Assembly (NCBI RefSeq): GCF_001399755.1
Contig: NZ_LJCP01000009.1
Location: forward strand, 1-64,000
DNA: 64,000 bases
Direction of reading: 5' to 3'
Source: Thiohalorhabdus denitrificans
GTDB lineage: Bacteria > Pseudomonadota > Gammaproteobacteria > Thiohalorhabdales > Thiohalorhabdaceae
Shown in pieces: positions 1 through 64,000 of the stretch; the stretch's first letter is position 1, and each line of letters opens with the position of its first letter. The position numbers and the translations under genes are program-made. The notes under the pieces are model-generated. The model did not search any database. It was not told the DNA's origin and was given only the letters and a program-made list of their open reading frames with translations.

Positions 1-84
1 TCCCATTCCGAACTCGGCAGTGAAAACGCGGCGCGCCGATGATAGTGCGGGGCCTCCCCGTGCGAAAGTAGGTCACCGCCAGGC
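1..84 (+). rRNA. rrf: 5S ribosomal RNA, 3' part
   Basis: The window opens inside a 5S rRNA. The segment carries the conserved run GAACTCGGCAGTGAAA, the GCGCCGATGATAGT stretch and the closing GTAGGTCACCGCCAGGC, the normal 3' end of bacterial 5S rRNA. The 5' part lies before the window. A strong terminator follows within ten bases, so this is the end of an rRNA operon. Confidence 0.95.
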
Positions 85-93
85 ATTTACGAT

Positions 94-127
94 AAGCCCC
101 CGGGTACGCCCCGGGGGCTTTTTTTAT
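94..127 (+). terminator. Intrinsic terminator of the rRNA operon
   Basis: An 11-bp perfect stem (AAGCCCCCGGG / CCCGGGGGCTT) with a short loop is followed by a run of T. It lies about ten bases after the mature 5S end, the usual place for an rRNA operon terminator. Confidence 0.9.
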
Positions 128-173
128 TGGATACGCCAAAACGATTGGTACCCTTGGGCAAGGAGGTAGGCAT

Positions 174-764
174 ATGGCCATGGGAAAACGGCTGCTGCTC
201 TTGAGCGGGGTTGTCCTCTCCGGCATCGCCTGCGCCGGGGAGGATCTCGGGGGTTCCCCGGGGTTCTCCGCCCAATCGCTGAATTACCAGGAAGGCAACA
301 AGGCTGGGGCCCAGGAGCTTCAGGTGTACCTCTCCCCCCAAGGGAAGCGGATCGAAGGGATCCCTCCCCGCGGTGTGACCATGATCGCCCCCGCCGAAGA
401 ATCCAAGCGGTGGCTGGTTGTGGAGAGGGAACGGGTATTCGCGGTGGACGCAAGCCGGGAGCAGGGGGCGCGCCTCGGCGGGCTCCTCGCCCATGAGCCC
501 TGCCAGGGTTTCCCGGACTCCGAGCGCATCGGCTCCGGCCAGGTGGACGGGCGGGAAACCCAGAAATGGAAATGCACGCACCCCCGATTCGGCGAGGTGA
601 CCCAGTGGTTCGACGCGGAGCTGAACACGGTCATTAAGGACCGCTCCGCCAGCGGCAAGATCGAGGAGCTCCGCGATATCCGGGTTGGCCCGCAGAAGGA
701 AGACCTGTTCCGGTTCGAGCCTGGAGACGACTATCAGCGGGTGACCCCTCTGCAGCTGTTCTGA
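174..764 (+). CDS. Exported protein of unknown function
   Basis: A 196-residue protein with an N-terminal signal peptide: basic start (GKR), hydrophobic LLLLSGVVLSGIA core, and an Ala-Cys-Ala site before GED that suits signal peptidase I. The lipobox reading (GIAC) is poor because the -3 position is Gly. The mature part is beta-rich, with a repeated hydrophobic/charged alternation and a C-terminal LFRFEPGDDY segment like that of small periplasmic carrier or DUF4412-type proteins, but I cannot assign a family. AGGAGGTAGG just upstream decides the ATG at 174; an in-frame ATG at 180 is possible. It sits 14 bases before the next exported protein and is probably co-transcribed with it. Confidence 0.7.
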   Translation: MAMGKRLLLLSGVVLSGIACAGEDLGGSPGFSAQSLNYQEGNKAGAQELQVYLSPQGKRIEGIPPRGVTMIAPAEESKRWLVVERERVFAVDASREQGARLGGLLAHEPCQGFPDSERIGSGQVDGRETQKWKCTHPRFGEVTQWFDAELNTVIKDRSASGKIEELRDIRVGPQKEDLFRFEPGDDYQRVTPLQLF

Positions 765-778
765 ATCGGGGGTGGGCT

Positions 779-1711
779 ATGCCCAGGCTCTTTTCCGCTC
801 CGTCCGGCCTTCCGCCGGTCCTCTTCGTCGCCGGTGCTCTCGCCCTCGTTGGTGGTGCCTCCGCCAAGGAAGAGGCGCCCTTCGCTGACGTGCACCTGCA
901 CTACAACTGGGACCACGAGGAGGTGACCTCGCCCCGGGAGGCGGCGGAAAGGCTGGCGGCGAACAATGTGGCCCTGGGGGTGGTTTCGGGGGTGCCCGCG
1001 CCCAGGGCGTTGAAGCTCCAGGAGGCGGCCGACTTCCCGGTGATTGCCCTGTTCAGCCCCTATATCCACCATCGGGGCCGGATGGACTGGTTCCGGGATG
1101 ACGAGGTGGTTCGGCGCACCCGGGAGGCGCTGGCCTCAGGACGTTTCCATGGCATCGGGGAAGTCCATTTTGTGGCCAGCGTGGGTCCCCCCTGGGACAG
1201 CCCTGTCTTCCAGGGGCTGCTGGACCTGGCCCGCGAGTTCGACGTGCCGGTCCTGATCCACGCCGAATCCTCCGACTCCGAGTATTTCCGTCCCGTCTGC
1301 GAGGCCAACCCCGAGGTCCGTTTTCAATGGGCCCATGCGGGGTCGCGCCTCGGACCTGAGGAGGTGGAGGAGCTCATGGGAAGCTGTCCCAACGTGTGGA
1401 CGGAGCTCTCCGCGCGAGACCCCTGGCGGTACGGGCGCTTCGCCGGGAAGGAGGGGGGGCTGGACGAGGCGTGGGTGCGTTTGTTCAAACGCTTCCCCGA
1501 TCGATTCATGACCGGCTCGGACCCGGTCTGGCCGCCGGGATCGAGCATGCGGTGGGATCAGGCCGATTCCGGCTGGGAGCGCGTCGGCCAGTTCCTCGAC
1601 TACCATCGGTCCTGGCTGGCCGAGCTGCCCCCGGATCTGGCGCGCAAGATCCGGCTGACCAATGCCAAGCGGTTCTATGCCCATGCCCTGGAGGGGGATA
1701 GGAACCAATAG
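779..1711 (+). CDS. Exported amidohydrolase-family (TIM-barrel) protein
   Basis: 310 residues. The N-terminus (FVAGALALVGGASA) is a signal peptide, so the enzyme acts outside the cytoplasm. The mature chain has the amidohydrolase-2 pattern: an early metal-binding motif ADVHLHYNW (HxH), a mid-chain GIGEVHF, VLIHAES, a FQWAHAG strand, and a late MTGSDP motif that would supply the last metal-ligand Asp. This family hydrolyses or decarboxylates small carboxylic substrates; the substrate here cannot be read. A G-rich stretch (GGGGGTGGG) precedes the ATG. It follows another exported protein closely and ends before the rimP promoter region. Confidence 0.75.
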   Translation: MPRLFSAPSGLPPVLFVAGALALVGGASAKEEAPFADVHLHYNWDHEEVTSPREAAERLAANNVALGVVSGVPAPRALKLQEAADFPVIALFSPYIHHRGRMDWFRDDEVVRRTREALASGRFHGIGEVHFVASVGPPWDSPVFQGLLDLAREFDVPVLIHAESSDSEYFRPVCEANPEVRFQWAHAGSRLGPEEVEELMGSCPNVWTELSARDPWRYGRFAGKEGGLDEAWVRLFKRFPDRFMTGSDPVWPPGSSMRWDQADSGWERVGQFLDYHRSWLAELPPDLARKIRLTNAKRFYAHALEGDRNQ

Positions 1712-1739
1712 GGCCGGGGGTGGTCTCAATGGGCAAGGG

Positions 1740-1768
1740 TTGGGAATCCCTGGATCTAATGATAGAAT
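1740..1768 (+). promoter_or_regulatory. Candidate sigma-70 promoter for rimP-nusA-infB
   Basis: TTGGGA (-35, 1740-1745) and TAGAAT (-10, 1763-1768) are separated by exactly 17 bases, just after the amidohydrolase stop and about 80 bases before rimP. The match is 4/6 and 5/6 to consensus. Predicted from sequence only. Confidence 0.5.
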
Positions 1769-1798
1769 TCGGGATTCCATGGAGTTCGGCCAATCCCG

Positions 1799-1832
1799 AA
1801 AAGTGGGTCGCGCACCCGCTTTTTTTTATTTT
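1799..1832 (+). terminator. Terminator-like attenuator in the rimP leader
   Basis: AAAAGTGGGT pairs with ACCCGCTTTT (10 bp, one G-T pair) around a CGCGC loop and runs straight into a T-rich tract at 1820-1832. It lies downstream of the candidate promoter and ends only 18 bases before the rimP ATG, so it would act inside the leader rather than end the previous gene. Rho-independent attenuators are known in the rimP leaders of other gammaproteobacteria (Rfam rimP leader). Confidence 0.65.
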
Positions 1833-1850
1833 AGAAGACCGAGGCGGGAA

Positions 1851-2309
1851 ATGTCGGCAACCGGGCGGGATGGGCTCATCGACATGCTGGAGCCTACGGT
1901 CCACGCCATGGGCTACGAGCTGGTTGAGCTCGAGCTGGTCGGTGGCGGGGGAAACCGGGTGCTGCGGCTGTTCATCGATGCGCCCTCGGGCGTAACCCTG
2001 GATGATTGCGCCGCGGTGAGCGAGGCGGTGGAGGAGGTCCTCGATGCGGAGGACCCTATATCGGGGGAGTACAGCCTGGAGATCTCGTCGCCCGGTGTGG
2101 ACCGGCCTCTCCGGAAGGCGGACGACTATCGAAGGTTCGCCGGCGAACAGGTCAAGGTCAAGACCTTCGGGCCGATCGATGGGCAGCGGAGCTTTACCGG
2201 CACCCTGGTCGGCCTGGAGGAAGAGCAGGTGATCGTGGAGACCCCGGAGGGGCGGGCCGCCATTCCCCGGGAGCAGGTCGCCAAGGCACACCTAGTGGCG
2301 GATCTGTAG
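1851..2309 (+). CDS. rimP: Ribosome maturation factor RimP
   Basis: 152 residues, the normal length. RimP is a cytoplasmic factor that binds and helps mature the 30S subunit. Typical features are visible: the N-terminal LEPTVHAMGYELVELEL segment, LRLFIDAPSGVTLDDCAAVS, EYSLEISSPGVDRPL (the family signature around residues 78-92), and a C-terminal SH3-like beta domain (VKVKTFG... GTLVGLEEEQVIVET). The ATG at 1851 is chosen because GAGGCGGGA lies before it and family members start here; a longer frame upstream would run through the attenuator. First gene of the conserved nusA-infB operon. Confidence 0.95.
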   Translation: MSATGRDGLIDMLEPTVHAMGYELVELELVGGGGNRVLRLFIDAPSGVTLDDCAAVSEAVEEVLDAEDPISGEYSLEISSPGVDRPLRKADDYRRFAGEQVKVKTFGPIDGQRSFTGTLVGLEEEQVIVETPEGRAAIPREQVAKAHLVADL

Positions 2310-2353
2310 GCCAGTAACACCAGATTCGGCAGGATTGAGAGGATGCTCCGCCT

Positions 2354-3865
2354 ATGAGTAGCGAAATCCTGATGGTGGTTGATTCGGTTGCCAGGCAGAA
2401 GGGTGTCGACAAGGACATCATCTTCCAGGCCATGGAGGCGGCCCTCACCACTGTGTCCAAAAAGAAATACGGCCAGGACAAGGCCATCCGGGTGGAGATC
2501 GACAAGGATACCGGGGATTTCCGGAGCATCCGGTACTGGACTGTTGTTCCTGACGATGCAGAGCTCGAGGAGCCCGAGCAGGAGATGCACCTGTCCGAGG
2601 CCCGCGAGCGCGACCCCGAGGTGGAGGTCGGCGGCACCGTCGAGGAGGACCTGCCGCCCATCGAATTCGGGCGCATTGCGGCCCAGACCGCCAAGCAGGT
2701 GATCCTGCAGAAGGTCCGCGAGGCCGAGCGGGACATGGTGGTGGAGGAGTACGAGGACCGGGTCGGGGAGCTGATCACGGGCGTCATCAAGCGCATGGAG
2801 CGCGGCAACGCCATCATCGACCTCAACCGGACCGAGGCCATCCTGCCCCGCAACGAGCAGATCCCCCGGGAAAATCTGCGCGCCGGGGACCGGGTGCGGG
2901 CCTACCTCTACGATGTGCGGCGCACCCAGTCGGGGCCGCAGGTGTTCCTGTCGCGCACGCACCCGCAGCTGATCGTTCGCCTGTTCGAGCTGGAGGTGCC
3001 GGAGATCGCCGAGGGGATCATCCAGATCCGCGGCGCCGCCCGGGATCCCGGATCGCGGGCCAAGATCGCCGTCTCCACCTCCGACGACCGCATCGATCCG
3101 GTGGGGGCCTGCGTGGGCCTGCGCGGGTCCCGGGTGCAGAAGGTGGTGGACGAGCTCGCCGGCGAGCGGGTGGACATCATCCAGCACACCGGCGACCCGG
3201 CCACCTTCGTCTGCAACGCCTTGTCACCGGCCGAGATCAGCCGGGTGGTGGTGGACGAGGAGCTGCACACCATCGACGTCGTGGTGAACGAGGACCAGCT
3301 TTCCCTGGCCATTGGCCGCGGCGGCCAGAACGTGCGCCTGGCCAGCCAGCTCACCGGCTGGGAAATCGACATCCTCACGGAAGAGGAAGAGCGCGAGAAG
3401 CGGAACAAGGAATTCGAGGTCTACCAGAAGCTCTTCATGGAGCAGCTGGAGGCCGACGAGGAAGTCGCCGGGATCCTCGCCGAGGAGGGCTTCAGCAGCC
3501 TCGAGGAGATCGCCTACGTGCCCCTGTCGGAGCTCGCCTCCGTCGAGGAGTTCGACGAGGAGGTCGCCCAGGAGCTGCGCACGCGGGCGCGCGATGCCCT
3601 GCTCAACAAGGCCATCGCCGAGGAGGAGCGCCTCGAATCCGAGATGGACCCCTCCCTCATGGAGGTGGAGGGCATGGACGAGGCCACCGCCCGGCGCTTG
3701 GTGAGCGGCGGGGTGAAATCCCAGGAAGACTTGGCCGATTCGGCGGTGGACGAGCTGCTCGACATCGACGGGATTACCGAGCAGCAGGCCCATGACCTTA
3801 TCATGGCCGCGCGCCGGCCCTGGTTCGAAGGAGGCGAGCAGGCCTCCGGCCAAGCGGAGAGCTGA
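2354..3865 (+). CDS. nusA: Transcription termination/antitermination factor NusA
   Basis: 503 residues. NusA binds RNA polymerase and nascent RNA and controls pausing, termination and antitermination. Domain order is complete: N-terminal polymerase-binding domain (starting [18 protein letters not shown]), S1 domain ([20 protein letters not shown], about residues 135-200), two KH domains (the second with [15 protein letters not shown]), and two C-terminal helix-hairpin acidic repeats ([13 protein letters not shown] and [13 protein letters not shown]). The double acidic repeat is typical of the gammaproteobacterial form. It follows rimP by 44 bases and precedes the ylxR-type gene by 9. Confidence 0.97.
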
Positions 3866-3874
3866 ACGAACCGC

Positions 3875-4445
3875 ATGGCGAGACCGGAGCGCCAATGCTG
3901 TGCCTGTCGGCAGACTCATCCGAAGGATGAGCTGCTGCGCTTTGTCAGCGGGCCCGATGGGGCTCCGACTCTGGATCTTCGGGAAAAGCTGCCCGGCCGC
4001 GGGGCCTATCTGTGCCCCCGCATGGAATGCCTGCGGAAGGGGCTCCGGCCCAAGGGGATTGGCCGGGCCCTCGGCTGCGGGGCGCCGTCACTCTCCGCCG
4101 AAGAGCTGCGCACCCAGGCCCTGGAGGGCCTGGGCCGCCTCCTGAACGAACAGCTGGGCCATGCCCACCGGATGGGGGCCGTGGTCTGGGGGGGCGAGCG
4201 CGTAACGGAAGCCCTGGATGCAGGGCAAGTGGACTGGATACTGGTGGCCGCGGACGCGGCCCAACGATTACTGACCGACATGAGCAGCCGGGCCGACGGG
4301 AGACGGGTATACCGGGGTCCCGACAAGGCGGAGCTGGGACGCGTCCTGGGGCCGGCGGAGGTGGGGGTGGTTGCCGTCACCCACCCCCCCATGGCGGAAA
4401 AGATTCAGGCTCTGGCGGTGCGCTGGAATCGGCTGAGAGAGGAGA

Positions 4446-4465
<20 letters not shown>
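3875..4465 (+). CDS. YlxR/RnpM-type RNA-binding protein fused to an L7Ae-like domain
   Basis: 196 residues with two parts. Residues 1-75 are a DUF448/YlxR domain ([19 protein letters not shown], then GRGAYLCP), the nucleic-acid-binding fold shown elsewhere to modulate RNase P. Residues from about 85 form a ribosomal-protein-L7Ae-like domain ([29 protein letters not shown]... [15 protein letters not shown]). In Firmicutes these are two separate genes between nusA and infB; the fused form is known from some Proteobacteria. The stop lies 20 bases inside infB, so translation is probably coupled. Confidence 0.85.
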
Positions 4466-6983
<2,518 letters not shown>

Positions 6984-7078
6984 GCCCCCGATCCGACGGG
7001 GCTCCGGGCCGCGATCGACACCACACGGTATTGGTCCGCCCCTCCGGCAGGCGGGGAGGGCGGCCGAAGGATGGAGCG

Positions 7079-7453
7079 TTGAGCCAAGAAACCTCCCGAA
7101 CCCGGCGTGTTGGCGAGCTCATCCAGCAGGAGCTCGGCTCCCTGGTGCAGAACGAGCTGCGGGACGAGCGGCTGGCCTGGGTAAGCATCCTCAAGGTGGA
7201 TGTGGCCCCGGACCTGAAGTCCGCCCGGGTCCACTACTCCTGCATGCCCGGCACGGAGGCCGATGCCCACCGCGAAGAGGTGCAGGAGAGCCTGGAGCGG
7301 GCCGGCGGTTACCTGCAGCATCAGCTGGGGCGGCGCCTCACCCTGCGGGCCATCCCGCACCTGTACTTTGCGTACGACGACTCCCTGGAGCAGGGCGACC
7401 GCATGAACCGCCTGCTCCGTTCGCTCCACGACGGGGAATCCGATGGCGAATGA
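7079..7453 (+). CDS. rbfA: Ribosome-binding factor A
   Basis: 124 residues when started at TTG 7079. RbfA is a KH-fold factor needed for 16S rRNA processing and 30S maturation. Recognisable parts are RRVGELIQQELGSLVQNELRD, ILKVDVAPDLKSARVHYS and the C-terminal RLTLRAIPHLYFAYDDSLEQGDRMNRLL. The TTG is chosen because AAGGATGGAG lies just before it and homologues begin at this residue; a longer frame to 6944 would overlap infB and lacks conserved sequence. The stop overlaps the next gene by 11 bases. Confidence 0.93.
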   Translation: MSQETSRTRRVGELIQQELGSLVQNELRDERLAWVSILKVDVAPDLKSARVHYSCMPGTEADAHREEVQESLERAGGYLQHQLGRRLTLRAIPHLYFAYDDSLEQGDRMNRLLRSLHDGESDGE

Positions 7454-8426
7454 GGTGAGCCTGGCCGAGGCGGCGGCCCGCATCGCCCAGGCCGACAGCG
7501 TGCTGCTTTCCACCCATGTCAGCCCCGACGGCGACGGCATCGGTTCCGGTCTGGGCCTGGCGCGGGGGCTCGCCGGCATGGGCAAGCAGGCGCTGCTGGG
7601 CATGGCCGACCCCGTGCCCGCCTACCTGTCCTTCCTCCCGGCCGGCGACTTCGTGCGCACCGGCCCCGGGGACGACAGCCACTGGGACGTGCTGCTGACC
7701 CTCGACTGCGGTGACTGGGAGCGCCTGGGCGACGCCCCCGGCAACCGCGGGCGCTTCGGTACGGTGATTAACCTCGATCACCACCAGTCCAACGAGCGCT
7801 ACGGGGATCTGAACGTGGTGGTCCCCCAGGCCTCGGCCACGGGGCTGCTGGCCTTCCAGATGCTGGAAGAGGTGGGGGCCCCCATCGGCGCCGACGCCGC
7901 GTTGTGCCTGTACACCGCCATCGCCACCGACACCGGCTTCTTCCGCTACAGCAACACCGATGTTGCCACCTTCGAGGTGGCCACGGAGCTGGTGCGGGCG
8001 GGGGCCGTGCCGTACACGGTGCATCACGCCCTGCACGAGAACAATCCGGCCTCCCGTCTGCGCATGATGGGCGAGGCCCTGCGCCTCACGGAATTCCACG
8101 GCGACGGCCGCATCGGCATCATCCCCCTGGATCCCGGAGCGTACGAGCGGGCCGACGCCAGCCCGGACGACGCCGAGGGCCTGGTGGAGCTGCCGCGCTC
8201 GGTGGCTGGCGTGGAGGTCGCGGTGCTGCTGCGCCCCACCCTCGAGGAGGACGGCTACAAGGCGAGCCTACGCTCCAAGAAGCAGGTGGACGTGTCGCGC
8301 GTGGCCGAGCAATTCGGCGGGGGCGGGCACGCCCGGGCGGCGGGATGCCGGCTGGATCTGCCTCTGGAGCAGGCGCGGGACCGCCTGGTGGCGGCCATCC
8401 AGGAAGAGCTCAACCGGGCCGAGTAG
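7443..8426 (+). CDS. nrnA: DHH/DHHA1 phosphoesterase, NrnA-like oligoribonuclease/pAp phosphatase
   Basis: 327 residues. Members of this family hydrolyse short oligoribonucleotides and/or 3'-phosphoadenosine 5'-phosphate with Mn2+. The DHH motifs are intact: STHVSPDGDGIGS (motif I), LTLDCGD (motif II), LDHHQSNERYG (DHH motif III), TAIATDTGFFRYSNT (motif IV), and the DHHA1 glycine-rich FGGGGHARAAG near the C-terminus. It starts inside rbfA (11-base overlap), so it belongs to the same operon; an RNA-turnover enzyme fits beside pnp and rpsO. The exact substrate preference (nanoRNA or pAp) cannot be read from sequence. Confidence 0.88.
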   Translation: MANEVSLAEAAARIAQADSVLLSTHVSPDGDGIGSGLGLARGLAGMGKQALLGMADPVPAYLSFLPAGDFVRTGPGDDSHWDVLLTLDCGDWERLGDAPGNRGRFGTVINLDHHQSNERYGDLNVVVPQASATGLLAFQMLEEVGAPIGADAALCLYTAIATDTGFFRYSNTDVATFEVATELVRAGAVPYTVHHALHENNPASRLRMMGEALRLTEFHGDGRIGIIPLDPGAYERADASPDDAEGLVELPRSVAGVEVAVLLRPTLEEDGYKASLRSKKQVDVSRVAEQFGGGGHARAAGCRLDLPLEQARDRLVAAIQEELNRAE

Positions 8427-8474
8427 GCGCCACCCGCCGTATTAGTCAACTCCGATCAGGATGAAAACCGTCTT

Positions 8475-9365
8475 ATGAGCGAAGCCGTCAACGGGATCCT
8501 GTTGCTGGACAAGCCCCGGGGACTGTCCTCCAACGCCGCGCTGCAGAAAGCCAAGAAGCTCCTCAAGGCTCGCAAGGCCGGCCATACCGGCAGCCTGGAC
8601 CCCATGGCCACGGGGCTGTTGCCCCTGTGCTTCGGCGAGGGGACCAAGGTCTCCAAGTTCCTCCTGGAGGCGGACAAGCGGTACTGGACCGTGCTCCAGC
8701 TGGGCCAGGAGACGGCCACCGGCGACGCCGAGGGCGAGGTGGTGGAGACCGCCCCCGTGGACCTCACCGAGGAGCAGGTGCGCGAGGTGCTGGAGCGGTT
8801 CACCGGCGAGATCGAGCAGGTGCCTTCCATCTATTCCGCCATCAAGCAGGGCGGCGAGCCCCTCTACAAGAAGGCGCGCCGCGGCGAGGAGGTGGAGAAG
8901 CCCGAGTCCCGGAACGTGGCCATCCACGAGCTGAATCTGCTGTCTTTCTCCGGGGACCGCCTGGAGCTGAATATCCACTGCTCCAAGGGCACCTACATCC
9001 GCACCCTGGCCACGGACATCGGCCGGGCCCTGGGCTGCTTCGCCTACCTGTCGGAGCTGCGCCGGACCGCTTCCGGGCCCTTCCGCGTGGAGGACGCCGT
9101 CTCCCTGGAGACCCTGGAGGCGGAAGAGGGCGAGGAGCGTAGGGCCCGGGTCCTTTCCGTGGATGCGGCCCTGACCGACTTCCCCGCCGTGGAGTTGGGG
9201 GAGACCGCCGCCTACTACCTGCTCCAGGGCCAGCCGGTGATGGTGCCCAAGGCCCCGGAAGGGCAGTTCCTGCGCCTCTACGACGACTCCGGGCGGTTCC
9301 TAGGGGTCGGCGCCACCCTGGCGGACGGCCGGGTGGCGCCCAAGCGCCTGTTCCACCTGTCCTGA
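8475..9365 (+). CDS. truB: tRNA pseudouridine(55) synthase TruB
   Basis: 296 residues. TruB converts U55 of the T-loop to pseudouridine in tRNA. Motifs: [14 protein letters not shown] at the start, the catalytic aspartate D42 in [56 protein letters not shown], and [20 protein letters not shown] short C-terminal PUA-like domain follows ([16 protein letters not shown]). It lies 48 bases after the DHH gene and ends about 155 bases before rpsO, the usual E. coli order truB-rpsO-pnp. Confidence 0.96.
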
Positions 9366-9380
9366 AGCGGGCTTTTGCCT

Positions 9381-9410
9381 TGCTCCGACAGGGCCGGGAA
9401 GGCTAGAATT
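9381..9410 (+). promoter_or_regulatory. Candidate promoter for rpsO-pnp
   Basis: TTGCTC (9381-9386) and TAGAAT (9405-9410) are 18 bases apart in the truB-rpsO gap. The -35 is weak (TTG only); the -10 is the same TAGAAT seen before rimP. A separate rpsO promoter is usual in this gene order. Confidence 0.4.
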
Positions 9411-9420
9411 AGGCCTTCTT

Positions 9421-9443
9421 GCCCCGGTGCCCGTTACCGGGGC
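9421..9443 (+). promoter_or_regulatory. Hairpin in the rpsO 5' leader
   Basis: GCCCCGGT pairs with ACCGGGGC (8 bp, 7-base loop) between the candidate promoter and rpsO. No T tract follows, so it is not a terminator. Ribosomal protein S15 is known to repress its own mRNA by binding leader structures in several bacteria; whether this hairpin is such a site is inference. Confidence 0.45.
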
Positions 9444-9519
9444 CTTGAAGTTTTCTCCGCCGCGCCGGATCCGCGGAGGGTCTGGACGGAATGGATTGCA
9501 ACCGAGGGGTTATAGCGGC

Positions 9520-9789
9520 ATGACCATGACCGCCGAGCAAAAGAACGACGTCATCAGCGAATTCAAGCAGCACGAGAACGACACCGGCTCCCCGGAGGTC
9601 CAGATCGCGCTGCTGACCACCCGGATCACCGAGCTGACCGAGCACCTGAAGGATCACAAGCACGACCACCACAGCCGCCGCGGGCTGCTGAAGATGGTGG
9701 GCAAGCGTCGCAAGCTGCTCGACTACCTGAAGGGCAAGGACGTCAACCGCTATCGCGCCGTGATCCAGCGCCTCGGTATCCGCAAGTAA
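9520..9789 (+). CDS. rpsO: 30S ribosomal protein S15
   Basis: 89 residues, exactly the usual length, starting [16 protein letters not shown]15 binds the central domain of 16S rRNA early in 30S assembly. The signature runs are complete: [34 protein letters not shown] and the C-terminal [11 protein letters not shown]...[18 protein letters not shown] lies ten bases before ATG 9520; the frame can be extended upstream to 9427, but that stretch matches no family member and would read through the leader hairpin. pnp follows after 17 bases. Confidence 0.97.
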
Positions 9790-9806
9790 CCCCTCAGGAG
9801 GCCCCT

Positions 9807-11903
9807 TTGCCGCTAGAAGTCCACAAGGTAGAGCTCGAATACGGCGGGCAACCGCTTACGCTGGAGACGGGGAACCGTGCCCGGCAGGCGGACGGGGCCG
9901 TTACCGTCAGTCTCGGCGACACCGTGGTGCTGGTCACTGCGGTGGCCCGGAAGGAGGCCAAGCCGGGCCAGGCCTTCTTCCCCCTGACGGTGAACTACCA
10001 GGAGCGCACCTTTGCCGCCGGGAAGATCCCCGGCGGCTTTTTTAAGCGCGAGGGCCGTCCCTCCGAGAAGGAGGCCCTGACCTGCCGACTGATCGACCGA
10101 CCCATACGGCCCCTGTTCCCGGACTCCTTCCTCAACGAGACCCAGATCGTGGCCACGGTGCTGTCGGCGGACGGGGAGAACGACCCCGACATACCGGCCA
10201 TGGTTGGCGCCTCGGCGGCCCTGTCCATCTCCGGCGTCCCCTTCGAGGGGCCCATTGGCGGGGCTCGTGTGGGGTATGTGGACGGCGAGTACGTCCTCAA
10301 CCCCACCTTCGCCCAGCTGGAGGAGTCCGATCTGGATCTGGTGGTGGCAGGCACCAGCGAGGCCGTCCTCATGGTGGAATCGGAGGCCAACCGGCTCTCC
10401 GAACAGACCATGCTCGACGCCGTGCTGTTCGGCCACGAGAAGATGCAGCCGGTGATCGAGGCCATCAACGATCTGACGGCCAAGGCCGGTAAGCCCCGCT
10501 GGGAGTGGCAGGAGCCCGAGCCGGACGCCGAGCTGGTGGAGCGGGTCCGCGAGGCGGTAGAGGCCGACCTGCGCGCCGCGTACGCCATTCGCGAGAAGCA
10601 GGACCGGCAGGCGGCGGTGGATCAGGCGAAGGACAAGCTCTTCGAGGGCGTGGGCGTGGATCCGGAGGAGGATCCCGACCGCGCTGGTGAGATCAAGGAC
10701 CTGTTCAAGGACCTGGAGAGCCGCATCGTCCGCGAGGATGTGCTGGCCGGCGAGCCGCGCATCGACGGCCGCAGCCTCACCGACATCCGCCCCATCACCG
10801 TGGAGACCGACGTCCTTCCGCGCACCCACGGCTCGGCCGTGTTCACCCGCGGCGAGACGCAGGCCCTGGTGGTGGCCACCCTGGGCTCCGGCCAGGACGC
10901 CCAGGTGATCGACGCCTTGGAGGGGGAGAGCCGGGAGCGCTTCATGCTCCACTACAACTTCCCCCCCTTCTGTACGGGCGAGACCGGTTTCATGGGCTCC
11001 CCCAAGCGGCGTGAGATCGGCCATGGCAAGCTCGCCAAGCGCGCCCTGGAGGCGGTGATTCCCAGCCAGGAGGCGTTCCCCTACACCCTGCGGGTGGTCT
11101 CCGAGATCCTGGAGTCCAACGGCAGCTCCTCCATGGCCACCGTGTGCGGCACCTCCCTGGCCCTGATGGACGCCGGCTGCCCCATCGAGGCCCCGGTGGC
11201 GGGCATCGCCATGGGCCTGGTGAAGGAGGACGACCGCTTTGCCGTGCTCTCCGACATCCTCGGCGACGAGGACCACCTCGGCGACATGGACTTCAAGGTG
11301 GCCGGCACCCAGGACGGCGTCACCGCCCTGCAGATGGACATCAAGATCGCGGGGATCACCCGGGAGATCATGGCCCAGGCCCTGGAACAGGCCCGCGAGG
11401 GGCGTCTGCATATCCTCAACGAGATGGCCCGGGTTATCACCGGTCCGCGCACCGAGCTCTCCGAGCACGCGCCGCGGATGATCACCATGAAGGTGAAGCC
11501 CGAGAAGATCCGGGAGATCATTGGCCCGGGCGGCAAGAACATCCGCACCCTCACTGAGGAGACCGGGACCAACATCGACCTGGACGACGACGGCACGGTC
11601 TATATCTCCTCCACCGACGCGGCCGGGGCCGAGGAGGCCAAGCGCCGGATCGAGAAGACCGTGGAGGAGGTGGAAGAGGGCAAGATCTACGAGGGCCAGG
11701 TGGTCCGCATCACCGATTTCGGCGCCTTCGTGAACCTGCTGCCCGGCACGGATGGCCTGCTGCACATCTCCGAGATCGCCCCGGAGCGGGTGGAGAAGGT
11801 CACCGACTACCTCAACGAGGGCGACACGGTCCGGGTGAAGGTCCTGGAGATCGACAACCGCGGCCGGATCCGCCTGTCCAAGAAGGCCCTGGACGCCGGT
11901 TGA
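9807..11903 (+). CDS. pnp: Polyribonucleotide nucleotidyltransferase (PNPase)
   Basis: 698 residues. PNPase degrades RNA 3' to 5' by phosphorolysis and is part of the degradosome in many gammaproteobacteria. Order: first RNase PH domain (from DTVVLVTAV), alpha-helical linker (about 240-320), second RNase PH domain ([16 protein letters not shown] ... [18 protein letters not shown]), KH domain ([15 protein letters not shown] near residue 575) and S1 domain ([23 protein letters not shown]). It starts at TTG 9807, set by CAGGAGG six bases upstream. The C-terminus stops soon after the S1 domain. Confidence 0.97.
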
Positions 11904-11955
11904 GCCTTCCGCCTTCCCGGGACCGCCGCGTCCGCAACGCTCCCACGGGTCCCCG

Positions 11956-13218
11956 ATGAGCCCACCGCCGCTCCCCTGCGCGCAGCCTGAGCGCACCGAA
12001 TCGGACCCCGTCCATGTCCTGGACAACGGGGTCCGGGTGGTGGTGCGTCCGGAGCCCGGGCACCCCGCTGTGGCCCTTGGGGTCTGGGTGGAGAACGGCA
12101 GCCGGTACGAGGGGCCGGGCGAGGGCGGACTGGCGCACCTCCTTGAGCATATGCTGTTCAAGGGCACCCGCGAGCGGTCCGTGCGGGACCTGGCGGAGGC
12201 CATGGACCGGATGGGCTCGGAGGTGGATGCCTGGACCGGCCGCGAGCTTACCGCCTACACGGTGGAGGTGCTCCGCGAGGACGCCCCCGAGGCCCTGCAT
12301 CTGCTGGCGGAGATGACCGCCCGCCCCACGTTCCCCGAGGAAGAGCTGGCCCGGGAACGTCAAGTAGTGGCGGCCGAGGCGGCCATGGTTCGGGAGGACC
12401 CCGAGGGCTGGCTGTTCGACGAGCTGGTGGGGGAGGCCTGGCCCCGGCACCCCGCGGGGGCGCCCATCCTGGGCCTGCCCGAGGTGATCGGCGGCACCAC
12501 CCGGGAGACCCTGGTTGATTTCCACCGCCGCCACTACACCGGGGGGCGCATCCTGGTGGGCGTGGCCGGGGATGTGGATCCCGAGGCGGTGGTGGAGCAG
12601 TGTGCCCGCGAATTCGGCGCGCTGCCCGCGGGGGAGCGGCCCGCCAGCCCGCCCCCCGCCTTCGCCCCGGGCAGCAGCTTCCGGCACGGCCACGTGGAGC
12701 AGGCCCACCTGGGCCGGGCCGCCCCGGGCCCCGCGCGCACCGACGGGGCACGCTTTGCCGCCGGAGTGGCCAACCACGTGCTCGGCGGCTCCGTCACCTC
12801 CCGGTTGTTCCGCGAGCTGCGCGAGGAGCGGGGGCTCGCCTACGCGGTCTATTCCGAGCTGGATACCCTCCGCGACTGCGGCCTCTGGGGGATCTACCTG
12901 GCCTGTCCGCCCGAGGAGCGGGAGCGGGCCGGGGAGCTGGTGGACGGCATCCTGCGGGGCGTGGTGGAGGAAGGCCTGGAGGCCCCCGAGGTGGAGCGGG
13001 CCCGGCACAGTCTGCGGTCGGGGCTGCTGCGCAGCGGGGAGACCCTGGAGCAGCGCCTGTCCCAGGCCGCGGGCGACGTCCTTTACCATGGCCGCCTGAT
13101 CCCCCGGGAGGAGCGCTTGGACGCGCTGGAGTCGGCGGACATGCGCGCGGTGCATGAGGTGCTCCGGGATCACTGGGCCACCTACCGTGATATGGTCCTG
13201 CTTCCCCACGAGTACTAA
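11956..13218 (+). CDS. M16-family zinc peptidase
   Basis: 420 residues, the size of the one-unit M16B (processing-peptidase-like) proteins. The inverted zinc motif HLLEH is at residues 61-65 (GLAHLLEHMLFKGT), and the downstream helix carrying the third ligand reads RERQVVAAEAAMVREDPEG. The C-terminal half is the non-catalytic repeat with FRELREERGLAYAVYS, the usual substrate-binding signature. No signal peptide is evident, so it is probably cytoplasmic. It follows pnp by 52 bases. Confidence 0.88.
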   Translation: MSPPPLPCAQPERTESDPVHVLDNGVRVVVRPEPGHPAVALGVWVENGSRYEGPGEGGLAHLLEHMLFKGTRERSVRDLAEAMDRMGSEVDAWTGRELTAYTVEVLREDAPEALHLLAEMTARPTFPEEELARERQVVAAEAAMVREDPEGWLFDELVGEAWPRHPAGAPILGLPEVIGGTTRETLVDFHRRHYTGGRILVGVAGDVDPEAVVEQCAREFGALPAGERPASPPPAFAPGSSFRHGHVEQAHLGRAAPGPARTDGARFAAGVANHVLGGSVTSRLFRELREERGLAYAVYSELDTLRDCGLWGIYLACPPEERERAGELVDGILRGVVEEGLEAPEVERARHSLRSGLLRSGETLEQRLSQAAGDVLYHGRLIPREERLDALESADMRAVHEVLRDHWATYRDMVLLPHEY

Positions 13219-13552
13219 GGGCGGTGGTGGGCATCCGCGCCTGGGTCTTGCCGTACCGGCCGTGACGGTGGCCGCCGCGGCTCCACTGCCTGAGGCTTCG
13301 TCCGATGCGGGCGCACCCCTTCCGGCTGTCCTCTGCCTCCCAGGATCGGATCCCAAGCGGCCAGCCTGCTGACCCTCTTCCCCCCTGGCCGCCCCTGGCT
13401 CGCCTGCATCCCGAAAAGGACAAAGCCGACCCCATCGGTCCGGTGGCTACGGACGGGGGGATGCCGGGTACAATTCCCCGTCGCTGGGACCCTGCCCCGC
13501 CTGGGGGCGGGTTACCGGAAACCAGCGGTCATGGGCCCCGGAAGGAGTTGGT
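13219..13552 (+). other. Intergenic region before the SMR gene
   Basis: About 330 GC-rich bases with no convincing gene on either strand. A possible -10 hexamer TACAAT lies at 13469-13474 without a good -35. Because some SMR exporters are controlled by guanidine riboswitches, I looked for the conserved guanidine-I, -II and -III motifs and did not find them. Confidence 0.5.
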
Positions 13553-13876
13553 ATGCAGGGTTGGAGCTTCCTGGTGGCGGCCATCGTCCTGGAGGTGGCG
13601 GGCACCACCTGCCTCAAGCTGTCGGACGGCCTGACCCGGCTGACGCCCACGCTGCTGATGCTCGTGCTCTACGGGGTGTCCCTGGTCTGCCTCGCGATGG
13701 CGGTGAAGCGCATCGAGATCGGCGTGGCCTACGCCGTGTGGGCCGGGATGGGCACGGCCCTGATCGCCGTGATCGGCTTCGTCTTTTTCCGTGAGGTGGT
13801 GACCCCCCTCAAGATCGCCAGCATCGGGCTCATCATCCTCGGGGTGGTGGGGCTGAACCTCGGTCCCACGAGCTAA
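13553..13876 (+). CDS. Small multidrug resistance (SMR) family transporter
   Basis: 107 residues with four predicted transmembrane helices, the full SMR size. These proteins work as inner-membrane dimers that exchange protons for cationic drugs or guanidinium-like compounds. The essential glutamate E14 is present in the first helix (AAIVLEVAGTTCLKLSDG), the YGVSLVCLAMAVKRIEIGVAYAVWAG segment is the family signature, and the last helix has the GLIILGVVGLNL packing motif. I do not separate the EmrE and SugE/Gdx subgroups with certainty. AAGGAGTTGGT precedes the ATG. Confidence 0.9.
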   Translation: MQGWSFLVAAIVLEVAGTTCLKLSDGLTRLTPTLLMLVLYGVSLVCLAMAVKRIEIGVAYAVWAGMGTALIAVIGFVFFREVVTPLKIASIGLIILGVVGLNLGPTS

Positions 13877-14105
13877 CCCCTCGGGCGGGCAGCCCCTTCC
13901 CCGCCTGCTTCGGGCCGCTCCCCTTCTTGATTGCCCTCGAGAACTCTTCTTCCCCCCATCGCGCCGCACCTGCTACGTCTATCCTAATCCCCCAGGGGCG
14001 GGTACCGCGGGAATGAATCGTCCCCCCAAGCCGATGGGAGGCCAGTCCCCCCCTGGGATGAACGCCACGGGCCCGTGATTGCCGGGCTGTCGGGAGGATG
14101 TTGCG

Positions 14106-15905
14106 GTGTGGACACCGTCCGGAAGCGGGGACGACGGCTCGAGGCAGGTCCCCCGGCTGGGCCGGGAAGGGGGCCTTCTGGCCTCGCCCGTGGGGACGCG
14201 CAAGGAGCCCGTCGCCCCGTTCGCGCCCCTGAAGCTCCTCCTCATCTCCAACGACACCGGTCTGGTTCGGATCCTCCGGTCCATGCTGCCTGAGGGGCCG
14301 AGGGGCCGGATCCAGATGCAGACCTGCGACCGGCTGGCCGGGGCCTTGGCCCGGTTGCGCTATCAGCCCTTCGACGTGGTGGTCCTGGACCTGGTCCTGC
14401 CCGATTGCCGCGGTCTCCCATCCATCCAGATCCTGTCGCGTTCCTTCCCGGAGATGCCCCTGGTGGTCCTGACCGAGTCCCCTGGCGAGGTCTCCGGGCA
14501 GGAGGCCCTGGAGGCCGGGGCCCAGGACTACCTCCAGAAGGGCCTCATGGACGCCGAGGTCCTGGTCCGGACGCTGCGATTCGCGGTGCACCGGCAGCGG
14601 AGCGCCTCCGCCCTCAAGGACAGCCAGGAGGGCCTCCGCGACCTGGTGGAGAATCTGCCGGATGGGGTGGTGCTGTACAACCAGCACGGCATCACCTTCG
14701 CCAATTCCGCGGCCATGGAGCTGTTCGGGGTCGCTTCGCTCATGGAGGTAAAGGGGCGGGAGGTGACGGAGTTCCTGCGCTGCCCCCAGGACCCCGACCT
14801 GGGGAGACGCCTGGAACGGATCGCGGCGGGCGGCTACCCCCGCCGGCTCTACCAGGAAGCCGAGTGTGTGGGTGACGCCCGCCGGGGCGAATCGGTGTGC
14901 CAGGTTATCGCGGCCCCTCTTCCCCAGAGCCGGGAGGCCCAGGGGCAGCTGGTCCTGCGGGATATCTCCTACCGCAAGCGCGCCGAGCAGTACCAGCGTC
15001 TGGCTACGTCGGTCCTGGAGGCCGCCCCCGGGGCCATGATGGTGCTGGATGCGCGGGGCAAGGTGGAGGGCGTGAACCGGGCCTTCCTGGCCATGACGGG
15101 CTATGCGGAGGGGGAGGTTCTGGGCCGGGACAGCCGGTTCCTCGGGGTGGCGGGGCAGGGAACGGAGCTCTTCCCGGGGATCGCCCGATGCGTTCGCGAG
15201 CAGGATGGGTGGCAGGGGGACTTCTGGGTCCTGGAGAAGGACGGCGGTGGGTTTGTGGCGCCCCTGACGGTTACGCCCATCCGGAGCGACCAGGGGCGGG
15301 TCACCCACTATGTCGGGGCCTTCGGCGGCCCCGAGGGGCGGGAGGGGGCGTCCCCGCCTTCCAGGTATCCGGCCCATCACGATCCCGAGACCGGGCTGCC
15401 CAATCTGGGCCTCCTCCATGACCGGATCGTCCGGGCCCTGGCGGATCGCCACCGGGAGCCCCCCGGCCGGGACCGAATGGCCCTGCTGCTCGTGGGCCTG
15501 GAAAGGGGGGGACGGGCCCCGGCTGGCAAGGCCCTGGAGCGGGACGTCTGGCCGGAGATCGCCCGCCGGGCGCGGGAGACCCTGCGTTCGGGGGACACGG
15601 TGGCCCGGGCCGGGGAGTGGGAGCTTGCCGTCCTGCTGGAGAACCTGCCGGGCCCGGACATGGCGGAGGACCTGGCCCGCCGGCTGATCCGGCGCCTGAC
15701 CCGGCCCGTTACCCGCGAGGACGGGGAGCCCGCGCCCAAGCTCCGGGCCCGCGTCGGCATCGCCCTCGCCCCGGAGCACGGCGAGCAGGCCCATCAGCTG
15801 CTCCACCGGGCGGACGAGGCCCGCGACGCCGCCCGCGGCTCCGGCGCCCGCTGCTACGCCCTCTCCTGCCCCGTTCCGTCCGGACCGGAGCCGCGGCGCA
15901 CCTAG
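14106..15905 (+). CDS. Response-regulator/PAS/PAS/degenerate GGDEF protein
   Basis: About 599 residues from GTG 14106, preferred because GGGAGGA stands 8 bases before it; TTG 14079 is an alternative. Order: receiver domain with phospho-acceptor D95 in VVLDLVLPD and the conserved Lys near 145; PAS at about 175-285 (LVENLPDGVVLYNQHGITFANS); second PAS at about 300-410; then a GGDEF-type domain that opens with HDPETGLPN. The signature GGDEF is replaced by AGEWE (502-506), so cyclic di-GMP synthesis is unlikely. No EAL domain follows. Its stop codon is shared with the oppositely oriented gloB through a CTAG palindrome. The signal sensed is unknown. Confidence 0.85.
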   Translation: MWTPSGSGDDGSRQVPRLGREGGLLASPVGTRKEPVAPFAPLKLLLISNDTGLVRILRSMLPEGPRGRIQMQTCDRLAGALARLRYQPFDVVVLDLVLPDCRGLPSIQILSRSFPEMPLVVLTESPGEVSGQEALEAGAQDYLQKGLMDAEVLVRTLRFAVHRQRSASALKDSQEGLRDLVENLPDGVVLYNQHGITFANSAAMELFGVASLMEVKGREVTEFLRCPQDPDLGRRLERIAAGGYPRRLYQEAECVGDARRGESVCQVIAAPLPQSREAQGQLVLRDISYRKRAEQYQRLATSVLEAAPGAMMVLDARGKVEGVNRAFLAMTGYAEGEVLGRDSRFLGVAGQGTELFPGIARCVREQDGWQGDFWVLEKDGGGFVAPLTVTPIRSDQGRVTHYVGAFGGPEGREGASPPSRYPAHHDPETGLPNLGLLHDRIVRALADRHREPPGRDRMALLLVGLERGGRAPAGKALERDVWPEIARRARETLRSGDTVARAGEWELAVLLENLPGPDMAEDLARRLIRRLTRPVTREDGEPAPKLRARVGIALAPEHGEQAHQLLHRADEARDAARGSGARCYALSCPVPSGPEPRRT

Positions 15906-16684
15906 AAGCGGTCCTTCCACTCCCGGATGGCGGCGAAGACGCTCACGGGATCGTCTCCGGCGGCGCCCCGGGCCTGGGCGGCCTCCTGCACGACGCGCTC
16001 GCGAACGCGCAGGAAGGGGTTGGTCCGCTTTTCCGCCCCGATGGTGGAGGGCAAGGTGGGCTGGCCCCGCTGGCGCTGCTCCTCCGCCCACCGCAGCTTC
16101 TCCTCGACGTCCGGGTTGTCCGGCTCCACGGCGCGGGCGAATTCCAGGTTCTTCAGGGTGTACTCGTGGCCGCAATAGACGCGCGTGGTGTCGGGGAGGC
16201 CGGCGAGGCGGGAGAGGCTGGCTTCCATCTGCTCCGGGGTGCCCTCGAACAGCCGCCCGCAGCCGGCCACGAACAGCGTGTCCCCGGCGAAGACCAGCTC
16301 GTCGTCGGGGAAGACGAAGGTGGTGTGGGTGCGGGTGTGGCCGGGGATGTCCCACAGGACCCCCGCGCGGTCCAGGCCCGCGGGGGTGACCCGGTCCCCG
16401 TCGTACATGGGATGGGTCAGGCCGGGGATGCGGTCGCGGTCCTCGGCGGCCCCGTAGACGGGCAGGTCGTAGGCCTTCTGCAGCTCCCGGTTCCCGCCCA
16501 CGTGATCGGGGTGGTGGTGGGTGTTGAAGATGGCCACCGGCTGCAGGTCGTGCTCCCTCAGGTAGCGGATCACCGGCTCCGCCTCGGCGGGGTCGATGAT
16601 GGCCACGTTGCGCCCGTTGGGGGAGTGCAGCAGGGCGACGTAGTTGTCCCGTAGGGCAGGGATCAGGACCACGGGGGTGTCCAT
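15902..16684 (-). CDS. gloB: Hydroxyacylglutathione hydrolase (glyoxalase II)
   Basis: 260 residues. It hydrolyses S-D-lactoylglutathione to D-lactate and glutathione in methylglyoxal detoxification. The metallo-beta-lactamase metal motif THHHPDH is at residues 55-61, followed by PGHTRTHTTF, FAGDTLFVAGCGRLFEG and VYCGHEYTLKNLEFA, all diagnostic of glyoxalase II, and the C-terminal HAGH-type domain ending FRVRERVVQ. The ATG at 16684 has GAGAGGAACG before it; a longer upstream frame lacks conserved sequence. Divergent from the YafS-like gene, as in E. coli. Confidence 0.95.
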   Translation of the reverse strand: MDTPVVLIPALRDNYVALLHSPNGRNVAIIDPAEAEPVIRYLREHDLQPVAIFNTHHHPDHVGGNRELQKAYDLPVYGAAEDRDRIPGLTHPMYDGDRVTPAGLDRAGVLWDIPGHTRTHTTFVFPDDELVFAGDTLFVAGCGRLFEGTPEQMEASLSRLAGLPDTTRVYCGHEYTLKNLEFARAVEPDNPDVEEKLRWAEEQRQRGQPTLPSTIGAEKRTNPFLRVRERVVQEAAQARGAAGDDPVSVFAAIREWKDRF

Positions 16685-16768
16685 GAACGTTCCTCTCGGG
16701 TTGGGAAACCGGGGCAAATCCCCGACAATGGTTGCCGGTGGCCCCCTACCTGTCAATCGGAGGCCAAG

Positions 16769-17545
16769 GTGGCGTGGCACGATGGTCCCCTTGGACGGTC
16801 CCTCATGGAGGCCGAGACCGACCTGCTCCGGCGGATGCTGGCCGACCTGCCGCCCGTGCAGGACGCCCTCGCCATCGCCCCGCAGGTCTACGCCCCCATC
16901 TACGACCATCTGCGGCGGCGCAGCCGCCGCCCCAACCTACTGGTGCCCGCCAGCGGCGAGGGGCTCGGCGGCGACCCCGGGACCACCCCCCGGCCCGATA
17001 CCCTGGTATGGGGGATCCCCGAGGCTCTGCCCTATCCCAGCGGCCGCATGGACCTCCTGGTTCTGGTCCACCCGCTGGAGTTCTCCCGTTCCCCCTACCA
17101 GATCCTGGCGGAGGCGGAGCGAGTGCTCGCCTCCAACGGGCGGCTGATCGTCCTGGTGTTCAACCCGCTGTCGCTGTTCGGGGTGGCCCGCTCCTTCCAC
17201 CGCTGGCCGCACCCCAACTCCCCGTGGGCGGGGCGCTTCTACCCCGGGTTCATGGTGCGACGCATGCTAGAATCCACGGGCCTCGTCCACGAGCGCAGCC
17301 GGTACCTCTTCTACCGCCCCCCGGTCGATCGGGAAGCGGTCCTACGGGCCACGCGCGTCCTGGAGCAGCTGCCCAAGAGGCAGCGCCTGCCCCTCGGCGG
17401 GGTGGCGTGCATCCAGGCCCGCAAGGAGGAGGCCGGGCTGACCCTGCTCGGGCCCGCCTTCCGGGAGGAGCTGAACCAGGTCCGCCCCGGGGGGCTGCCC
17501 GCCTACACCTTGGAAAGGATGCATGGCCCGCGACGATACCGTTGA
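16769..17545 (+). CDS. YafS-like SAM-dependent methyltransferase-fold protein
   Basis: 258 residues from GTG 16769 (CGGAGG upstream). The chain has the class I methyltransferase pattern in its C-terminal half: [53 protein letters not shown], the motif IV-VI region. The N-terminal SAM loop is poor ([13 protein letters not shown]), so activity is uncertain. The position, divergent from gloB and overlapping rnhA by 23 bases, is that of yafS in E. coli. Function unknown. Confidence 0.78.
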
Positions 17546-17978
17546 GCTGTTCACCGATGGCGCCTGCCGCGGCAACCCCGGTCCCGGGGGCTGGGGGGCG
17601 CTGCTGCGCCACAAGGGACGGGAGCGGGAGCTCTACGGCTACGATCCCGACACCACCAACAACCGCATGGAGCTCACCGCCGCCATCCGCGGCCTGGAGG
17701 CGCTCAAGCGGCCCTGCCGGGTGGACCTGACCACCGACTCCCAGTACCTACGCAAGGGCGTGACGGAGTGGATGGCGAACTGGAAGAAGCGCGGCTGGAA
17801 GACGGCCAGCAAGAAGCCGGTGCAGAACCGCGACCTGTGGGAAGAGCTGGACGCCCTCCTGCAGAAGCACGACGTCACCTTCCACTGGATCCGGGGCCAT
17901 AGCGGCCACGCGGAGAACGAGCGCGCTGACGGCCTGGCCAACCGCGCCATCGACGAGGCCCAGAGCAAGATAAAGTAA
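17523..17978 (+). CDS. rnhA: Ribonuclease HI
   Basis: 151 residues. It cleaves the RNA strand of RNA-DNA hybrids, removing primers and R-loops. The four catalytic acidic residues are present: D12 ([15 protein letters not shown]), E50 ([10 protein letters not shown]), D72 (LTTDSQYL) and D136 (ERADGLAN), with the catalytic-loop histidine H126 in [11 protein letters not shown]. The basic protrusion ([20 protein letters not shown]) of the E. coli-type enzyme is also there. It overlaps the YafS-like gene and is followed by dnaQ after 10 bases. Confidence 0.96.
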
Positions 17979-17988
17979 GGAGCCGGCC

Positions 17989-18714
17989 ATGCTGCGTCAG
18001 ATCGTGCTCGACACCGAGACCACCGGCCTCGACCCCCAGAACGGCGACCGGGTCATCGAGATCGGCTGCGTGGAGATCGCCGGACGCCGGCGCACCGGCC
18101 GGGTGTTCCACCGCTACGTCAATCCCGAGCGCTCCATCCCCGAGGACTCCACGGCCATCCACGGCATAACCGACGCCGATGTGGCCGATTGCCCCGTGTT
18201 CGCCGAGCTGGCCCAGGAGCTCTTCGAGTTCCTGGACGGGACGGAGCTGGTGATCCACAACGCGCCCTTCGATGTGGGCTTCCTGAACATGGAGCTGCAG
18301 AGGGCCGGCTGGCCGCGCCTGGAGGACCACTGCCAGATCCTGGACACCCTCCAGGAGGCCCGCCACCGGCATCCGGGCCAGAAGAACGACCTGGACTCCC
18401 TGTGCGGCCGCTACGAGGTGGACAATAGCCGCCGGGACAAGCACGGGGCGCTGCTTGACTCGGAGATCCTGGCGGATGTCTTCCTCGCCATGACCGGCGG
18501 CCAGGAGGATCTGGCCCTGGCCGCCGAGGAGCCCTCCCCGGCGAGCGCCGCCGAGCGGCTCCTGGCCCCCGAGGAAACCGGCCAACGCGAACCCTTGCCG
18601 GTGGTGGAGCCCTCCGCCGAGGAGTGGGACGCCCATCGCCGGCTCCTGGAGCGAATCCAGGAGGCCTCGGGGGGATGCCTGTGGCTGGAGCGGGAGGATT
18701 CCGGCGCCCGTTGA
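17989..18714 (+). CDS. dnaQ: DNA polymerase III epsilon subunit
   Basis: 241 residues. This is the 3'-5' proofreading exonuclease of the replicative polymerase. The DEDDh residues are visible: D8 and E10 (VLDTETTGLDP), D95 (HNAPFDVGFLN), H152 and D157 (RRDKHGALLDSEILADVF). After residue 175 comes a flexible Ala/Glu/Pro-rich tail with a final helix (AEEWDAHRRLLERIQ), matching the segment that binds the alpha subunit. GGAGCCGGCC precedes the ATG. In E. coli, rnhA and dnaQ are divergent; here they are in tandem. Confidence 0.95.
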   Translation: MLRQIVLDTETTGLDPQNGDRVIEIGCVEIAGRRRTGRVFHRYVNPERSIPEDSTAIHGITDADVADCPVFAELAQELFEFLDGTELVIHNAPFDVGFLNMELQRAGWPRLEDHCQILDTLQEARHRHPGQKNDLDSLCGRYEVDNSRRDKHGALLDSEILADVFLAMTGGQEDLALAAEEPSPASAAERLLAPEETGQREPLPVVEPSAEEWDAHRRLLERIQEASGGCLWLEREDSGAR

Positions 18715-18797
18715 CGGCCATCAAGGCAGGGGGCTCCGGCGGGCGGCACCCTGATCCGGTGCCCCGATAGCCATTCTAAACCTGGAGCCGGATCAGC

Positions 18798-20021
18798 ATG
18801 GCCCGATCCCCCGACGCCCGAGCCGAGCGCCCCGTCCTCCTGCGCGAGCCCTACCGCCTGTTCTTCCCCGCGGGCGCCCTCTACGCCCTGATCGTCATGC
18901 TGGGCTGGGGGCTGTGGCTGCTGTACCTGCAGGGGCTGGGGCCGGGCGTGCCCGCGCCGACGATTCCCCCCGGCTGGCTGCACGGCCATACCCTGGTCTG
19001 GGGGGTCCTCCAGCTCTTCATCTTCGGCTTCATCCTTACCGCCCTGCCGCGGCAATGCCGCCACCCCGACGAGATCCCGCCGCGCCGCTGGATCGCCCTG
19101 CTGGTGGCCTTCGGTGTGGCCCAGGGCGGGATCTGGCTCGGGGCCCTGGGTGGCTGGGCGGGCCTGGCGGCCGGGGCGGCGGCGCTGGGCGGGCTCCTGG
19201 TCCTTGCGACCGCGCTGGGACTGGGCCGCTGGGTGCCCGATGCCGGCAATCCCCATCAGCCCCGCTACGCCATCCTCGCCCTCGGCCTTTCCGGCGTCGC
19301 CGCCCTGACCGACGCCGTCGCCTGGGGGCTGGGTAACGCCGCCCTCCACGGGTGGGCAGTGCGGGCGGGGCTCTACGCCGAGGTCGGGCTCGCCCTGGCC
19401 CTGCTGCACCGGCTGCTGCCCATGTTCGCCCGTAACGCCATCCCCGAATACACGGGCGCCCAGGGCCCCCGCTTCCTGCCCGTGCTGGCCGCGGGGATCG
19501 GAGTACGCCTGATCCTGGCCGGGGTCCCTGGTGCCGTCCCGGGGCTGTTGGGCGGGGCGGTGGACCTCTTCCTGGCGGCCTGGGTGGCGCGGGAGGCCTG
19601 GCGCTGGTCGCCCGCCACCGCGCTGCGCCGCTGGCTGGTGGGGGCCAAGCTGGTGCCGGTGGCTTGGTTCGTCCTGGGGCTGGTCATGAGCGGTCTGGTG
19701 GCGTGGGGGATGGCCTGGCCCGACGCCGGGCGCGCCTGGGTGCACGCCCTCGGCCTGGGCGGCATGGCCTCCCTGGCGATGGTGTTCAGCACCCGGGTGA
19801 GCCTGGGCCACGCCGGCCAGCCCCTGGATCCCGGGCGCCTCCTGCGGGCGGCCCTCTGGCTCCTGCAGGGCGCCGTGCTCGCGCGCCTGCTCGCCCCCCT
19901 CTGGACGCCGGCGGGGCAGGGCGGCATGATAGCGGCCACGCACTGGGCCGCCTGGCTGTGGCTGGCGGCCTTCGCCATCTGGCTGGTGCGGCTGCTGCCG
20001 CGCATGGCCGAGCATTCCTGA
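18798..20021 (+). CDS. nnrS: NnrS family membrane protein
   Basis: 407 residues with about 12 predicted transmembrane segments. NnrS proteins are haem- and copper-containing inner-membrane proteins linked to nitric oxide and nitrosative stress. Family marks include the opening EPYRLFFPAGALYALIVMLGWGLWLLYLQG, HGHTLVWGVLQLFIFGFILTALPR with conserved histidines, RLLPMFARNAIPEYTG and GLGGMASLAMVFSTRVSLGH. GGAGCCGGATCAGC precedes the ATG. The HybE-like gene follows after 21 bases and is probably co-transcribed. Confidence 0.92.
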   Translation: MARSPDARAERPVLLREPYRLFFPAGALYALIVMLGWGLWLLYLQGLGPGVPAPTIPPGWLHGHTLVWGVLQLFIFGFILTALPRQCRHPDEIPPRRWIALLVAFGVAQGGIWLGALGGWAGLAAGAAALGGLLVLATALGLGRWVPDAGNPHQPRYAILALGLSGVAALTDAVAWGLGNAALHGWAVRAGLYAEVGLALALLHRLLPMFARNAIPEYTGAQGPRFLPVLAAGIGVRLILAGVPGAVPGLLGGAVDLFLAAWVAREAWRWSPATALRRWLVGAKLVPVAWFVLGLVMSGLVAWGMAWPDAGRAWVHALGLGGMASLAMVFSTRVSLGHAGQPLDPGRLLRAALWLLQGAVLARLLAPLWTPAGQGGMIAATHWAAWLWLAAFAIWLVRLLPRMAEHS

Positions 20022-20042
20022 CCCCTCAACGCCGGCGCCACC

Positions 20043-20597
20043 ATGAGCCACGTCGAACCCCGCTGGGATTTCCACCCCGTCCCCGACCCCGTGGCCGGCC
20101 TGGAGGCCGCCTACCAGGGTATCCACTTCGAGCTGCTGGCCTACGGCAACCCCCGCCTGAACGAACGCCTGGAGGTGCGGGCGGAGGGCCCCGAGACCCG
20201 CGAGGGCTGGCACCGGGTGCTGCTGGTGACCCCCTGGACCGCCATGCGGGTGTACCTGCCGCAGGACCCCGCCCATCCGTCCGGGCTGCCCGAGCCCGGG
20301 AGCCTGGAGGTGGAGGACGACGGCCGGGTGGTCACCGGTTGCGAGGTGGAGCTGGTCTTCGACGGGGCGGTGCGCGCCCTGGAGGTGGCCCACGATCCCC
20401 GCGTGGGCCACCATTTGACCGAAACCCTGCTGCCCAGCATGGGGGCCTTTCAGGACACGGAGGAGGCCCTGGGCTGGGCGCGCGAACGGGCCGCCCACCG
20501 GGACGGGCAGGGGGGGGCCGCGGGGGCGTCCGCCCCTGCCGAGCCGCGCCGGGTAAGCCGCCGGGATTTGTTCCGGGGGCTGCTCGGCCGCCGGTAG
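20043..20597 (+). CDS. HybE-like protein ([NiFe]-hydrogenase chaperone family)
   Basis: 184 residues. The core resembles the HybE/rubredoxin-like chaperone family: LEAAYQGIHFELLAYGNPRLNERLEVRAEG, then HRVLLVTPWTAMRVYLPQD, the position of the TPW...LP signature, and CEVELVFD. HybE helps Tat substrates of [NiFe]-hydrogenase mature. No hydrogenase gene is in this window, and the C-terminal tail RRVSRRDLFRGLLGRR itself looks like a twin-arginine-type string placed at the wrong end. A role in maturing another metalloprotein, perhaps linked to the neighbouring NnrS, is inference. Confidence 0.65.
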   Translation: MSHVEPRWDFHPVPDPVAGLEAAYQGIHFELLAYGNPRLNERLEVRAEGPETREGWHRVLLVTPWTAMRVYLPQDPAHPSGLPEPGSLEVEDDGRVVTGCEVELVFDGAVRALEVAHDPRVGHHLTETLLPSMGAFQDTEEALGWARERAAHRDGQGGAAGASAPAEPRRVSRRDLFRGLLGRR

Positions 20598-20606
20598 GCT
20601 CGGGGC

Positions 20607-21290
20607 ATGGCCGCCGCTCCCGAGGAGTTCCCCACCGACCCTGCCGCCGCCCGGGAGGTGCAGGAGGGGCTGCGGCAGCGGGTGCGCCTCGAGCCTTACC
20701 ACGGGCCGGTGGAGCGGGTGGCCGGGGTCGACGCCGCCTTCCTCGGCGATCAGGTGGTGGCCGTGGTGGTGGTGCTCCGCTTCCCCGAGTTGACGGTGGA
20801 GGAGGAGGCGGTCGCCGTCCGTCCCGTTCCCTTCCCCTACGTGCCCGGCCTGCTGTCCTTCCGCGAGGGACCGGCGGTGCTGGAGGTCTTTCGAGCCGTC
20901 GCCAATCCCCCCGATCTGATCCTGTTCGACGGGCAGGGCATCGCCCACCCGCGGCGCCTTGGCATCGCCGCCCACCTGGGCGTGCTCCTGGACCGCCCGG
21001 CCATCGGCGTGGCCAAGTCCCGGCTCACCGGGACCTTTGACGAGGGGGCGCTGGGCGCGGAGAAGGGCGCCCGCGTGCCCCTCACCGAGGCGGGGGAGGT
21101 TCTGGGGGCGGTGGTGCGCAGCCGCACCAACGTCCGGCCCCTGTTCGTCAGTCCCGGGCACCGCTGCGACGCGGACTCAGCCGTGGACTGGACGCTGGCC
21201 TGCTGCACGCGCTACCGCCTGCCCGAGCCCACCCGGCTGGCCGACCGCCGGGCCGGGGAGCACAAGCGGGAGAGGAGATCCCATGGCTGA
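20607..21290 (+). CDS. nfi: Endonuclease V
   Basis: 227 residues. It nicks DNA at the second phosphodiester bond 3' of deoxyinosine in repair of deaminated adenine. Signature stretches: VERVAGVDAAFLGD (metal-binding Asp), PYVPGLLSFREGPAVLEV (the wedge motif), ILFDGQGIAHPRRLGIAAHLG (second metal Asp and DNA-binding loop) and AIGVAKSRLTG. It lies 9 bases after the HybE-like gene and overlaps mazG by 8 bases. Confidence 0.93.
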   Translation: MAAAPEEFPTDPAAAREVQEGLRQRVRLEPYHGPVERVAGVDAAFLGDQVVAVVVVLRFPELTVEEEAVAVRPVPFPYVPGLLSFREGPAVLEVFRAVANPPDLILFDGQGIAHPRRLGIAAHLGVLLDRPAIGVAKSRLTGTFDEGALGAEKGARVPLTEAGEVLGAVVRSRTNVRPLFVSPGHRCDADSAVDWTLACCTRYRLPEPTRLADRRAGEHKRERRSHG

Positions 21291-22089
21291 GATGCATCGC
21301 TTGCTGGAGATCATGGCCCGCCTGCGGGATCCCGAGGGAGGATGCCCCTGGGACCGCCAGCAGACCTTCGGCTCCATCGTCCCCCACACCCTGGAGGAGG
21401 CCTACGAGGTGGCCGACGCCATCGAGCGGGCGGACTGGGAGCACCTCCCCGCCGAGCTCGGCGATCTGCTCTTCCAGGTGGTCTTCTACGCCCGGCTCGG
21501 CGAGGAGGCCGGCCGCTTCGACTTTCGGGACGTGGTGGAGGCGGTGAGCGCCAAGCTCGTGCGCCGGCACCCCCACGTCTTCGGCGCCGCGCGGGTGGAC
21601 TCCGCCGAGGAGCAGAGCCGGGCCTGGGAGGCCCACAAGGCGGAGGAGCGGGCGGCCCGGCGGCACGAGGCGGAGTCGGGCAGCGCCCTGGATGACGTCG
21701 CCCGCACCCTGCCGGCGGTCCAGCGCGCCGGCAAACTGCAGGGGCGGGCAGAGCGATCGGGCTTCGAGTGGCCCCGTGACGAGGACCTGTTCGCCAAGGT
21801 GGACGAGGAGCTCGACGAGCTGCGCCACGAGGTCCGGGAGGCGGCCCCCCGCGAGCGGGTCGAGCACGAGGTGGGGGACCTGCTGTTCGCCGCTGTGGGC
21901 CTGGCGCGCCGCCTCGGCATGGACCCGGAAACGGCCCTGCGCCGTTCCAACGAGCGCTTCGAGCGCCGCTTCCGACACATGGAACGGACCCTGCAGGAGG
22001 AGGGCCGGGGCATCGGGGAGACGGATTTCGCCGAGCTCAAGCGCCGTTGGCAGGGGGCCAAGGCGGCCACGGATGGGGACGCGGAGTGA
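21283..22089 (+). CDS. mazG: Nucleoside triphosphate pyrophosphohydrolase MazG
   Basis: 268 residues, full two-domain length. MazG hydrolyses NTPs and dNTPs to monophosphate and pyrophosphate, a house-cleaning role. Two MazG domains are visible: N-terminal LRDPEGGCPWDRQQTFGSIVPHTLEEAYEVADAI with AELGDLLFQVVFYARL, and C-terminal ELDELRHEVREA with HEVGDLLFAAVGLARRL; the EExxE/ExxD metal helices are intact. The ATG at 21283 carries GAGAGGAG and overlaps the nfi stop; the frame extends upstream inside nfi but without family similarity. Confidence 0.94.
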   Translation: MAEMHRLLEIMARLRDPEGGCPWDRQQTFGSIVPHTLEEAYEVADAIERADWEHLPAELGDLLFQVVFYARLGEEAGRFDFRDVVEAVSAKLVRRHPHVFGAARVDSAEEQSRAWEAHKAEERAARRHEAESGSALDDVARTLPAVQRAGKLQGRAERSGFEWPRDEDLFAKVDEELDELRHEVREAAPRERVEHEVGDLLFAAVGLARRLGMDPETALRRSNERFERRFRHMERTLQEEGRGIGETDFAELKRRWQGAKAATDGDAE

Positions 22090-22192
22090 CGGAGAAATAG
22101 GGGGGCCGGCGAGGGCCGCCCTTCACCGGGTTGAAAACGGTTGGCTTTGGAGAGCGTTGGGGGTATGGTAGCTACCAGGATGGAATGACCCT

Positions 22193-22771
22193 ATGGTGCA
22201 TACCCTGCTGCTAAATCGCGGAACACGTCCCATTGCCTGGGCAACCTGGCAAGAGCTGGTAATACTCCAGTGCCGGGGCCTGGTCCAACAGCGCATGGGC
22301 GACATCGTTTACCGCGTGCACGGCGGGGTCTCCCGGGAAACCGGGGAGCGCAGCATGGTGGAGGTGCCTTCCATCGCCGTGGTGGCCGAGGCACGGCACC
22401 CCGGCGACCGGGTTCCCCTCCCCAGGCGCGAGAACCGCGAGCTCTACCAGCGGGACGAGTGGACCTGCCTCTACTGCGGCGGGCGGTTCGACCGCCGTGA
22501 GCTCTCCCGCGACCACATCCATCCCCTCTCGCTGGGCGGCGTGGACCGCTGGGAGAACGTGGCCACGGCCTGCCGCCGCTGCAACCGCCTCAAGGGCGGG
22601 CGCACCCCCGAGGACGCCCGAATGCCCCTGCTGGCGGTCCCCTACGCGCCCGTCCACGCCGAATGGATGGTCCTCACCGGCCGCAACATCCGGGGCGATC
22701 AGATGGAGATCCTCCGCGCCCACCTGCCCCGCAGCAGCCCTCTGCGCCGGAATACCCCCCGCGTCGCCTGA
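22193..22771 (+). CDS. HNH endonuclease family protein
   Basis: 192 residues. It belongs to the common stand-alone HNH group that starts with a leucine-rich strand ([27 protein letters not shown]). The nuclease motif is intact: [53 protein letters not shown]-like, with two CxxC zinc pairs and the DHI-N-H triad pattern. The target and role are unknown; these genes are usually chromosomal and not linked to restriction systems. It stands alone between mazG and a converging gene. Confidence 0.85.
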   Translation: [192 protein letters not shown]

Positions 22772-22841
22772 GATTGTTTCCCCCGACGGGCCCGACGGTG
22801 CCCGGTTTCCTTGAAGGCACTCGTTCGGGCGCTGCGGCCCC

Positions 22842-23483
22842 CTAGAGCGGCAGCGTGTAGGCGGGCAGCAGGCCGTGGGCGTGCGCCTCGGCGATGGCCC
22901 GCAGGGCGATGTAGGCGAGCACGAAGGCGCTCGCGTCGGCCAGCGCCTTGCGGAAGTAGCGCGGTGAGGTCTCCACCCACTCGGGCTCCTGCCAGCCCTG
23001 CCCGAGCCGGGGCCAGAAACGGGGCACCTCTTCCCGGTAGCGCCGGAAGGCCTCGGGATGCTTTTGCGCCAGTTTCTCCTCCTCACTGGCGAGCACACCC
23101 GGGTAATAGAGGGCGAAGGCCGCCACCAGCAGGACCAGCAGGATGGGGTTGGCGGTGGTCAGACCGAGGCCGAGGGTCGCCAGGAAGCTGAAGAAGTACA
23201 GGGGGTTGCGGGTGACCCCGTAGGGGCCTTCCCGGACCAGATCCGTGTTCTTGCGGCCGCCGATGAATAGCGTCGACAGCAGCCGCCCGAAGATGCCCGC
23301 CACCACCAGAAGCAGGCCGATCCAGGCGCCCCCCAGGACCAGCCAGGGCTCGTGGGCCAGCGGGCTCTGGGTGAAGAGGGCCATGAAGATGACTAGCACG
23401 GCCACCCCGGCGCTCAGGCGGCGCCGGGTACGGGTGCTGTGCAGGGTGTTCGGTTGGGCTTGTTGCGCCCCTCCAAGGGCCAT
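22842..23483 (-). CDS. Isoprenylcysteine carboxyl methyltransferase-family membrane protein
   Basis: 213 residues from ATG 23483 (GAGGGG upstream; a start 15 codons earlier is possible). Four to five transmembrane helices are predicted. The C-terminal ICMT/PEMT-like motif is present: LVREGPYGVTRNPLYFFSFLATLGLGL, then EEEKLAQKHPEAFRRYREEVPRFWP. Bacterial members methylate small hydrophobic or lipid substrates with SAM; the substrate is unknown. No partner gene is nearby. Confidence 0.75.
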   Translation of the reverse strand: MALGGAQQAQPNTLHSTRTRRRLSAGVAVLVIFMALFTQSPLAHEPWLVLGGAWIGLLLVVAGIFGRLLSTLFIGGRKNTDLVREGPYGVTRNPLYFFSFLATLGLGLTTANPILLVLLVAAFALYYPGVLASEEEKLAQKHPEAFRRYREEVPRFWPRLGQGWQEPEWVETSPRYFRKALADASAFVLAYIALRAIAEAHAHGLLPAYTLPL

Positions 23484-23663
23484 AGGTTCCCCTCGCTGGC
23501 TTGACGGTGCGTTCCTGGCGGCGGGCAAATTTCAACCATCCCGCGGATTTTTGCAACCCTTTCCTGCCGTGTGCGCCGGAAGCGGGGCCGCGGCCCGGGA
23601 GCGGCTGCAACCCATGGCGCTCCCGGGAATCCAAATAGTGTACGGCTCGGAATGGAGGCAGCC

Positions 23664-23891
23664 ATGCACTATGCGGACCTTTTGCTTCATATCGACGAGC
23701 CCCTGGATGAGGGGTCGGCGGAACGGCTGACCGGGGTGCTGGAGGGATTGCCGGGGGTGGCGGGAGCGCGGCACGACCCCCACCGCGAGCACCTCTTTGT
23801 CGTGGACTTCGACCCCGGGGAGATCGCCCCCATGGGGGTCCTGGAGGCGGCCCGGCGGGCCGGATACCACGGCGAGCTGGTGGGGCTCTAG
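23664..23891 (+). CDS. Small ferredoxin-fold (HMA-like) protein lacking CxxC
   Basis: 75 residues with the beta-alpha-beta-beta-alpha-beta order of heavy-metal-associated domains: ADLLLHIDEPL, a helix ERLTGVLEGLPGV, HDPHREHLFVVDFDPGE and VLEAARRAGYHGELVGL. The metal-binding CxxC of true HMA domains is absent; two His-rich turns (RHDPHREH) are the only evident ligands. ATG 23664 is chosen for TGGAGGCA; ATG 23652 is in frame. Function unknown. It converges on the beta-CASP gene. Confidence 0.65.
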   Translation: MHYADLLLHIDEPLDEGSAERLTGVLEGLPGVAGARHDPHREHLFVVDFDPGEIAPMGVLEAARRAGYHGELVGL

Positions 23892-23904
23892 CCCTTTCCC
23901 CGTT

Positions 23905-23934
23905 CGGGCGGGCCCCGTTCCAAGGGCCCGCCCG
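23905..23934. terminator. Hairpin between convergent genes
   Basis: An 11-bp perfect stem (CGGGCGGGCCC / GGGCCCGCCCG, 8-base loop) in the 54-base gap between two converging genes. No T tract follows on either side, so this may be a weak or factor-assisted bidirectional terminator. Confidence 0.4.
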
Positions 23935-23945
23935 CCGGAAGGCCG

Positions 23946-25397
23946 CTACACCCCGCTTCCCTCGGCGACGCCCGTGCTCCAGCCCGTGCGGGCCGGCAGC
24001 TCGGCCAGATCCAGTCGCTCCGCCGGACGGGGCCGGAGCACGCCCTCCCGGCCGCGGTTCTGCGCCAGCTTCTCGGCCAGGGTCTCCATGGGCGCCTCCT
24101 CACCGTGCACTACCGCCACCGCGGGGCCGCCGGAGAACTCCGCGTACCAGCGCCGCAGCCCGTCGCTGTCGGCGTGGGCGGAGAAGCCGCCCACGGTGTG
24201 GACCCGGGCCCCCACCTTGACGGGCTCTCCCCAGAGCTCCACCTCCCGCGCGCCGTCCACCAGGCGCCGTCCCAGGGTGCCCCGCGCCTGATACCCCACG
24301 AACACCAGATGGGCCGCGTCCCGCCACAGGTTGTGCTTCAGGTGGTGCTTGATGCGTCCGCCCGTGCACATGCCGCTGCCGGCGATGATGATGGCCCCGC
24401 TCCGGATGCGGTTGATGCCCATGGACTGCTTGGGCGTGCGCGTCATCTGCAGGTTGGGCAGGGCGAAGGGGTTGCCGCCGTTGCGCTGGCTGCGGTTGGT
24501 GGCCTCCCGGTCGTAGACCTCCTGGTGCTTGGTGTACACCTGGGTGGTTTCGATGGCCATGGGGCTGTCCAGGAAGACGGACCAGTCGTCCAGCCCCCAT
24601 TCCCGATAGTGCTTGCCGAAGGCGTAGAGCAGCTCCTGGGTCCGGCCCACGGCGAAGGCGGGGATGAGGATGTTGCCGGCCTCCGCCCGGGCCTCCTGGA
24701 GGATGGCGCCCATCTCCTGCCAGGTGGCCGCCCAGGAGCGGTGCAGGCGGTCTCCGTAGGTGGACTCCATGACCACCAGGTCCGCCTCCTCGATGCCCTC
24801 GGGATCGCGCAGGATGGGGGAGCCGCGATGCCCCAGGTCCCCGCTGAACACCAGCTTGCGCCGCTTCCCGTCCTCCTCCAGCCACAGCTCGACGATGGCC
24901 GACCCCAGGATGTGGCCGGCGTCCCGGAGGCGCAGCCAGACCCCGGGCAGAATGCGGCGGGTCTCCCCGTAGTCAAGGGCGCGGAAGTGGCGCATGGCCC
25001 GCTGCGCCTCCTTGACGGTGTAGAGGGGCTCCACGGGCTCCAGGCGCCGGCGGGCCCGCTTGCGGTTGACGGCCTCCGCCTCCCGTTCGTTGAGGTTGCC
25101 GGCGTCCTTGAGCATGATGCGGCACAGGTCGCGGCTGGCGCGGTGGGTGTAGATGGGCCCGTGAAAGCCCGCCTGCACCAGCAGGGGAAGCCGGCCGGAG
25201 TGGTCAAGGTGGGCGTGGGTGAGGACCACGGCGTCGATGCGGTCGGCCGCGAAGGGGAAGGGCTCCCGGTTGCGCTCCTCGTCCTCCGGCGCGCCCTGGA
25301 TCAGGCCGCAGTCCACCAGGAGGCGCCTGCGGCCAACCCGGATCAGAAAGCAGGAACCCGTGACCTCGCGCGCCGCGCCCAGGAACTGGATGTCCAT
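23946..25397 (-). CDS. Metallo-beta-lactamase/beta-CASP family RNA-processing-type nuclease
   Basis: 483 residues. Order: MBL domain with LTHAHLDHSGRLP (HxHxDH), DAGHILGSA and FSGDLGHRGSPIL; beta-CASP insert from about residue 210 (VMESTYGDRLHR, IPAFAVGRTQELLYAF, SGMCTGGRIKHHL); and an RMMBL C-terminal motif (VHTVGGFSAHADSDGLRRW). This architecture belongs to the Ysh1/CPSF73-like exonucleases and RNA-processing enzymes of bacteria and archaea. The ATG at 25397 begins MDIQFLGAAREVTGSC, the family start. Biological target unknown. Confidence 0.9.
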   Translation of the reverse strand: MDIQFLGAAREVTGSCFLIRVGRRRLLVDCGLIQGAPEDEERNREPFPFAADRIDAVVLTHAHLDHSGRLPLLVQAGFHGPIYTHRASRDLCRIMLKDAGNLNEREAEAVNRKRARRRLEPVEPLYTVKEAQRAMRHFRALDYGETRRILPGVWLRLRDAGHILGSAIVELWLEEDGKRRKLVFSGDLGHRGSPILRDPEGIEEADLVVMESTYGDRLHRSWAATWQEMGAILQEARAEAGNILIPAFAVGRTQELLYAFGKHYREWGLDDWSVFLDSPMAIETTQVYTKHQEVYDREATNRSQRNGGNPFALPNLQMTRTPKQSMGINRIRSGAIIIAGSGMCTGGRIKHHLKHNLWRDAAHLVFVGYQARGTLGRRLVDGAREVELWGEPVKVGARVHTVGGFSAHADSDGLRRWYAEFSGGPAVAVVHGEEAPMETLAEKLAQNRGREGVLRPRPAERLDLAELPARTGWSTGVAEGSGV

Positions 25398-25588
25398 GGG
25401 GTCAGCCCCGCGCCGGGCCGGCGTGGGGGCGCCGGGCGCTTCCGCGGCCCGGAAGGGCGGAGTAGGGATACCGGGGCCCCACGGCTCGGGACGCGGAAGG
25501 CGAAAAAATCGCTTGGCGCATGGCTTCCCTCTGGTGCTGGGTGAATCTCGCGGCGCGCGCGGCCCAGGGTACCAGAGGGGGAACGGTC

Positions 25589-25708
25589 TCAGCGTTGCCG
25601 GCGGGTGCTGCGCGCGCTGCGCCTGCGGCGGGGTCGGCGCCGGGACGGCTCCTGGCGCAGGCGTCGGCGGCGATGAATGGTGCGGGACACGGGGTGGCTG
25701 CGCTTCAT
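25589..25708 (-). CDS. Arginine-rich microprotein of 39 residues
   Basis: A short reading frame with ATG at 25708 and TGA at 25589-25591. An excellent ribosome binding site, AGGAGGGAA, sits six bases before the ATG on the minus strand. The product begins MKRSHPVSRTIH and contains RRRRLR, SRRRPRRRRS and STRRQR: 19 of 39 residues are Arg, with no acidic residue except one Glu and no Cys. It resembles short nucleic-acid-binding or ribosome-associated peptides in composition only; I recognise no family. It lies in a 450-base region otherwise without genes. Confidence 0.55.
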   Translation of the reverse strand: MKRSHPVSRTIHRRRRLRQEPSRRRPRRRRSARSTRRQR

Positions 25709-25792
25709 AGGGTTCCCTCCTGGCGTTCGGACCCGTTCCGGGCTCTGGAGGGGTCCATTCCGGACCGAGCGGATTGCAGTTTGTTTACGGCC

Positions 25793-25823
25793 CGGAAAGG
25801 AGCGCCCCGGGAAACCGGGGCGC
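25793..25823 (-). terminator. GAAA-loop hairpin after the 25850 gene
   Basis: GCGCCCCGG and CCGGGGCGC form a 9-bp perfect stem closed by a four-base loop (GAAA on the plus strand, TTTC on the minus). On the minus strand it is followed by TCCTTTCC and lies 26 bases after the stop of the next gene, so a terminator is plausible, though the T tract is weak. Confidence 0.4.
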
Positions 25824-25849
25824 GCTGCACGGCGTATCGCGTGCCGGCC

Positions 25850-26116
25850 TCAGGCCGGGGCGGTGCTGCCGGAGCGTTGCTTCTTGCCGGCGGCACCGGA
25901 GCCTCCGGCTGCGCTTTCCGGCAGGGCGTTGAGGACGGTGGCCGCCAGGTCGGCCTGCCGGTCGGTGTCCAGGTCCCGGATCTCCCGCTCGAAGCGGATC
26001 CCCAGGTCGTCGGCCACGCGGCCCAGGGCCTCCTCGTTGTATTTGATGCCCGGATAGTAGCGCCGGGTAATCAGATGCAGCTTCATCTTGATGAGGTCGC
26101 TCTCGCAGACGCACAT
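25850..26116 (-). CDS. Small protein of unknown function
   Basis: 88 residues from ATG 26116, which has GAGGAGGTGACGT before it. The start MCVCESDLIKMKLHLITRRYYPGIKYNEE carries a Cys-x-Cys pair; the middle (ALGRVADDLGIRFEREIRDLDTDRQADLAATVL) reads as two amphipathic helices, and the C-terminal 20 residues are Ala/Gly/Ser-rich and disordered. No signal peptide. I do not recognise the family. It is divergent from the next gene with a 129-base gap between them. Confidence 0.65.
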   Translation of the reverse strand: MCVCESDLIKMKLHLITRRYYPGIKYNEEALGRVADDLGIRFEREIRDLDTDRQADLAATVLNALPESAAGGSGAAGKKQRSGSTAPA

Positions 26117-26190
26117 ACGTCACCTCCTCGTGAGGCGGGGAAAATTCCAGAATGCGCCGCCACCGGGACGGGATCAAGGCGGGGTAACCC

Positions 26191-26219
26191 TTCGTCAGGC
26201 GGGCGGCGGGCGTTACAAT
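26191..26219 (+). promoter_or_regulatory. Weak candidate promoter
   Basis: TACAAT (26214-26219) is a good -10, 17 bases after a poor -35 (TTCGTC). It lies 27 bases before the ATG of the following gene in the divergent gap. Confidence 0.35.
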
Positions 26220-26245
26220 AAGAGCCTTTTTGCGCGGGGGTAGTC

Positions 26246-26659
26246 ATGGCAACGGTGCAGCTGGATGCCCAGGAGCTGGCCGTCACGGCTTGGTTCGTGG
26301 AGAGCGCGGTGGTCTCCCTGAAGGAGTACCTCGAAGAAGAAGGGGAGGAGGCGGACTCGGAAGAAGGAATGGAGTCCGCCATGCGCGTGCGTGATCTCTC
26401 CCTCCTCGAGGAGGTCCGGGCCGCCCTCCAGGGCGGGCCCGGCCAGACCGAGGGCGCGGCCCTGGAGCTTACCCCCGAGCAGCTGGAGCGTCTCGGCCGG
26501 CTGGCCGACGACGCCGCCGCCCTTTGCCGGGGGGAGCGCCCCCGGCCAGAGATGCAGGAAATGCCCCTTCCACCGGACGCCGGGGCGCTGGCCCACACCC
26601 TGGAGGGCCTCCGCGATCGGCTCCGCGCCCATCCCCAGCACCCCGAACCGGACGCCTGA
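26246..26659 (+). CDS. Acidic protein of unknown function
   Basis: 137 residues, with a strongly acidic loop (EEEGEEADSEEG) between helices. The first helix (AVTAWFVESAVVSLKEYLE) and the middle (LTPEQLERLGRLADDAAALCRGE) suggest an all-alpha, cytoplasmic protein. No family was recognised. It is probably the first gene of a run through the cupin, mtnP, apt and mtnA genes (35-base gap to the cupin). Confidence 0.65.
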   Translation: MATVQLDAQELAVTAWFVESAVVSLKEYLEEEGEEADSEEGMESAMRVRDLSLLEEVRAALQGGPGQTEGAALELTPEQLERLGRLADDAAALCRGERPRPEMQEMPLPPDAGALAHTLEGLRDRLRAHPQHPEPDA

Positions 26660-26694
26660 GTCGGTTCCCCACAACGAGCAGCGAGGCACGACGC

Positions 26695-27204
26695 ATGAGC
26701 CGCGAGGCGGACTATTGGATCGACAAGCTCGGCATGACCGCGCACCCGGAAGGCGGGTACTTCCGGGAGACCTTCCGGGCCCCGGAGCGGATCGGGGACT
26801 CCCAGCTCCCCGAGCGGTACGACGGTGACCGCGCCTTCAAGACGGCCATCTACTTCCTGCTGAAAAGCGACCAGATGTCCGCTTTCCACCGCATGGAGTC
26901 CGACGAGCTCTGGTTCTTCCACGCCGGCAGCCGCACGGCCATCTACTGCCTCCATCCCGGCGGCGAGCGCGAGGACATCCACCTGGGCCCGGACCCGGAG
27001 GCGGGTCAGGAGCTGCAGGCCGTCATTCCCCGCGGCACCTGGTTCGGGGCGGAGGTGCTGGAGCCCGAAAGCTACGTGCTGGTGAGCTGCACGGTGGCCC
27101 CCGGCTTCGAGTTCGACGATTTCCGCCTGGGCGGACGCGCGGAGCTGCAGGAGCGCTTCCCCGACCACGCCGCCCTGATCGACCGGCTGACCATCGAGCC
27201 CTAG
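26695..27204 (+). CDS. Cupin-fold protein of the DUF985 (Cupin_5) family
   Basis: 169 residues. Family marks are clear: LGMTAHPEGGYFRETFRAPE at the start, FKTAIYFLLKSDQMSAFHRMESDELWFFHAGS (the cupin metal/ligand strand), VIPRGTWFGAEVLE and VSCTVAPGFEFDDFRLG. The biochemical role of this family is not established; epimerase-like sugar activity has been suggested for relatives. ATG 26695 has only a short GAGG upstream. Twelve bases separate it from mtnP. Confidence 0.88.
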   Translation: MSREADYWIDKLGMTAHPEGGYFRETFRAPERIGDSQLPERYDGDRAFKTAIYFLLKSDQMSAFHRMESDELWFFHAGSRTAIYCLHPGGEREDIHLGPDPEAGQELQAVIPRGTWFGAEVLEPESYVLVSCTVAPGFEFDDFRLGGRAELQERFPDHAALIDRLTIEP

Positions 27205-27216
27205 CGAGGATTACCC

Positions 27217-28116
27217 ATGAGCGACGACGGGCAGCGACCGCCCATGCTGGGGGTGATCGGCGGCAGCGGGGTCTACGACATCACGGGGCTGGAGCAGGCC
27301 CGCTGGGAGCAGGTGGAGACCCCCTTCGGCGACCCCTCGGACCACATCCTGGTGGGCGAGCTGGAGGGGCTTCCGGTGGCCTTCCTGCCCCGCCACGGCC
27401 GGGGGCATCCCCTGCCGCCCAGCGGCGTCAACTACCGGGCCAACATCGACGCCCTCAAGCGCCTGGGGGTGACCGACGTCCTGTCCCTGAGCGCGGTGGG
27501 CTCCCTCCGCGAGGAGCTGGCCCCGGGCACCTTTGTGCTCGTGGACCAGTTCATCGACCGCACCATCGAGCGGGACAAGAGCTTCTTCGGCCCGGGCCTG
27601 GTGGCCCATGTCTCCATGGCGGAGCCGGTCTGCAACCGCCTCGCCGACCTGGTGGAACGGGTAGCGGTGGAGGAGGAGCTGCCGGTACGGCGCGGCGGCA
27701 CCTACCTGGCCATGGAGGGGCCGCAGTTCTCCAGCCGCGCCGAGTCGGAGATGTACCGCGCCTGGGGCTGCGACGTGGTGGGCATGACCAACATGCCCGA
27801 GGCCAAGCTGGCTCGGGAGGCGGAGCTGTGCTACGCCACCGTGGCCATGGTCACCGACTTCGACTGCTGGCACCCCGACCACGGCAACGTGGAGGTGGCG
27901 GACGTCATCCGCGTGCTCCAGGCCAACGCTAGCAAGGCCCGCTCCCTGGTGGAGGCCGTGGCCGAGAGCTTCGGGCACCGTCCCGACCCCTGCCCCCAGG
28001 GCTGCGACCGCGTCCTGGACACCGCCCTGATCACCATGCCCCAGGCCCGCGATCCCGAGAGGCTCCGCTGCCTCGACGCTGTCGCGGGCCGTGTCCTGAC
28101 CAACGATACGGAGTAG
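27217..28116 (+). CDS. mtnP: S-methyl-5'-thioadenosine phosphorylase
   Basis: 299 residues. It splits methylthioadenosine with phosphate into adenine and methylthioribose 1-phosphate. Features: [45 protein letters not shown] (phosphate and sugar site), [56 protein letters not shown], the purine-site signature with substrate-binding Asp. Directly followed by apt (2-base gap) and mtnA, so both products are recycled by the same operon. Confidence 0.93.
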
Positions 28117-28118
28117 TC

Positions 28119-28658
28119 ATGAGCCAGAACCAGGCCCTTCGGGACCGGGTCCGTTCCATCCCCGACTATCCCAAGCCCGGCATCGTCTTCCGCGACATCA
28201 CCACCCTGCTGCAGGATCCGGCGGGCTTCCGCGAGACGGTGGATCGGCTGGTGACCCCCTTCGGCACCCACGAGGTGGACAAGGTGGTGGGCGTGGAGGC
28301 GCGCGGTTTCATCATCGGCGGCGCGGTGGCCCACCAGCTGCACGCCGGCTTCGTTCCGGCCCGCAAGATGGGCAAGCTGCCGTGGGAGACGGTGAGCGCC
28401 GAATACGAGCTGGAGTACGGCACCGACGCCATCCAGATGCACACCGACTGCATCGACAAGGGCGAGCGGGTGCTGCTCGTGGATGACCTCATCGCCACCG
28501 GGGGCTCCGCCGGCGCCGCGCTGGATCTGGTGGAGCAGGTGGGCGGCGCGGTCGTGGGCTGCTCCTTCGTCATCGATCTGCCCGATCTGGGCGGCAGCAC
28601 CCGGCTGCGCGAGCGCGGCTACCAGGTCTCGGCGCTGATGGAGTTCGAGGGCGACTGA
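28119..28658 (+). CDS. apt: Adenine phosphoribosyltransferase
   Basis: 179 residues. It converts adenine and PRPP to AMP. Motifs: [56 protein letters not shown] flexible loop, and the PRPP-binding [22 protein letters not shown]. It lies between the two methylthioadenosine salvage genes with 1-2 base gaps, so it most likely captures the adenine released by MtnP. Confidence 0.96.
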
Positions 28659-28659
28659 G

Positions 28660-29757
28660 GTGCGCATCGACGGCACCCCCTACCGCGCCATCTGGCTGGC
28701 CGAGGACGGCTGGTCGGTATCCATCATCGACCAGACGCGCCTGCCCTGGGACTGGGCGGTGGCCCGCCTCACCACCGCGGAGGAGGCCGCCGAGGCCATC
28801 GAGACCATGCGGGTGCGCGGCGCCCCGCTGATCGGCGCCACGGCCGCCTACGGCCTGTGCCTGGCCCTGCGGATCGACGCCTCCGACGCCGCGCTGGAGG
28901 CGGCCCATGACCGGCTGCTGGCCACCCGGCCCACGGCCGTGAACCTGCGCTGGGCCCTGGAGGCCATGCGGGAGCGCCTGCGGGCCCTGCCACCGCCGGA
29001 ACGGGTGGCGGCTTCCTACGCCCAGGCGGCGGAGATCGCAGAGGGCGAGGTGGCCACCTGCCGCCGCATCGGCGAGCACGGCTTGGCCCTGATCGAGGAG
29101 GCTCGGCGGGGCAAGAGCGGGGGACCGGTGAATATCCTCACCCACTGCAACGCCGGGTGGCTGGCCTGCGTGGACTGGGGCACCGCCCTGGCGCCTGTCT
29201 ACCGGGCCTTCGACGCCGGGATCCCGGTGCACGTGTGGGTGGACGAGACCCGGCCGCGCAACCAGGGGGCCTCCCTCACCGCCTGGGAGCTGGGCAAGCA
29301 CGGCGTGCCCCACACCCTGGTGGCCGACAACGCCGGCGGCCATCTCATGCAGCGGGGGCAGGTGGACCTCTGCATCGTGGGTACCGACCGCACGACCCGC
29401 CGTGGCGACGTGGCCAACAAGATCGGCACCTACCTCAAGGCCCTGGCCGCCCGCGAGGCCGGTGTCCCCTTCTACGTGGCCCTGCCCGGCTCCACCATCG
29501 ACTGGACGGTGGCCGACGGCTTGGCGGAGATCCCCATCGAGGAGCGCGGCGCGGCGGAGGTGACGCACGTAACGGGCCGTACCGCGGCGGGGGAGGTGGC
29601 CACGGTGGCCCTGGCCCCGGAGGGGACCCCCGCCGCCAACCCCGCCTTCGACGTGACCCCGGCGTCCCTGGTGACCCGACTGGTGACCGAGCGCGGCATC
29701 TGCCCGGCCTCGGAGGAGGGGCTTATGGGCCTGTATCCGGAGCGGGCCTCGGCCTGA
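28660..29757 (+). CDS. mtnA: S-methyl-5-thioribose-1-phosphate isomerase
   Basis: 365 residues from GTG 28660, one base after the apt stop. It isomerises methylthioribose 1-phosphate to methylthioribulose 1-phosphate in methionine salvage. The family marks are complete: [21 protein letters not shown], the catalytic cysteine in [68 protein letters not shown] with the catalytic Asp, and [13 protein letters not shown]. Later steps of the pathway (mtnB, mtnC, mtnD) are not in the window. Confidence 0.95.
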
Positions 29758-29876
29758 GGGGGCGGTAGCCGGGGTTTCCCCCACCCTGGATAAGGGGCAG
29801 GGTAAAAGGGGAAAGGGGCAACCAGCTATGGACCTGGCGCGGGAATTGCTTGCGGCCGGTGGAGGAGGAATCGCCC

Positions 29877-31848
29877 ATGCGCCTACGTTCCAAGCTCCTG
29901 TTGCTGCTGGCCGCCGCCACCCTGCCGCCGCTTCTGGCCATCCTCCTGTACGCGGGGCATCTGAGCTCGCGGACGCTGGAGGAGCAGGTGAACCGGGATA
30001 TGCACCTGCTCCTCCAGCGGGGTGTGGCGGAGGTGGAGACCCTGCTCGACAACCAGAAGGCCACCGCCCGGGCCCTCGCCGAGGTGCCAGTGCTGCGGCG
30101 GTACCTGGACGCGGTGACGGACGGAGGGGACCCCGGCGAGGCCCGCTCCCGCCTGGAGGAGTACCTGCTCGCCTTCCAAGAGGCCAAGCCGACGGTCCAG
30201 GGGGTACGGTTCCTTGATCTCCGGGGCAACTCCCTGGTGAAGGTGAAGCAGGGCCGGATCGTTCCCCCGGAAGGAACCGGGGATCACGGCCTGCCCGTGG
30301 TGGCCAACCACGCCCACAAGAAGTTCTTTCGCGACGCCCGGTTCCTGGAGTCGGACGAGGTGGGGGTCTCCAACTTCGAGCTGGGAAGCGTGAGTCCGGA
30401 CAAGGACTTCTGTCCCGCCATGATCCGCTTCACCACCCCGCTGGAGCACGGGGGCGAGCGTCTCGGGTACCTGGTGGTCAATGTCTGGGGGCGCCACCTG
30501 GACCGCATGCTCGGTGGCATGATCGCCGAGCGCAAGGGGCACGCCTTCCTGGCCGAATACAACCGCATCGATTTGCCGCGGGACGGGGTCTTCCTCTACC
30601 ACCCCGACGAATCCAAGCGCTTCGCCAACCAGCGGCGCCATTCCGCCTACCTGGGCGGCGTCCTGGGCGAGCCGGCCGCCCGACGGATCCACACCCAGGA
30701 GCAGGGCATGGTCGTCCTGCCGGACAGCGGCGACCGGATCTATTTCAACCGCTTCAGCCCCTATGGGGACCCCACCCGGGCCTGGGTTCTGGGGATCCGG
30801 GCGGATACGGCCGCCCTCCTGAGCCCCACCCGGGAACTGCTCTTCTCCATCGCCGCGGTGGGCCTGGTGGCTCTTTTGGCCATTCTGGGCCTGTCCCGGT
30901 GGGCGGCCGCGGGGGTGACCACCCCCATCCACCGCTTGGCCAGCAAGGTGCGCCGTCTGGCCGAAGGGGACCTGTCCGTGCGCTGTCGCACCGACCGGTC
31001 CGACGAGGTGGGCAGCCTGGCCCGCACCTTCGACTATCTCGCCGATAGCCTGGAGCAGGCGCAGCGGGAGCGGGACCAGGCGGAGGAACAGGCCTGCCGG
31101 GCCGCCAAGCTGGCCTCGGTAGGCGAGCTGGCCGGGGGCCTTGCCCACGAGATCAACAACCCCCTGAACAATATCCGCTCCCTGGCCACCCTTATCGAGC
31201 GGGACCTGCCCGCGGACGTCCCCGAACGGGCGGCCCGGGACCTGCGCACCCTGCGCCAGGAGTGCGAGCAGTGCAGCCGCATCATCCAGGGCCTGCTCAA
31301 TTTCGGCCGGCAGATGGACCCGGAGCTGCGCGAGGTGGACCTGCCGACCCTGGTGGAGCAGAGCCTCCAGCTCCTCGAGCGCAAGGCCCGGGCCGGAGGG
31401 GTGGGCCTGGTGTACGAGCAGCCATCCGGCCCCGTTCCCCCCGTCCTGGGCGATCCCCACCAGCTACAGCAGGTCCTCGTGAATGTCCTGCTCAATGCCA
31501 TCCAGGCCAGCCCCGACCAGTCGGCCGTGCGGGTCACAATGGCCTGTGCCGGGGAAGGGGTGGAGGTGCGCGTTGCCGACGAGGGGGCCGGCATCCCCCG
31601 GGAGACCCTGGACCGGATCTTCGATCCCTTCTTCTCCACCAAGCCGGAGGGCCAGGGGTCTGGACTGGGGCTGTCGGTGAGCTACGGGATCGTGGCCCGG
31701 CACGGCGGCGAGATCCACGTGGACAGCCTCCCCGGGGCGGGTACCACCGTGCGTCTCTCCCTGCCCACGGAGGCCGGCGGGGGTGCCGGGGAACCGGTCG
31801 CAGAGGGGCGGGCCGCGGACGAGACTCGGACCGAGGAGGGGGTGAACA

Positions 31849-31859
<11 letters not shown>
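29877..31859 (+). CDS. Membrane sensor histidine kinase (Cache-HAMP-HisKA-HATPase)
   Basis: 660 residues from ATG 29877, chosen for GGAGGAGGAAT. Topology: transmembrane helix at about 7-26 (LLLLAAATLPPLLAILLYAG), a periplasmic sensor of about 290 residues (Cache-like, with VRFLDLRGNSLVKVK and KDFCPAMIRFTTPL), a second transmembrane helix near 325-345, HAMP (TTPIHRLASKVRRLAEGDLSVRC), HisKA with H424 in AGGLAHEINNPLNNI, then HATPase (NVLLNAIQAS, VADEGAGIP, FSTKPEGQGSGLGLSVSYGIV). It overlaps the regulator gene by 11 bases, so the two form one pair. The ligand probably binds in the periplasm, next to the compartment where the controlled proteins act. Confidence 0.93.
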
Positions 31860-33258
<1,399 letters not shown>

Positions 33259-33272
33259 CGCGGGCGCGAGCG

Positions 33273-33308
33273 TTGCATCTTGCAGGGAAGGGCCGGTTGC
33301 ATCTTGCA
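33273..33308 (+). repeat. Two copies of TTGCATCTTGCA, probable activator sites
   Basis: TTGCATCTTGCA occurs exactly twice, at 33273-33284 and 33297-33308, 24 bases centre to centre. Each is a short palindrome (TTGCA-TCT-TGCA). A further half site TTTTGCA follows near 33322-33328. They lie 77-112 bases before the sigma-54 promoter, the normal distance for enhancer sites of NtrC-type regulators. Confidence 0.65.
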
Positions 33309-33326
33309 ACCGGCCTTTTCATTTTG
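33291..33326 (+). terminator. Intrinsic terminator after the sigma-54 regulator
   Basis: GGCCGGTTGCA pairs perfectly with TGCAACCGGCC (11 bp, TCT loop), followed by TTTTCATTTT. The stem contains the second TTGCATCTTGCA copy, so the terminator and a presumed regulator site share the same bases. Confidence 0.85.
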
Positions 33327-33383
33327 CACCGCCGCCCCTGCGGGAACGGGGATAAAGTCCTAATTTTTCAAAACAAATAATCA

Positions 33384-33399
33384 TGGCATCGCGCTTGCT
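33384..33399 (+). promoter_or_regulatory. Sigma-54 (-24/-12) promoter
   Basis: TGGCATCGCGCTTGCT has GG at 33385-33386 and GC at 33397-33398 with exactly 10 bases between, matching TGGCAC-N5-TTGC at nearly every key base. The start of transcription would fall near 33410, about 30 bases before the first DsrE-like gene. Confidence 0.75.
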
Positions 33400-33439
33400 C
33401 AAGGAGGGGCAGGAAACACCTGCAATGGAGGAGCGCGAA

Positions 33440-33895
33440 ATGTTCAGGATCCTGCCGAGTACGCTCGGCGTCCTCTGCCTGGGCCTCTTCTTGGCCGCCT
33501 CGGCGCAGGCCGAGGGCTATCCCTATGAGAAGGGCCAGAAGGCCGTCTATCAGGTCAACGAGATCGATCGGGCCGGTGCCGCCCTGCGCAACATCGCCAA
33601 CCATATCAACGCCACCGGGAGTCCCATGGAGGGCCGCGCGGACATTGCGGTGGTCACCCATTCCAGCGGTGTATTCATGCTCCTGGAAGGGGCCACCGAC
33701 CGGAAGGGCCGCGCCTATGAGCCCCGTATCCAGGACCTCATGAGCAAGGGCGTGGAGTTCCTGCAGTGCCAGAACACCCTCGACGGCCACGGCCTGAAGA
33801 AGAGCGACCTGGTGGACGGGGTGAAGATCGTCCCATCCGGGGTCGCGGAGCTGGCCAAGAAGCAGGCCAACGGCTACGCCTTCATCAAGCCCTGA
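33440..33895 (+). CDS. Periplasmic DsrE-family protein, first copy
   Basis: 151 residues from ATG 33440, fixed by GGAGGAG. A signal peptide (VLCLGLFLAASAQA) directs it to the periplasm. The mature domain is of the DsrE/F sulfur-relay fold: KAVYQVNEIDRAGAALRNIANHINATG, DIAVVTHSSGVFMLLEG, then the conserved cysteine in GVEFLQCQNTLDG and VPSGVAELAKKQANGYAFIKP. Exported relatives are frequent in sulfur-oxidising bacteria; cytoplasmic DsrE proteins carry sulfur on a cysteine. First gene after the sigma-54 promoter. Confidence 0.85.
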   Translation: MFRILPSTLGVLCLGLFLAASAQAEGYPYEKGQKAVYQVNEIDRAGAALRNIANHINATGSPMEGRADIAVVTHSSGVFMLLEGATDRKGRAYEPRIQDLMSKGVEFLQCQNTLDGHGLKKSDLVDGVKIVPSGVAELAKKQANGYAFIKP

Positions 33896-33951
33896 TCCCC
33901 CAACCCGATCACGGTGCGCCCCGGCAGGGGTGCACCACTCCGGAGGAAGCC

Positions 33952-34389
33952 ATGAAGGACATGATCAAGCGGCACGCGCCCAAGGGGCTGTTGGTCGTCC
34001 TCGCCCTACTGGTGGGGCCGGTCCAGGCCCAGCCGGAAAGCCTGGCGGACCATCAGGTGGTGGTGCAGATCTCCGAGGGCGATGCCTTCAAGCAGAAGAT
34101 CGTGCTGAACAACGTCTCCAATCTGCTCAAGCACTACGGTCCCGACCTTGTGGATATCGAGGTGGTGGCCTACGGGCCGGGCCTGCGCCTGCTGTTCGAG
34201 GACAACGCCAACCAGGGCCGCATCGACAACCTCATGAAGCAGGGCGTGGAGTTCTCCGCCTGCTCCAACACCATGGCCAATATGGGCAAGGACCTGGACG
34301 ACCTGATCGCGGGCACGGAAAAGGTCGCCGGCGGGGTGGTGTACCTCATGGAGCGCCAGGAGGAGGGCTGGTCCTACCTGCGTCCGTGA
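33952..34389 (+). CDS. Periplasmic DsrE-family protein, second copy
   Basis: 145 residues from ATG 33952 with CGGAGGAAGC upstream. Signal peptide LLVVLALLVGPVQA. The mature part shares the fold and the cysteine site with the first copy: VVVQISEGDAFKQKIVLNNVSNLLKHYG, VEVVAYGPGLRLLFED, GVEFSACSNTMANMG and a closing VVYLMERQEEGWSYLRP. Overall identity to the first copy is low, so the pair is an old duplication or a heterodimer. A 10-bp hairpin (GGTGCGCCCC / GGGGTGCACC) lies in the 56-base gap between the two genes. Confidence 0.83.
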   Translation: MKDMIKRHAPKGLLVVLALLVGPVQAQPESLADHQVVVQISEGDAFKQKIVLNNVSNLLKHYGPDLVDIEVVAYGPGLRLLFEDNANQGRIDNLMKQGVEFSACSNTMANMGKDLDDLIAGTEKVAGGVVYLMERQEEGWSYLRP

Positions 34390-34440
34390 CCGATGGGTGC
34401 CAGGGAACCGGCCTTTCGGCAACAAAAGGGAAGGAAACGC

Positions 34441-35856
34441 ATGACCAATAGCGTTCGCAATACGGCTGTTGCAGTGGCGCTGGCAGCGGGGGTCGGCGGG
34501 GCCACCAGCGCGCAGGCCTCAAACTGGATCCTGCTGCAGGGCACCGAGCCCTTCGGCAAGGCGCACACCCTGCAGGCCTGGGGGTTCCTGCAGCCGACGT
34601 TCCGGTCCATCGAGGATGAAGACCTGGATGTCCCCGGCACTCCCTTCGACGGTGACCGGGCGGTATTCAACACCCTGGGTCCTGACCGGCAATCGGCGCA
34701 GTCCTTCAGCCTGTTCCGGGCTCGGCTGGGGGCGCGGGGGGTACTGCACCCGGTCAACGACAAGATCAATTACTTCTTCCTCGCCGAGTTCGGCGATAAC
34801 GGCATAACCCGGTTGGGGTCCCCCGGAACAGGGAGCGTCAGCCCGCAGCTCACCGACGCCTCTGTGACCTTCCGGCACTACGCCGGCGGCGGCAGCAGCG
34901 ATCCCTGGAAGCCCGGGGTCAGCCTGCGCTTCGGCCAGTTCAAGATGCCCCTGGCCGACGAGGGCAGCCGCGGCATCATGTCCTTCGATTACATCAACTT
35001 CTCCGAGGTCACCCGGCAGCAGGTGCTGGAGCGCTTCATCCGGAACAACAACGAGGGCATCGACGGCTCCATCTCCGCCTTCCGCGACATCGGCGTGCAG
35101 CTGTTTGACGAGATCAAGGTGACCGACAAGTGGGAGGCCACCTGGGCGGCGGCCGTGGGCAACGGCAACGGCATCAATCGCCTGGACAACGACGAGAACC
35201 TGGATGTCTACCTGCGCGCTCAGACCGCCTACGTCTTCGATGGCGTCAAGCGCGGCGGGCCCCGGCGGGAGGACCTCAAGCTCTTCGCCTGGAGCCAGCA
35301 GGGCAAGCGGCAGTTCGATGACGGCGGCGGGGTGGACGAATACGACCGCAAACGCCATGGGGTGGGCTTCCATTTCTACAAGCAGCCCTACCGCCTAAGC
35401 GGCGAGTACATCTGGGGCAGCGGCATGGTGTTCGACGGGGCTACCCGTACGGATAGCGACGGAAATCCGGTCCCTGGTCCGGGCATCAGCGACCCCAACT
35501 CCAACTTCGGCTATCTCCCGCAGATCGCCCCGGACGAGGACAATGAGTTCGACGGCTGGTACGTGGAGGGGGCCTACTTCCCCATCCCCAACAAGTTCGG
35601 TATCCAGGCCCGTTTCGACCGGCTGAACCGGATGACCAACAATGACGCCCGGCACCGGCAGTTCGATACCTGGACCATCGGTCTGCAGTACTGGAACCAC
35701 CCGGTGAAGGGCCAGTGGCAGCTCAACTACCGCATCCGCGATCTGGAGGCCCCGGACCTGCCCGGAGGCCACAACGCCAATAAGGTTGGCGAGTCCATGG
35801 GCAACGAGATCGGTCTGCAGTACTTCTTCCTGTTCAAGAACGTGGCCCTGCGCTAG
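34441..35856 (+). CDS. Outer-membrane beta-barrel (porin-like) protein, first copy
   Basis: 471 residues from ATG 34441 (GGGAAGGAAACGC upstream). Signal peptide AVAVALAAGVGGATSAQA. The mature chain is rich in alternating aromatic beta strands typical of a porin: RLSGEYIWGSGMVFDG, FDGWYVEGAYFPIPNKFGIQARFDRLNRM, WTIGLQYWNHPVKGQWQLNYRIRDL and a final strand IGLQYFFLFKNVALR. It ends in Arg, not the usual Phe. OprO/OprP-like architecture is possible; the substrate is unknown. Third gene of the presumed sigma-54 operon, ended by a terminator. Confidence 0.78.
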   Translation: MTNSVRNTAVAVALAAGVGGATSAQASNWILLQGTEPFGKAHTLQAWGFLQPTFRSIEDEDLDVPGTPFDGDRAVFNTLGPDRQSAQSFSLFRARLGARGVLHPVNDKINYFFLAEFGDNGITRLGSPGTGSVSPQLTDASVTFRHYAGGGSSDPWKPGVSLRFGQFKMPLADEGSRGIMSFDYINFSEVTRQQVLERFIRNNNEGIDGSISAFRDIGVQLFDEIKVTDKWEATWAAAVGNGNGINRLDNDENLDVYLRAQTAYVFDGVKRGGPRREDLKLFAWSQQGKRQFDDGGGVDEYDRKRHGVGFHFYKQPYRLSGEYIWGSGMVFDGATRTDSDGNPVPGPGISDPNSNFGYLPQIAPDEDNEFDGWYVEGAYFPIPNKFGIQARFDRLNRMTNNDARHRQFDTWTIGLQYWNHPVKGQWQLNYRIRDLEAPDLPGGHNANKVGESMGNEIGLQYFFLFKNVALR

Positions 35857-35882
35857 GGCCGGGTAGGCTACCGCCCCCTTCC

Positions 35883-35909
35883 GGCGGCCCCTTCGGGGCC
35901 GCCTTTTTT
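35883..35909 (+). terminator. Intrinsic terminator after the first porin-like gene
   Basis: GGCGGCCCC pairs perfectly with GGGGCCGCC (9 bp, TTC loop) and is followed by six T. It closes the DsrE-DsrE-porin transcript 27 bases after the stop. Confidence 0.9.
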
Positions 35910-36301
35910 CTTTCCCGCTTCCCCTGCAAGGCGGTAACTCTCCGGGTGGCGCCGGATTCCCGGTTTGAGGCCCCAGTCCCACGAGGCCTCGGACGGCGAG
36001 TGGCGGTTGCAATCGTTCACCGCTCCCCCTATCCTTCGCGCCCTTTCGGCGCTGCCGGCCCTCCGGAGCCCATCTCCGGCTGCACCGGCCCCTACCCTGG
36101 AGCCGGGCAGGGGCTGTGGTCCCGCCGAGTGCTCTCGCGAGGGGAGGAAGTGGTCCTCCGCCATAGGGCTCTTCCCGCCGTACGTCCTCTATCCGCATCC
36201 CGAACCCCGGCCCGGCCGGCCTCCGGCCTTCCGCTTGGCGTGTCCCGGAGGGCGGCCGGGCGGGGAGAAGTCCGTTTTCAACCAAGAGGGGAACCTGTCG
36301 C
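35910..36301 (+). other. Intergenic region between the two porin-like genes
   Basis: About 390 bases without a convincing gene. It should hold the promoter for the second porin-like gene, but I find neither a clear sigma-70 nor a clear sigma-54 site. A TTGCAAT half-site like the upstream palindromes occurs near 36006 (GGCGGTTGCAATCG). Confidence 0.45.
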
Positions 36302-37762
36302 ATGGGCATGTCCATCTCCCGCGCGCTCGCGGCCTCCGTCCTCGGGGCCGGGGCGCTGGGTCTTTCCGCCCCCGCCGGGGCGGCCAACTGGCTGGTGCTC
36401 ACCAGCTCCGAGCCGGCGGAGGACCCCGCCGGCCTGCGGCTGTTCGGCTTCATGCAGCCCACCTATCGGTACATCGACGACGGTGACAAGCCGGATCTGG
36501 CCGGCACCCTTCTGGAAGGGGCGGCCCCCGATGGCAACCGCCCCATTTTCAACACCCTGTCCCCCGACCGCTCCAGCAACCAGGGCTTCAACCTGTTCCG
36601 TGCGCGGGTCGGCGCCCGGGGCGCGCTGCACGCCGTGGACGACGACATCCACTACTTTTTCCTGACGGAGTGGGGGAACAACGGCATCACCCGGCTGGCC
36701 GATCCCGGCAACGACAGCGCCAGCCCCCAGCTTACCGATGCCTCGGTGACGCTGCGTCACTTTGCTGGCGGCGGCAGCGACGACATCTGGGAGCCGGGCG
36801 TCAGCCTGCGGTTCGGGCAGTTCCAGTGGCCGGTGGCTGACGAGGCGCTGCGCGGCATCATGGCCTTCGACTACATCAACTTCTCCGAGGTGACCCGGCA
36901 GCAGGTCAACGAGCGGTTCGTGCGGGCCAACCAAAGTATTGACGGAACCAAGGATCTGACCGGTTTCGACGGCTCCATCAGCTCCTACCGCGATATCGGC
37001 GCCATGGCCTTCGACGAGATGAAGGTTGCCGACCACTGGGAGGCCACCTGGGCCGCCGGCGTGGGCAACGGCAACGGCATCAACCGCACCGACAACGACG
37101 ACAACATGGATGTCTATCTGCGGGCCCAGACCGCGTATGTGTTCGACGGCGTGAAGCGCGGCGGTCCCCGGCGGGAGGACCTCAAGCTGTTCGCCTGGGC
37201 GCAGATGGGCGAGCGGCAGTTCGACGCCGACGGCAACGGGGTCTTCGATGCGGACGAGACCTACGACCGCAACCGCTACGGCGCCGGCTTCCACTTCTAC
37301 CGCCAGCCCTACCGCCTGAGCGGCGAGTACATCTGGGGCAACGGCATGGTCTACAACGGCACCACCCCGCCGGTGAGCGATCCGGGGACCGGGTTCCAGG
37401 ACATCGGCGATGTGCAGCCGCAGATGGCCCCGGGGGAGGACAACGAGTTCTACGGCTGGTACCTGGAGGGGGCCTATTTCCCCATCCCCAACAAGCTGGC
37501 GGTGCAGGCCCGCTACGACTACCTAGACCGCTTGAGCAGCACGGGTGGAGGATACACCTCGGCCGACGAGCGGGAGTTCGAGACCCTCACCCTGGGTCTG
37601 CAGTACTGGAACCACCCGGTGAAGAGTCAGTGGCAGCTCAACTACCGCATCCGCAGTCTGGAGGCCCCGCACAAGCCGGTGGCGGACAAGGTGGGCGCGG
37701 CCATGGGCAACGAGATCGGCCTGCAGTACTTCCTGCTGTTCAACAGCACGCCCCTGCGCTAA
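36302..37762 (+). CDS. Outer-membrane beta-barrel (porin-like) protein, second copy
   Basis: 486 residues, start ATG 36302 behind AGAGGGGAACC (ATG 36308 also possible). Signal peptide ASVLGAGALGLSAPAGA. Clearly a paralogue of the first copy along the whole length: shared FRARVGARGALHAV, RFGQFQWPVADEALRGIMAFDYINFSEVTRQQV, VFDGVKRGGPRREDLKLFAW, YRLSGEYIWGNGMVYNG and WNHPVKSQWQLNYRIRSLEAP. Differences are concentrated in putative loops (the VFDADETYDRN loop is a Ca-binding-like DxDxNxD insert, DADGNGVFDADE). Substrate unknown; tandem copies suggest a heteromer or two substrates. Confidence 0.78.
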   Translation: MGMSISRALAASVLGAGALGLSAPAGAANWLVLTSSEPAEDPAGLRLFGFMQPTYRYIDDGDKPDLAGTLLEGAAPDGNRPIFNTLSPDRSSNQGFNLFRARVGARGALHAVDDDIHYFFLTEWGNNGITRLADPGNDSASPQLTDASVTLRHFAGGGSDDIWEPGVSLRFGQFQWPVADEALRGIMAFDYINFSEVTRQQVNERFVRANQSIDGTKDLTGFDGSISSYRDIGAMAFDEMKVADHWEATWAAGVGNGNGINRTDNDDNMDVYLRAQTAYVFDGVKRGGPRREDLKLFAWAQMGERQFDADGNGVFDADETYDRNRYGAGFHFYRQPYRLSGEYIWGNGMVYNGTTPPVSDPGTGFQDIGDVQPQMAPGEDNEFYGWYLEGAYFPIPNKLAVQARYDYLDRLSSTGGGYTSADEREFETLTLGLQYWNHPVKSQWQLNYRIRSLEAPHKPVADKVGAAMGNEIGLQYFLLFNSTPLR

Positions 37763-37796
37763 TGCGCTGATCCGCGGCCCGAGTCGGCTTTTTGGG

Positions 37797-37822
37797 CGGC
37801 CCCCTACCCGGGGGCCGTTTTT
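37797..37822 (+). terminator. Intrinsic terminator after the second porin-like gene
   Basis: CGGCCCCC pairs with GGGGGCCG (8 bp, TACCC loop), followed by TTTTTA. It separates the porin gene from the cytochrome gene. Confidence 0.85.
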
Positions 37823-37843
37823 ATTGCGATGGTGTCGGGTGGT

Positions 37844-37859
37844 CGGGCCAGGGATTGCC
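37844..37859 (+). promoter_or_regulatory. Possible second sigma-54 promoter
   Basis: CGGGCCAGGGATTGCC has GG at 37845-37846 and GC at 37857-37858 with 10 bases between and a TTGC at -12, but the -24 part (CGGGCC) is poor. It stands 57 bases before the cytochrome gene. In GC-rich DNA such spacing arises by chance fairly often. Confidence 0.3.
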
Positions 37860-37915
37860 CATAAGTAAATTAGGGATTACTGTTAGAGAGGTGGGTACCT
37901 ACAGAGGGGGCTACC

Positions 37916-38974
37916 GTGAACCTACGGATAACCATTTCGGCCCTGTCGCTCGGCCTGTTGGCCGCATGGGGCGGCCTTTGGGCGGCGCCTAGCGCGGCGG
38001 AGGAGCCCGGGGGCGAGGAGCTGTTCAAGGAGCACTGCGCCACCTGCCACGGCCCCGATGGTGGGGGCGGCATCGGTCTGCCCCTGCACCTGGAGGACTT
38101 CCTGCGCATCGCCGACCGGGAGTACCTCATGGAGACCATGCGCCACGGCCGGCCCGGCCGGGTAATGCCCGGCTTCGAGCACATCCTGAGCAAGGAGGAA
38201 CGGGGGCGCATCGCGGACTTCATCCAGGGATGGCGGGAGGGCCCGCAGGCCGAGCTTCCCGAGGTGGGCGAAGGGGATCCCGCGCGCGGCGCGGATCTGT
38301 TCGCGCGGCACTGCGCCGACTGCCACGGTCCCCAGGGCCGGGGCGGCACCCAGCCCCGGGAGGCCCCCGGCCACATCACGGGCGAGGAGCAGGTGGTTCC
38401 CCCGGCGCTGAACAACTCCGGCTTCCTGGCGGCGGCCAGCGACCGTTTCATCAAGGCCACCATGCTGCGCGGCCGGGAGGGCACCCCCATGACCCCCTTC
38501 GGCGAGGCGGAGGAGCTCTCAGATCAGCAGATGGACGATCTGGTGGCCTTCATCCGCGGCTGGGGGGAGGGCGTGGACCCGCTCGCCGAGCCCGTGATCG
38601 AGGTGCGCTCGGACATGCCCATGGACGAGCTCATCCCCATGCTCAAGATGTCCATCAACAGCCACAACTTCGTCTTCATCCGGCAGCAGACCCTCTACGA
38701 GGACCTGCCGCCGGAGGGGGAGGAGGCCGAGAGCCCGGTCCATATCCTGCATTTCTGCAGCTTCGGGCTGCTCGACAAGGCGCTGGAGGTGGACGAGCGG
38801 GTGGGGACCTTCCTGCCCTGCCAGATCACCGTCTACCGGGAGGGCGGCCAGACGGTGATGAGCGCCATCAATCCCAAGGCGCTGTCCCCGCTATTCCACA
38901 AACCGGAGCTGGAGCTGTTCTGCTCGCTGGTGAGCGAGCAGTACCTAAAGATCATGCAGGAGGCGAGCTTCTGA
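37916..38974 (+). CDS. Dihaem cytochrome c fused to a DUF302 domain
   Basis: 352 residues from GTG 37916 (AGAGGGGGCTACC upstream). Signal peptide (SLGLLAAWGGLWAAPSAA), so periplasmic. Two class I cytochrome c domains with CATCH at 41-45 and CADCH at 133-137; candidate distal methionines lie in GRPGRVMPGF and EGTPMTPFGE. From about residue 220 a DUF302 domain follows (DELIPMLKMSINSHNFVFIRQQTL ... HFCSFGLLDKALEVDERVGTFLPCQITVYREGG). DUF302 has unknown chemistry and is often seen with sulfur and redox proteins; the fusion implies electron transfer to or from its ligand. Overlaps the next gene by one base (TGATG). Confidence 0.88.
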   Translation: MNLRITISALSLGLLAAWGGLWAAPSAAEEPGGEELFKEHCATCHGPDGGGGIGLPLHLEDFLRIADREYLMETMRHGRPGRVMPGFEHILSKEERGRIADFIQGWREGPQAELPEVGEGDPARGADLFARHCADCHGPQGRGGTQPREAPGHITGEEQVVPPALNNSGFLAAASDRFIKATMLRGREGTPMTPFGEAEELSDQQMDDLVAFIRGWGEGVDPLAEPVIEVRSDMPMDELIPMLKMSINSHNFVFIRQQTLYEDLPPEGEEAESPVHILHFCSFGLLDKALEVDERVGTFLPCQITVYREGGQTVMSAINPKALSPLFHKPELELFCSLVSEQYLKIMQEASF

Positions 38975-39459
38975 TGGTGACAAGGATTCTCATAGCCCTG
39001 GCCCTGCTGGTGTCCGCCCCCCTGGCGGGGGCCGCCCAGGGCAACCCGAACTTCTTCGAGCGGGAGATCTCCGGTGCCTCCGTGGAGCTGGTGCTCAGCC
39101 AGCTGCAGAACGCCATCGATGAAGCGGGCTTCACCTTCATGCGGGTGCAGAATGTGGACAAGGGCCTGGCGGCCAAGGGTTTCGACCGCCCGCCTTACAA
39201 GATCGTCTTCTTCGGCGACCGGGAGGCTTTCGAGAAGGCCCGGGAGATCGATCCCCGGGTCACGCCCTACCTGCCCTTGAAGATCACCCTCTACGAGGAC
39301 GAGGCCGGCAATTCGCATCTGTCCGTGGTGGATCCGGCCGTGGTGGGGCGGATGTTCAACCCCGGGCTCCAGGAGCAGTTCCAGGACTGGTCGCGCCGGA
39401 TGCAGCAAATCCTCGACACCACCACGGAGGAGGTGGAAGGGAGCACCTTCTCCCCGTAG
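38974..39459 (+). CDS. Exported stand-alone DUF302 protein
   Basis: 161 residues from ATG 38974, which shares its A with the stop of the cytochrome gene; CAGGAGGCGA precedes it. Signal peptide ILIALALLVSAPLAGA. The DUF302 domain shows VELVLSQLQNAIDEAGFTFMRVQNVD, YKIVFFGDREAFEKAREIDPRVTPYLPLKITLYEDEAGN and VVDPAVVGRMFN. Unlike the fused copy, it lacks the cysteines in the central strand (FC and PC). Its coupling to the fused copy suggests the two work together in the periplasm. Confidence 0.85.
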   Translation: MVTRILIALALLVSAPLAGAAQGNPNFFEREISGASVELVLSQLQNAIDEAGFTFMRVQNVDKGLAAKGFDRPPYKIVFFGDREAFEKAREIDPRVTPYLPLKITLYEDEAGNSHLSVVDPAVVGRMFNPGLQEQFQDWSRRMQQILDTTTEEVEGSTFSP

Positions 39460-39460
39460 C

Positions 39461-39495
39461 CGAAGATCCGGCCGGTGCCGCCGGCCGGGTCTTCG
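39461..39495. terminator. Long hairpin between convergent genes
   Basis: CGAAGATCCGGCCGG pairs with CCGGCCGGGTCTTCG (15 bp with one G-T pair, 5-base loop) directly after the DUF302 stop. The following TTCCCCCTCCCT is only moderately T-rich. It separates the cluster from the converging DUF2069 gene. Confidence 0.6.
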
Positions 39496-39566
39496 TTCCC
39501 CCTCCCTCGCTTCCTTCCCGCTTGTTCCGCACCCTCCCCTCCATTGGGCCTCGCGCGCCGCGCCGT

Positions 39567-39965
39567 CTACCGCTGGCCGGCGGTGGTGTAGGCGTAGTAC
39601 ATGCTTCCCGTCATAAGCAGAAGGCTGAACAGGCCCTGAAGGACCGCCCCGGCGAAATCAAGGGCCGAGGTGAACTGCGGTGGGACCAGGTAGCCGTAAA
39701 CCGCCAGGATGCTGCCTAGCAGGTACGGCAAGGGCAGGAAGCTCGCCCATTGGGCCGTGCGTCGGCGGCCGTGCAGGAGGCCCCGCAGGGGAAGCAGCAG
39801 GGGAACGGTCTTGACCGTCATCCATATCGGATAGGGGCCACCGGGGCTCCACCACAGGGCCCAGGCCATGGACGTGAGAAGCAGGCCCAGGAGGCCGGTG
39901 ACCGCCGTAGCCTGCCACAAAGGCGGGGAAAGCCAAGCGGCCGGCTTGGCCAGGAGCTTTCGCAT
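39567..39965 (-). CDS. DUF2069 family membrane protein
   Basis: 132 residues with four predicted transmembrane helices (AVTGLLGLLLTSMAWALWW, VKTVPLLLPLRGLLHG, ASFLPLPYLLGSILAVYGY, VLQGLFSLLLMTGSMYYAY). The length, the WALWWSPGG and PLLLPLRGLLHGR motifs and topology fit the DUF2069 family of small gammaproteobacterial inner-membrane proteins, function unknown. GGAGAGAG precedes the ATG at 39965 on the minus strand. Confidence 0.75.
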   Translation of the reverse strand: MRKLLAKPAAWLSPPLWQATAVTGLLGLLLTSMAWALWWSPGGPYPIWMTVKTVPLLLPLRGLLHGRRRTAQWASFLPLPYLLGSILAVYGYLVPPQFTSALDFAGAVLQGLFSLLLMTGSMYYAYTTAGQR

Positions 39966-40553
39966 TGGTTCTCTCTCCAGGGGTACGGTTGCGGGGCATT
40001 GCAGGCCGCGTAGGACCGAATTTTTACGCCATCGGGTGCCGGAAAGAAGGGACAGCTTTAGAAAATGGTAGATTTTCTGTCCGAGGGACGCACCGTTCCA
40101 GGAATAGGCTTATAAGAAAATATTAAAACAATAATATTTCCTGTCCCTGAATTGTCCGCGAAGTGTTGACACTTTTGCCCCCTGGGGCGTACTTTCGATT
40201 GCGAAAAAAACGGCGTTGGATTGCCGGCGCGGGTCCGGTCAGGGCCCTTCGGGAAAACGCCCGAGACGGGGAACCCTCGCCTCTTTCACGGGTCGATCAC
40301 CGTCACCGAGCGGAGGCTTATTCTGACGACCTGGAAAGGGAGGGGCAACCTCGGAAGGGGAAAGATGGGGATCTATCTTCCTAACCCTTTGAAGAAATTC
40401 GGTTCCCGAAGAGTCATGGGCGCGACCCTCCTTTATCCCGACGCAAGGCCGGGCCGGGTCAAGGCCCGCGGGGAGGGGGTAACCTCCAAGGCCTAAAAGC
40501 GTAAGGCAGACGCTGTCTGTCAGTAATCCTAAACCCGGGAAGGAGTAGGTGCC
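39966..40553 (+). other. AT-rich intergenic region with nested palindromes
   Basis: Nearly 590 bases with no convincing gene. The part at 40050-40160 is much more AT-rich than its surroundings and holds AGAAAAT-GGTAG-ATTTTCT, AAATATT-AAAACAAT-AATATTT and three TGTCC repeats, two preceded by C (CTGTCC). Downstream of the candidate promoter the transcript would carry a leader of about 350 bases before the lipoprotein gene. A 91-codon frame at 40221-40496 from TTG has no ribosome binding site or family and is not called. Confidence 0.55.
40166..40195 (+). promoter_or_regulatory. Candidate promoter for the lipoprotein genes
   Basis: A perfect -35 hexamer TTGACA (40166-40171) is followed after 18 bases by TACTTT (40190-40195), a weak -10. 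It points toward the lipoprotein gene and lies next to the AT-rich palindromes. Confidence 0.4.
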
Positions 40554-40961
40554 TTGATCAAGGAAAAGCCTTTCAAGAAAATGCTTGGACTCATTGTCGG
40601 CGGCGCCATGGTGCTGACCGCCTGCGCGGGACAGAACGGCGCCAAGATGGGGATGGCGGAGAAGGCCGAGAAGGAGGTTGCCAAGGCCGAGGAGGCGGTC
40701 GAGGAAACCCGTCAGAGCACCAATGATATCGGCCTTTGGAAGAGCACCATGAAGGTCCTCAACCAGGCCCGTTCCAGCCTTGAGGAAGGCGAATACGAGA
40801 CGGCCATCGACAAGGCCGGAAAGGCCCGCTACCAGGCCAAGAAGGGGCTCGCTCAGTACCGCGAGGAGCAGGATCAGTATCAGCTGGCGGTTCAGGCCGG
40901 CGAGGCGAGCAAGGGCTTCGATGAGCAGGCCATGATCTCGGGCAACGCTCCCGGTGAGTAA
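40554..40961 (+). CDS. Lipoprotein with a coiled-coil domain
   Basis: 135 residues from TTG 40554 (GGAAGGAGTAGG upstream; ATG 40581 is in frame). Lipobox L-T-A-C in GGAMVLTACAGQ, with lipidated Cys near residue 22. The mature part is helical and highly charged: EKAEKEVAKAEEAVEETRQST, then GLWKSTMKVLNQARSSLEEGEYETAIDKAGKARYQAKKGLAQYREEQDQY. The second stretch is repeated in the following lipoprotein, so the two are paralogues. DUF4398-like envelope proteins share this composition. A terminator follows at once. Confidence 0.75.
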   Translation: MIKEKPFKKMLGLIVGGAMVLTACAGQNGAKMGMAEKAEKEVAKAEEAVEETRQSTNDIGLWKSTMKVLNQARSSLEEGEYETAIDKAGKARYQAKKGLAQYREEQDQYQLAVQAGEASKGFDEQAMISGNAPGE

Positions 40962-40971
40962 TGGGGGACAG

Positions 40972-41007
40972 ATGGGTGCCCGGAATTGGGCACCCATTTC
41001 CTTTTTT
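40972..41007 (+). terminator. Intrinsic terminator after the first lipoprotein
   Basis: ATGGGTGCCC pairs perfectly with GGGCACCCAT (10 bp, GGAATT loop), followed by TTCCTTTTTT. Some transcripts may read through to the second lipoprotein gene, 60 bases on. Confidence 0.88.
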
Positions 41008-41066
41008 GGTAGGGTTCCCGGCGACCTGGATACCAAGAACCCACTCAGCGAGGAGTGTGCGGGCTT

Positions 41067-41804
41067 ATGAACCGAACGAGTCGACGTCTTTGTGCTGGCG
41101 GCTTGGCCCTGGGGGTCTCCCTGGCCCTGAGTGGCTGCGCCAGCCAGCCGACCGAAGAGGCGGGCCAGCTGGAGGAGCGGGCCGCCCGGGCTGTCTCCCA
41201 GGCGGAGGACGCTGTCCAGACCACCCGCCAGGAGACCGATGACCAGGGCCTCTGGAAGAGCACGCTCGGCACCCTTGACGATGCCCGTAGCAGCCTGGAG
41301 GACGGGAACTACGAAGAGGCTATCGACGCGGCCGAGGAGGCCAGCGACCAGGCCGAGAAGGGTCTGGAGCAGTACCGCGAGGAGCAGGAGCAACATAAGC
41401 TGGCCGTCAAGTCGGCCAAGAACAGCGGCGACTTCCCGGAAGGGGAGTGGGTCGGCAGCGGGGGCGACCGTGCGGCCGGTGAGCGCAAGTCCGTTGCCAA
41501 CGGCACCCTGGTGATCGAGTCCGACACCGAGGGCCGGTATCAGGTCGGCAACGGGGATACCCTGTGGGGCATCGCCGCCGCGGACGCCATCTATGGCGAT
41601 CCCTTCGCCTGGCCCCTCATCTACAAATCCAATAGCCGGGAGATCAACGATCCCGACCTGATCTTCCCCGACCAGGAGTTCGAGATCGAGTGGGGCGTGG
41701 ACGCCGCCAGCCGCGACGCGGCCGTGCAGCACGCCAAGACCCGCGGCTCCTGGCGGCTCGGCGAGCCGGAGGCCTCCGACCTGGAGTACCTGGAGAGCAA
41801 CTAA
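41067..41804 (+). CDS. LysM-domain lipoprotein
   Basis: 245 residues from ATG 41067 (GCGAGGAG upstream; a GTG at 41055 lies inside the ribosome binding site and is rejected). Lipobox L-S-G-C in ALSGCASQ. Residues 25-115 repeat the coiled-coil unit of the preceding lipoprotein (GLWKSTLGTLDDARSSLEDGNYEEAIDAAEEASDQAEKGLEQYREEQEQHKLA). A LysM domain follows at about 155-215 (YQVGNGDTLWGIAAADAIYGDPFAWPLIYKSNSREINDPDLIFPDQEFEI), which binds peptidoglycan. It is probably an envelope protein that contacts the wall. Confidence 0.85.
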   Translation: MNRTSRRLCAGGLALGVSLALSGCASQPTEEAGQLEERAARAVSQAEDAVQTTRQETDDQGLWKSTLGTLDDARSSLEDGNYEEAIDAAEEASDQAEKGLEQYREEQEQHKLAVKSAKNSGDFPEGEWVGSGGDRAAGERKSVANGTLVIESDTEGRYQVGNGDTLWGIAAADAIYGDPFAWPLIYKSNSREINDPDLIFPDQEFEIEWGVDAASRDAAVQHAKTRGSWRLGEPEASDLEYLESN

Positions 41805-41825
41805 CCGGGTACCCCGCCCGTTGAG

Positions 41826-41862
41826 GCAAAAAAACGGCGGCCGGAGGCCGCCGTTTTTTTGC
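41826..41862. terminator. Strong bidirectional terminator
   Basis: A 17-bp perfect stem (GCAAAAAAACGGCGGCC / GGCCGCCGTTTTTTTGC, loop GGA) with T runs on both strands. It serves both the LysM lipoprotein gene and the converging gene at 41885. Confidence 0.93.
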
Positions 41863-41884
41863 GCCCCGATAGGCGCCTCCCGGA

Positions 41885-43513
41885 CTAGGGGGCGTCCTCC
41901 AGGCGCACCTGGACATGCTCGAAGTGGATCCCCATTTCCAATAACCGAATCATCTCGCCGAGGCGATCCTGATCGTCGATCCGGATGGTGAAGGCGGTGC
42001 CGGCCCGGAAGAGCCCCGCCGGCATGAGCAGGGAGGGCGGAACCTTCGATCCGGTCAGCAAAAGAACAGGCTGCTCCTGGAGGGAGGTCCCCATGCGCCA
42101 GGAGATCCGAAACCAGCCGTCATGGAGGCTCCCGGGCAGGAGCTCCACCCCCGCCTCGGTTCGCTCCCCGTTCGGGGAGCCCTGCTGCCAGCGGATCAGA
42201 CCCGCCCGCATGGGAGCGGCGGGGCCCTCGGAGGAGGGCGCCGCGGAGTCCATGATCAGCACCGGTTGGCCGACCAGCCGAAGACTGTCCGTCCGGGTCC
42301 CCCGCAAGCGGAGTCCCGTCTCTTCCCATTCGATGGCCTCCCAGGTCCCCGGGTCCGCCGGGTAGGGAGGGTGGGTCCGCGGTTCGCTCTGCAGGCGGAC
42401 ATTGGCCTGCAGGGAGGCGGGGTCCCGGTTGGGTGTCCAGCGTCCGGCGAAGCTGTGGCGGACGGCCTGCTCCAGGCCGACGGCAAGGCTGACCCGCCGG
42501 GGTTTGGCGAGTCGGGTTCTGCGCCGTCTGGGATCGCGGCCCAGGATGCGCTCCAGCCGCTGAAGGAGGATTTGCCGGGTGGACCGGGGGATGTCGGCGA
42601 GGCCGGGATGCAGCCGCTCGGGGGACGCACCCAGGGCCAGCCCCCGGCGAAGCTCCGAGACGCGGGCCAGGGCCCGGCTGGCATCGATGATCCACCATTT
42701 GGGGGTGTGGTCATCGGGGAAAAGCCCCCGGGGGTCCTGGCCGTCGGGAAGGGCAGGGGGATGGTCACCCGCCGCGTCGAAAACGAACCGCCCGCGTCCG
42801 CCCTCCACATAGGCCGATGGCGAAGTGGCTGGAAACAGCAAGACGTCCCGGGACAGCAGGTCGAGCATGGTCTCCAGATAGGGCTGCAGCTCCGGTTCCC
42901 ACGCGAAGGGGTTGGCGGTTGCCTGGAGGAGGGTGCGGGCCGCCGGATGCAAGGGGGTGGTGCCTCCCCGCCCCTCCAGCGTTGGGCAGCGCACGGAGAA
43001 GAGCTGCGCAGAGCCGGTCGCGCGGAAGGTAGCGAGGAACCGACCCCACCATCGGGTGGGCGGCATCAGGTGCCTGCGCCAGTACCCCCGGAATTGGGCC
43101 TGCATCAGCTCAAGGGCGTGGGCGCAGGATCGCGCCAGGTTGCGCCGTCCGCGGGAGGGAAAGGGGAGAGAGGAGAACCCGCTGCGGGCCAGAAAGGCAT
43201 AGGCGTTGATGAAACGCTCCAGCCGTTCGGTGTCCGTAGGCCGGAAGGTCGCATAGAGGCGGTCCAGCAACCTCAGCCGCAGGACGGCGGGGACGGTATG
43301 GAGCTCCGCCAGCCCCAGGGGATCCGGCTCCTCGGTACGAAGGGGGACGTCCGCGTTGCCCGCCTTGATGGCGTCCAGGTAGGCACCGAGGCGGGGACGT
43401 TCCGACGGAGCCGGGGTCGGGCCAGGGGGCTCGGACGGGTCCAGGGGAAGGCGGGTGTGCAGCCAGGTAGGGGGCAACCGTGCCTCGCGACGATGGTTGG
43501 AGGGATGGTTCAA
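41885..43513 (-). CDS. Large protein of unknown function
   Basis: About 542 residues when started at TTG 43513, which overlaps the stop of the CYTH gene (TTGA) behind GAAGGGAAC. The N-terminal half is helical (RLRLLDRLYATFRPTDTERLERFINAYAFLARSG ... ALELMQAQFRGYWRRHLMPPTRWWGRFLATFRATG), resembling large cytoplasmic proteins that end in an atypical PilZ-like domain. The C-terminus (LIRWQQGSPNGERTEAGVELLPGSLHDGWFRISWRMG ... EQPVLLLTGSKVPPSLLMPAGLFRAGTAFTIR) is beta-rich and has that look, but the RxxxR/DxSxxG cyclic di-GMP motif is not seen. Function unknown; co-transcribed with mobB and the CYTH gene. Confidence 0.6.
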   Translation of the reverse strand: MNHPSNHRREARLPPTWLHTRLPLDPSEPPGPTPAPSERPRLGAYLDAIKAGNADVPLRTEEPDPLGLAELHTVPAVLRLRLLDRLYATFRPTDTERLERFINAYAFLARSGFSSLPFPSRGRRNLARSCAHALELMQAQFRGYWRRHLMPPTRWWGRFLATFRATGSAQLFSVRCPTLEGRGGTTPLHPAARTLLQATANPFAWEPELQPYLETMLDLLSRDVLLFPATSPSAYVEGGRGRFVFDAAGDHPPALPDGQDPRGLFPDDHTPKWWIIDASRALARVSELRRGLALGASPERLHPGLADIPRSTRQILLQRLERILGRDPRRRRTRLAKPRRVSLAVGLEQAVRHSFAGRWTPNRDPASLQANVRLQSEPRTHPPYPADPGTWEAIEWEETGLRLRGTRTDSLRLVGQPVLIMDSAAPSSEGPAAPMRAGLIRWQQGSPNGERTEAGVELLPGSLHDGWFRISWRMGTSLQEQPVLLLTGSKVPPSLLMPAGLFRAGTAFTIRIDDQDRLGEMIRLLEMGIHFEHVQVRLEDAP

Positions 43514-44148
43514 GCGTTCCCTTCGCGGTCGAGCCCCGCCAGGGCCAGCCCTCGGGCGAATTTGGTTTCGGCCCCCGGCTGAAGGGGATAGCGGGAGAGC
43601 AGGGTGGAAACCAGCTCTTCGATCGCCCCCAGCGAGCCTTCCTTGAGCTCGAGCTCCACCTCGCAGATGGGGGCTTCCCGCTCCCCGGCGAGGATCCTGC
43701 CCTGATCGGCGGCCCACTCCACCAGGGTTCCTCCCTCAAGGTTCAAGTCGCGAATTCGGCGGACCATATCCACCCGGAACAGGGTGGTGAGGGGCTGGCC
43801 GGACTGCAGGGACCGCAAAGTTTCCACCAGCACGGGATCCGAGAAGACCTCCAGATCGGGCTCGGGGGCCGGTACCTTCGCCTCCCATTCCCGGTGATGG
43901 TGCAACCCGTCGCCGGCGCCTTCCCCCATGTCGGCCTTGACGGTGGCCACCCACTCCTCGCCCTCCTTGCGGATCCGGTAGGCGTAACCGCCCTTGAGGA
44001 GGCGGAGGTCGGGCGTGTCGATGTAGTCAGCCACCATGCGGACCGTGCGCTCGGGCCCTGTGGCCGCCTCCCGGATCTCGGGGGCCGACGCCACGGCCTC
44101 GAATTGGTCGGGCTGGGTCATCTGCAGCTTGTATTCCTGCTCCACCAT
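43510..44148 (-). CDS. CYTH-domain protein (triphosphate tunnel metalloenzyme family)
   Basis: 212 residues from ATG 44148. The CYTH signature E-x-E-x-K is at the start (VEQEYKL, E3/E5/K7), followed by the tunnel strands ADYIDTPDLRLLKGGYAYRIRKEGEEWVATVKAD, EWEAKV, FRVDMVRRIRDL, VEWAADQGRIL, CEVELELKEGS and a final KFARGLAL. The family includes inorganic triphosphatases and related polyanion-binding enzymes. Compared with E. coli YgiF it lacks the C-terminal CHAD-type helix domain. 25 bases after mobB. Confidence 0.85.
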   Translation of the reverse strand: MVEQEYKLQMTQPDQFEAVASAPEIREAATGPERTVRMVADYIDTPDLRLLKGGYAYRIRKEGEEWVATVKADMGEGAGDGLHHHREWEAKVPAPEPDLEVFSDPVLVETLRSLQSGQPLTTLFRVDMVRRIRDLNLEGGTLVEWAADQGRILAGEREAPICEVELELKEGSLGAIEELVSTLLSRYPLQPGAETKFARGLALAGLDREGNA

Positions 44149-44173
44149 GGAGTCGGTTCCCTCTGCCTTCGTT

Positions 44174-44707
44174 TTACAGTTCGCCATCGCGGAGGCGGTT
44201 CAGGATGAACTCGGCTACCGATTCCGGGCGGTCGAGGTCCAGGAGGGCGGTCCTGCCGATGTCCACTCGGGGCGGCGCGTTGGTGGCCACCGCGATGACG
44301 CCATCCACCTCGGCGGCCAGCAGCGGTTGGTCCAGCTCCGGTCGATGGACCTCGATCTTGGGTATATGCTCCCCCCGGTACCCCTCCACCAGCACGAGGT
44401 CCAAACGTTCCGGGTCCAGCCGGGTTAGCAGTTCCGGCAGGGCGGGCTCCCGTTCCTCGGGCTCCTCGGTGAACAGGGCCCAACGCCGTGGCGAGGAGAC
44501 CAGGGTCTGGACCGCACCGGCCTTGCGCAGGCGGTAGCTGTCCTTGCCGGGAACGTCGGGATCGAAGCCATGATGGGCATGTTTGATTAGCCCGGGCCGC
44601 AGCCCCTTCTCCTTCAAAAGCGGGAGGAGCCGGGTGAGCAGGGTGGTCTTGCCCGAACCGCTATAGGCAACGAACCCCAGCACAGGCTTGGGAAATGGAG
44701 CCCCCAT
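44174..44707 (-). CDS. mobB: Molybdopterin-guanine dinucleotide biosynthesis protein MobB
   Basis: 177 residues from ATG 44707 (CAGGAGATGCC upstream). MobB is a GTP-binding helper of MobA in making molybdopterin guanine dinucleotide. The Walker A is at 14-21 (AYSGSGKTTLLTRLL), with LIKHAHHGFDPDVPGKDSYRLRKAGA and LDLVLVEGYRGEHIPKIEVHRP, both diagnostic. No other moco gene is nearby. First gene of the minus-strand trio. Confidence 0.93.
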   Translation of the reverse strand: MGAPFPKPVLGFVAYSGSGKTTLLTRLLPLLKEKGLRPGLIKHAHHGFDPDVPGKDSYRLRKAGAVQTLVSSPRRWALFTEEPEEREPALPELLTRLDPERLDLVLVEGYRGEHIPKIEVHRPELDQPLLAAEVDGVIAVATNAPPRVDIGRTALLDLDRPESVAEFILNRLRDGEL

Positions 44708-44815
44708 GGCATCTCCTGGACGGTATGATCGGGTGCCGTCGGCGGAGACCACAGGATACCGGGCCCCGAGGCTGGATTCGACCGTTACCCCCCCTCGATC
44801 GCGGAGATTGTTGCC

Positions 44816-45256
44816 ATGTTCAAGCGCAAGGCGCGGATCCTGTTCCTGGATCCGGGACAAGGAGCCCTGGCCCGGGTGGCGGCGGCCTGGGCCGCACATG
44901 TCGGCACCCGCTGGGTCGAGGCGGGGGCGGGGGCCCTGGGGGAGAGGGACGATGAGATGCCGGACGGCGAAGATGTCCCCGGCCCGGGCCCCGAGGTGGT
45001 GTCCTGGTCGGGTGTGGACCCCCGGGAGTGGGACCTGATCGTGCCCCTTGTGGTGGATCGCAAGGTGGACTGGGAGGGGTATCTGTCCGGCCTCCGCCAA
45101 AAGCGCTGGGACCTGGTGGCGGAATGCGGGCGGGGGCCTTCGGGAGAGGCGCCGGATCCCCAGGCCTGCCACGAGGCCCTCCGTCACCGGGCCGAGGGCC
45201 TGGTGGGGGGGTTCCGCATGAAGGCCCGGGAGGACCAATCCGGGATGGACACCTAG
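44816..45256 (+). CDS. Protein with a degenerate low-molecular-weight phosphatase-like fold
   Basis: 146 residues. The layout resembles low-molecular-weight phosphotyrosine phosphatase or ArsC-type enzymes: opening strand KARILFLDPGQGALARVAAAWAAHVGTRWVEAGAG, where the normal loop is C-x5-R-S and the helix bears R, then REWDLIVPLVVDRKVDWEGY and RWDLVAECGRG. The active-site Cys is replaced (DPGQGALAR), so phosphatase activity is unlikely. This is inferred from pattern only. Divergent from mobB. Confidence 0.5.
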   Translation: MFKRKARILFLDPGQGALARVAAAWAAHVGTRWVEAGAGALGERDDEMPDGEDVPGPGPEVVSWSGVDPREWDLIVPLVVDRKVDWEGYLSGLRQKRWDLVAECGRGPSGEAPDPQACHEALRHRAEGLVGGFRMKAREDQSGMDT

Positions 45257-45405
45257 AAGCCGGAGGTGGCGAGGGCGGGGCGCTGATCTGGGTGCCAAGT
45301 AGGGGGACGGGAATCCGGGATGAGGCGGAACCCCGTCCCCCTTGAAGGGATGGTGCCCCGAGCCCGCCCCGGATGGGGAGGTTAGGGCAGACGGCGGCCC
45401 TCGCG

Positions 45406-46581
45406 TCAGCGATCGGGATGTTCCAGGGGGCGGTGCCCTGTTGCTTTCTCGATGAGGTTCCGGGTTCTCTGCACCGCGGCCCGCCATCCCAGTTGGTCCC
45501 GCAGGACCCTCCGGGTCCGCAGCGTTACTTCGCGGGGGAGCTCCAGGTCGAGCAGCGCGGGGTCCCGACTCAATTCGTCCAGGGAGTAGATGGGCAGGTT
45601 CAGGTCCTTGTAGAAGCTGTACAGGGGATTGCGGTTGTGGAGGAATACCTTGGCCCCCATGAACAGCATGAGGGAGATGTTCCCCGCTGCCTGCTGCCGG
45701 ATGTGGTTCATGATCACGTTGGAGCAGCTGCTGATCTTCTCCAGATACGCCTCCGGGGGCAGAAACAGCCGCAACGGGAGAAAGTTGGCCCCGAAGCGCT
45801 GCCGGCCGTCTTCCATGACCCAGGCGGCATAGCACTGGTTCCCGTAGCTTAACGGGCAGATGATCCGCCGTTCCGAATGGGATAAGGATTCGATCAGCTT
45901 GAAGGCCTCGATGTGGTTGTTGGAGAAAGAGGCGCTGTTTCCCAGGAGGATGTCGTTTCCCGTTGTGGTCTGGTGGTTTTCTATTCCTTCGAAGAACCCG
46001 GAGTTCAGGCTGTACCTCCAGTCCACGAACTCCGGTTTGTCGCTGTTCAGCTTGTCGGAAATGATCTCGTGCTCCCTTTTCAGGACGGGAGCGAAATAGT
46101 TCACCCTTTTTGCTAGGTCGCTTTTTTTCCGGTTTTTCTGCGTGACCCGGTCCATCAGGCCGCTATGGGAATCCTTCGGATCGCGTTGCCGGTTCTGGCA
46201 ATATTCAAAGATTTCCAGGGTATCTTCCATAAGGAAATGGCGTTTGTCGTCAAAAATGATGTCGTAGTAATCAAATCCCATACCCATCCAGGAGAAATTG
46301 GTCCTTTCCGGGGCATGGGCGATGACCTCCTGGTTGAACTTGTTCAGGGAGTGCAGGACCACAAGGTCGTAGCCTTTCAGGGACCTCGTGAAAAAGGGGT
46401 CCTTGAAGCGGTAAGGGCTGATGGCCCGGGCGGGGGCCTCCTTGATGTACCGAAACCTTCTTTCTTCCGTCGGAACGAACACGGTATTGGAGGAAGGGAC
46501 CGCCTCCTCGAACTGACGATAGGCCGAGTCGATGAACTTCTCGTCCGGCGCGATATGGGCGATCTTCGGCTTTTCGGGCAT
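45406..46581 (-). CDS. WecF-like glycosyltransferase (family GT56)
   Basis: 391 residues. It resembles TDP-Fuc4NAc:lipid II Fuc4NAc transferase of enterobacterial common antigen (E. coli WecF, 359 residues): LKGYDLVVLHSLNKFNQEV, SWMGMGFDYYDIIF, ILLGNSASFSNNHIEAFKLIESLSHSERRIICPLSYGN, and MNHIRQQAAGNISLMLFMGAKVFLHNRNPLYSFYKDLNLPIYSLDEL. The central part of the gene (about 45.86-46.6 kb) is visibly AT-richer than its neighbours, which suggests transfer. It ends the minus-strand glycan operon. Confidence 0.8.
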   Translation of the reverse strand: MPEKPKIAHIAPDEKFIDSAYRQFEEAVPSSNTVFVPTEERRFRYIKEAPARAISPYRFKDPFFTRSLKGYDLVVLHSLNKFNQEVIAHAPERTNFSWMGMGFDYYDIIFDDKRHFLMEDTLEIFEYCQNRQRDPKDSHSGLMDRVTQKNRKKSDLAKRVNYFAPVLKREHEIISDKLNSDKPEFVDWRYSLNSGFFEGIENHQTTTGNDILLGNSASFSNNHIEAFKLIESLSHSERRIICPLSYGNQCYAAWVMEDGRQRFGANFLPLRLFLPPEAYLEKISSCSNVIMNHIRQQAAGNISLMLFMGAKVFLHNRNPLYSFYKDLNLPIYSLDELSRDPALLDLELPREVTLRTRRVLRDQLGWRAAVQRTRNLIEKATGHRPLEHPDR

Positions 46582-46619
46582 GGAGGGGGTCGTTCTTTCG
46601 CTGGTTCCGATGGCGCGTG

Positions 46620-47828
46620 CTAGGCGCTCTTGGCCGGGGACACCTCGGCGAACAGGTAGTGCTCCATGTTGTCCATCATCTCGAGCATCTCCTCCATGTC
46701 GCGGAACCGGAGGATCATGGTTCCGAGGGTGTCCTGGGAGCCGCTGAATTTCCTAACCGGATCGCCGGGGCTGGCCCAGATGTTTTGCTCCACGATCCTT
46801 TCCCTGACCTCGTCCGAGATCCATAACCGCTCCAGGATGCCGTCCGCCTGGGCGTGGACAATGTAGGAGGCCCAGAAACCCGATACCGGGGTGGGCTGTA
46901 TGGCTCGGCAGTCCCCGCCCAGGGCCGCCTCCACCGTGTATTTGATGAGATCCACGCCGGTGGCGTACCGGTTTACTTCCGGAATCAGGTTTCCGCCGTT
47001 GCGTGGGCCCACCTCCAGGAAGTACAGATCGCCCTGCTCCGTGAACACCAGCTCGATATTCAAGGCCCCGTTCCGGAAGCCCGTCTCATCCAACAACCGC
47101 TGGGTATGGCGTTCCGCCGTTTCCCGTTGTTCCGCCGACAGGGTGGACGGAAAGCTGATCCCGGCCGGGACAATCCCGTTGCACTTGGGATCCGTATGCT
47201 GGTTCGACCAGCAGCAGAACCGCAGCTCGCCGTCCACTACGAAGGCGTCGGCGTCGATCTGATACCCCTCCTTTTCGATGGCCTCTTCCACCACCACCCG
47301 TCCGGACCGGGAAAACGCCTCCGCCCGGGCATAGGCCCCGGGGAGCTCCCCGGGGCCCCGCACCCGGGAGACCCCTTTGCTGCCGGAGGAGTCCGCGGGC
47401 TTGACGAAGCAAGGCCTCGCCAGGAGCTCGGCGAATTCCTGGGCCGCTCCGGCCTCCGTGAAGGTTTCCGACCAGGGCGTGTTGAAGCCGTTCTCCTCCA
47501 GAAAGCTCCGGAACCGTTGCTTGTCCGCGAGGGTCTGGACCGTTTCGTAGGGGTTGGAGGGCAGGCCGAGCCGGTTTCCCACATAGGCGGCGGTGGGGGC
47601 CGCCGGATCGGAGGCGTAGGCCACGATTCCGTCGATGTCCAATTGGCGGGCCAGGGCCAGCACTCCGTCGGAATCCGTTGTGCTCACGTTGTGGCATTCA
47701 TGGGCGAGCCGATGGCCCGGGTTGTCCGGACGGTTGTCGACGGTGATTACATGGTGGCCCGCCTGCCGCGCATACCGTATGGGCGGGGTCTGCATCGGGC
47801 TCGCGCCAAGGAAGATCAGCCTGCCCAT
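46620..47828 (-). CDS. ATP-grasp ligase of a surface-glycan cluster
   Basis: 402 residues from ATG 47828. N-terminal pre-ATP-grasp Rossmann part (RLIFLGASPMQTPPIRYARQAGHHVITVDNRPDNPG), lid and ATP site (ARPCFVKPADSSGSKGVSRVRGPGELPGAYARA, VVVEEAIEKEGYQIDADAFV), and metal motif (GALNIELVFTEQGDLYFLEVGPRNGGNLIP). Such ligases join a carboxylate to an amine with ATP. Between a sugar aminotransferase and a glycosyltransferase, acylation of an amino sugar is a reasonable guess. Its first bases overlap the DegT gene by 13. Confidence 0.82.
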   Translation of the reverse strand: MGRLIFLGASPMQTPPIRYARQAGHHVITVDNRPDNPGHRLAHECHNVSTTDSDGVLALARQLDIDGIVAYASDPAAPTAAYVGNRLGLPSNPYETVQTLADKQRFRSFLEENGFNTPWSETFTEAGAAQEFAELLARPCFVKPADSSGSKGVSRVRGPGELPGAYARAEAFSRSGRVVVEEAIEKEGYQIDADAFVVDGELRFCCWSNQHTDPKCNGIVPAGISFPSTLSAEQRETAERHTQRLLDETGFRNGALNIELVFTEQGDLYFLEVGPRNGGNLIPEVNRYATGVDLIKYTVEAALGGDCRAIQPTPVSGFWASYIVHAQADGILERLWISDEVRERIVEQNIWASPGDPVRKFSGSQDTLGTMILRFRDMEEMLEMMDNMEHYLFAEVSPAKSA

Positions 47829-48907
47829 GGGGATAGTTCCTTTTTGATGGTTTCGCAGATGTGCCGGATCGTGCCTTCCCCGAGGCCGGGGTACACCGGC
47901 AGGCACAGCACCCTGGCGGCGGTTGCCTCCGCATTCGGGAACCGCTGCTCGGTGCCAAAGGGGGAGGTGGTGCTCAGGGCCGGGTAGAAATAGGGACGGC
48001 AGTGGATATCGGCCCGGGCCAGGGCGCTCCAAAGCCGGTCCCGGGCTCCCTGGTCCTCGAGGAGGATGGGTGCGTAGGCCCCGTTTCTGGTGGCATCCGG
48101 GCTCCAGCGGGGGAAGTCCACCCACCCCTTCAGCTTGGTTTCGTAGTCCTGCTGGATCTCCCGGCGCCGGACCAGGATGTCCGGAAGGTCCTCCAGCACC
48201 GCCAACCCCATGGCCGCCTGGAGCTCGCTCATTTTGGCGTTCCCGCCGGGATGGCGGATGGCCCCGGAGCCCCGCTCGATGCCGAAATTAATCAGGCTTC
48301 GGGCCCGCTGCTCGGCCTCCTCCCCGCGGAACACGATCCCCCCGCCTTCGCCGGTATGGAAGAGCTTCGTGGCGTGAAAGCTCAGGGTGACGGCGTCCCC
48401 CCACCGGAGAAGGCTTGCGCCTTCATGGTCCACCCCCAGGGCATGGGCCGCGTCATAGACGGTCGCCAGGCCCTTGCGCCGGGCCAGCTCCCCGAGAGCG
48501 CGCACATCACAGGGGTTGCCGTAGACGTGCACCGGCACGAGGGCGGTGGTGTTCGCGGTTACGGCCTGCTCGGCGCCTTCGGCGTCGAGGTTCAGCGTGG
48601 CCGGGTCGATATCCGCGTAGCGGGGCCGGACCCTCTGGTTGCTCAGGGCGGCGCTGGTGGCCACGAAGGTGAACGGCGTGGTGACGGCCTCCCCCGCGAT
48701 CCCCAGGGCCTTTACGGCCACGCTCAGGGCCAAGGTCCCATTGGCCACCAGAAGCAGATGGTCGATGCCCAGGAAATCCTTCAGGCGCTCCTCCAGCTCC
48801 CGGACCAGGGGGCCGTCGTTGCTGACCTGCCCGGTCTCATAGATGCGCTCCAGATAGCTCCACAATCTGCTGCGGTCCGGCAGGTAAGGGGTCCCCACGG
48901 TGATCAT
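47816..48907 (-). CDS. DegT/DnrJ/EryC1 family sugar aminotransferase
   Basis: 363 residues. PLP-dependent aminotransferases of this family form 3- or 4-amino sugars on nucleotide carriers. The PLP lysine is K181 in TLSFHATKLFHTGEGGG, the ring-stacking Asp is D152 (YDAAHALG), and ANGTLALSVAVKALG holds the phosphate-binding residues. The start GTPYLPDRSRLWSYLERIYETGQVSNDGPLVRELE is typical. WecE- or VioA-like activity is possible. First gene of the minus-strand trio. Confidence 0.9.
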   Translation of the reverse strand: MITVGTPYLPDRSRLWSYLERIYETGQVSNDGPLVRELEERLKDFLGIDHLLLVANGTLALSVAVKALGIAGEAVTTPFTFVATSAALSNQRVRPRYADIDPATLNLDAEGAEQAVTANTTALVPVHVYGNPCDVRALGELARRKGLATVYDAAHALGVDHEGASLLRWGDAVTLSFHATKLFHTGEGGGIVFRGEEAEQRARSLINFGIERGSGAIRHPGGNAKMSELQAAMGLAVLEDLPDILVRRREIQQDYETKLKGWVDFPRWSPDATRNGAYAPILLEDQGARDRLWSALARADIHCRPYFYPALSTTSPFGTEQRFPNAEATAARVLCLPVYPGLGEGTIRHICETIKKELSPWAG

Positions 48908-49388
48908 CCGTTCGTTCCTTTCGCCGGATGCCGGAGCCGTTGCCGGCTGGTGGATGGTTGCGGAATTCCCATCCTTGTCATGCCCGGCCCAATGAGCCGC
49001 ACATTTCTTGTTGGGATGACGGAATTTGTAGAAAAATTTTACGGTTTTTGATCCGGTTTCCCGTATTTAAAGGTTTCGGGAAAAAAATAGTTAGCCTCGT
49101 TTTGAAAAAGGTCAGCCCTTCAGTGGTCAACGGTTATAGGGGAAAGGGTACTTTCATATTTCACTGTGTTGGATTGGGGGCTACCCGGATCCAATCATGT
49201 CGTAGCATCAGGGTGGGCGAGGAGAGGTGCCGGAATCTATTCAGGACACTGGGGGATCGTCAGGCAGGATTCGAAAAGCGGTAATGGGTTAATGTGGTTT
49301 TCGCGGCTTGAATCGGTGCATTTCGTTCAGTCTCTTGTAAAAAAATCCTTGCTTCCAAGGGGAACAGGGAAGACTCCCGTAACGGAAG
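48908..49388 (+). other. AT-rich gap between divergent glycan genes
   Basis: About 480 bases, AT-richer than the window average, especially at 49010-49180. It must contain the promoters for the DegT operon (minus) and the formyltransferase (plus), but none stands out. No convincing gene is seen on either strand. Confidence 0.5.
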
Positions 49389-50435
49389 ATGCCTATGGTT
49401 GCTTTGCCGGGCGAGCGCAGGCCCAGGGTACTGTTGATAGCCATGAGGAGCCCCTTGCAGGAGCCCATTTGCCGGGGAATCCGGGAAGGAGGTGGGGAAG
49501 TGGTCGGTATTGCCGAAAAGAGTGGCTGGCCGGAGGAACGACCGGGAAAGTGGAGGCGTTCCTGGCCAGGCCCTCCCGGCGATCCCGGCTGGTTGGCGTC
49601 GGGCCCGAGGGTGGCCATAGGAGGCGCCTCCGAACAGGAGCAGTTGGCCGGTCTCGTGGGCCGGCTTCAACCGGATATGGCCGTCGTGTCCCGCTGGAGC
49701 CTGCTTTCGGCAGATCTCATCCGGGCCTTCCCCCAGGGGGTCCTGAATACCCATCTTTCCCTTCTTCCCGAGCTGCGGGGGAAACACCCGGCGGTGGGGG
49801 CGCTGCTTGCCGGTTTGCGGAGGACGGGGGTCACCATCCAGGTCATGCAGGAGGGCATCGATACGGGGCCGATTCTCCTGCAGCGTCCCTTTCCCATAGA
49901 GGTCGGGGATGGGGAGGGGGAGATCACGGCCCGGGCTGCTTCGCTGTTGGCCCCAATGTACAGACAGGTGATCGAGGGCATGCGGACCGGCTGCTGGCCG
50001 AAGGGGCGGCAGCAATCCACGGGAATGGAATGCCATTTCAGCTGGAAGCGGCAGTTCGGCTCCGAGCCGCCCGAGCGGCTGCCCGTGGATTGGTCCGCTC
50101 CGGCCTGGCTGATCCACCGCGTGGCCCGCTTGCGGGTTTGCTGCACCCGTCTGGGTGGTAGGGAGGTCACGCTCCGGTGGACGGGCGCTGACGAGGCCGT
50201 GCCGGAGGGGTGCCTTTCGGAAACTCCCGGGGAGGTCCTGTCGGTCCAGGGTCGGCGGATACGGGTTATGACGGGCCAGGGGGTGGCGGAGCTCGAGGTG
50301 GCCGGGCCCGTTGGGGATCTGGGCCCGGGCGTCCATTTCGAAAACGGCCGATGGCCCCGGTGGAGGGAATTCGTGGCCTGGGTGGAGGCCTTGCCCCGGG
50401 AGGTCAAGCTCGGCGGGGCCACCTGCCAGGCCTAA
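49389..50435 (+). CDS. Formyltransferase-family protein, probable sugar N-formyltransferase
   Basis: 348 residues. The formyltransferase catalytic triad Asn-His-Asp is complete: N120 and H122 (GVLNTHLSLLPELRGKHPAVGAL) and D158 (GVTIQVMQEGIDTGPILLQRPF). The rest resembles enzymes that formylate 3- or 4-amino sugars on dTDP using N10-formyltetrahydrofolate. The N-terminal VLLIAMRSPLQEPICRGI replaces the classic start of methionyl-tRNA formyltransferase. The start is uncertain (ATG 49389 or 49395, weak ribosome binding sites). With a DegT aminotransferase next door, formylation of its amino-sugar product is likely. Confidence 0.8.
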   Translation: MPMVALPGERRPRVLLIAMRSPLQEPICRGIREGGGEVVGIAEKSGWPEERPGKWRRSWPGPPGDPGWLASGPRVAIGGASEQEQLAGLVGRLQPDMAVVSRWSLLSADLIRAFPQGVLNTHLSLLPELRGKHPAVGALLAGLRRTGVTIQVMQEGIDTGPILLQRPFPIEVGDGEGEITARAASLLAPMYRQVIEGMRTGCWPKGRQQSTGMECHFSWKRQFGSEPPERLPVDWSAPAWLIHRVARLRVCCTRLGGREVTLRWTGADEAVPEGCLSETPGEVLSVQGRRIRVMTGQGVAELEVAGPVGDLGPGVHFENGRWPRWREFVAWVEALPREVKLGGATCQA

Positions 50436-50443
50436 CCCAGGGC

Positions 50444-51496
50444 CTATTCGGTCTCCAGGTCGTACCCCTCCGGGAGCGCGCGCCCGAGGTGAGCGGCCAG
50501 GGACGCGTTCGCCTCCCTGAGTTGCTGCATCAGCCAGCGATACACCGGAACGCTGGGATCCATTCGGGTCTCGGAGAGGTCCGGAGGAGTTACATGGGCG
50601 CGGGCCTGGGCCTCCTGGATCAGCAGCCGTTTCTTACGCACGTCTCGGTAGATGTCCAGGTCGAGCAGGTTGCGGTCTCGGCCGTGGGCGGTGCGTTGCC
50701 GATGGAGGGTGGCGTGCTCGAAAAGGAGGTTGCCGAAGTCGTGCCTAACGCTCCGGTTCAGGGCCAGCTTGTGGCCGAGCACCTCCGGGGAAAGGGAAGG
50801 GTTGTGGTGCTCCAGGGCCGGGCTTTCTTCCGAAACGCCCAGGATCCGGGCGACCGCCCGCGTCAGCTCATAGCCCCGTTCGGTGGTCTTCAGGGAGCCA
50901 TCCTGCTCCCGGTATTCCTCCAGGAAGCCAACGCGGACATTGGGCTCCCCGAACGCGCCGGCATAGGATTCCACCAGCTCGTTGTAGCAAAGGTCCGGGA
51001 AGAAATTCCGTTCCCGGAACTTGTAGATGTAGTCGAGGAACTCCACCCATCCCATGGGCAGGCCGTGCTTGACGTATTCATTGTAAAGGGACCACAGGAA
51101 GTGGTCCTGGCGGCGCAGCAGGGCGAATACGGTTGCCCCGGGTCCGAAGATCTCCCGCAGGCGCATGGCCATGGTCCGGGTGTCGACCATGTCGGGGGTG
51201 AACCGGAAGGACAGCCATTCCAGGGATAGGACAAGGGCCTTCTTCCCCGCCTCCGTTGCTCTGTCCGCCTGCTCCCGGATCTTGTCTCGTGCTAGGTCCC
51301 GCTCCTTTTCGAAGGCCTCCGCCCGGGCGTACAGGAGGAGGTGCTCGAATATCCGCTCGATTTCCGCATCCGCATAGCCGATCTCGCCGTCCGCCCCCAC
51401 CCCGAGGTAGTGGATCTCCGGGTGTTTGGCGAAAAAATCCTTTTGCAGGGAGGTGGTTACGGTTTTGGGTATGCCGATGTGGATCAGGGTGTTCAT
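50444..51496 (-). CDS. Sulfotransferase-family protein
   Basis: 350 residues. The N-terminus has the 5'-phosphosulfate-binding loop of PAPS-dependent sulfotransferases, HIGIPKTVTTSLQ (6-18), but the usual glycine (PKTGTT) is Val13. The 3'-phosphate region RLREIFGPGATVFALLRRQDHFLWSLYNEYVKHG is typical (R...S). Such proteins sulfate carbohydrate or protein acceptors. It is likely part of the glycan island. It converges on the formyltransferase gene with only 8 bases between. Confidence 0.78.
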   Translation of the reverse strand: MNTLIHIGIPKTVTTSLQKDFFAKHPEIHYLGVGADGEIGYADAEIERIFEHLLLYARAEAFEKERDLARDKIREQADRATEAGKKALVLSLEWLSFRFTPDMVDTRTMAMRLREIFGPGATVFALLRRQDHFLWSLYNEYVKHGLPMGWVEFLDYIYKFRERNFFPDLCYNELVESYAGAFGEPNVRVGFLEEYREQDGSLKTTERGYELTRAVARILGVSEESPALEHHNPSLSPEVLGHKLALNRSVRHDFGNLLFEHATLHRQRTAHGRDRNLLDLDIYRDVRKKRLLIQEAQARAHVTPPDLSETRMDPSVPVYRWLMQQLREANASLAAHLGRALPEGYDLETE

Positions 51497-51655
51497 TAGG
51501 CGTCCCGGGGTGTCGGCAAGGGGTTATGGAAACCATCCCCAGCAGCCGTCTCCGAGGATGTCAAGGAGGCAAGCCGGCCTTGCCGGGCTGGGGCTGGGTG
51601 GACAGGGGTACTTTCCGGGGAGTTGACCGGGTCGGGGGAACGCGTCCTCAGCGGC

Positions 51656-51684
51656 TTGTCCCGTTTTCGGTTTGTCCCTAGGGT
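51656..51684 (+). promoter_or_regulatory. Candidate promoter for the PA2779/PA2778 pair
   Basis: TTGTCC (51656-51661) and TAGGGT (51679-51684) lie 17 bases apart, about 75 bases before the ATG. TTGTCC and TAGGGT each match consensus in only part; the same TAGGGT hexamer is seen before ilvB. Confidence 0.35.
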
Positions 51685-51759
51685 CATAGGAGAGGCCCCG
51701 CAAAACGGGGGCGTGGAAAGGCTCATCACCTTCTTCTTTCTCATCGGAAAGGGAAGTCA

Positions 51760-52167
51760 ATGCGGCAGATAGCGAAGCTCGGGCGGATCGTGGCGGCCCC
51801 GTTGGCGGTTCTGGTGGCCCTGGCCTCCATACCGGCCTCGGCCGGGGCGGGGCTCGTGTCCACGGAGCAGGTGGTCCAGGATGCCCGGATGGAAGCCGAG
51901 CGGGCGCGGGTGCAGTCCTTCCTGGAACGAGATGATGTCCGGCAGCAGCTGGAACGGCTCGGGGTTAGCGCCGAGGAAGCGTCCAAGCGGGTGGACAGCC
52001 TTACGGATGCCGAGGTGCGCCAAGTCGCGGGGGCCCTGGACCGCGAGCCGGCCGGGGGTGACGGTCTGGGGACCCTGGTCGGTGGGGCGATCTTCGTCTT
52101 CATCGTCCTCCTGATTACGGATATCGCCGGCCTCACGGACGTGTTCCCCTTCGTTAAGAAGCCCTAG
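51760..52167 (+). CDS. PA2779-family exported protein
   Basis: 135 residues. Signal peptide (VAAPLAVLVALASIPASAGA), a short helical middle with repeated Arg/Glu pairs (EAERARVQSFLERDDVRQQLERLGVSAEEASKRVDSLTDAEVRQVAG) and a C-terminal transmembrane helix (GGAIFVFIVLLITDIAGLTDVFPF). This is the layout of the Pseudomonas PA2779 family, which always sits next to a PA2778-type cysteine-peptidase homologue, as it does here 4 bases later. Function unknown. Confidence 0.85.
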   Translation: MRQIAKLGRIVAAPLAVLVALASIPASAGAGLVSTEQVVQDARMEAERARVQSFLERDDVRQQLERLGVSAEEASKRVDSLTDAEVRQVAGALDREPAGGDGLGTLVGGAIFVFIVLLITDIAGLTDVFPFVKKP

Positions 52168-52171
52168 GACC

Positions 52172-53110
52172 GTGGCCGTGTGGCGGGTCGGGGGCATCCT
52201 GGCGGTGCTCCTTCTCTCCGCCTGCGCCCACCTGGAAAGCGACCGCCTCCAAGAGGAGGCCGGAACGCTTCCCGATCGGGCCCGGGTCGCGGAGGTTCCC
52301 TTCTATCCGCAGGAGGCCCATTACTGCGGTCCGGCCTCCCTGGCCATGGTCCTGTCCTGGTCCGGCCGCGAGGTGGGGCAGCGGGAGGTGGCGCCGGAGG
52401 TGTTCACCCCCGACCGGGACGGCAGCTTCCGTACCGACATCCTGGCCGCTGCCAGGCGGCACGGGCGTCTGGCGATTCCGGTGAAGGATCTGGAAGGGGT
52501 GCTGGCCGAGGTGGCCGCCGGCCATCCGGTGCTGGTCTTCCAGAATCTGGGCCTCGACTGGCTGCCCCGGTGGCATTACGCCGTGGTGGTGGGGTACGAC
52601 CTCGGTAGCGGGCGAATGGTGCTGCACACCGGGCGCAGGGAAGCCCGGGAGGTAGCCCTTTCTACCTTCGAGCGCACGTGGGAGCGCGGGGGGCGGTGGG
52701 CCCTGGTGGTCCTCCCGCCGGGGGAGATGGCGGCCACGGCGGAGCCGCTTGCGGTGCTGGAGGCGGGCGTGGGCCTGGAGCGGGCCGATCGCCATGCGGC
52801 GGCCGGACGGGTCTACGCCGCCGTGACCCGCCGCTGGCCCGACCGCGTGGAGGGCTGGATCGGACTGGGGAACGTCCGGTATCACCAGGGCGAGCTGGAA
52901 GGCGCGGAGTCGGCCTACCGGGAGGCCTTGCGCCTCGAACCCCGGAAGGCGGAGGCCTGGAATAACTTGGCCCTGGTGCTCGGGCGGTCCGGCCGGACCC
53001 GGGCGGCCCGGGAGGCCGCCCGTTCCGCCATCCGTTCCGCCGGGGGGAAGGGGGAGGCCTACCGGGAAACCCTGCAAGAACTAGGGGGAACCCCCGAAAA
53101 ATTTCAATGA
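52172..53110 (+). CDS. PA2778-family lipoprotein: C39-like peptidase with TPR repeats
   Basis: 312 residues from GTG 52172. Lipobox L-S-A-C (C18). A papain-like C39 domain follows with nucleophile C52 (AHYCGPASLAMVLSWSG) and the histidine in LPRWHYAVVVGYD. From about residue 215, two tetratricopeptide repeats (AAGRVYAAVTRRWPDRVEGWIGLGNVRYHQGELEGAESAYREALRLEPRKAEAWNNLALVLGRSGR) give a protein-binding arm. It probably cleaves or binds peptides at the envelope together with the PA2779-type protein. Confidence 0.87.
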   Translation: MAVWRVGGILAVLLLSACAHLESDRLQEEAGTLPDRARVAEVPFYPQEAHYCGPASLAMVLSWSGREVGQREVAPEVFTPDRDGSFRTDILAAARRHGRLAIPVKDLEGVLAEVAAGHPVLVFQNLGLDWLPRWHYAVVVGYDLGSGRMVLHTGRREAREVALSTFERTWERGGRWALVVLPPGEMAATAEPLAVLEAGVGLERADRHAAAGRVYAAVTRRWPDRVEGWIGLGNVRYHQGELEGAESAYREALRLEPRKAEAWNNLALVLGRSGRTRAAREAARSAIRSAGGKGEAYRETLQELGGTPEKFQ

Positions 53111-53192
53111 AAATCTGGATTGCCGGACCCTCCCGGCTACGGGAGACCATCAAACGAGATCAACCTGTGTGGCTCCGGACAAGGAGGTAGAC

Positions 53193-53702
53193 ATGCGCGT
53201 TACCGAAGGAATGGGGCTGGCCGCGGTGGCGGCCGTGCTGCTGGGCGGGCTCGCGGGGCCGGCCCACGCCGGCGACGCTTCCGCCGAGCTGCAGGACACG
53301 GATGGCGAGGCGGTCGGGGAGGTCAAACTGAAGGAGAGCCCCCACGGGGTCCTCGTGCACGCGGAACTGGAGGGGATGCCGGAGGGCACCCACGCCTTCC
53401 ACATCCATGAAACCGGCCGGTGCGAACCGCCGTTCAAGTCCGCCGGCGGGCATTTCAATCCGGAGGACAAGGCCCACGGGTTCATGAGCGAGGAGGGGTA
53501 CCACGCCGGGGATATGCCGAACATCCACGTCTCCGACTCCGGCGACCTGGAGGTGGAGTACTTCGCCCCGGGCGTGGAGCTCGATGAGCTGCTGGACGAA
53601 GACGGCGGGGCCATCCTGGTGCACGAAGGCGGGGACGACTACGAGACCGACCCCGCGGGGGACGCCGGGTCCCGTATCGCCTGCGGCGTGATCGAAGACT
53701 AG
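53193..53702 (+). CDS. sodC: Cu/Zn superoxide dismutase
   Basis: 169 residues from ATG 53193 with a perfect AAGGAGGTAGAC. Signal peptide (AAVAAVLLGGLAGPAHA), so periplasmic; it removes superoxide. Metal ligands are visible in order: HAFHIHE (Cu), GRCEPPFKSAGGHFNP (Zn, with the disulfide Cys), HAGDMPNI, and a late SRIACGVI with the second disulfide Cys and active-site Arg. The chain is strongly acidic (LDELLDEDGG, GGDDYETDPAGD). Confidence 0.92.
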   Translation: MRVTEGMGLAAVAAVLLGGLAGPAHAGDASAELQDTDGEAVGEVKLKESPHGVLVHAELEGMPEGTHAFHIHETGRCEPPFKSAGGHFNPEDKAHGFMSEEGYHAGDMPNIHVSDSGDLEVEYFAPGVELDELLDEDGGAILVHEGGDDYETDPAGDAGSRIACGVIED

Positions 53703-53757
53703 GATTCCCCGGGGTCGCAGCGGCCACCGCCGCGGCCCCGTTCCCCCGGACCCGGTC

Positions 53758-54516
53758 TCAGCGCGGCGTCGCTTCCCGGTCCCCGCGCCCCTCCTCCAGC
53801 TCCTGCCAGCAGGTTCCCGTCCAGATCTCCGCCGGCCGGAAGCGGTCCTTGTAGGCCATCTTGTCGCAGTCCCGGATCCAATACCCCAGATAGACGTGGG
53901 GGAAGCCTTCCTCCCGGGCGTGGGCGATCTGCCAGAGGATGGCGTAGGTTCCCAGCGAGCGCCGGCTCTCCTCCGGAGCGAAGAAGGTGTACATGGCGGA
54001 AAGACCGGTGGGCAGGAAGTCGGTTATGGCCACCGCCAGCAGGCGCTCCCCGGGGTCCCGGAGCTCCACCAGCCGGGTGTCCACCGGGGAAGTCAGGCAG
54101 GCCCGCCCGAATTCTTCCGGCTCCCGGAAATCCATCTCCCCGCCCGGGTGGCGGCTTTTCTGGTATCTGCGGTAGAGCTCGAAGTGCTCCAGGTCGAGCT
54201 CCGCCGGCCGGATCCGCGCATGGAGGTCGGCGTTGCGCCGCCAGGTTCGCCGCTGGCTGCGGTCGGCCCGGAACCGGTCGGCGGGGATGCGCAGGGATTC
54301 GCAGGCGCTGCAGCCCGGGCAATGCGGGCGGTAGAGCCGCGGGCCGCTGCGCCGGAAGCCGTACCGGATGAGCTCGCCGTACAGCTGGCTATCTACCGGC
54401 ACCCCCGGGTCGTAGACCGCGGAAACCGCCGTCCGGTCGGGCAGATAGGGGCAGTCGTAGGGAAAAGTGGCGTATAATGTCATGCCTGGGGTTGGCCGAT
54501 GGGGCTTGGTTGACAC
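53758..54516 (-). CDS. bpt: Aspartate/glutamate leucyltransferase-type protein (Bpt/Ate)
   Basis: 252 residues from GTG 54516; ATG 54483 (MTLYATFPYDC) is an alternative. This enzyme adds an amino acid from tRNA to proteins with N-terminal Asp or Glu and marks them for ClpAP. The family features are clear: YDCPYLPDRTAVSAV, GFRRSGPRLYRPHCPGCSACESLRIPADRFRADRSQRRTWRR (the CxxC cysteines), FLPTGLSAMYTFF, and YLGYWIRDCDKMAYKDRFRPAEI. Typical size for the gammaproteobacterial enzyme. Confidence 0.93.
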   Translation of the reverse strand: MSTKPHRPTPGMTLYATFPYDCPYLPDRTAVSAVYDPGVPVDSQLYGELIRYGFRRSGPRLYRPHCPGCSACESLRIPADRFRADRSQRRTWRRNADLHARIRPAELDLEHFELYRRYQKSRHPGGEMDFREPEEFGRACLTSPVDTRLVELRDPGERLLAVAITDFLPTGLSAMYTFFAPEESRRSLGTYAILWQIAHAREEGFPHVYLGYWIRDCDKMAYKDRFRPAEIWTGTCWQELEEGRGDREATPR

Positions 54517-54538
54517 CCTGGCGGACCGGACCTAGGGT
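54510..54538 (+). promoter_or_regulatory. Candidate promoter for the ilv-leu cluster
   Basis: A perfect TTGACA (54510-54515) is followed after 17 bases by TAGGGT (54533-54538). It overlaps the start region of the divergent bpt gene. No leader peptide with Ile/Val/Leu runs was found between here and ilvB. Confidence 0.4.
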
Positions 54539-54647
54539 GCGTAAAATCGGGAATTTCCTGTCTACGAGCCAACCATGATAACGCAGTAGCCGTTTCCGGG
54601 TGGCGGCTCCGGCCCGCCGCCCTCAAGCCTATATACAGGAGCGAGCC

Positions 54648-56336
54648 TTGAAGCTCACTGGCGCAGATATCGTCGTCCGATGCTTGCAGGAAGAGGGAGT
54701 GGATACGGTCTTCGGGTACCCCGGAGGGGCCGTGCTCCACGTATACGATGCCCTGTTCAAGCAGGACCGCGTGCGCCATGTATTGGTTCGCCACGAGCAG
54801 GCCGCCATCCATGCGGCCGAGGGCTATTCCCAGGCCACCGGCAAGGTGGGCGTGGGCCTGGTGACCTCCGGGCCCGGGGCTACCAACGCCGTTACCGGCC
54901 TGGCCACCGCGCACATGGATTCGGTGCCTATGGTGGTTATCACCGGCCAGGTGCCCACCGCCATGATCGGCAACGACGCCTTCCAGGAGGCGGATACCGT
55001 CGGCATTACCCGGCCGTGCACCAAGCACAATTTCCTGGTGAAGGACGTCAGCGAGCTGGCCTCCACCATCAAGAAGGCCTTCTACATCGCCTCCACGGGG
55101 CGCCCGGGGCCCGTGGTGGTGGATATCCCCAAGGATGTCACCGCCACGGAGTACGAGTTCGAGTATCCCCAGGAAGTGCATATGCGCTCCTATAACCCCA
55201 CCATCAAGGGGCACTCCGGGCAGATCAAGAAGGCCGTGGAGCTTATGCGCAACGCCGAGCGCCCCATGGTCTATACCGGGGGCGGCGTGGTGCTCGGTGA
55301 CGCCGCCGAGGAACTGACCCAACTGGTGCGCAAGCTCAACTTTCCCATCACCAACACCCTGATGGGGTTGGGCGGCTACCCCGGCGACGATCCGCAGTTC
55401 GTGGGCATGCTCGGCATGCACGGCACCTACGAGGCCAACATGGCCATCACCCACTGCGACGTGCTGGTGGCCATCGGCGCCCGGTTCGACGACCGGGTCA
55501 CCGGCAAGATCGAGCGCTTCGCCCCGCACGCCAAGATCGTCCACGTGGACATCGACCCCGCGAGCATCTCCAAGAACGTGGAGGTGGACGTGCCCATCGT
55601 CGGGCATGTGCAATCCGTCCTGGAGGAGATGAACCAGATCGTGGACCGGGAGGGCCCCGGGGAAACGGGGCGCCTGCAGCCCTGGTGGGATCAGATCAAC
55701 GAGTGGCGCGGCCGCGATTGCCTGAAGTACGACCGCGACAGCGGCCTGATCAAGCCGCAGTTCGTGCTGGAGAAGCTCTACGAGGTGAGCGAGGGCAACG
55801 CCATCATCACCTCCGACGTGGGCCAGCACCAGATGTGGGCGGCGCAGTTCTACCACTTCAAGCGCCCTCGCCAGTGGCTCAACTCCGGTGGCCTGGGCAC
55901 CATGGGCTACGGCCTGCCCGCGGCCCTCGGCGCGCAGATGGCCTACCCGGACGCGGCGGTGGCCTGCGTTACCGGGGAGGGCAGCATCCAGATGAACATT
56001 CAGGAGCTGTCCACCGCCAAGCAGTACCGGCTGCCCGTCAAGGTGATCAACCTGAACAACGGCTACCTGGGCATGGTGCGCCAGTGGCAGGAGCTGTTCT
56101 ACGAGAGCCGCTACGCCGAGTCCTACGTGGACGCCCTGCCGGACTTCGTGGCCCTGGCCGAGTCCTACGGCCACGTGGGCCTGCGCACCGACAAGCCCGG
56201 GGACGTGGAGGGGATGCTCCGCGAGGCCCTGAGCACGGACCGGCTGGTGTTCCTGGACTTCGTCACCGACCCGGCCGAGAACGTCTATCCCATGGTCCCG
56301 GCCGGTGCCGGCCTGGACGAAATGGTCCTGGTGTGA
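54648..56336 (+). CDS. ilvB: Acetolactate synthase, large subunit
   Basis: 562 residues when started at TTG 54648 (AGGAGCGAGCC upstream), agreeing with family starts (KLTGADIVVRCLQEEGVDTVFGYPGG). It condenses two pyruvates, or pyruvate and 2-oxobutyrate, using thiamine diphosphate. Marks: E51-type glutamate in VRHEQAAIHAAEGYSQATGKVG, DSVPMVVITGQVP, GLGTMGYGLPAALGAQMAYPD, and the ThDP motif GEGSIQMNIQELSTAKQYRLPVKVINLNNGYLGMVRQW. Followed by ilvH after 10 bases. Confidence 0.96.
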   Translation: MKLTGADIVVRCLQEEGVDTVFGYPGGAVLHVYDALFKQDRVRHVLVRHEQAAIHAAEGYSQATGKVGVGLVTSGPGATNAVTGLATAHMDSVPMVVITGQVPTAMIGNDAFQEADTVGITRPCTKHNFLVKDVSELASTIKKAFYIASTGRPGPVVVDIPKDVTATEYEFEYPQEVHMRSYNPTIKGHSGQIKKAVELMRNAERPMVYTGGGVVLGDAAEELTQLVRKLNFPITNTLMGLGGYPGDDPQFVGMLGMHGTYEANMAITHCDVLVAIGARFDDRVTGKIERFAPHAKIVHVDIDPASISKNVEVDVPIVGHVQSVLEEMNQIVDREGPGETGRLQPWWDQINEWRGRDCLKYDRDSGLIKPQFVLEKLYEVSEGNAIITSDVGQHQMWAAQFYHFKRPRQWLNSGGLGTMGYGLPAALGAQMAYPDAAVACVTGEGSIQMNIQELSTAKQYRLPVKVINLNNGYLGMVRQWQELFYESRYAESYVDALPDFVALAESYGHVGLRTDKPGDVEGMLREALSTDRLVFLDFVTDPAENVYPMVPAGAGLDEMVLV

Positions 56337-56346
56337 GGGGCGCCCC

Positions 56347-56835
56347 ATGCGACGCGTGATATCCGTACTGCTGGAGAACGAGGCCGGGGCCCTGTCCCGG
56401 GTGGCCGGCCTGTTCTCCGCCCGGGGCTACAATATCGAGGGTCTGTCGGTGGCCCCCACCGACGACGAGGGGGTCTCCCGGATGACCATCGTCACCTGGG
56501 GCGACGACCAGATCCTCGAGCAGATCATCAAGCAGCTCCGCAAGCTCGTGGAGGTGATCAAGGTCACCGATCTCACCGAGGGCGCCCACGTGGAGCGGGA
56601 GATGGTGCTGCTCAAGGTGCAGGCCGAGTCGGGCGACGAGCGCGCCGAGGTGAAGCGCATCGCCGACATCTACCGCAGCCGCATCATCGACATCACCGAC
56701 ACCTCCTACACCCTCGAGGTGACCGGCGACGGCCAGAAGGTGCAGTCCATGGTGGAGCTGTTCGAGCCTTCCCGGGTCGTGGAGGTGGTGCGAACCGGGG
56801 CCATCGCCATCGGACGCGGTGCCCGCGGCATGTGA
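56347..56835 (+). CDS. ilvH: Acetolactate synthase, small (regulatory) subunit
   Basis: 162 residues from ATG 56347 with GAGGGG before it. The N-terminal ACT domain ([37 protein letters not shown]) binds valine for feedback control, and the C-terminal ACT-like domain ([45 protein letters not shown]) completes the IlvN/IlvH fold. It lies between ilvB and ilvC. Confidence 0.96.
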
Positions 56836-57993
<1,158 letters not shown>

Positions 57994-58019
57994 GTCCCGC
58001 GGCAAGCACTGCAACGGAT

Positions 58020-58064
58020 CCGGGCCCGTTCCGCCGCCTCCGCGGCGGGGCGCGGCCCGGCTTT
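58020..58064 (+). terminator. Hairpin between ilvC and pssA
   Basis: CCGCCGC/GCGGCGG forms an inner stem and CCGGGCC/GGCCCGG an outer one, followed by CTTTT. It would terminate or attenuate transcription into pssA, whose ribosome binding site begins just after. Confidence 0.4.
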
Positions 58065-58081
58065 TGCGAGGAAACGGAGGA

Positions 58082-58849
58082 ATGAGAACCCGCGCCAACC
58101 CCCGCAAGGGGGTGTTCGTGCTGCCCAATCTGCTCACCACGGCGGCCATGTTTAGCGGCTTCTTCGCCCTGATCAAATCCGTGGAGGGGGCCTACGTCCT
58201 GGCCTCGGTGGCGATTCTGGTGGCACTGGTGTTCGATGGCCTGGACGGCCGGGTGGCCCGACTGATCAACGCCGAGACGGATTTTGGCGCCGAGTACGAC
58301 AGTATTTCCGACGTCATCGCCTTCGGCCTGGCCCCGGCGGTGCTGGTGCACCAGTGGGCCCTGGGGCCCTTCGGCAACATCGGCTGGCTCGGTGGCTTCC
58401 TGTTCACCGCCTGTGCCGGGCTGCGCCTGGCCCGCTTCAACACCCAGAGCGCGGTCAAGGACAAGCGCTACTTCCAGGGCCTTCCGGCCCCCGCGGCCGC
58501 GGCCACCCTGGCCACCTGGGTGCTGTTCGTGGCGCAGACACCCGTAACCGGGGTCTGGGTGAACCTGGCCTCCCTGTTCGGGGTCTATGCATTGGCATTG
58601 CTCATGGTGAGCAATATCCGTTTCCGCAGCTTCAAGGACGCCGATCTCCGGCACCGGGTACCGTTCTTCGCGGCGGTTCTGATCGTGGGGGCGCTGATCC
58701 TGGTGGCCATCCATCCGCCGCTGGTGCTGTTCGGCTTCTTTTTCCTCTACGCCCTGGCCGGGCCGGTGGATACCATGCGCCAGCTCCGACGCAAGCGTTC
58801 GCAGCGCCGGAAGCGGGGCGAGGTTGACAGCCCCGGTCGGGAGCAATAA
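58082..58849 (+). CDS. pssA: CDP-diacylglycerol-serine O-phosphatidyltransferase
   Basis: 255 residues from ATG 58082 with ACGGAGGA upstream. It makes phosphatidylserine in the membrane. The CDP-alcohol transferase signature is complete: DGLDGRVARL...TDFGAEYDSISD, that is D-x2-D-G-x2-A-R-x8-G-x3-D-x3-D, followed by about six transmembrane helices. The start LPNLLTTAAMFSGFFALIKS is typical of the Bacillus-type enzyme (PssA), not the E. coli phospholipase D-like one. An ilvC-pssA-leuA order is common in proteobacteria. Confidence 0.93.
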   Translation: MRTRANPRKGVFVLPNLLTTAAMFSGFFALIKSVEGAYVLASVAILVALVFDGLDGRVARLINAETDFGAEYDSISDVIAFGLAPAVLVHQWALGPFGNIGWLGGFLFTACAGLRLARFNTQSAVKDKRYFQGLPAPAAAATLATWVLFVAQTPVTGVWVNLASLFGVYALALLMVSNIRFRSFKDADLRHRVPFFAAVLIVGALILVAIHPPLVLFGFFFLYALAGPVDTMRQLRRKRSQRRKRGEVDSPGREQ

Positions 58850-58859
58850 GTTCTATAAC
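58824..58859 (+). promoter_or_regulatory. Candidate promoter for the leuA leader
   Basis: TATAAC (58854-58859) is a good -10 just after pssA. The TTGACA at 58824-58829 is 24 bases away, too far for that -10; with a 17-base spacer the -10 would be TAAGTT (58847-58852). One of the two is likely the leader promoter. Confidence 0.35.
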
Positions 58860-58982
58860 TGGCGAAAATTCATGCCCAGGGGATTTGCACCAATGGGAGT
58901 GTCAGCGATTCAAGGCGCCGCATCCCCCCGGTTCCGGGCCGCCCCTCATGGCGGCTGCGGTCCCGTACGTGCTGCTGTCGCG

Positions 58983-59045
58983 ATGTCCTTCCTGCGCCTA
59001 TCCCACCTCCTGCCCCTGCGGCGGCTACGCCTCCTACGCGGCTGA
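58983..59045 (+). CDS. leuL: Leucine-rich leader peptide (leu attenuator)
   Basis: A 20-codon frame starting ATG 58983 and stopping TGA 59043-59045. Eight of its 20 residues are leucine (MSFLRLSHLL, then PLRRLRLLRG). Three of the eight leucine codons are CTA, which is rare in this GC-rich DNA; CTA makes ribosomes most sensitive to leucyl-tRNA supply. A longer in-frame start, ATG 58893, has AGGGGA upstream and adds no leucine, so the leucine cluster lies at the end either way. The ribosome binding site of the short version is weak. It lies 147 bases before leuA. Confidence 0.6.
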   Translation: MSFLRLSHLLPLRRLRLLRG

Positions 59046-59046
59046 C

Positions 59047-59110
59047 CGCACCCCCGATCCCCATTTCGCGGAATCCGGCCGGGTGCGCCGCCCTCGAAGT
59101 AGCGCGCACC
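59047..59110 (+). promoter_or_regulatory. Alternative pairings downstream of the leader peptide
   Basis: Three segments can pair in two exclusive ways: CGCACCC (59047-59053) with GGGTGCG (59081-59087), or GGTGCGC (59082-59088) with GCGCACC (59104-59110). A ribosome stalled at the leucine codons would leave the first segment free; one that reaches the stop codon would cover it. No T tract follows the second hairpin, so the terminating step is not canonical. Confidence 0.45.
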
Positions 59111-59191
59111 GCCTACGCCGTTGATTCGCGCCGTTTCCCAATTTGCCCGTAGCCTTCCGTTGAGGCCGGTTGGACGAGCGGAGACTGCCCC

Positions 59192-60721
59192 ATGGCCGAC
59201 CGAGTACTGATTTTCGATACCACCCTGCGCGACGGGGAGCAGAGCCCCGGCGCCTCCATGAACGCCGACGAGAAGATGCAGATCGCCCGTGCCCTGGAAC
59301 GGCTGCGGGTGGACGTGATCGAGGCCGGCTTCCCGTCCGCCTCCAAGGGCGATTTCGCCTCCGTGAAGGCCATCGCCGACGAGATCCGCGATTCCCAGAT
59401 CTGCGGCCTGGCCCGGGCGCGCGAGGCGGACATCGACGGCGCGGGGGAGGCGCTGGCCGGGGCCTCCGATCCGCGCATCCACACCTTCATCGCCACCAGC
59501 GATATCCATCTGCGCGCCAAGCTCAAGATGAGCCGGGACGAGGTGCAGGATATCGCGGTGGCCGCGGTGAAGCGGGCCCGCCGCTACACGGATAACGTGG
59601 AGTTCTCCGCCGAGGACGCCGGGCGCACCGATTCCGATTTCCTGTGCCGGATGGTGGAAGCGGCCATTGACGCCGGCGCCACCACCATCAACATCCCGGA
59701 CACGGTGGGCTACGCCATTCCGCAGGAGTTCGGCGACCGCATCCGCATGCTGCGCGAGCGGGTGCCCAACAGCGACCGGGCCACCTTCTCGGTGCACTGC
59801 CACAACGACCTCGGCCTGGCCGTGTCCAACTCCCTGGCGGCGGTGGAGAACGGCGCCCGGCAGGTGGAGTGCACGGTGAACGGCCTGGGCGAGCGTGCCG
59901 GCAACGCCGCCATGGAGGAGGTGGTCATGGCCCTGCGCACCCGGGCCGACCACTTCGGCGTGGACACCCGCATCGAGACCACCGAGATCGTGCCCACCAG
60001 CCGCCTGGTGGCCACCGTCTCCGGCTTCGCCGTGCAGAACAACAAGGCCATCGTCGGCGCCAACGCCTTCGCCCACGAGTCGGGCATCCACCAGGACGGC
60101 GTGCTCAAGGAGCGCGAGACCTACGAGATCATGACCGCCGAGAGCGTGGGCTGGTCCCGCAACCGCATGGTCCTGGGCAAGCTCTCCGGGCGCAATGCCT
60201 TCCGCACCCGGCTCCAGGAGCTGGGCGTCCACCTGGACGAGCAGCAGTTCGAGGCCACCTTCGAGCGCTTCAAGGCCCTCGCCGACCGCAAGCGGGAGAT
60301 CTTCGACGAGGACCTCCTGGCCCTGGTGAACGACGAGGTGACCCGGATCGCCGAGCGCTACAAGGTGGCCCGGCTCCACGTCTGCTCCGACACGGGGCAG
60401 GCGCCGGAGGCGGATCTGACCCTGGAGGTGGACGGCGCTGAGCGCTCGGCCACCGCCGGCGGGGACGGCCCGGTGGACGCCGCCTTCAAGGCGGTGGAGG
60501 CCATTACCGAGGTGGATGCGGAGCTCAAGCTCTACTCGGTGAACGCCATCACCGGCGGCACCGATGCCCAGGGCGAGGTGACGGTGCGCCTGGAGCGCGG
60601 CGGCCGCATCGTCAACGGCCAGGGGGCGGACACCGACATCGTCACCGCCTCCGTCAAGGCCTACGTGCATGCGCTGAACAAGCTGATGGGCGAGCCGCCG
60701 GCCAAGCATCCGCAGCTCTGA
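59192..60721 (+). CDS. leuA: 2-Isopropylmalate synthase
   Basis: 509 residues. It condenses 2-oxoisovalerate and acetyl-CoA, the first step of leucine synthesis. The catalytic TIM barrel shows [57 protein letters not shown], and [37 protein letters not shown] with metal-binding HxH. The C-terminal third (from about 395) is the leucine-binding regulatory domain ([29 protein letters not shown]). Leucine feedback control is therefore expected. Confidence 0.97.
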
Positions 60722-60770
60722 GGAGTGTCTGGTGCCCGGCAGGCCGGGCGCAGACTCCGGGGCGAGCGGA

Positions 60771-60872
60771 AAATTGGACCGCAGAGGGCGCGGAGGTCGC
60801 AGAAAACCGCAAACAATGGGTAAGCGCTTCCATTTTCTTCGTGCCCTCTGCGTATTCTGCGGTACCTAATTT
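60771..60872 (+). repeat. Inverted-repeat element, leuA-leuC spacer
   Basis: About 102 bases bounded by AAATTGGACCGCAGAGGGCG on the left and CTCTGCGTATTCTGCGGTAC plus CTAATTT on the right, which are imperfect reverse complements. It is the short, simple member of a three-copy family in this operon and has no nested REP-like pair. Confidence 0.7.
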
Positions 60873-60932
60873 GGCGCCGGTAGCCCGGCTCGCTGCCGGC
60901 GGCTCTTGAGTAGCAAGACAACGGAAAACGCA

Positions 60933-62333
60933 ATGTCCGGAAAGACCCTTCTCGACAAGCTCTGGGACGCCCACGTGGTGGAGACCGATGACAACGGCGT
61001 CTCCCTGCTCTACATCGACCGCCACCTGGTGCACGAGGTGACCAGCCCGCAGGCCTTCGAGGGCCTGCGCCTGGCCGGGCGCACGGTGCGGCGTCCCGAG
61101 CTCACCTACGCGGTGCCCGACCACAACGTGCCCACCACGGATCGCTCCCAGGGCATCAGCGATCCGGTCTCCGCCAAGCAGGTGGCGGCCCTGGACCGCA
61201 ACTGCGCGGAATTCGGTGTCACCGAGTTCAAGATGGACGACCCGCGCCAGGGCATCGTCCACGTGGTGGGGCCGGAGGAGGGCATCGTCCTGCCGGGCAT
61301 GACCGTGGTCTGCGGCGACAGCCACACCTCCACCCACGGCGCCTTCGGCTGTCTGGCCTTCGGCATCGGCACCTCCGAGGTGGAGCACGTGCTGGCCACC
61401 CAGACCCTGCCGCAGCGCAAGCCCAAGTCCATGCGGGTGACGGTGGACGGGCCGCTGCCCACGGGAGTTACGGCCAAGGACGTAATCCTGGCCATCATCG
61501 GCCGGATCGGCACCGCCGGCGGCACCGGCTACGCCATCGAATTCGCCGGCCAGGCCTTCCGCGACCTCTCCGTGGAGGGGCGCATGACCGTCTGCAACAT
61601 GGCCATCGAGGCGGGCGCCCGGGCCGGCATGGTGGCGGTGGACGACAAGACCATCGACTACTTCCGCGGCCGGGCCTACGCGCCGGAGGGCGAGGCCTGG
61701 GAGGCCGCCGAGGCCTACTGGCGGACCATGGTCTCCGATGCGGACGCCGTCTTCGACGCCGAGGTGAGCCTCGACGCCGGCGAGCTCATCCCCGAGGTGA
61801 CCTGGGGCACCTCGCCGGAGATGACCGTGCCGGTGAGCGGCCGGGTTCCGGACCCGGCGCAGGAGGCCGATCCGGTGAAGCGTTCCGCCATGGAGAACGC
61901 CCTGGCCTACATGGGCCTGGAGCCCAATACCCCCATGCGGGAGATTCCCCTGGACAAGGTGTTCATCGGTTCCTGCACCAACGCCCGCATCGAGGACCTG
62001 CGCGCCGCCGCAGCGGTGGTGGACGGCAAGCGGGTGGCCGAGGGCGTGGAGGCCATGGTGGTGCCCGGCTCCGGCCTGGTGAAGGAGCAGGCCGAGAAGG
62101 AAGGGTTGGACAAAGTGTTCACCGAGGCCGGCTTCGAATGGCGCGAGCCCGGCTGCTCCATGTGCCTGGCCATGAACGAAGACCGGCTTGCCCCCGGCGA
62201 GCGCTGCGCTTCCACCTCCAACCGCAACTTCGAGGGCCGGCAGGGCCGGGGCGGGCGCACCCATCTGGTGAGCCCGGCCATGGCGGCCGCCGCCGCCATC
62301 GCGGGGCATTTCGAGGACGTGCGCGAGGTCTGA
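60933..62333 (+). CDS. leuC: 3-Isopropylmalate dehydratase, large subunit
   Basis: 466 residues from ATG 60933. With LeuD it isomerises 2- to 3-isopropylmalate using a [4Fe-4S] cluster. The aconitase-type marks are complete: [33 protein letters not shown] with the first cluster-region Cys, [17 protein letters not shown], and [54 protein letters not shown] with the CxxC pair. An upstream TTG at 60906 has no support. The ribosome binding site is weak (ACGGA). Confidence 0.97.
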
Positions 62334-62356
62334 GCCGGTTTTAAAGGGGATTTGAT

Positions 62357-62542
62357 CCGCAGAGACGCAAAGGACGCAGAGAAGGCAGACAAGCAAGGTG
62401 GGCCGAGCCTTTTGTAGGCGAGGCTGAACCGCGACCTACGAAGCCTGATTGGTCAAGGTCGTGGCGTGGACGCCGCTTCTACAACGGTCCCTCAAGCCAG
62501 GCTCGTTTTGTTCGTCCTCTGGGTTCCCCGCGTCTCTGCGGG
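62357..62542 (+). repeat. Inverted-repeat element with nested REP-like pair, leuC-leuD spacer
   Basis: Outer arms CCGCAGAGACGCAAAGGACG on the left and CCGCGTCTCTGCGGG on the right are inverted relative to one another. Inside, TTGTAGGCGAGGC...GCGACCT (62412-62437) and its inverted partner AGGTCGTGGCG...CTTCTACAA (62456-62484) form a second, REP-like pair. Confidence 0.7.
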
Positions 62543-62569
62543 CAACCTGCCGTCAAAGGGAGTACGACT

Positions 62570-63217
62570 GTGGAACCGTTTACCCGCATGAGGGGCCTGG
62601 TGGCGCCGCTCGACCGCGCCAACGTGGACACCGACGCCATCATCCCCAAGCAGTTCCTGAAGTCCATCGAGCGCACCGGATTCGGCGTGAACCTGTTCGA
62701 CGAGTGGCGCTACCTGGACGAGGGCGAGCCTGGCAAGGACAATAGCGCCCGCCCGGAAAATCCCGATTTCCTCCTCAACCAGGACCGCTACCGCGGCGCC
62801 ACCGTGCTCCTGGCGCGGGAGAACTTCGGCTGCGGCAGCTCCCGCGAGCACGCCCCCTGGGCCCTGGCGGACTATGGCTTCCGCGTCATCATCGCGCCGA
62901 GCTTCGCCGACATCTTCGCCAACAACTGCACCAAGAACGGCATCCTCACCATCACCCTGGAAGCCGATACGGTGGACCGCCTGTTCAAGGAGGTGGAGGC
63001 GCAGCCCGGCTATGAGCTGGACGTGGACCTGGAGGCCCAGACCGTCACCACCCCCTCGGGGGAGCGGGTCCCCTTCGAGGTGGACGAGCACAAGAAGCAC
63101 ATGCTCCTCAATGGCCTCGACGAGATCGGCCTCACCCTGGAGCGCGACGCCGCCATTGCCGCCTTCGAGGCGGAATACCGCAAGCGGGCTCCTTGGGTGT
63201 TCGAGGCACAAGGGTAG
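62570..63217 (+). CDS. leuD: 3-Isopropylmalate dehydratase, small subunit
   Basis: 215 residues from GTG 62570 (AAAGGGAG upstream), agreeing with E. coli LeuD, which has about six residues before GLVVPLD; here [39 protein letters not shown]. The swivel domain also shows [51 protein letters not shown], the substrate-binding loop. ATG 62588 is a less likely start. Confidence 0.96.
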
Positions 63218-63233
63218 GGCGGACCGCGGGTAG

Positions 63234-63405
63234 AACCGCAGAGACGCAAAGGCCGCAGAGAACGACCAAAAACGCCTTGATGGTTGCCCGTAGCAGGAGC
63301 GGCGTCCCCGGCGCGACCTTGGTCCGACGGCCCGCACCGCTCCCACGGGAGACCGGCTTCCGTTCAATGGTATGCCTTCTCCGTGCCCTCTGCGTCTCCG
63401 CGGTT
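63234..63405 (+). repeat. Inverted-repeat element with nested REP-like pair, leuD-leuB spacer
   Basis: Outer arms AACCGCAGAGACGCAAAGGC (left) and CTCTGCGTCTCCGCGGTT (right) are inverted copies. Inside are GTAGCAGGAGCGGCGTCCCC plus GGCGCGACC (63290-63319) and an inverted partner around CCCGCACCGCTCCCACGGG (63331-63349). Same build as the element before leuD. Confidence 0.72.
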
Positions 63406-63433
63406 GGAAGAATCGTATAAGGAAAGGAACCCC

Positions 63434-64000
63434 ATGACGCACAAGCTCGCCGTACTGCCGGGTGATGGCATCGGCCCTGACATCGTCCGCGAGGCCTGCA
63501 AGGTTCTGGAGGTGCTGCGCGCCGACTTCGGCCTGGACGTGGCCTGGGAGGAGGCCCCCGTGGGCGGCACCGCCTACGATCAGACCGGCCACCCCCTGCC
63601 CGACACCACTCTGGAGCTGGCCAAGAGCGCCGATGCGGTTCTGTTGGGCGCTGTGGGCGGCCCGCAATGGGATAACCTGGACTACACCCTGCGCCCTGAG
63701 CGGGTGGCCCTGCTTGGCCTGCGCAAGGAGCTGGACCTGTTCGCCAACCTGCGCCCGGCCAAGGTATTCCCCGAGCTGGTGGACGCCTCTGCCCTGCGCC
63801 CCGAGGTGGCGGAGGGCATCGATATCATGGTGGTGCGCGAGCTCACCAGCGGCATCTACTTCGGCGAACCCCGCGGGGTGGAAGAGCTCCCCGATGGCCG
63901 CCGCAAGGGCCTGAACTCCCTCGTCTATACCAGCGACGAGATCGAGCGCATCGCCCGGGTGGCCTTCGAAATCGCCCGCAAGCGCTCGGGGCGGGTATGC
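63434..64000 (+). CDS. leuB: 3-Isopropylmalate dehydrogenase, N-terminal part
   Basis: The first 189 codons of a frame that runs off the window; the rest is outside. It oxidises and decarboxylates 3-isopropylmalate with NAD+. The family start [21 protein letters not shown] is followed by [40 protein letters not shown] and the motif [30 protein letters not shown] precedes ATG 63434. Confidence 0.96.

Follow-up and report, generated by a model that had tools for sequence, protein, structure and literature searches.

What is the function of a repeated inverted motif and a sigma-54-type promoter element in the 181 bases that separate an NtrC-family regulator gene from the first gene of a periplasmic dsrE-porin cluster in Thiohalorhabdus denitrificans? 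The window that we analysed comprises the first 64,000 nucleotides of contig NZ_LJCP01000009.1 (assembly GCF_001399755.1). The elements found there, and their recurrence in other genomes, point with a probability that we place at about 0.86 to the control region of a self-contained two-component sigma-54 switch driving dsrE1, dsrE2 and a porin gene (Table 1). The kinase would respond to a cue in the periplasm, a reduced sulfur compound being the most likely one, and phosphorylate the regulator encoded by the overlapping gene. Dimers of the regulator could then occupy two TTGCA-N3-TGCA(A/G) operators that lie ~85-110 bp upstream, contact sigma-54 RNA polymerase at the -24/-12 element by DNA looping and open the promoter through GAFTGA-dependent ATP hydrolysis, so that dsrE1-dsrE2-porin would be transcribed from ~33410 to the terminator at 35883. 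Operator 2 would have a second role as RNA: in the kinase-regulator transcript it would be the terminator stem, which would set the regulator operon apart from the target promoter.

Table 1. Features of the kinase-regulator and dsrE-porin locus (positions in the window).
Feature	Position	Strand	Basis or remark
Sensor histidine kinase gene	29877..31859	+	Pfam: Cache-like periplasmic sensor, HAMP, HisKA, HATPase; orthologues adjoin orthologous regulators
NtrC-family response regulator gene	31849..33258	+	Pfam: receiver, sigma-54 AAA+ with GAFTGA, Fis-type HTH (...NKTTLWRKL...); trees
Operator copy 1 (candidate), TTGCA-TCT-TGCAG, one half-site mismatch	33273..33285	none	Conserved TGCA-N3-TGCA
Operator copy 2 (candidate), TTGCA-TCT-TGCAA, perfect palindrome	33297..33309	none	Conserved TGCA-N3-TGCA
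Predicted intrinsic terminator of the kinase-regulator operon, GGCCGGTTGCA-TCT-TGCAACCGGCC then TTTTCATTTT	33291..33325	+	Stem contains operator copy 2; similar in G028 and G173
Predicted sigma-54 -24/-12 promoter element, TGGCATCGCGCTTGCT	33384..33399	+	Relatives have homologous sites in the corresponding place
dsrE1 ribosome site, GGAGGAG	33428-33433		
dsrE1, first target gene, DsrE-like protein with signal peptide	33440..33895	+	Pfam; orthologues first downstream of the promoter
dsrE2, second DsrE-like protein gene	33952..34389	+	
Outer-membrane porin gene (Porin_O_P)	34441..35856	+	Pfam; conserved dsrE2-porin pair
Strong intrinsic terminator closing the dsrE-dsrE-porin unit	35883..35903	+	Terminator scan

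Regulator and control region in the window

The original prediction of an intact NtrC-family regulator with GAFTGA and a Fis-type helix-turn-helix (HTH) was confirmed: Pfam found the receiver, the sigma-54 AAA+ domain and the Fis-type HTH of a group I enhancer-binding protein, and GAFTGA stands at residue 221. The kinase gene does overlap the regulator gene, as had been stated, the two reading frames sharing 11 bases, and rpoN, the sigma-54 gene, was found in this genome. The regulator lies under every NCBIfam equivalog cutoff shown and matches no named NtrC-family member that was tested. It resembles NtrC of nitrogen regulation in domain plan and enhancer logic, and the NtrC site is likewise built on TGCA half-sites, but with a half-site spacing that differs from that of the window operator. 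The protein scored 417 bits against the NtrC cutoff of 559 and was not assigned to NtrC. Gene content (dsrE, soxYZ) suggests the connection of the circuit to sulfur, and we can only guess that the kinase cue may be a thiol or thiosulfate, perceived via a sensor domain with an invariant cysteine (C179).

Two exact copies of a 12-mer, TTGCATCTTGCA, had been reported upstream of the promoter. Both are present, at 33273-33284 and 33297-33308, and they are the only exact matches in the 2.87 Mb genome; chance expectation at one mismatch or fewer is 0.11, and two copies occurred in 0 of 100 shuffles. The description of this repeat as a palindrome needs amending: there is a true palindrome, the 13-mer of copy 2, but TTGCATCTTGCA itself is not one and copy 1 carries one mismatch. 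From the start of each operator copy to the -24/-12 element the distance is 110 and 86 bp, respectively, and the combined pattern of operator and -24/-12 element has a single occurrence in this genome, at the window site. Operator near-matches at C11:229714, C14:18086 and C14:321521 were taken as chance because the combined pattern is absent at them.

The promoter element was predicted as a near-consensus site with correct spacing. Its GG and GC are indeed 10 bases apart and it scores 14/16 against a mixed consensus, but a consensus search of the window allowing 2 mismatches returned 6 matches against 7.8 expected from shuffled sequence, so that by sequence alone the match is unexceptional. 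The weight of this site therefore comes from its position and its conservation in relatives, not from its match to the consensus.

The porin gene of the unit is followed by a second, tandem porin gene (36302-37762) that is ~62% identical to it, with the terminator at 35883 between the two; neither an operator nor a clear -24/-12 site was found upstream of the second gene. Next to the dsrE-porin unit, 37916-39459 encodes a fusion of DUF302 to a cytochrome c having two haem domains and, after it, a separate DUF302 protein.

Conservation beside homologous regulators

Relatives of the circuit were found via the kinase sensor domain, orthologues of which adjoin an NtrC-type regulator in more than 12 families of the same class. 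With the same sensor domain we also obtained 53 loci from named genomes; almost all are gammaproteobacterial, and the cultured Thiohalophilus thiocyanatoxydans and a Sulfuriflexus are among them. The system was absent from the two same-genus genomes examined. The regulator is followed by dsrE in nearly all these homologous loci. Absence of the palindrome beside orthologous regulators had been named beforehand as evidence against the prediction. We found TGCA-N3-TGCA in 46 of 52 distinct homologous regulator-to-target intergenic regions, which are related by descent, and hence such counts are not independent, although the flanking bases showed little conservation. Each of the other half-site spacings (N0-N2 and N4-N12) was present in only 0-4 of the 52 regions, and when all 256 palindromic tetramers were compared at 11 spacings (0-10), this motif came out on top, the next best reaching 9. 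Dinucleotide shuffles of the 52 regions contained it in 0.58 regions on average (maximum 3), and other stretches of the same contigs in 65 of 2204 cases.

Downstream of the operator, a strict -24/-12 site was recognized in 36 of the 52 regions at a nearly fixed distance (76-120 bp from the operator start, mostly 97-101). The arrangement of operator and promoter is not universal, since 6 of the 52 regions are without the motif and 16 have no strict -24/-12 match. The conserved order regulator-operator-promoter-dsrE agrees with the earlier proposal of the dsrE/porin genes from 33440 as the likely target. When 143 genomes were searched for an operator combined with a promoter, 38 sites came out, compared with 2 for the reversed pattern; apart from the dsrE promoters, at least 7 of the sites lead into soxY.

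A candidate operator within a predicted terminator

Missing from the original prediction was a hairpin at 33291-33315 that is followed by TTTTCATTTT and carries operator copy 2 in its stem. The hairpin is G+C-rich, precedes a T-rich tract and lies after the regulator stop codon, as expected of an intrinsic terminator; the stem is a perfect one of 11 bp, with copy 2 as its core, and the folding z is -6.0. A simple terminator scan did not list this terminator (33291-33325). On a cautious reading, it may insulate the enhancer and promoter from read-through.

Similar features were seen in the two other loci in which a dsrE2-porin pair follows such a regulator (G028 and G173; n=3 with the window, which alone was noted with dsrE1 first). 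The second operator of G173 likewise forms the middle of a hairpin, with TTTCTGTTTTTTT after it, and that of G028 is overlapped by a terminator stem; the -12 elements of G028 and G173 are weaker (TTGT and TTGA). Under the same rule, a terminator within 150 bases of the regulator stop was found in 0 of 50 other intergenic regions. The regulators of these three porin-type loci fall outside the dsrE and soxY clades in our trees and were monophyletic in 54% of bootstrap trees. The dsrE2-porin pair is itself widespread in the class independently of the regulator (29 of 30 loci; side set L193-L221). Two operators are present in 3 of 3 regulator-linked loci and in 0 of 27 loci without the regulator, 25 of which had no operator within 600 bp upstream; L219 and L220, also without the regulator, have one operator match each and no -24/-12 element at the proper distance downstream. 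The operator thus accompanies the regulator.

Two operators, the downstream one overlapping a terminator, occur in 3 of 3 porin-type loci and 0 of 50 others, and we tentatively consider a double-duty element, in which the terminator stem of a sigma-54 activator's own operon would incorporate the enhancer operator of that activator. The bound, phosphorylated regulator could then activate the target promoter and also influence how far transcription passes its own terminator, with the hairpin shielding the enhancer against read-through. We hold this reading to be rather doubtful as a whole, feedback of the bound regulator on its own terminator being a possible part of it.

The hairpin also raises the question of whether copy 2 is only the terminator of the regulator operon, the repeat being a by-product of the hairpin rather than an operator. 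That copy 2 forms the core of a perfect G+C-rich stem ahead of TTTTCATTTT speaks for this, and its conservation could reflect terminator function instead of binding. Yet copy 1 lies outside the hairpin, of the 50 homologous regions that lack a terminator of this kind 44 contain the motif, and soxY promoters away from the regulator gene also have it, so we judge this explanation improbable. We give slightly less credence to the palindrome being the site of another protein, either a different regulator or a nucleoid protein, with the adjacent regulator having its targets elsewhere. Action on distant genes is possible for NtrC-family regulators, and the operator was assigned by sequence comparison; however, the sole operator-promoter pair in this genome adjoins this regulator, the presence of the motif at dsrE2-porin loci tracks that of the regulator, and the motif is likewise retained next to regulators of sister clades that share the recognition-helix core.

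The least probable of the alternatives, in our view, is that the -24/-12 match is fortuitous and that a sigma-70-type promoter, or else read-through from the regulator operon, accounts for transcription of the dsrE operon. Such a coincidence would be compatible with a match that lies within chance in the window, but in most relatives the interval between the operator and a homologous -24/-12 site is similar. Moreover, we found no sigma-70-like site on the + strand of the region, and the predicted terminator stands between the regulator and the promoter.

The soxYZ branch and known systems

The original prediction described the circuit as self-contained. This holds for the adjacent kinase, regulator and target in the window, but the circuit is also part of a wider family that elsewhere stands before soxYZ. 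In many homologous loci soxZ and soxY are convergent to dsrE, and in 24 of 26 such loci the operator is found at the soxY promoter, usually 74-77 bp before a -24/-12 element of its own. A sister clade of kinase-regulator pairs lies directly upstream of soxYZ, and many of its members have the same operator. Among the sister-clade soxYZ loci, L077, L078, L168, L169, L176 and L178 have the operator and most of them a -24/-12 element as well. From such comparisons, the window circuit appears to belong, as one branch, to a sigma-54 regulon of sulfur genes in Gammaproteobacteria, a description of which we did not find in the literature searched, which took in few subscription papers. What began as a guess from a single genome is now a testable regulon with one operator and one promoter class. 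In many sulfur-oxidising Gammaproteobacteria, most of them uncultured but with T. thiocyanatoxydans among the cultured ones, it would tie a family of unnamed kinase-regulator pairs to DsrE proteins of the periplasm, to a porin and to soxYZ. In the literature searched, transcription-level sensing of reduced sulfur is little described outside Acidithiobacillus.

In T. denitrificans, soxY belongs to a soxX-soxY cluster on contig C7 (G000:C7:204168-204482, L188), away from the window circuit, and no TGCA-N3-TGCA operator was found in its soxY region. Ahead of this cluster, where Acidithiobacillus has TspS/TspR, is another pair of kinase and NtrC-type regulator (HTH NWNQSRAAVLLGISRKQL). Since soxY is on another contig, behind a different pair and without the operator, the window circuit here probably governs only the dsrE-porin unit.

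The operator is not new as a DNA motif because it matches, except for its TCT centre, the consensus TTGCA-W3-TGCAA of LuxO (PMC11443567), the NtrC-type regulator of qrr in Vibrio quorum sensing. The earlier proposal of a candidate new operator thus stands as regards conservation beside orthologous regulators, but not as regards the DNA motif. LuxO ChIP-seq sites include ttgcattttgcaa (PMC10328515), and LuxO sites are often paired, ~90-120 bp before the sigma-54 transcript start and ~100 bp before the promoter. The recognition helix of LuxO (S-x-I-Y-R-K-L; PMC11407668) is in part like that of the window regulator (T-T-L-W-R-K-L). Unlike LuxO, the latter has its own adjacent membrane kinase, and its predicted target is a protein-coding dsrE/porin operon instead of a small RNA. 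Identity with LuxO was ruled out by score (348.8 bits against the NCBIfam LuxO cutoff of 800), even though the form of the operator fits.

Another sigma-54-dependent two-component system adjoining sulfur-oxidation genes is TspS/TspR of the Acidithiobacillus sox-II cluster (PMC6335251), which resembles the window pair in lying beside sulfur-related genes. The published upstream site of TspR, TGTCCCAAATGGGACA (TGTCCC-N4-GGGACA; PMC6335251), is nonetheless unrelated to the TGCA-N3-TGCA operators, and the window regulator was ruled out as TspR, having neither a TspR-type site nor adjacent sox genes. It is the separate pair at soxXY, with a different HTH and no TGCA-N3-TGCA, that occupies the TspSR position in this genome. 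A sigma-54 regulator and a histidine kinase at the soxYZ locus are also described for Thiohalomonadales lucinid symbionts, in passages of a report (PMC11237559) that resemble our sister clade but do not include the operator, the promoter or the dsrE/porin branch.

At many soxY promoters (L066, L077, L084, L087, L092, L114 and others) an extra TGCA half-site was seen ~two helical turns upstream of the core operator, giving a peak at N11/N12 spacing, and this suggests a second, weaker dimer site. With so many soxY promoters having the extra half-site, paired operator sites may be common, a pattern that the two copies in the window fit.
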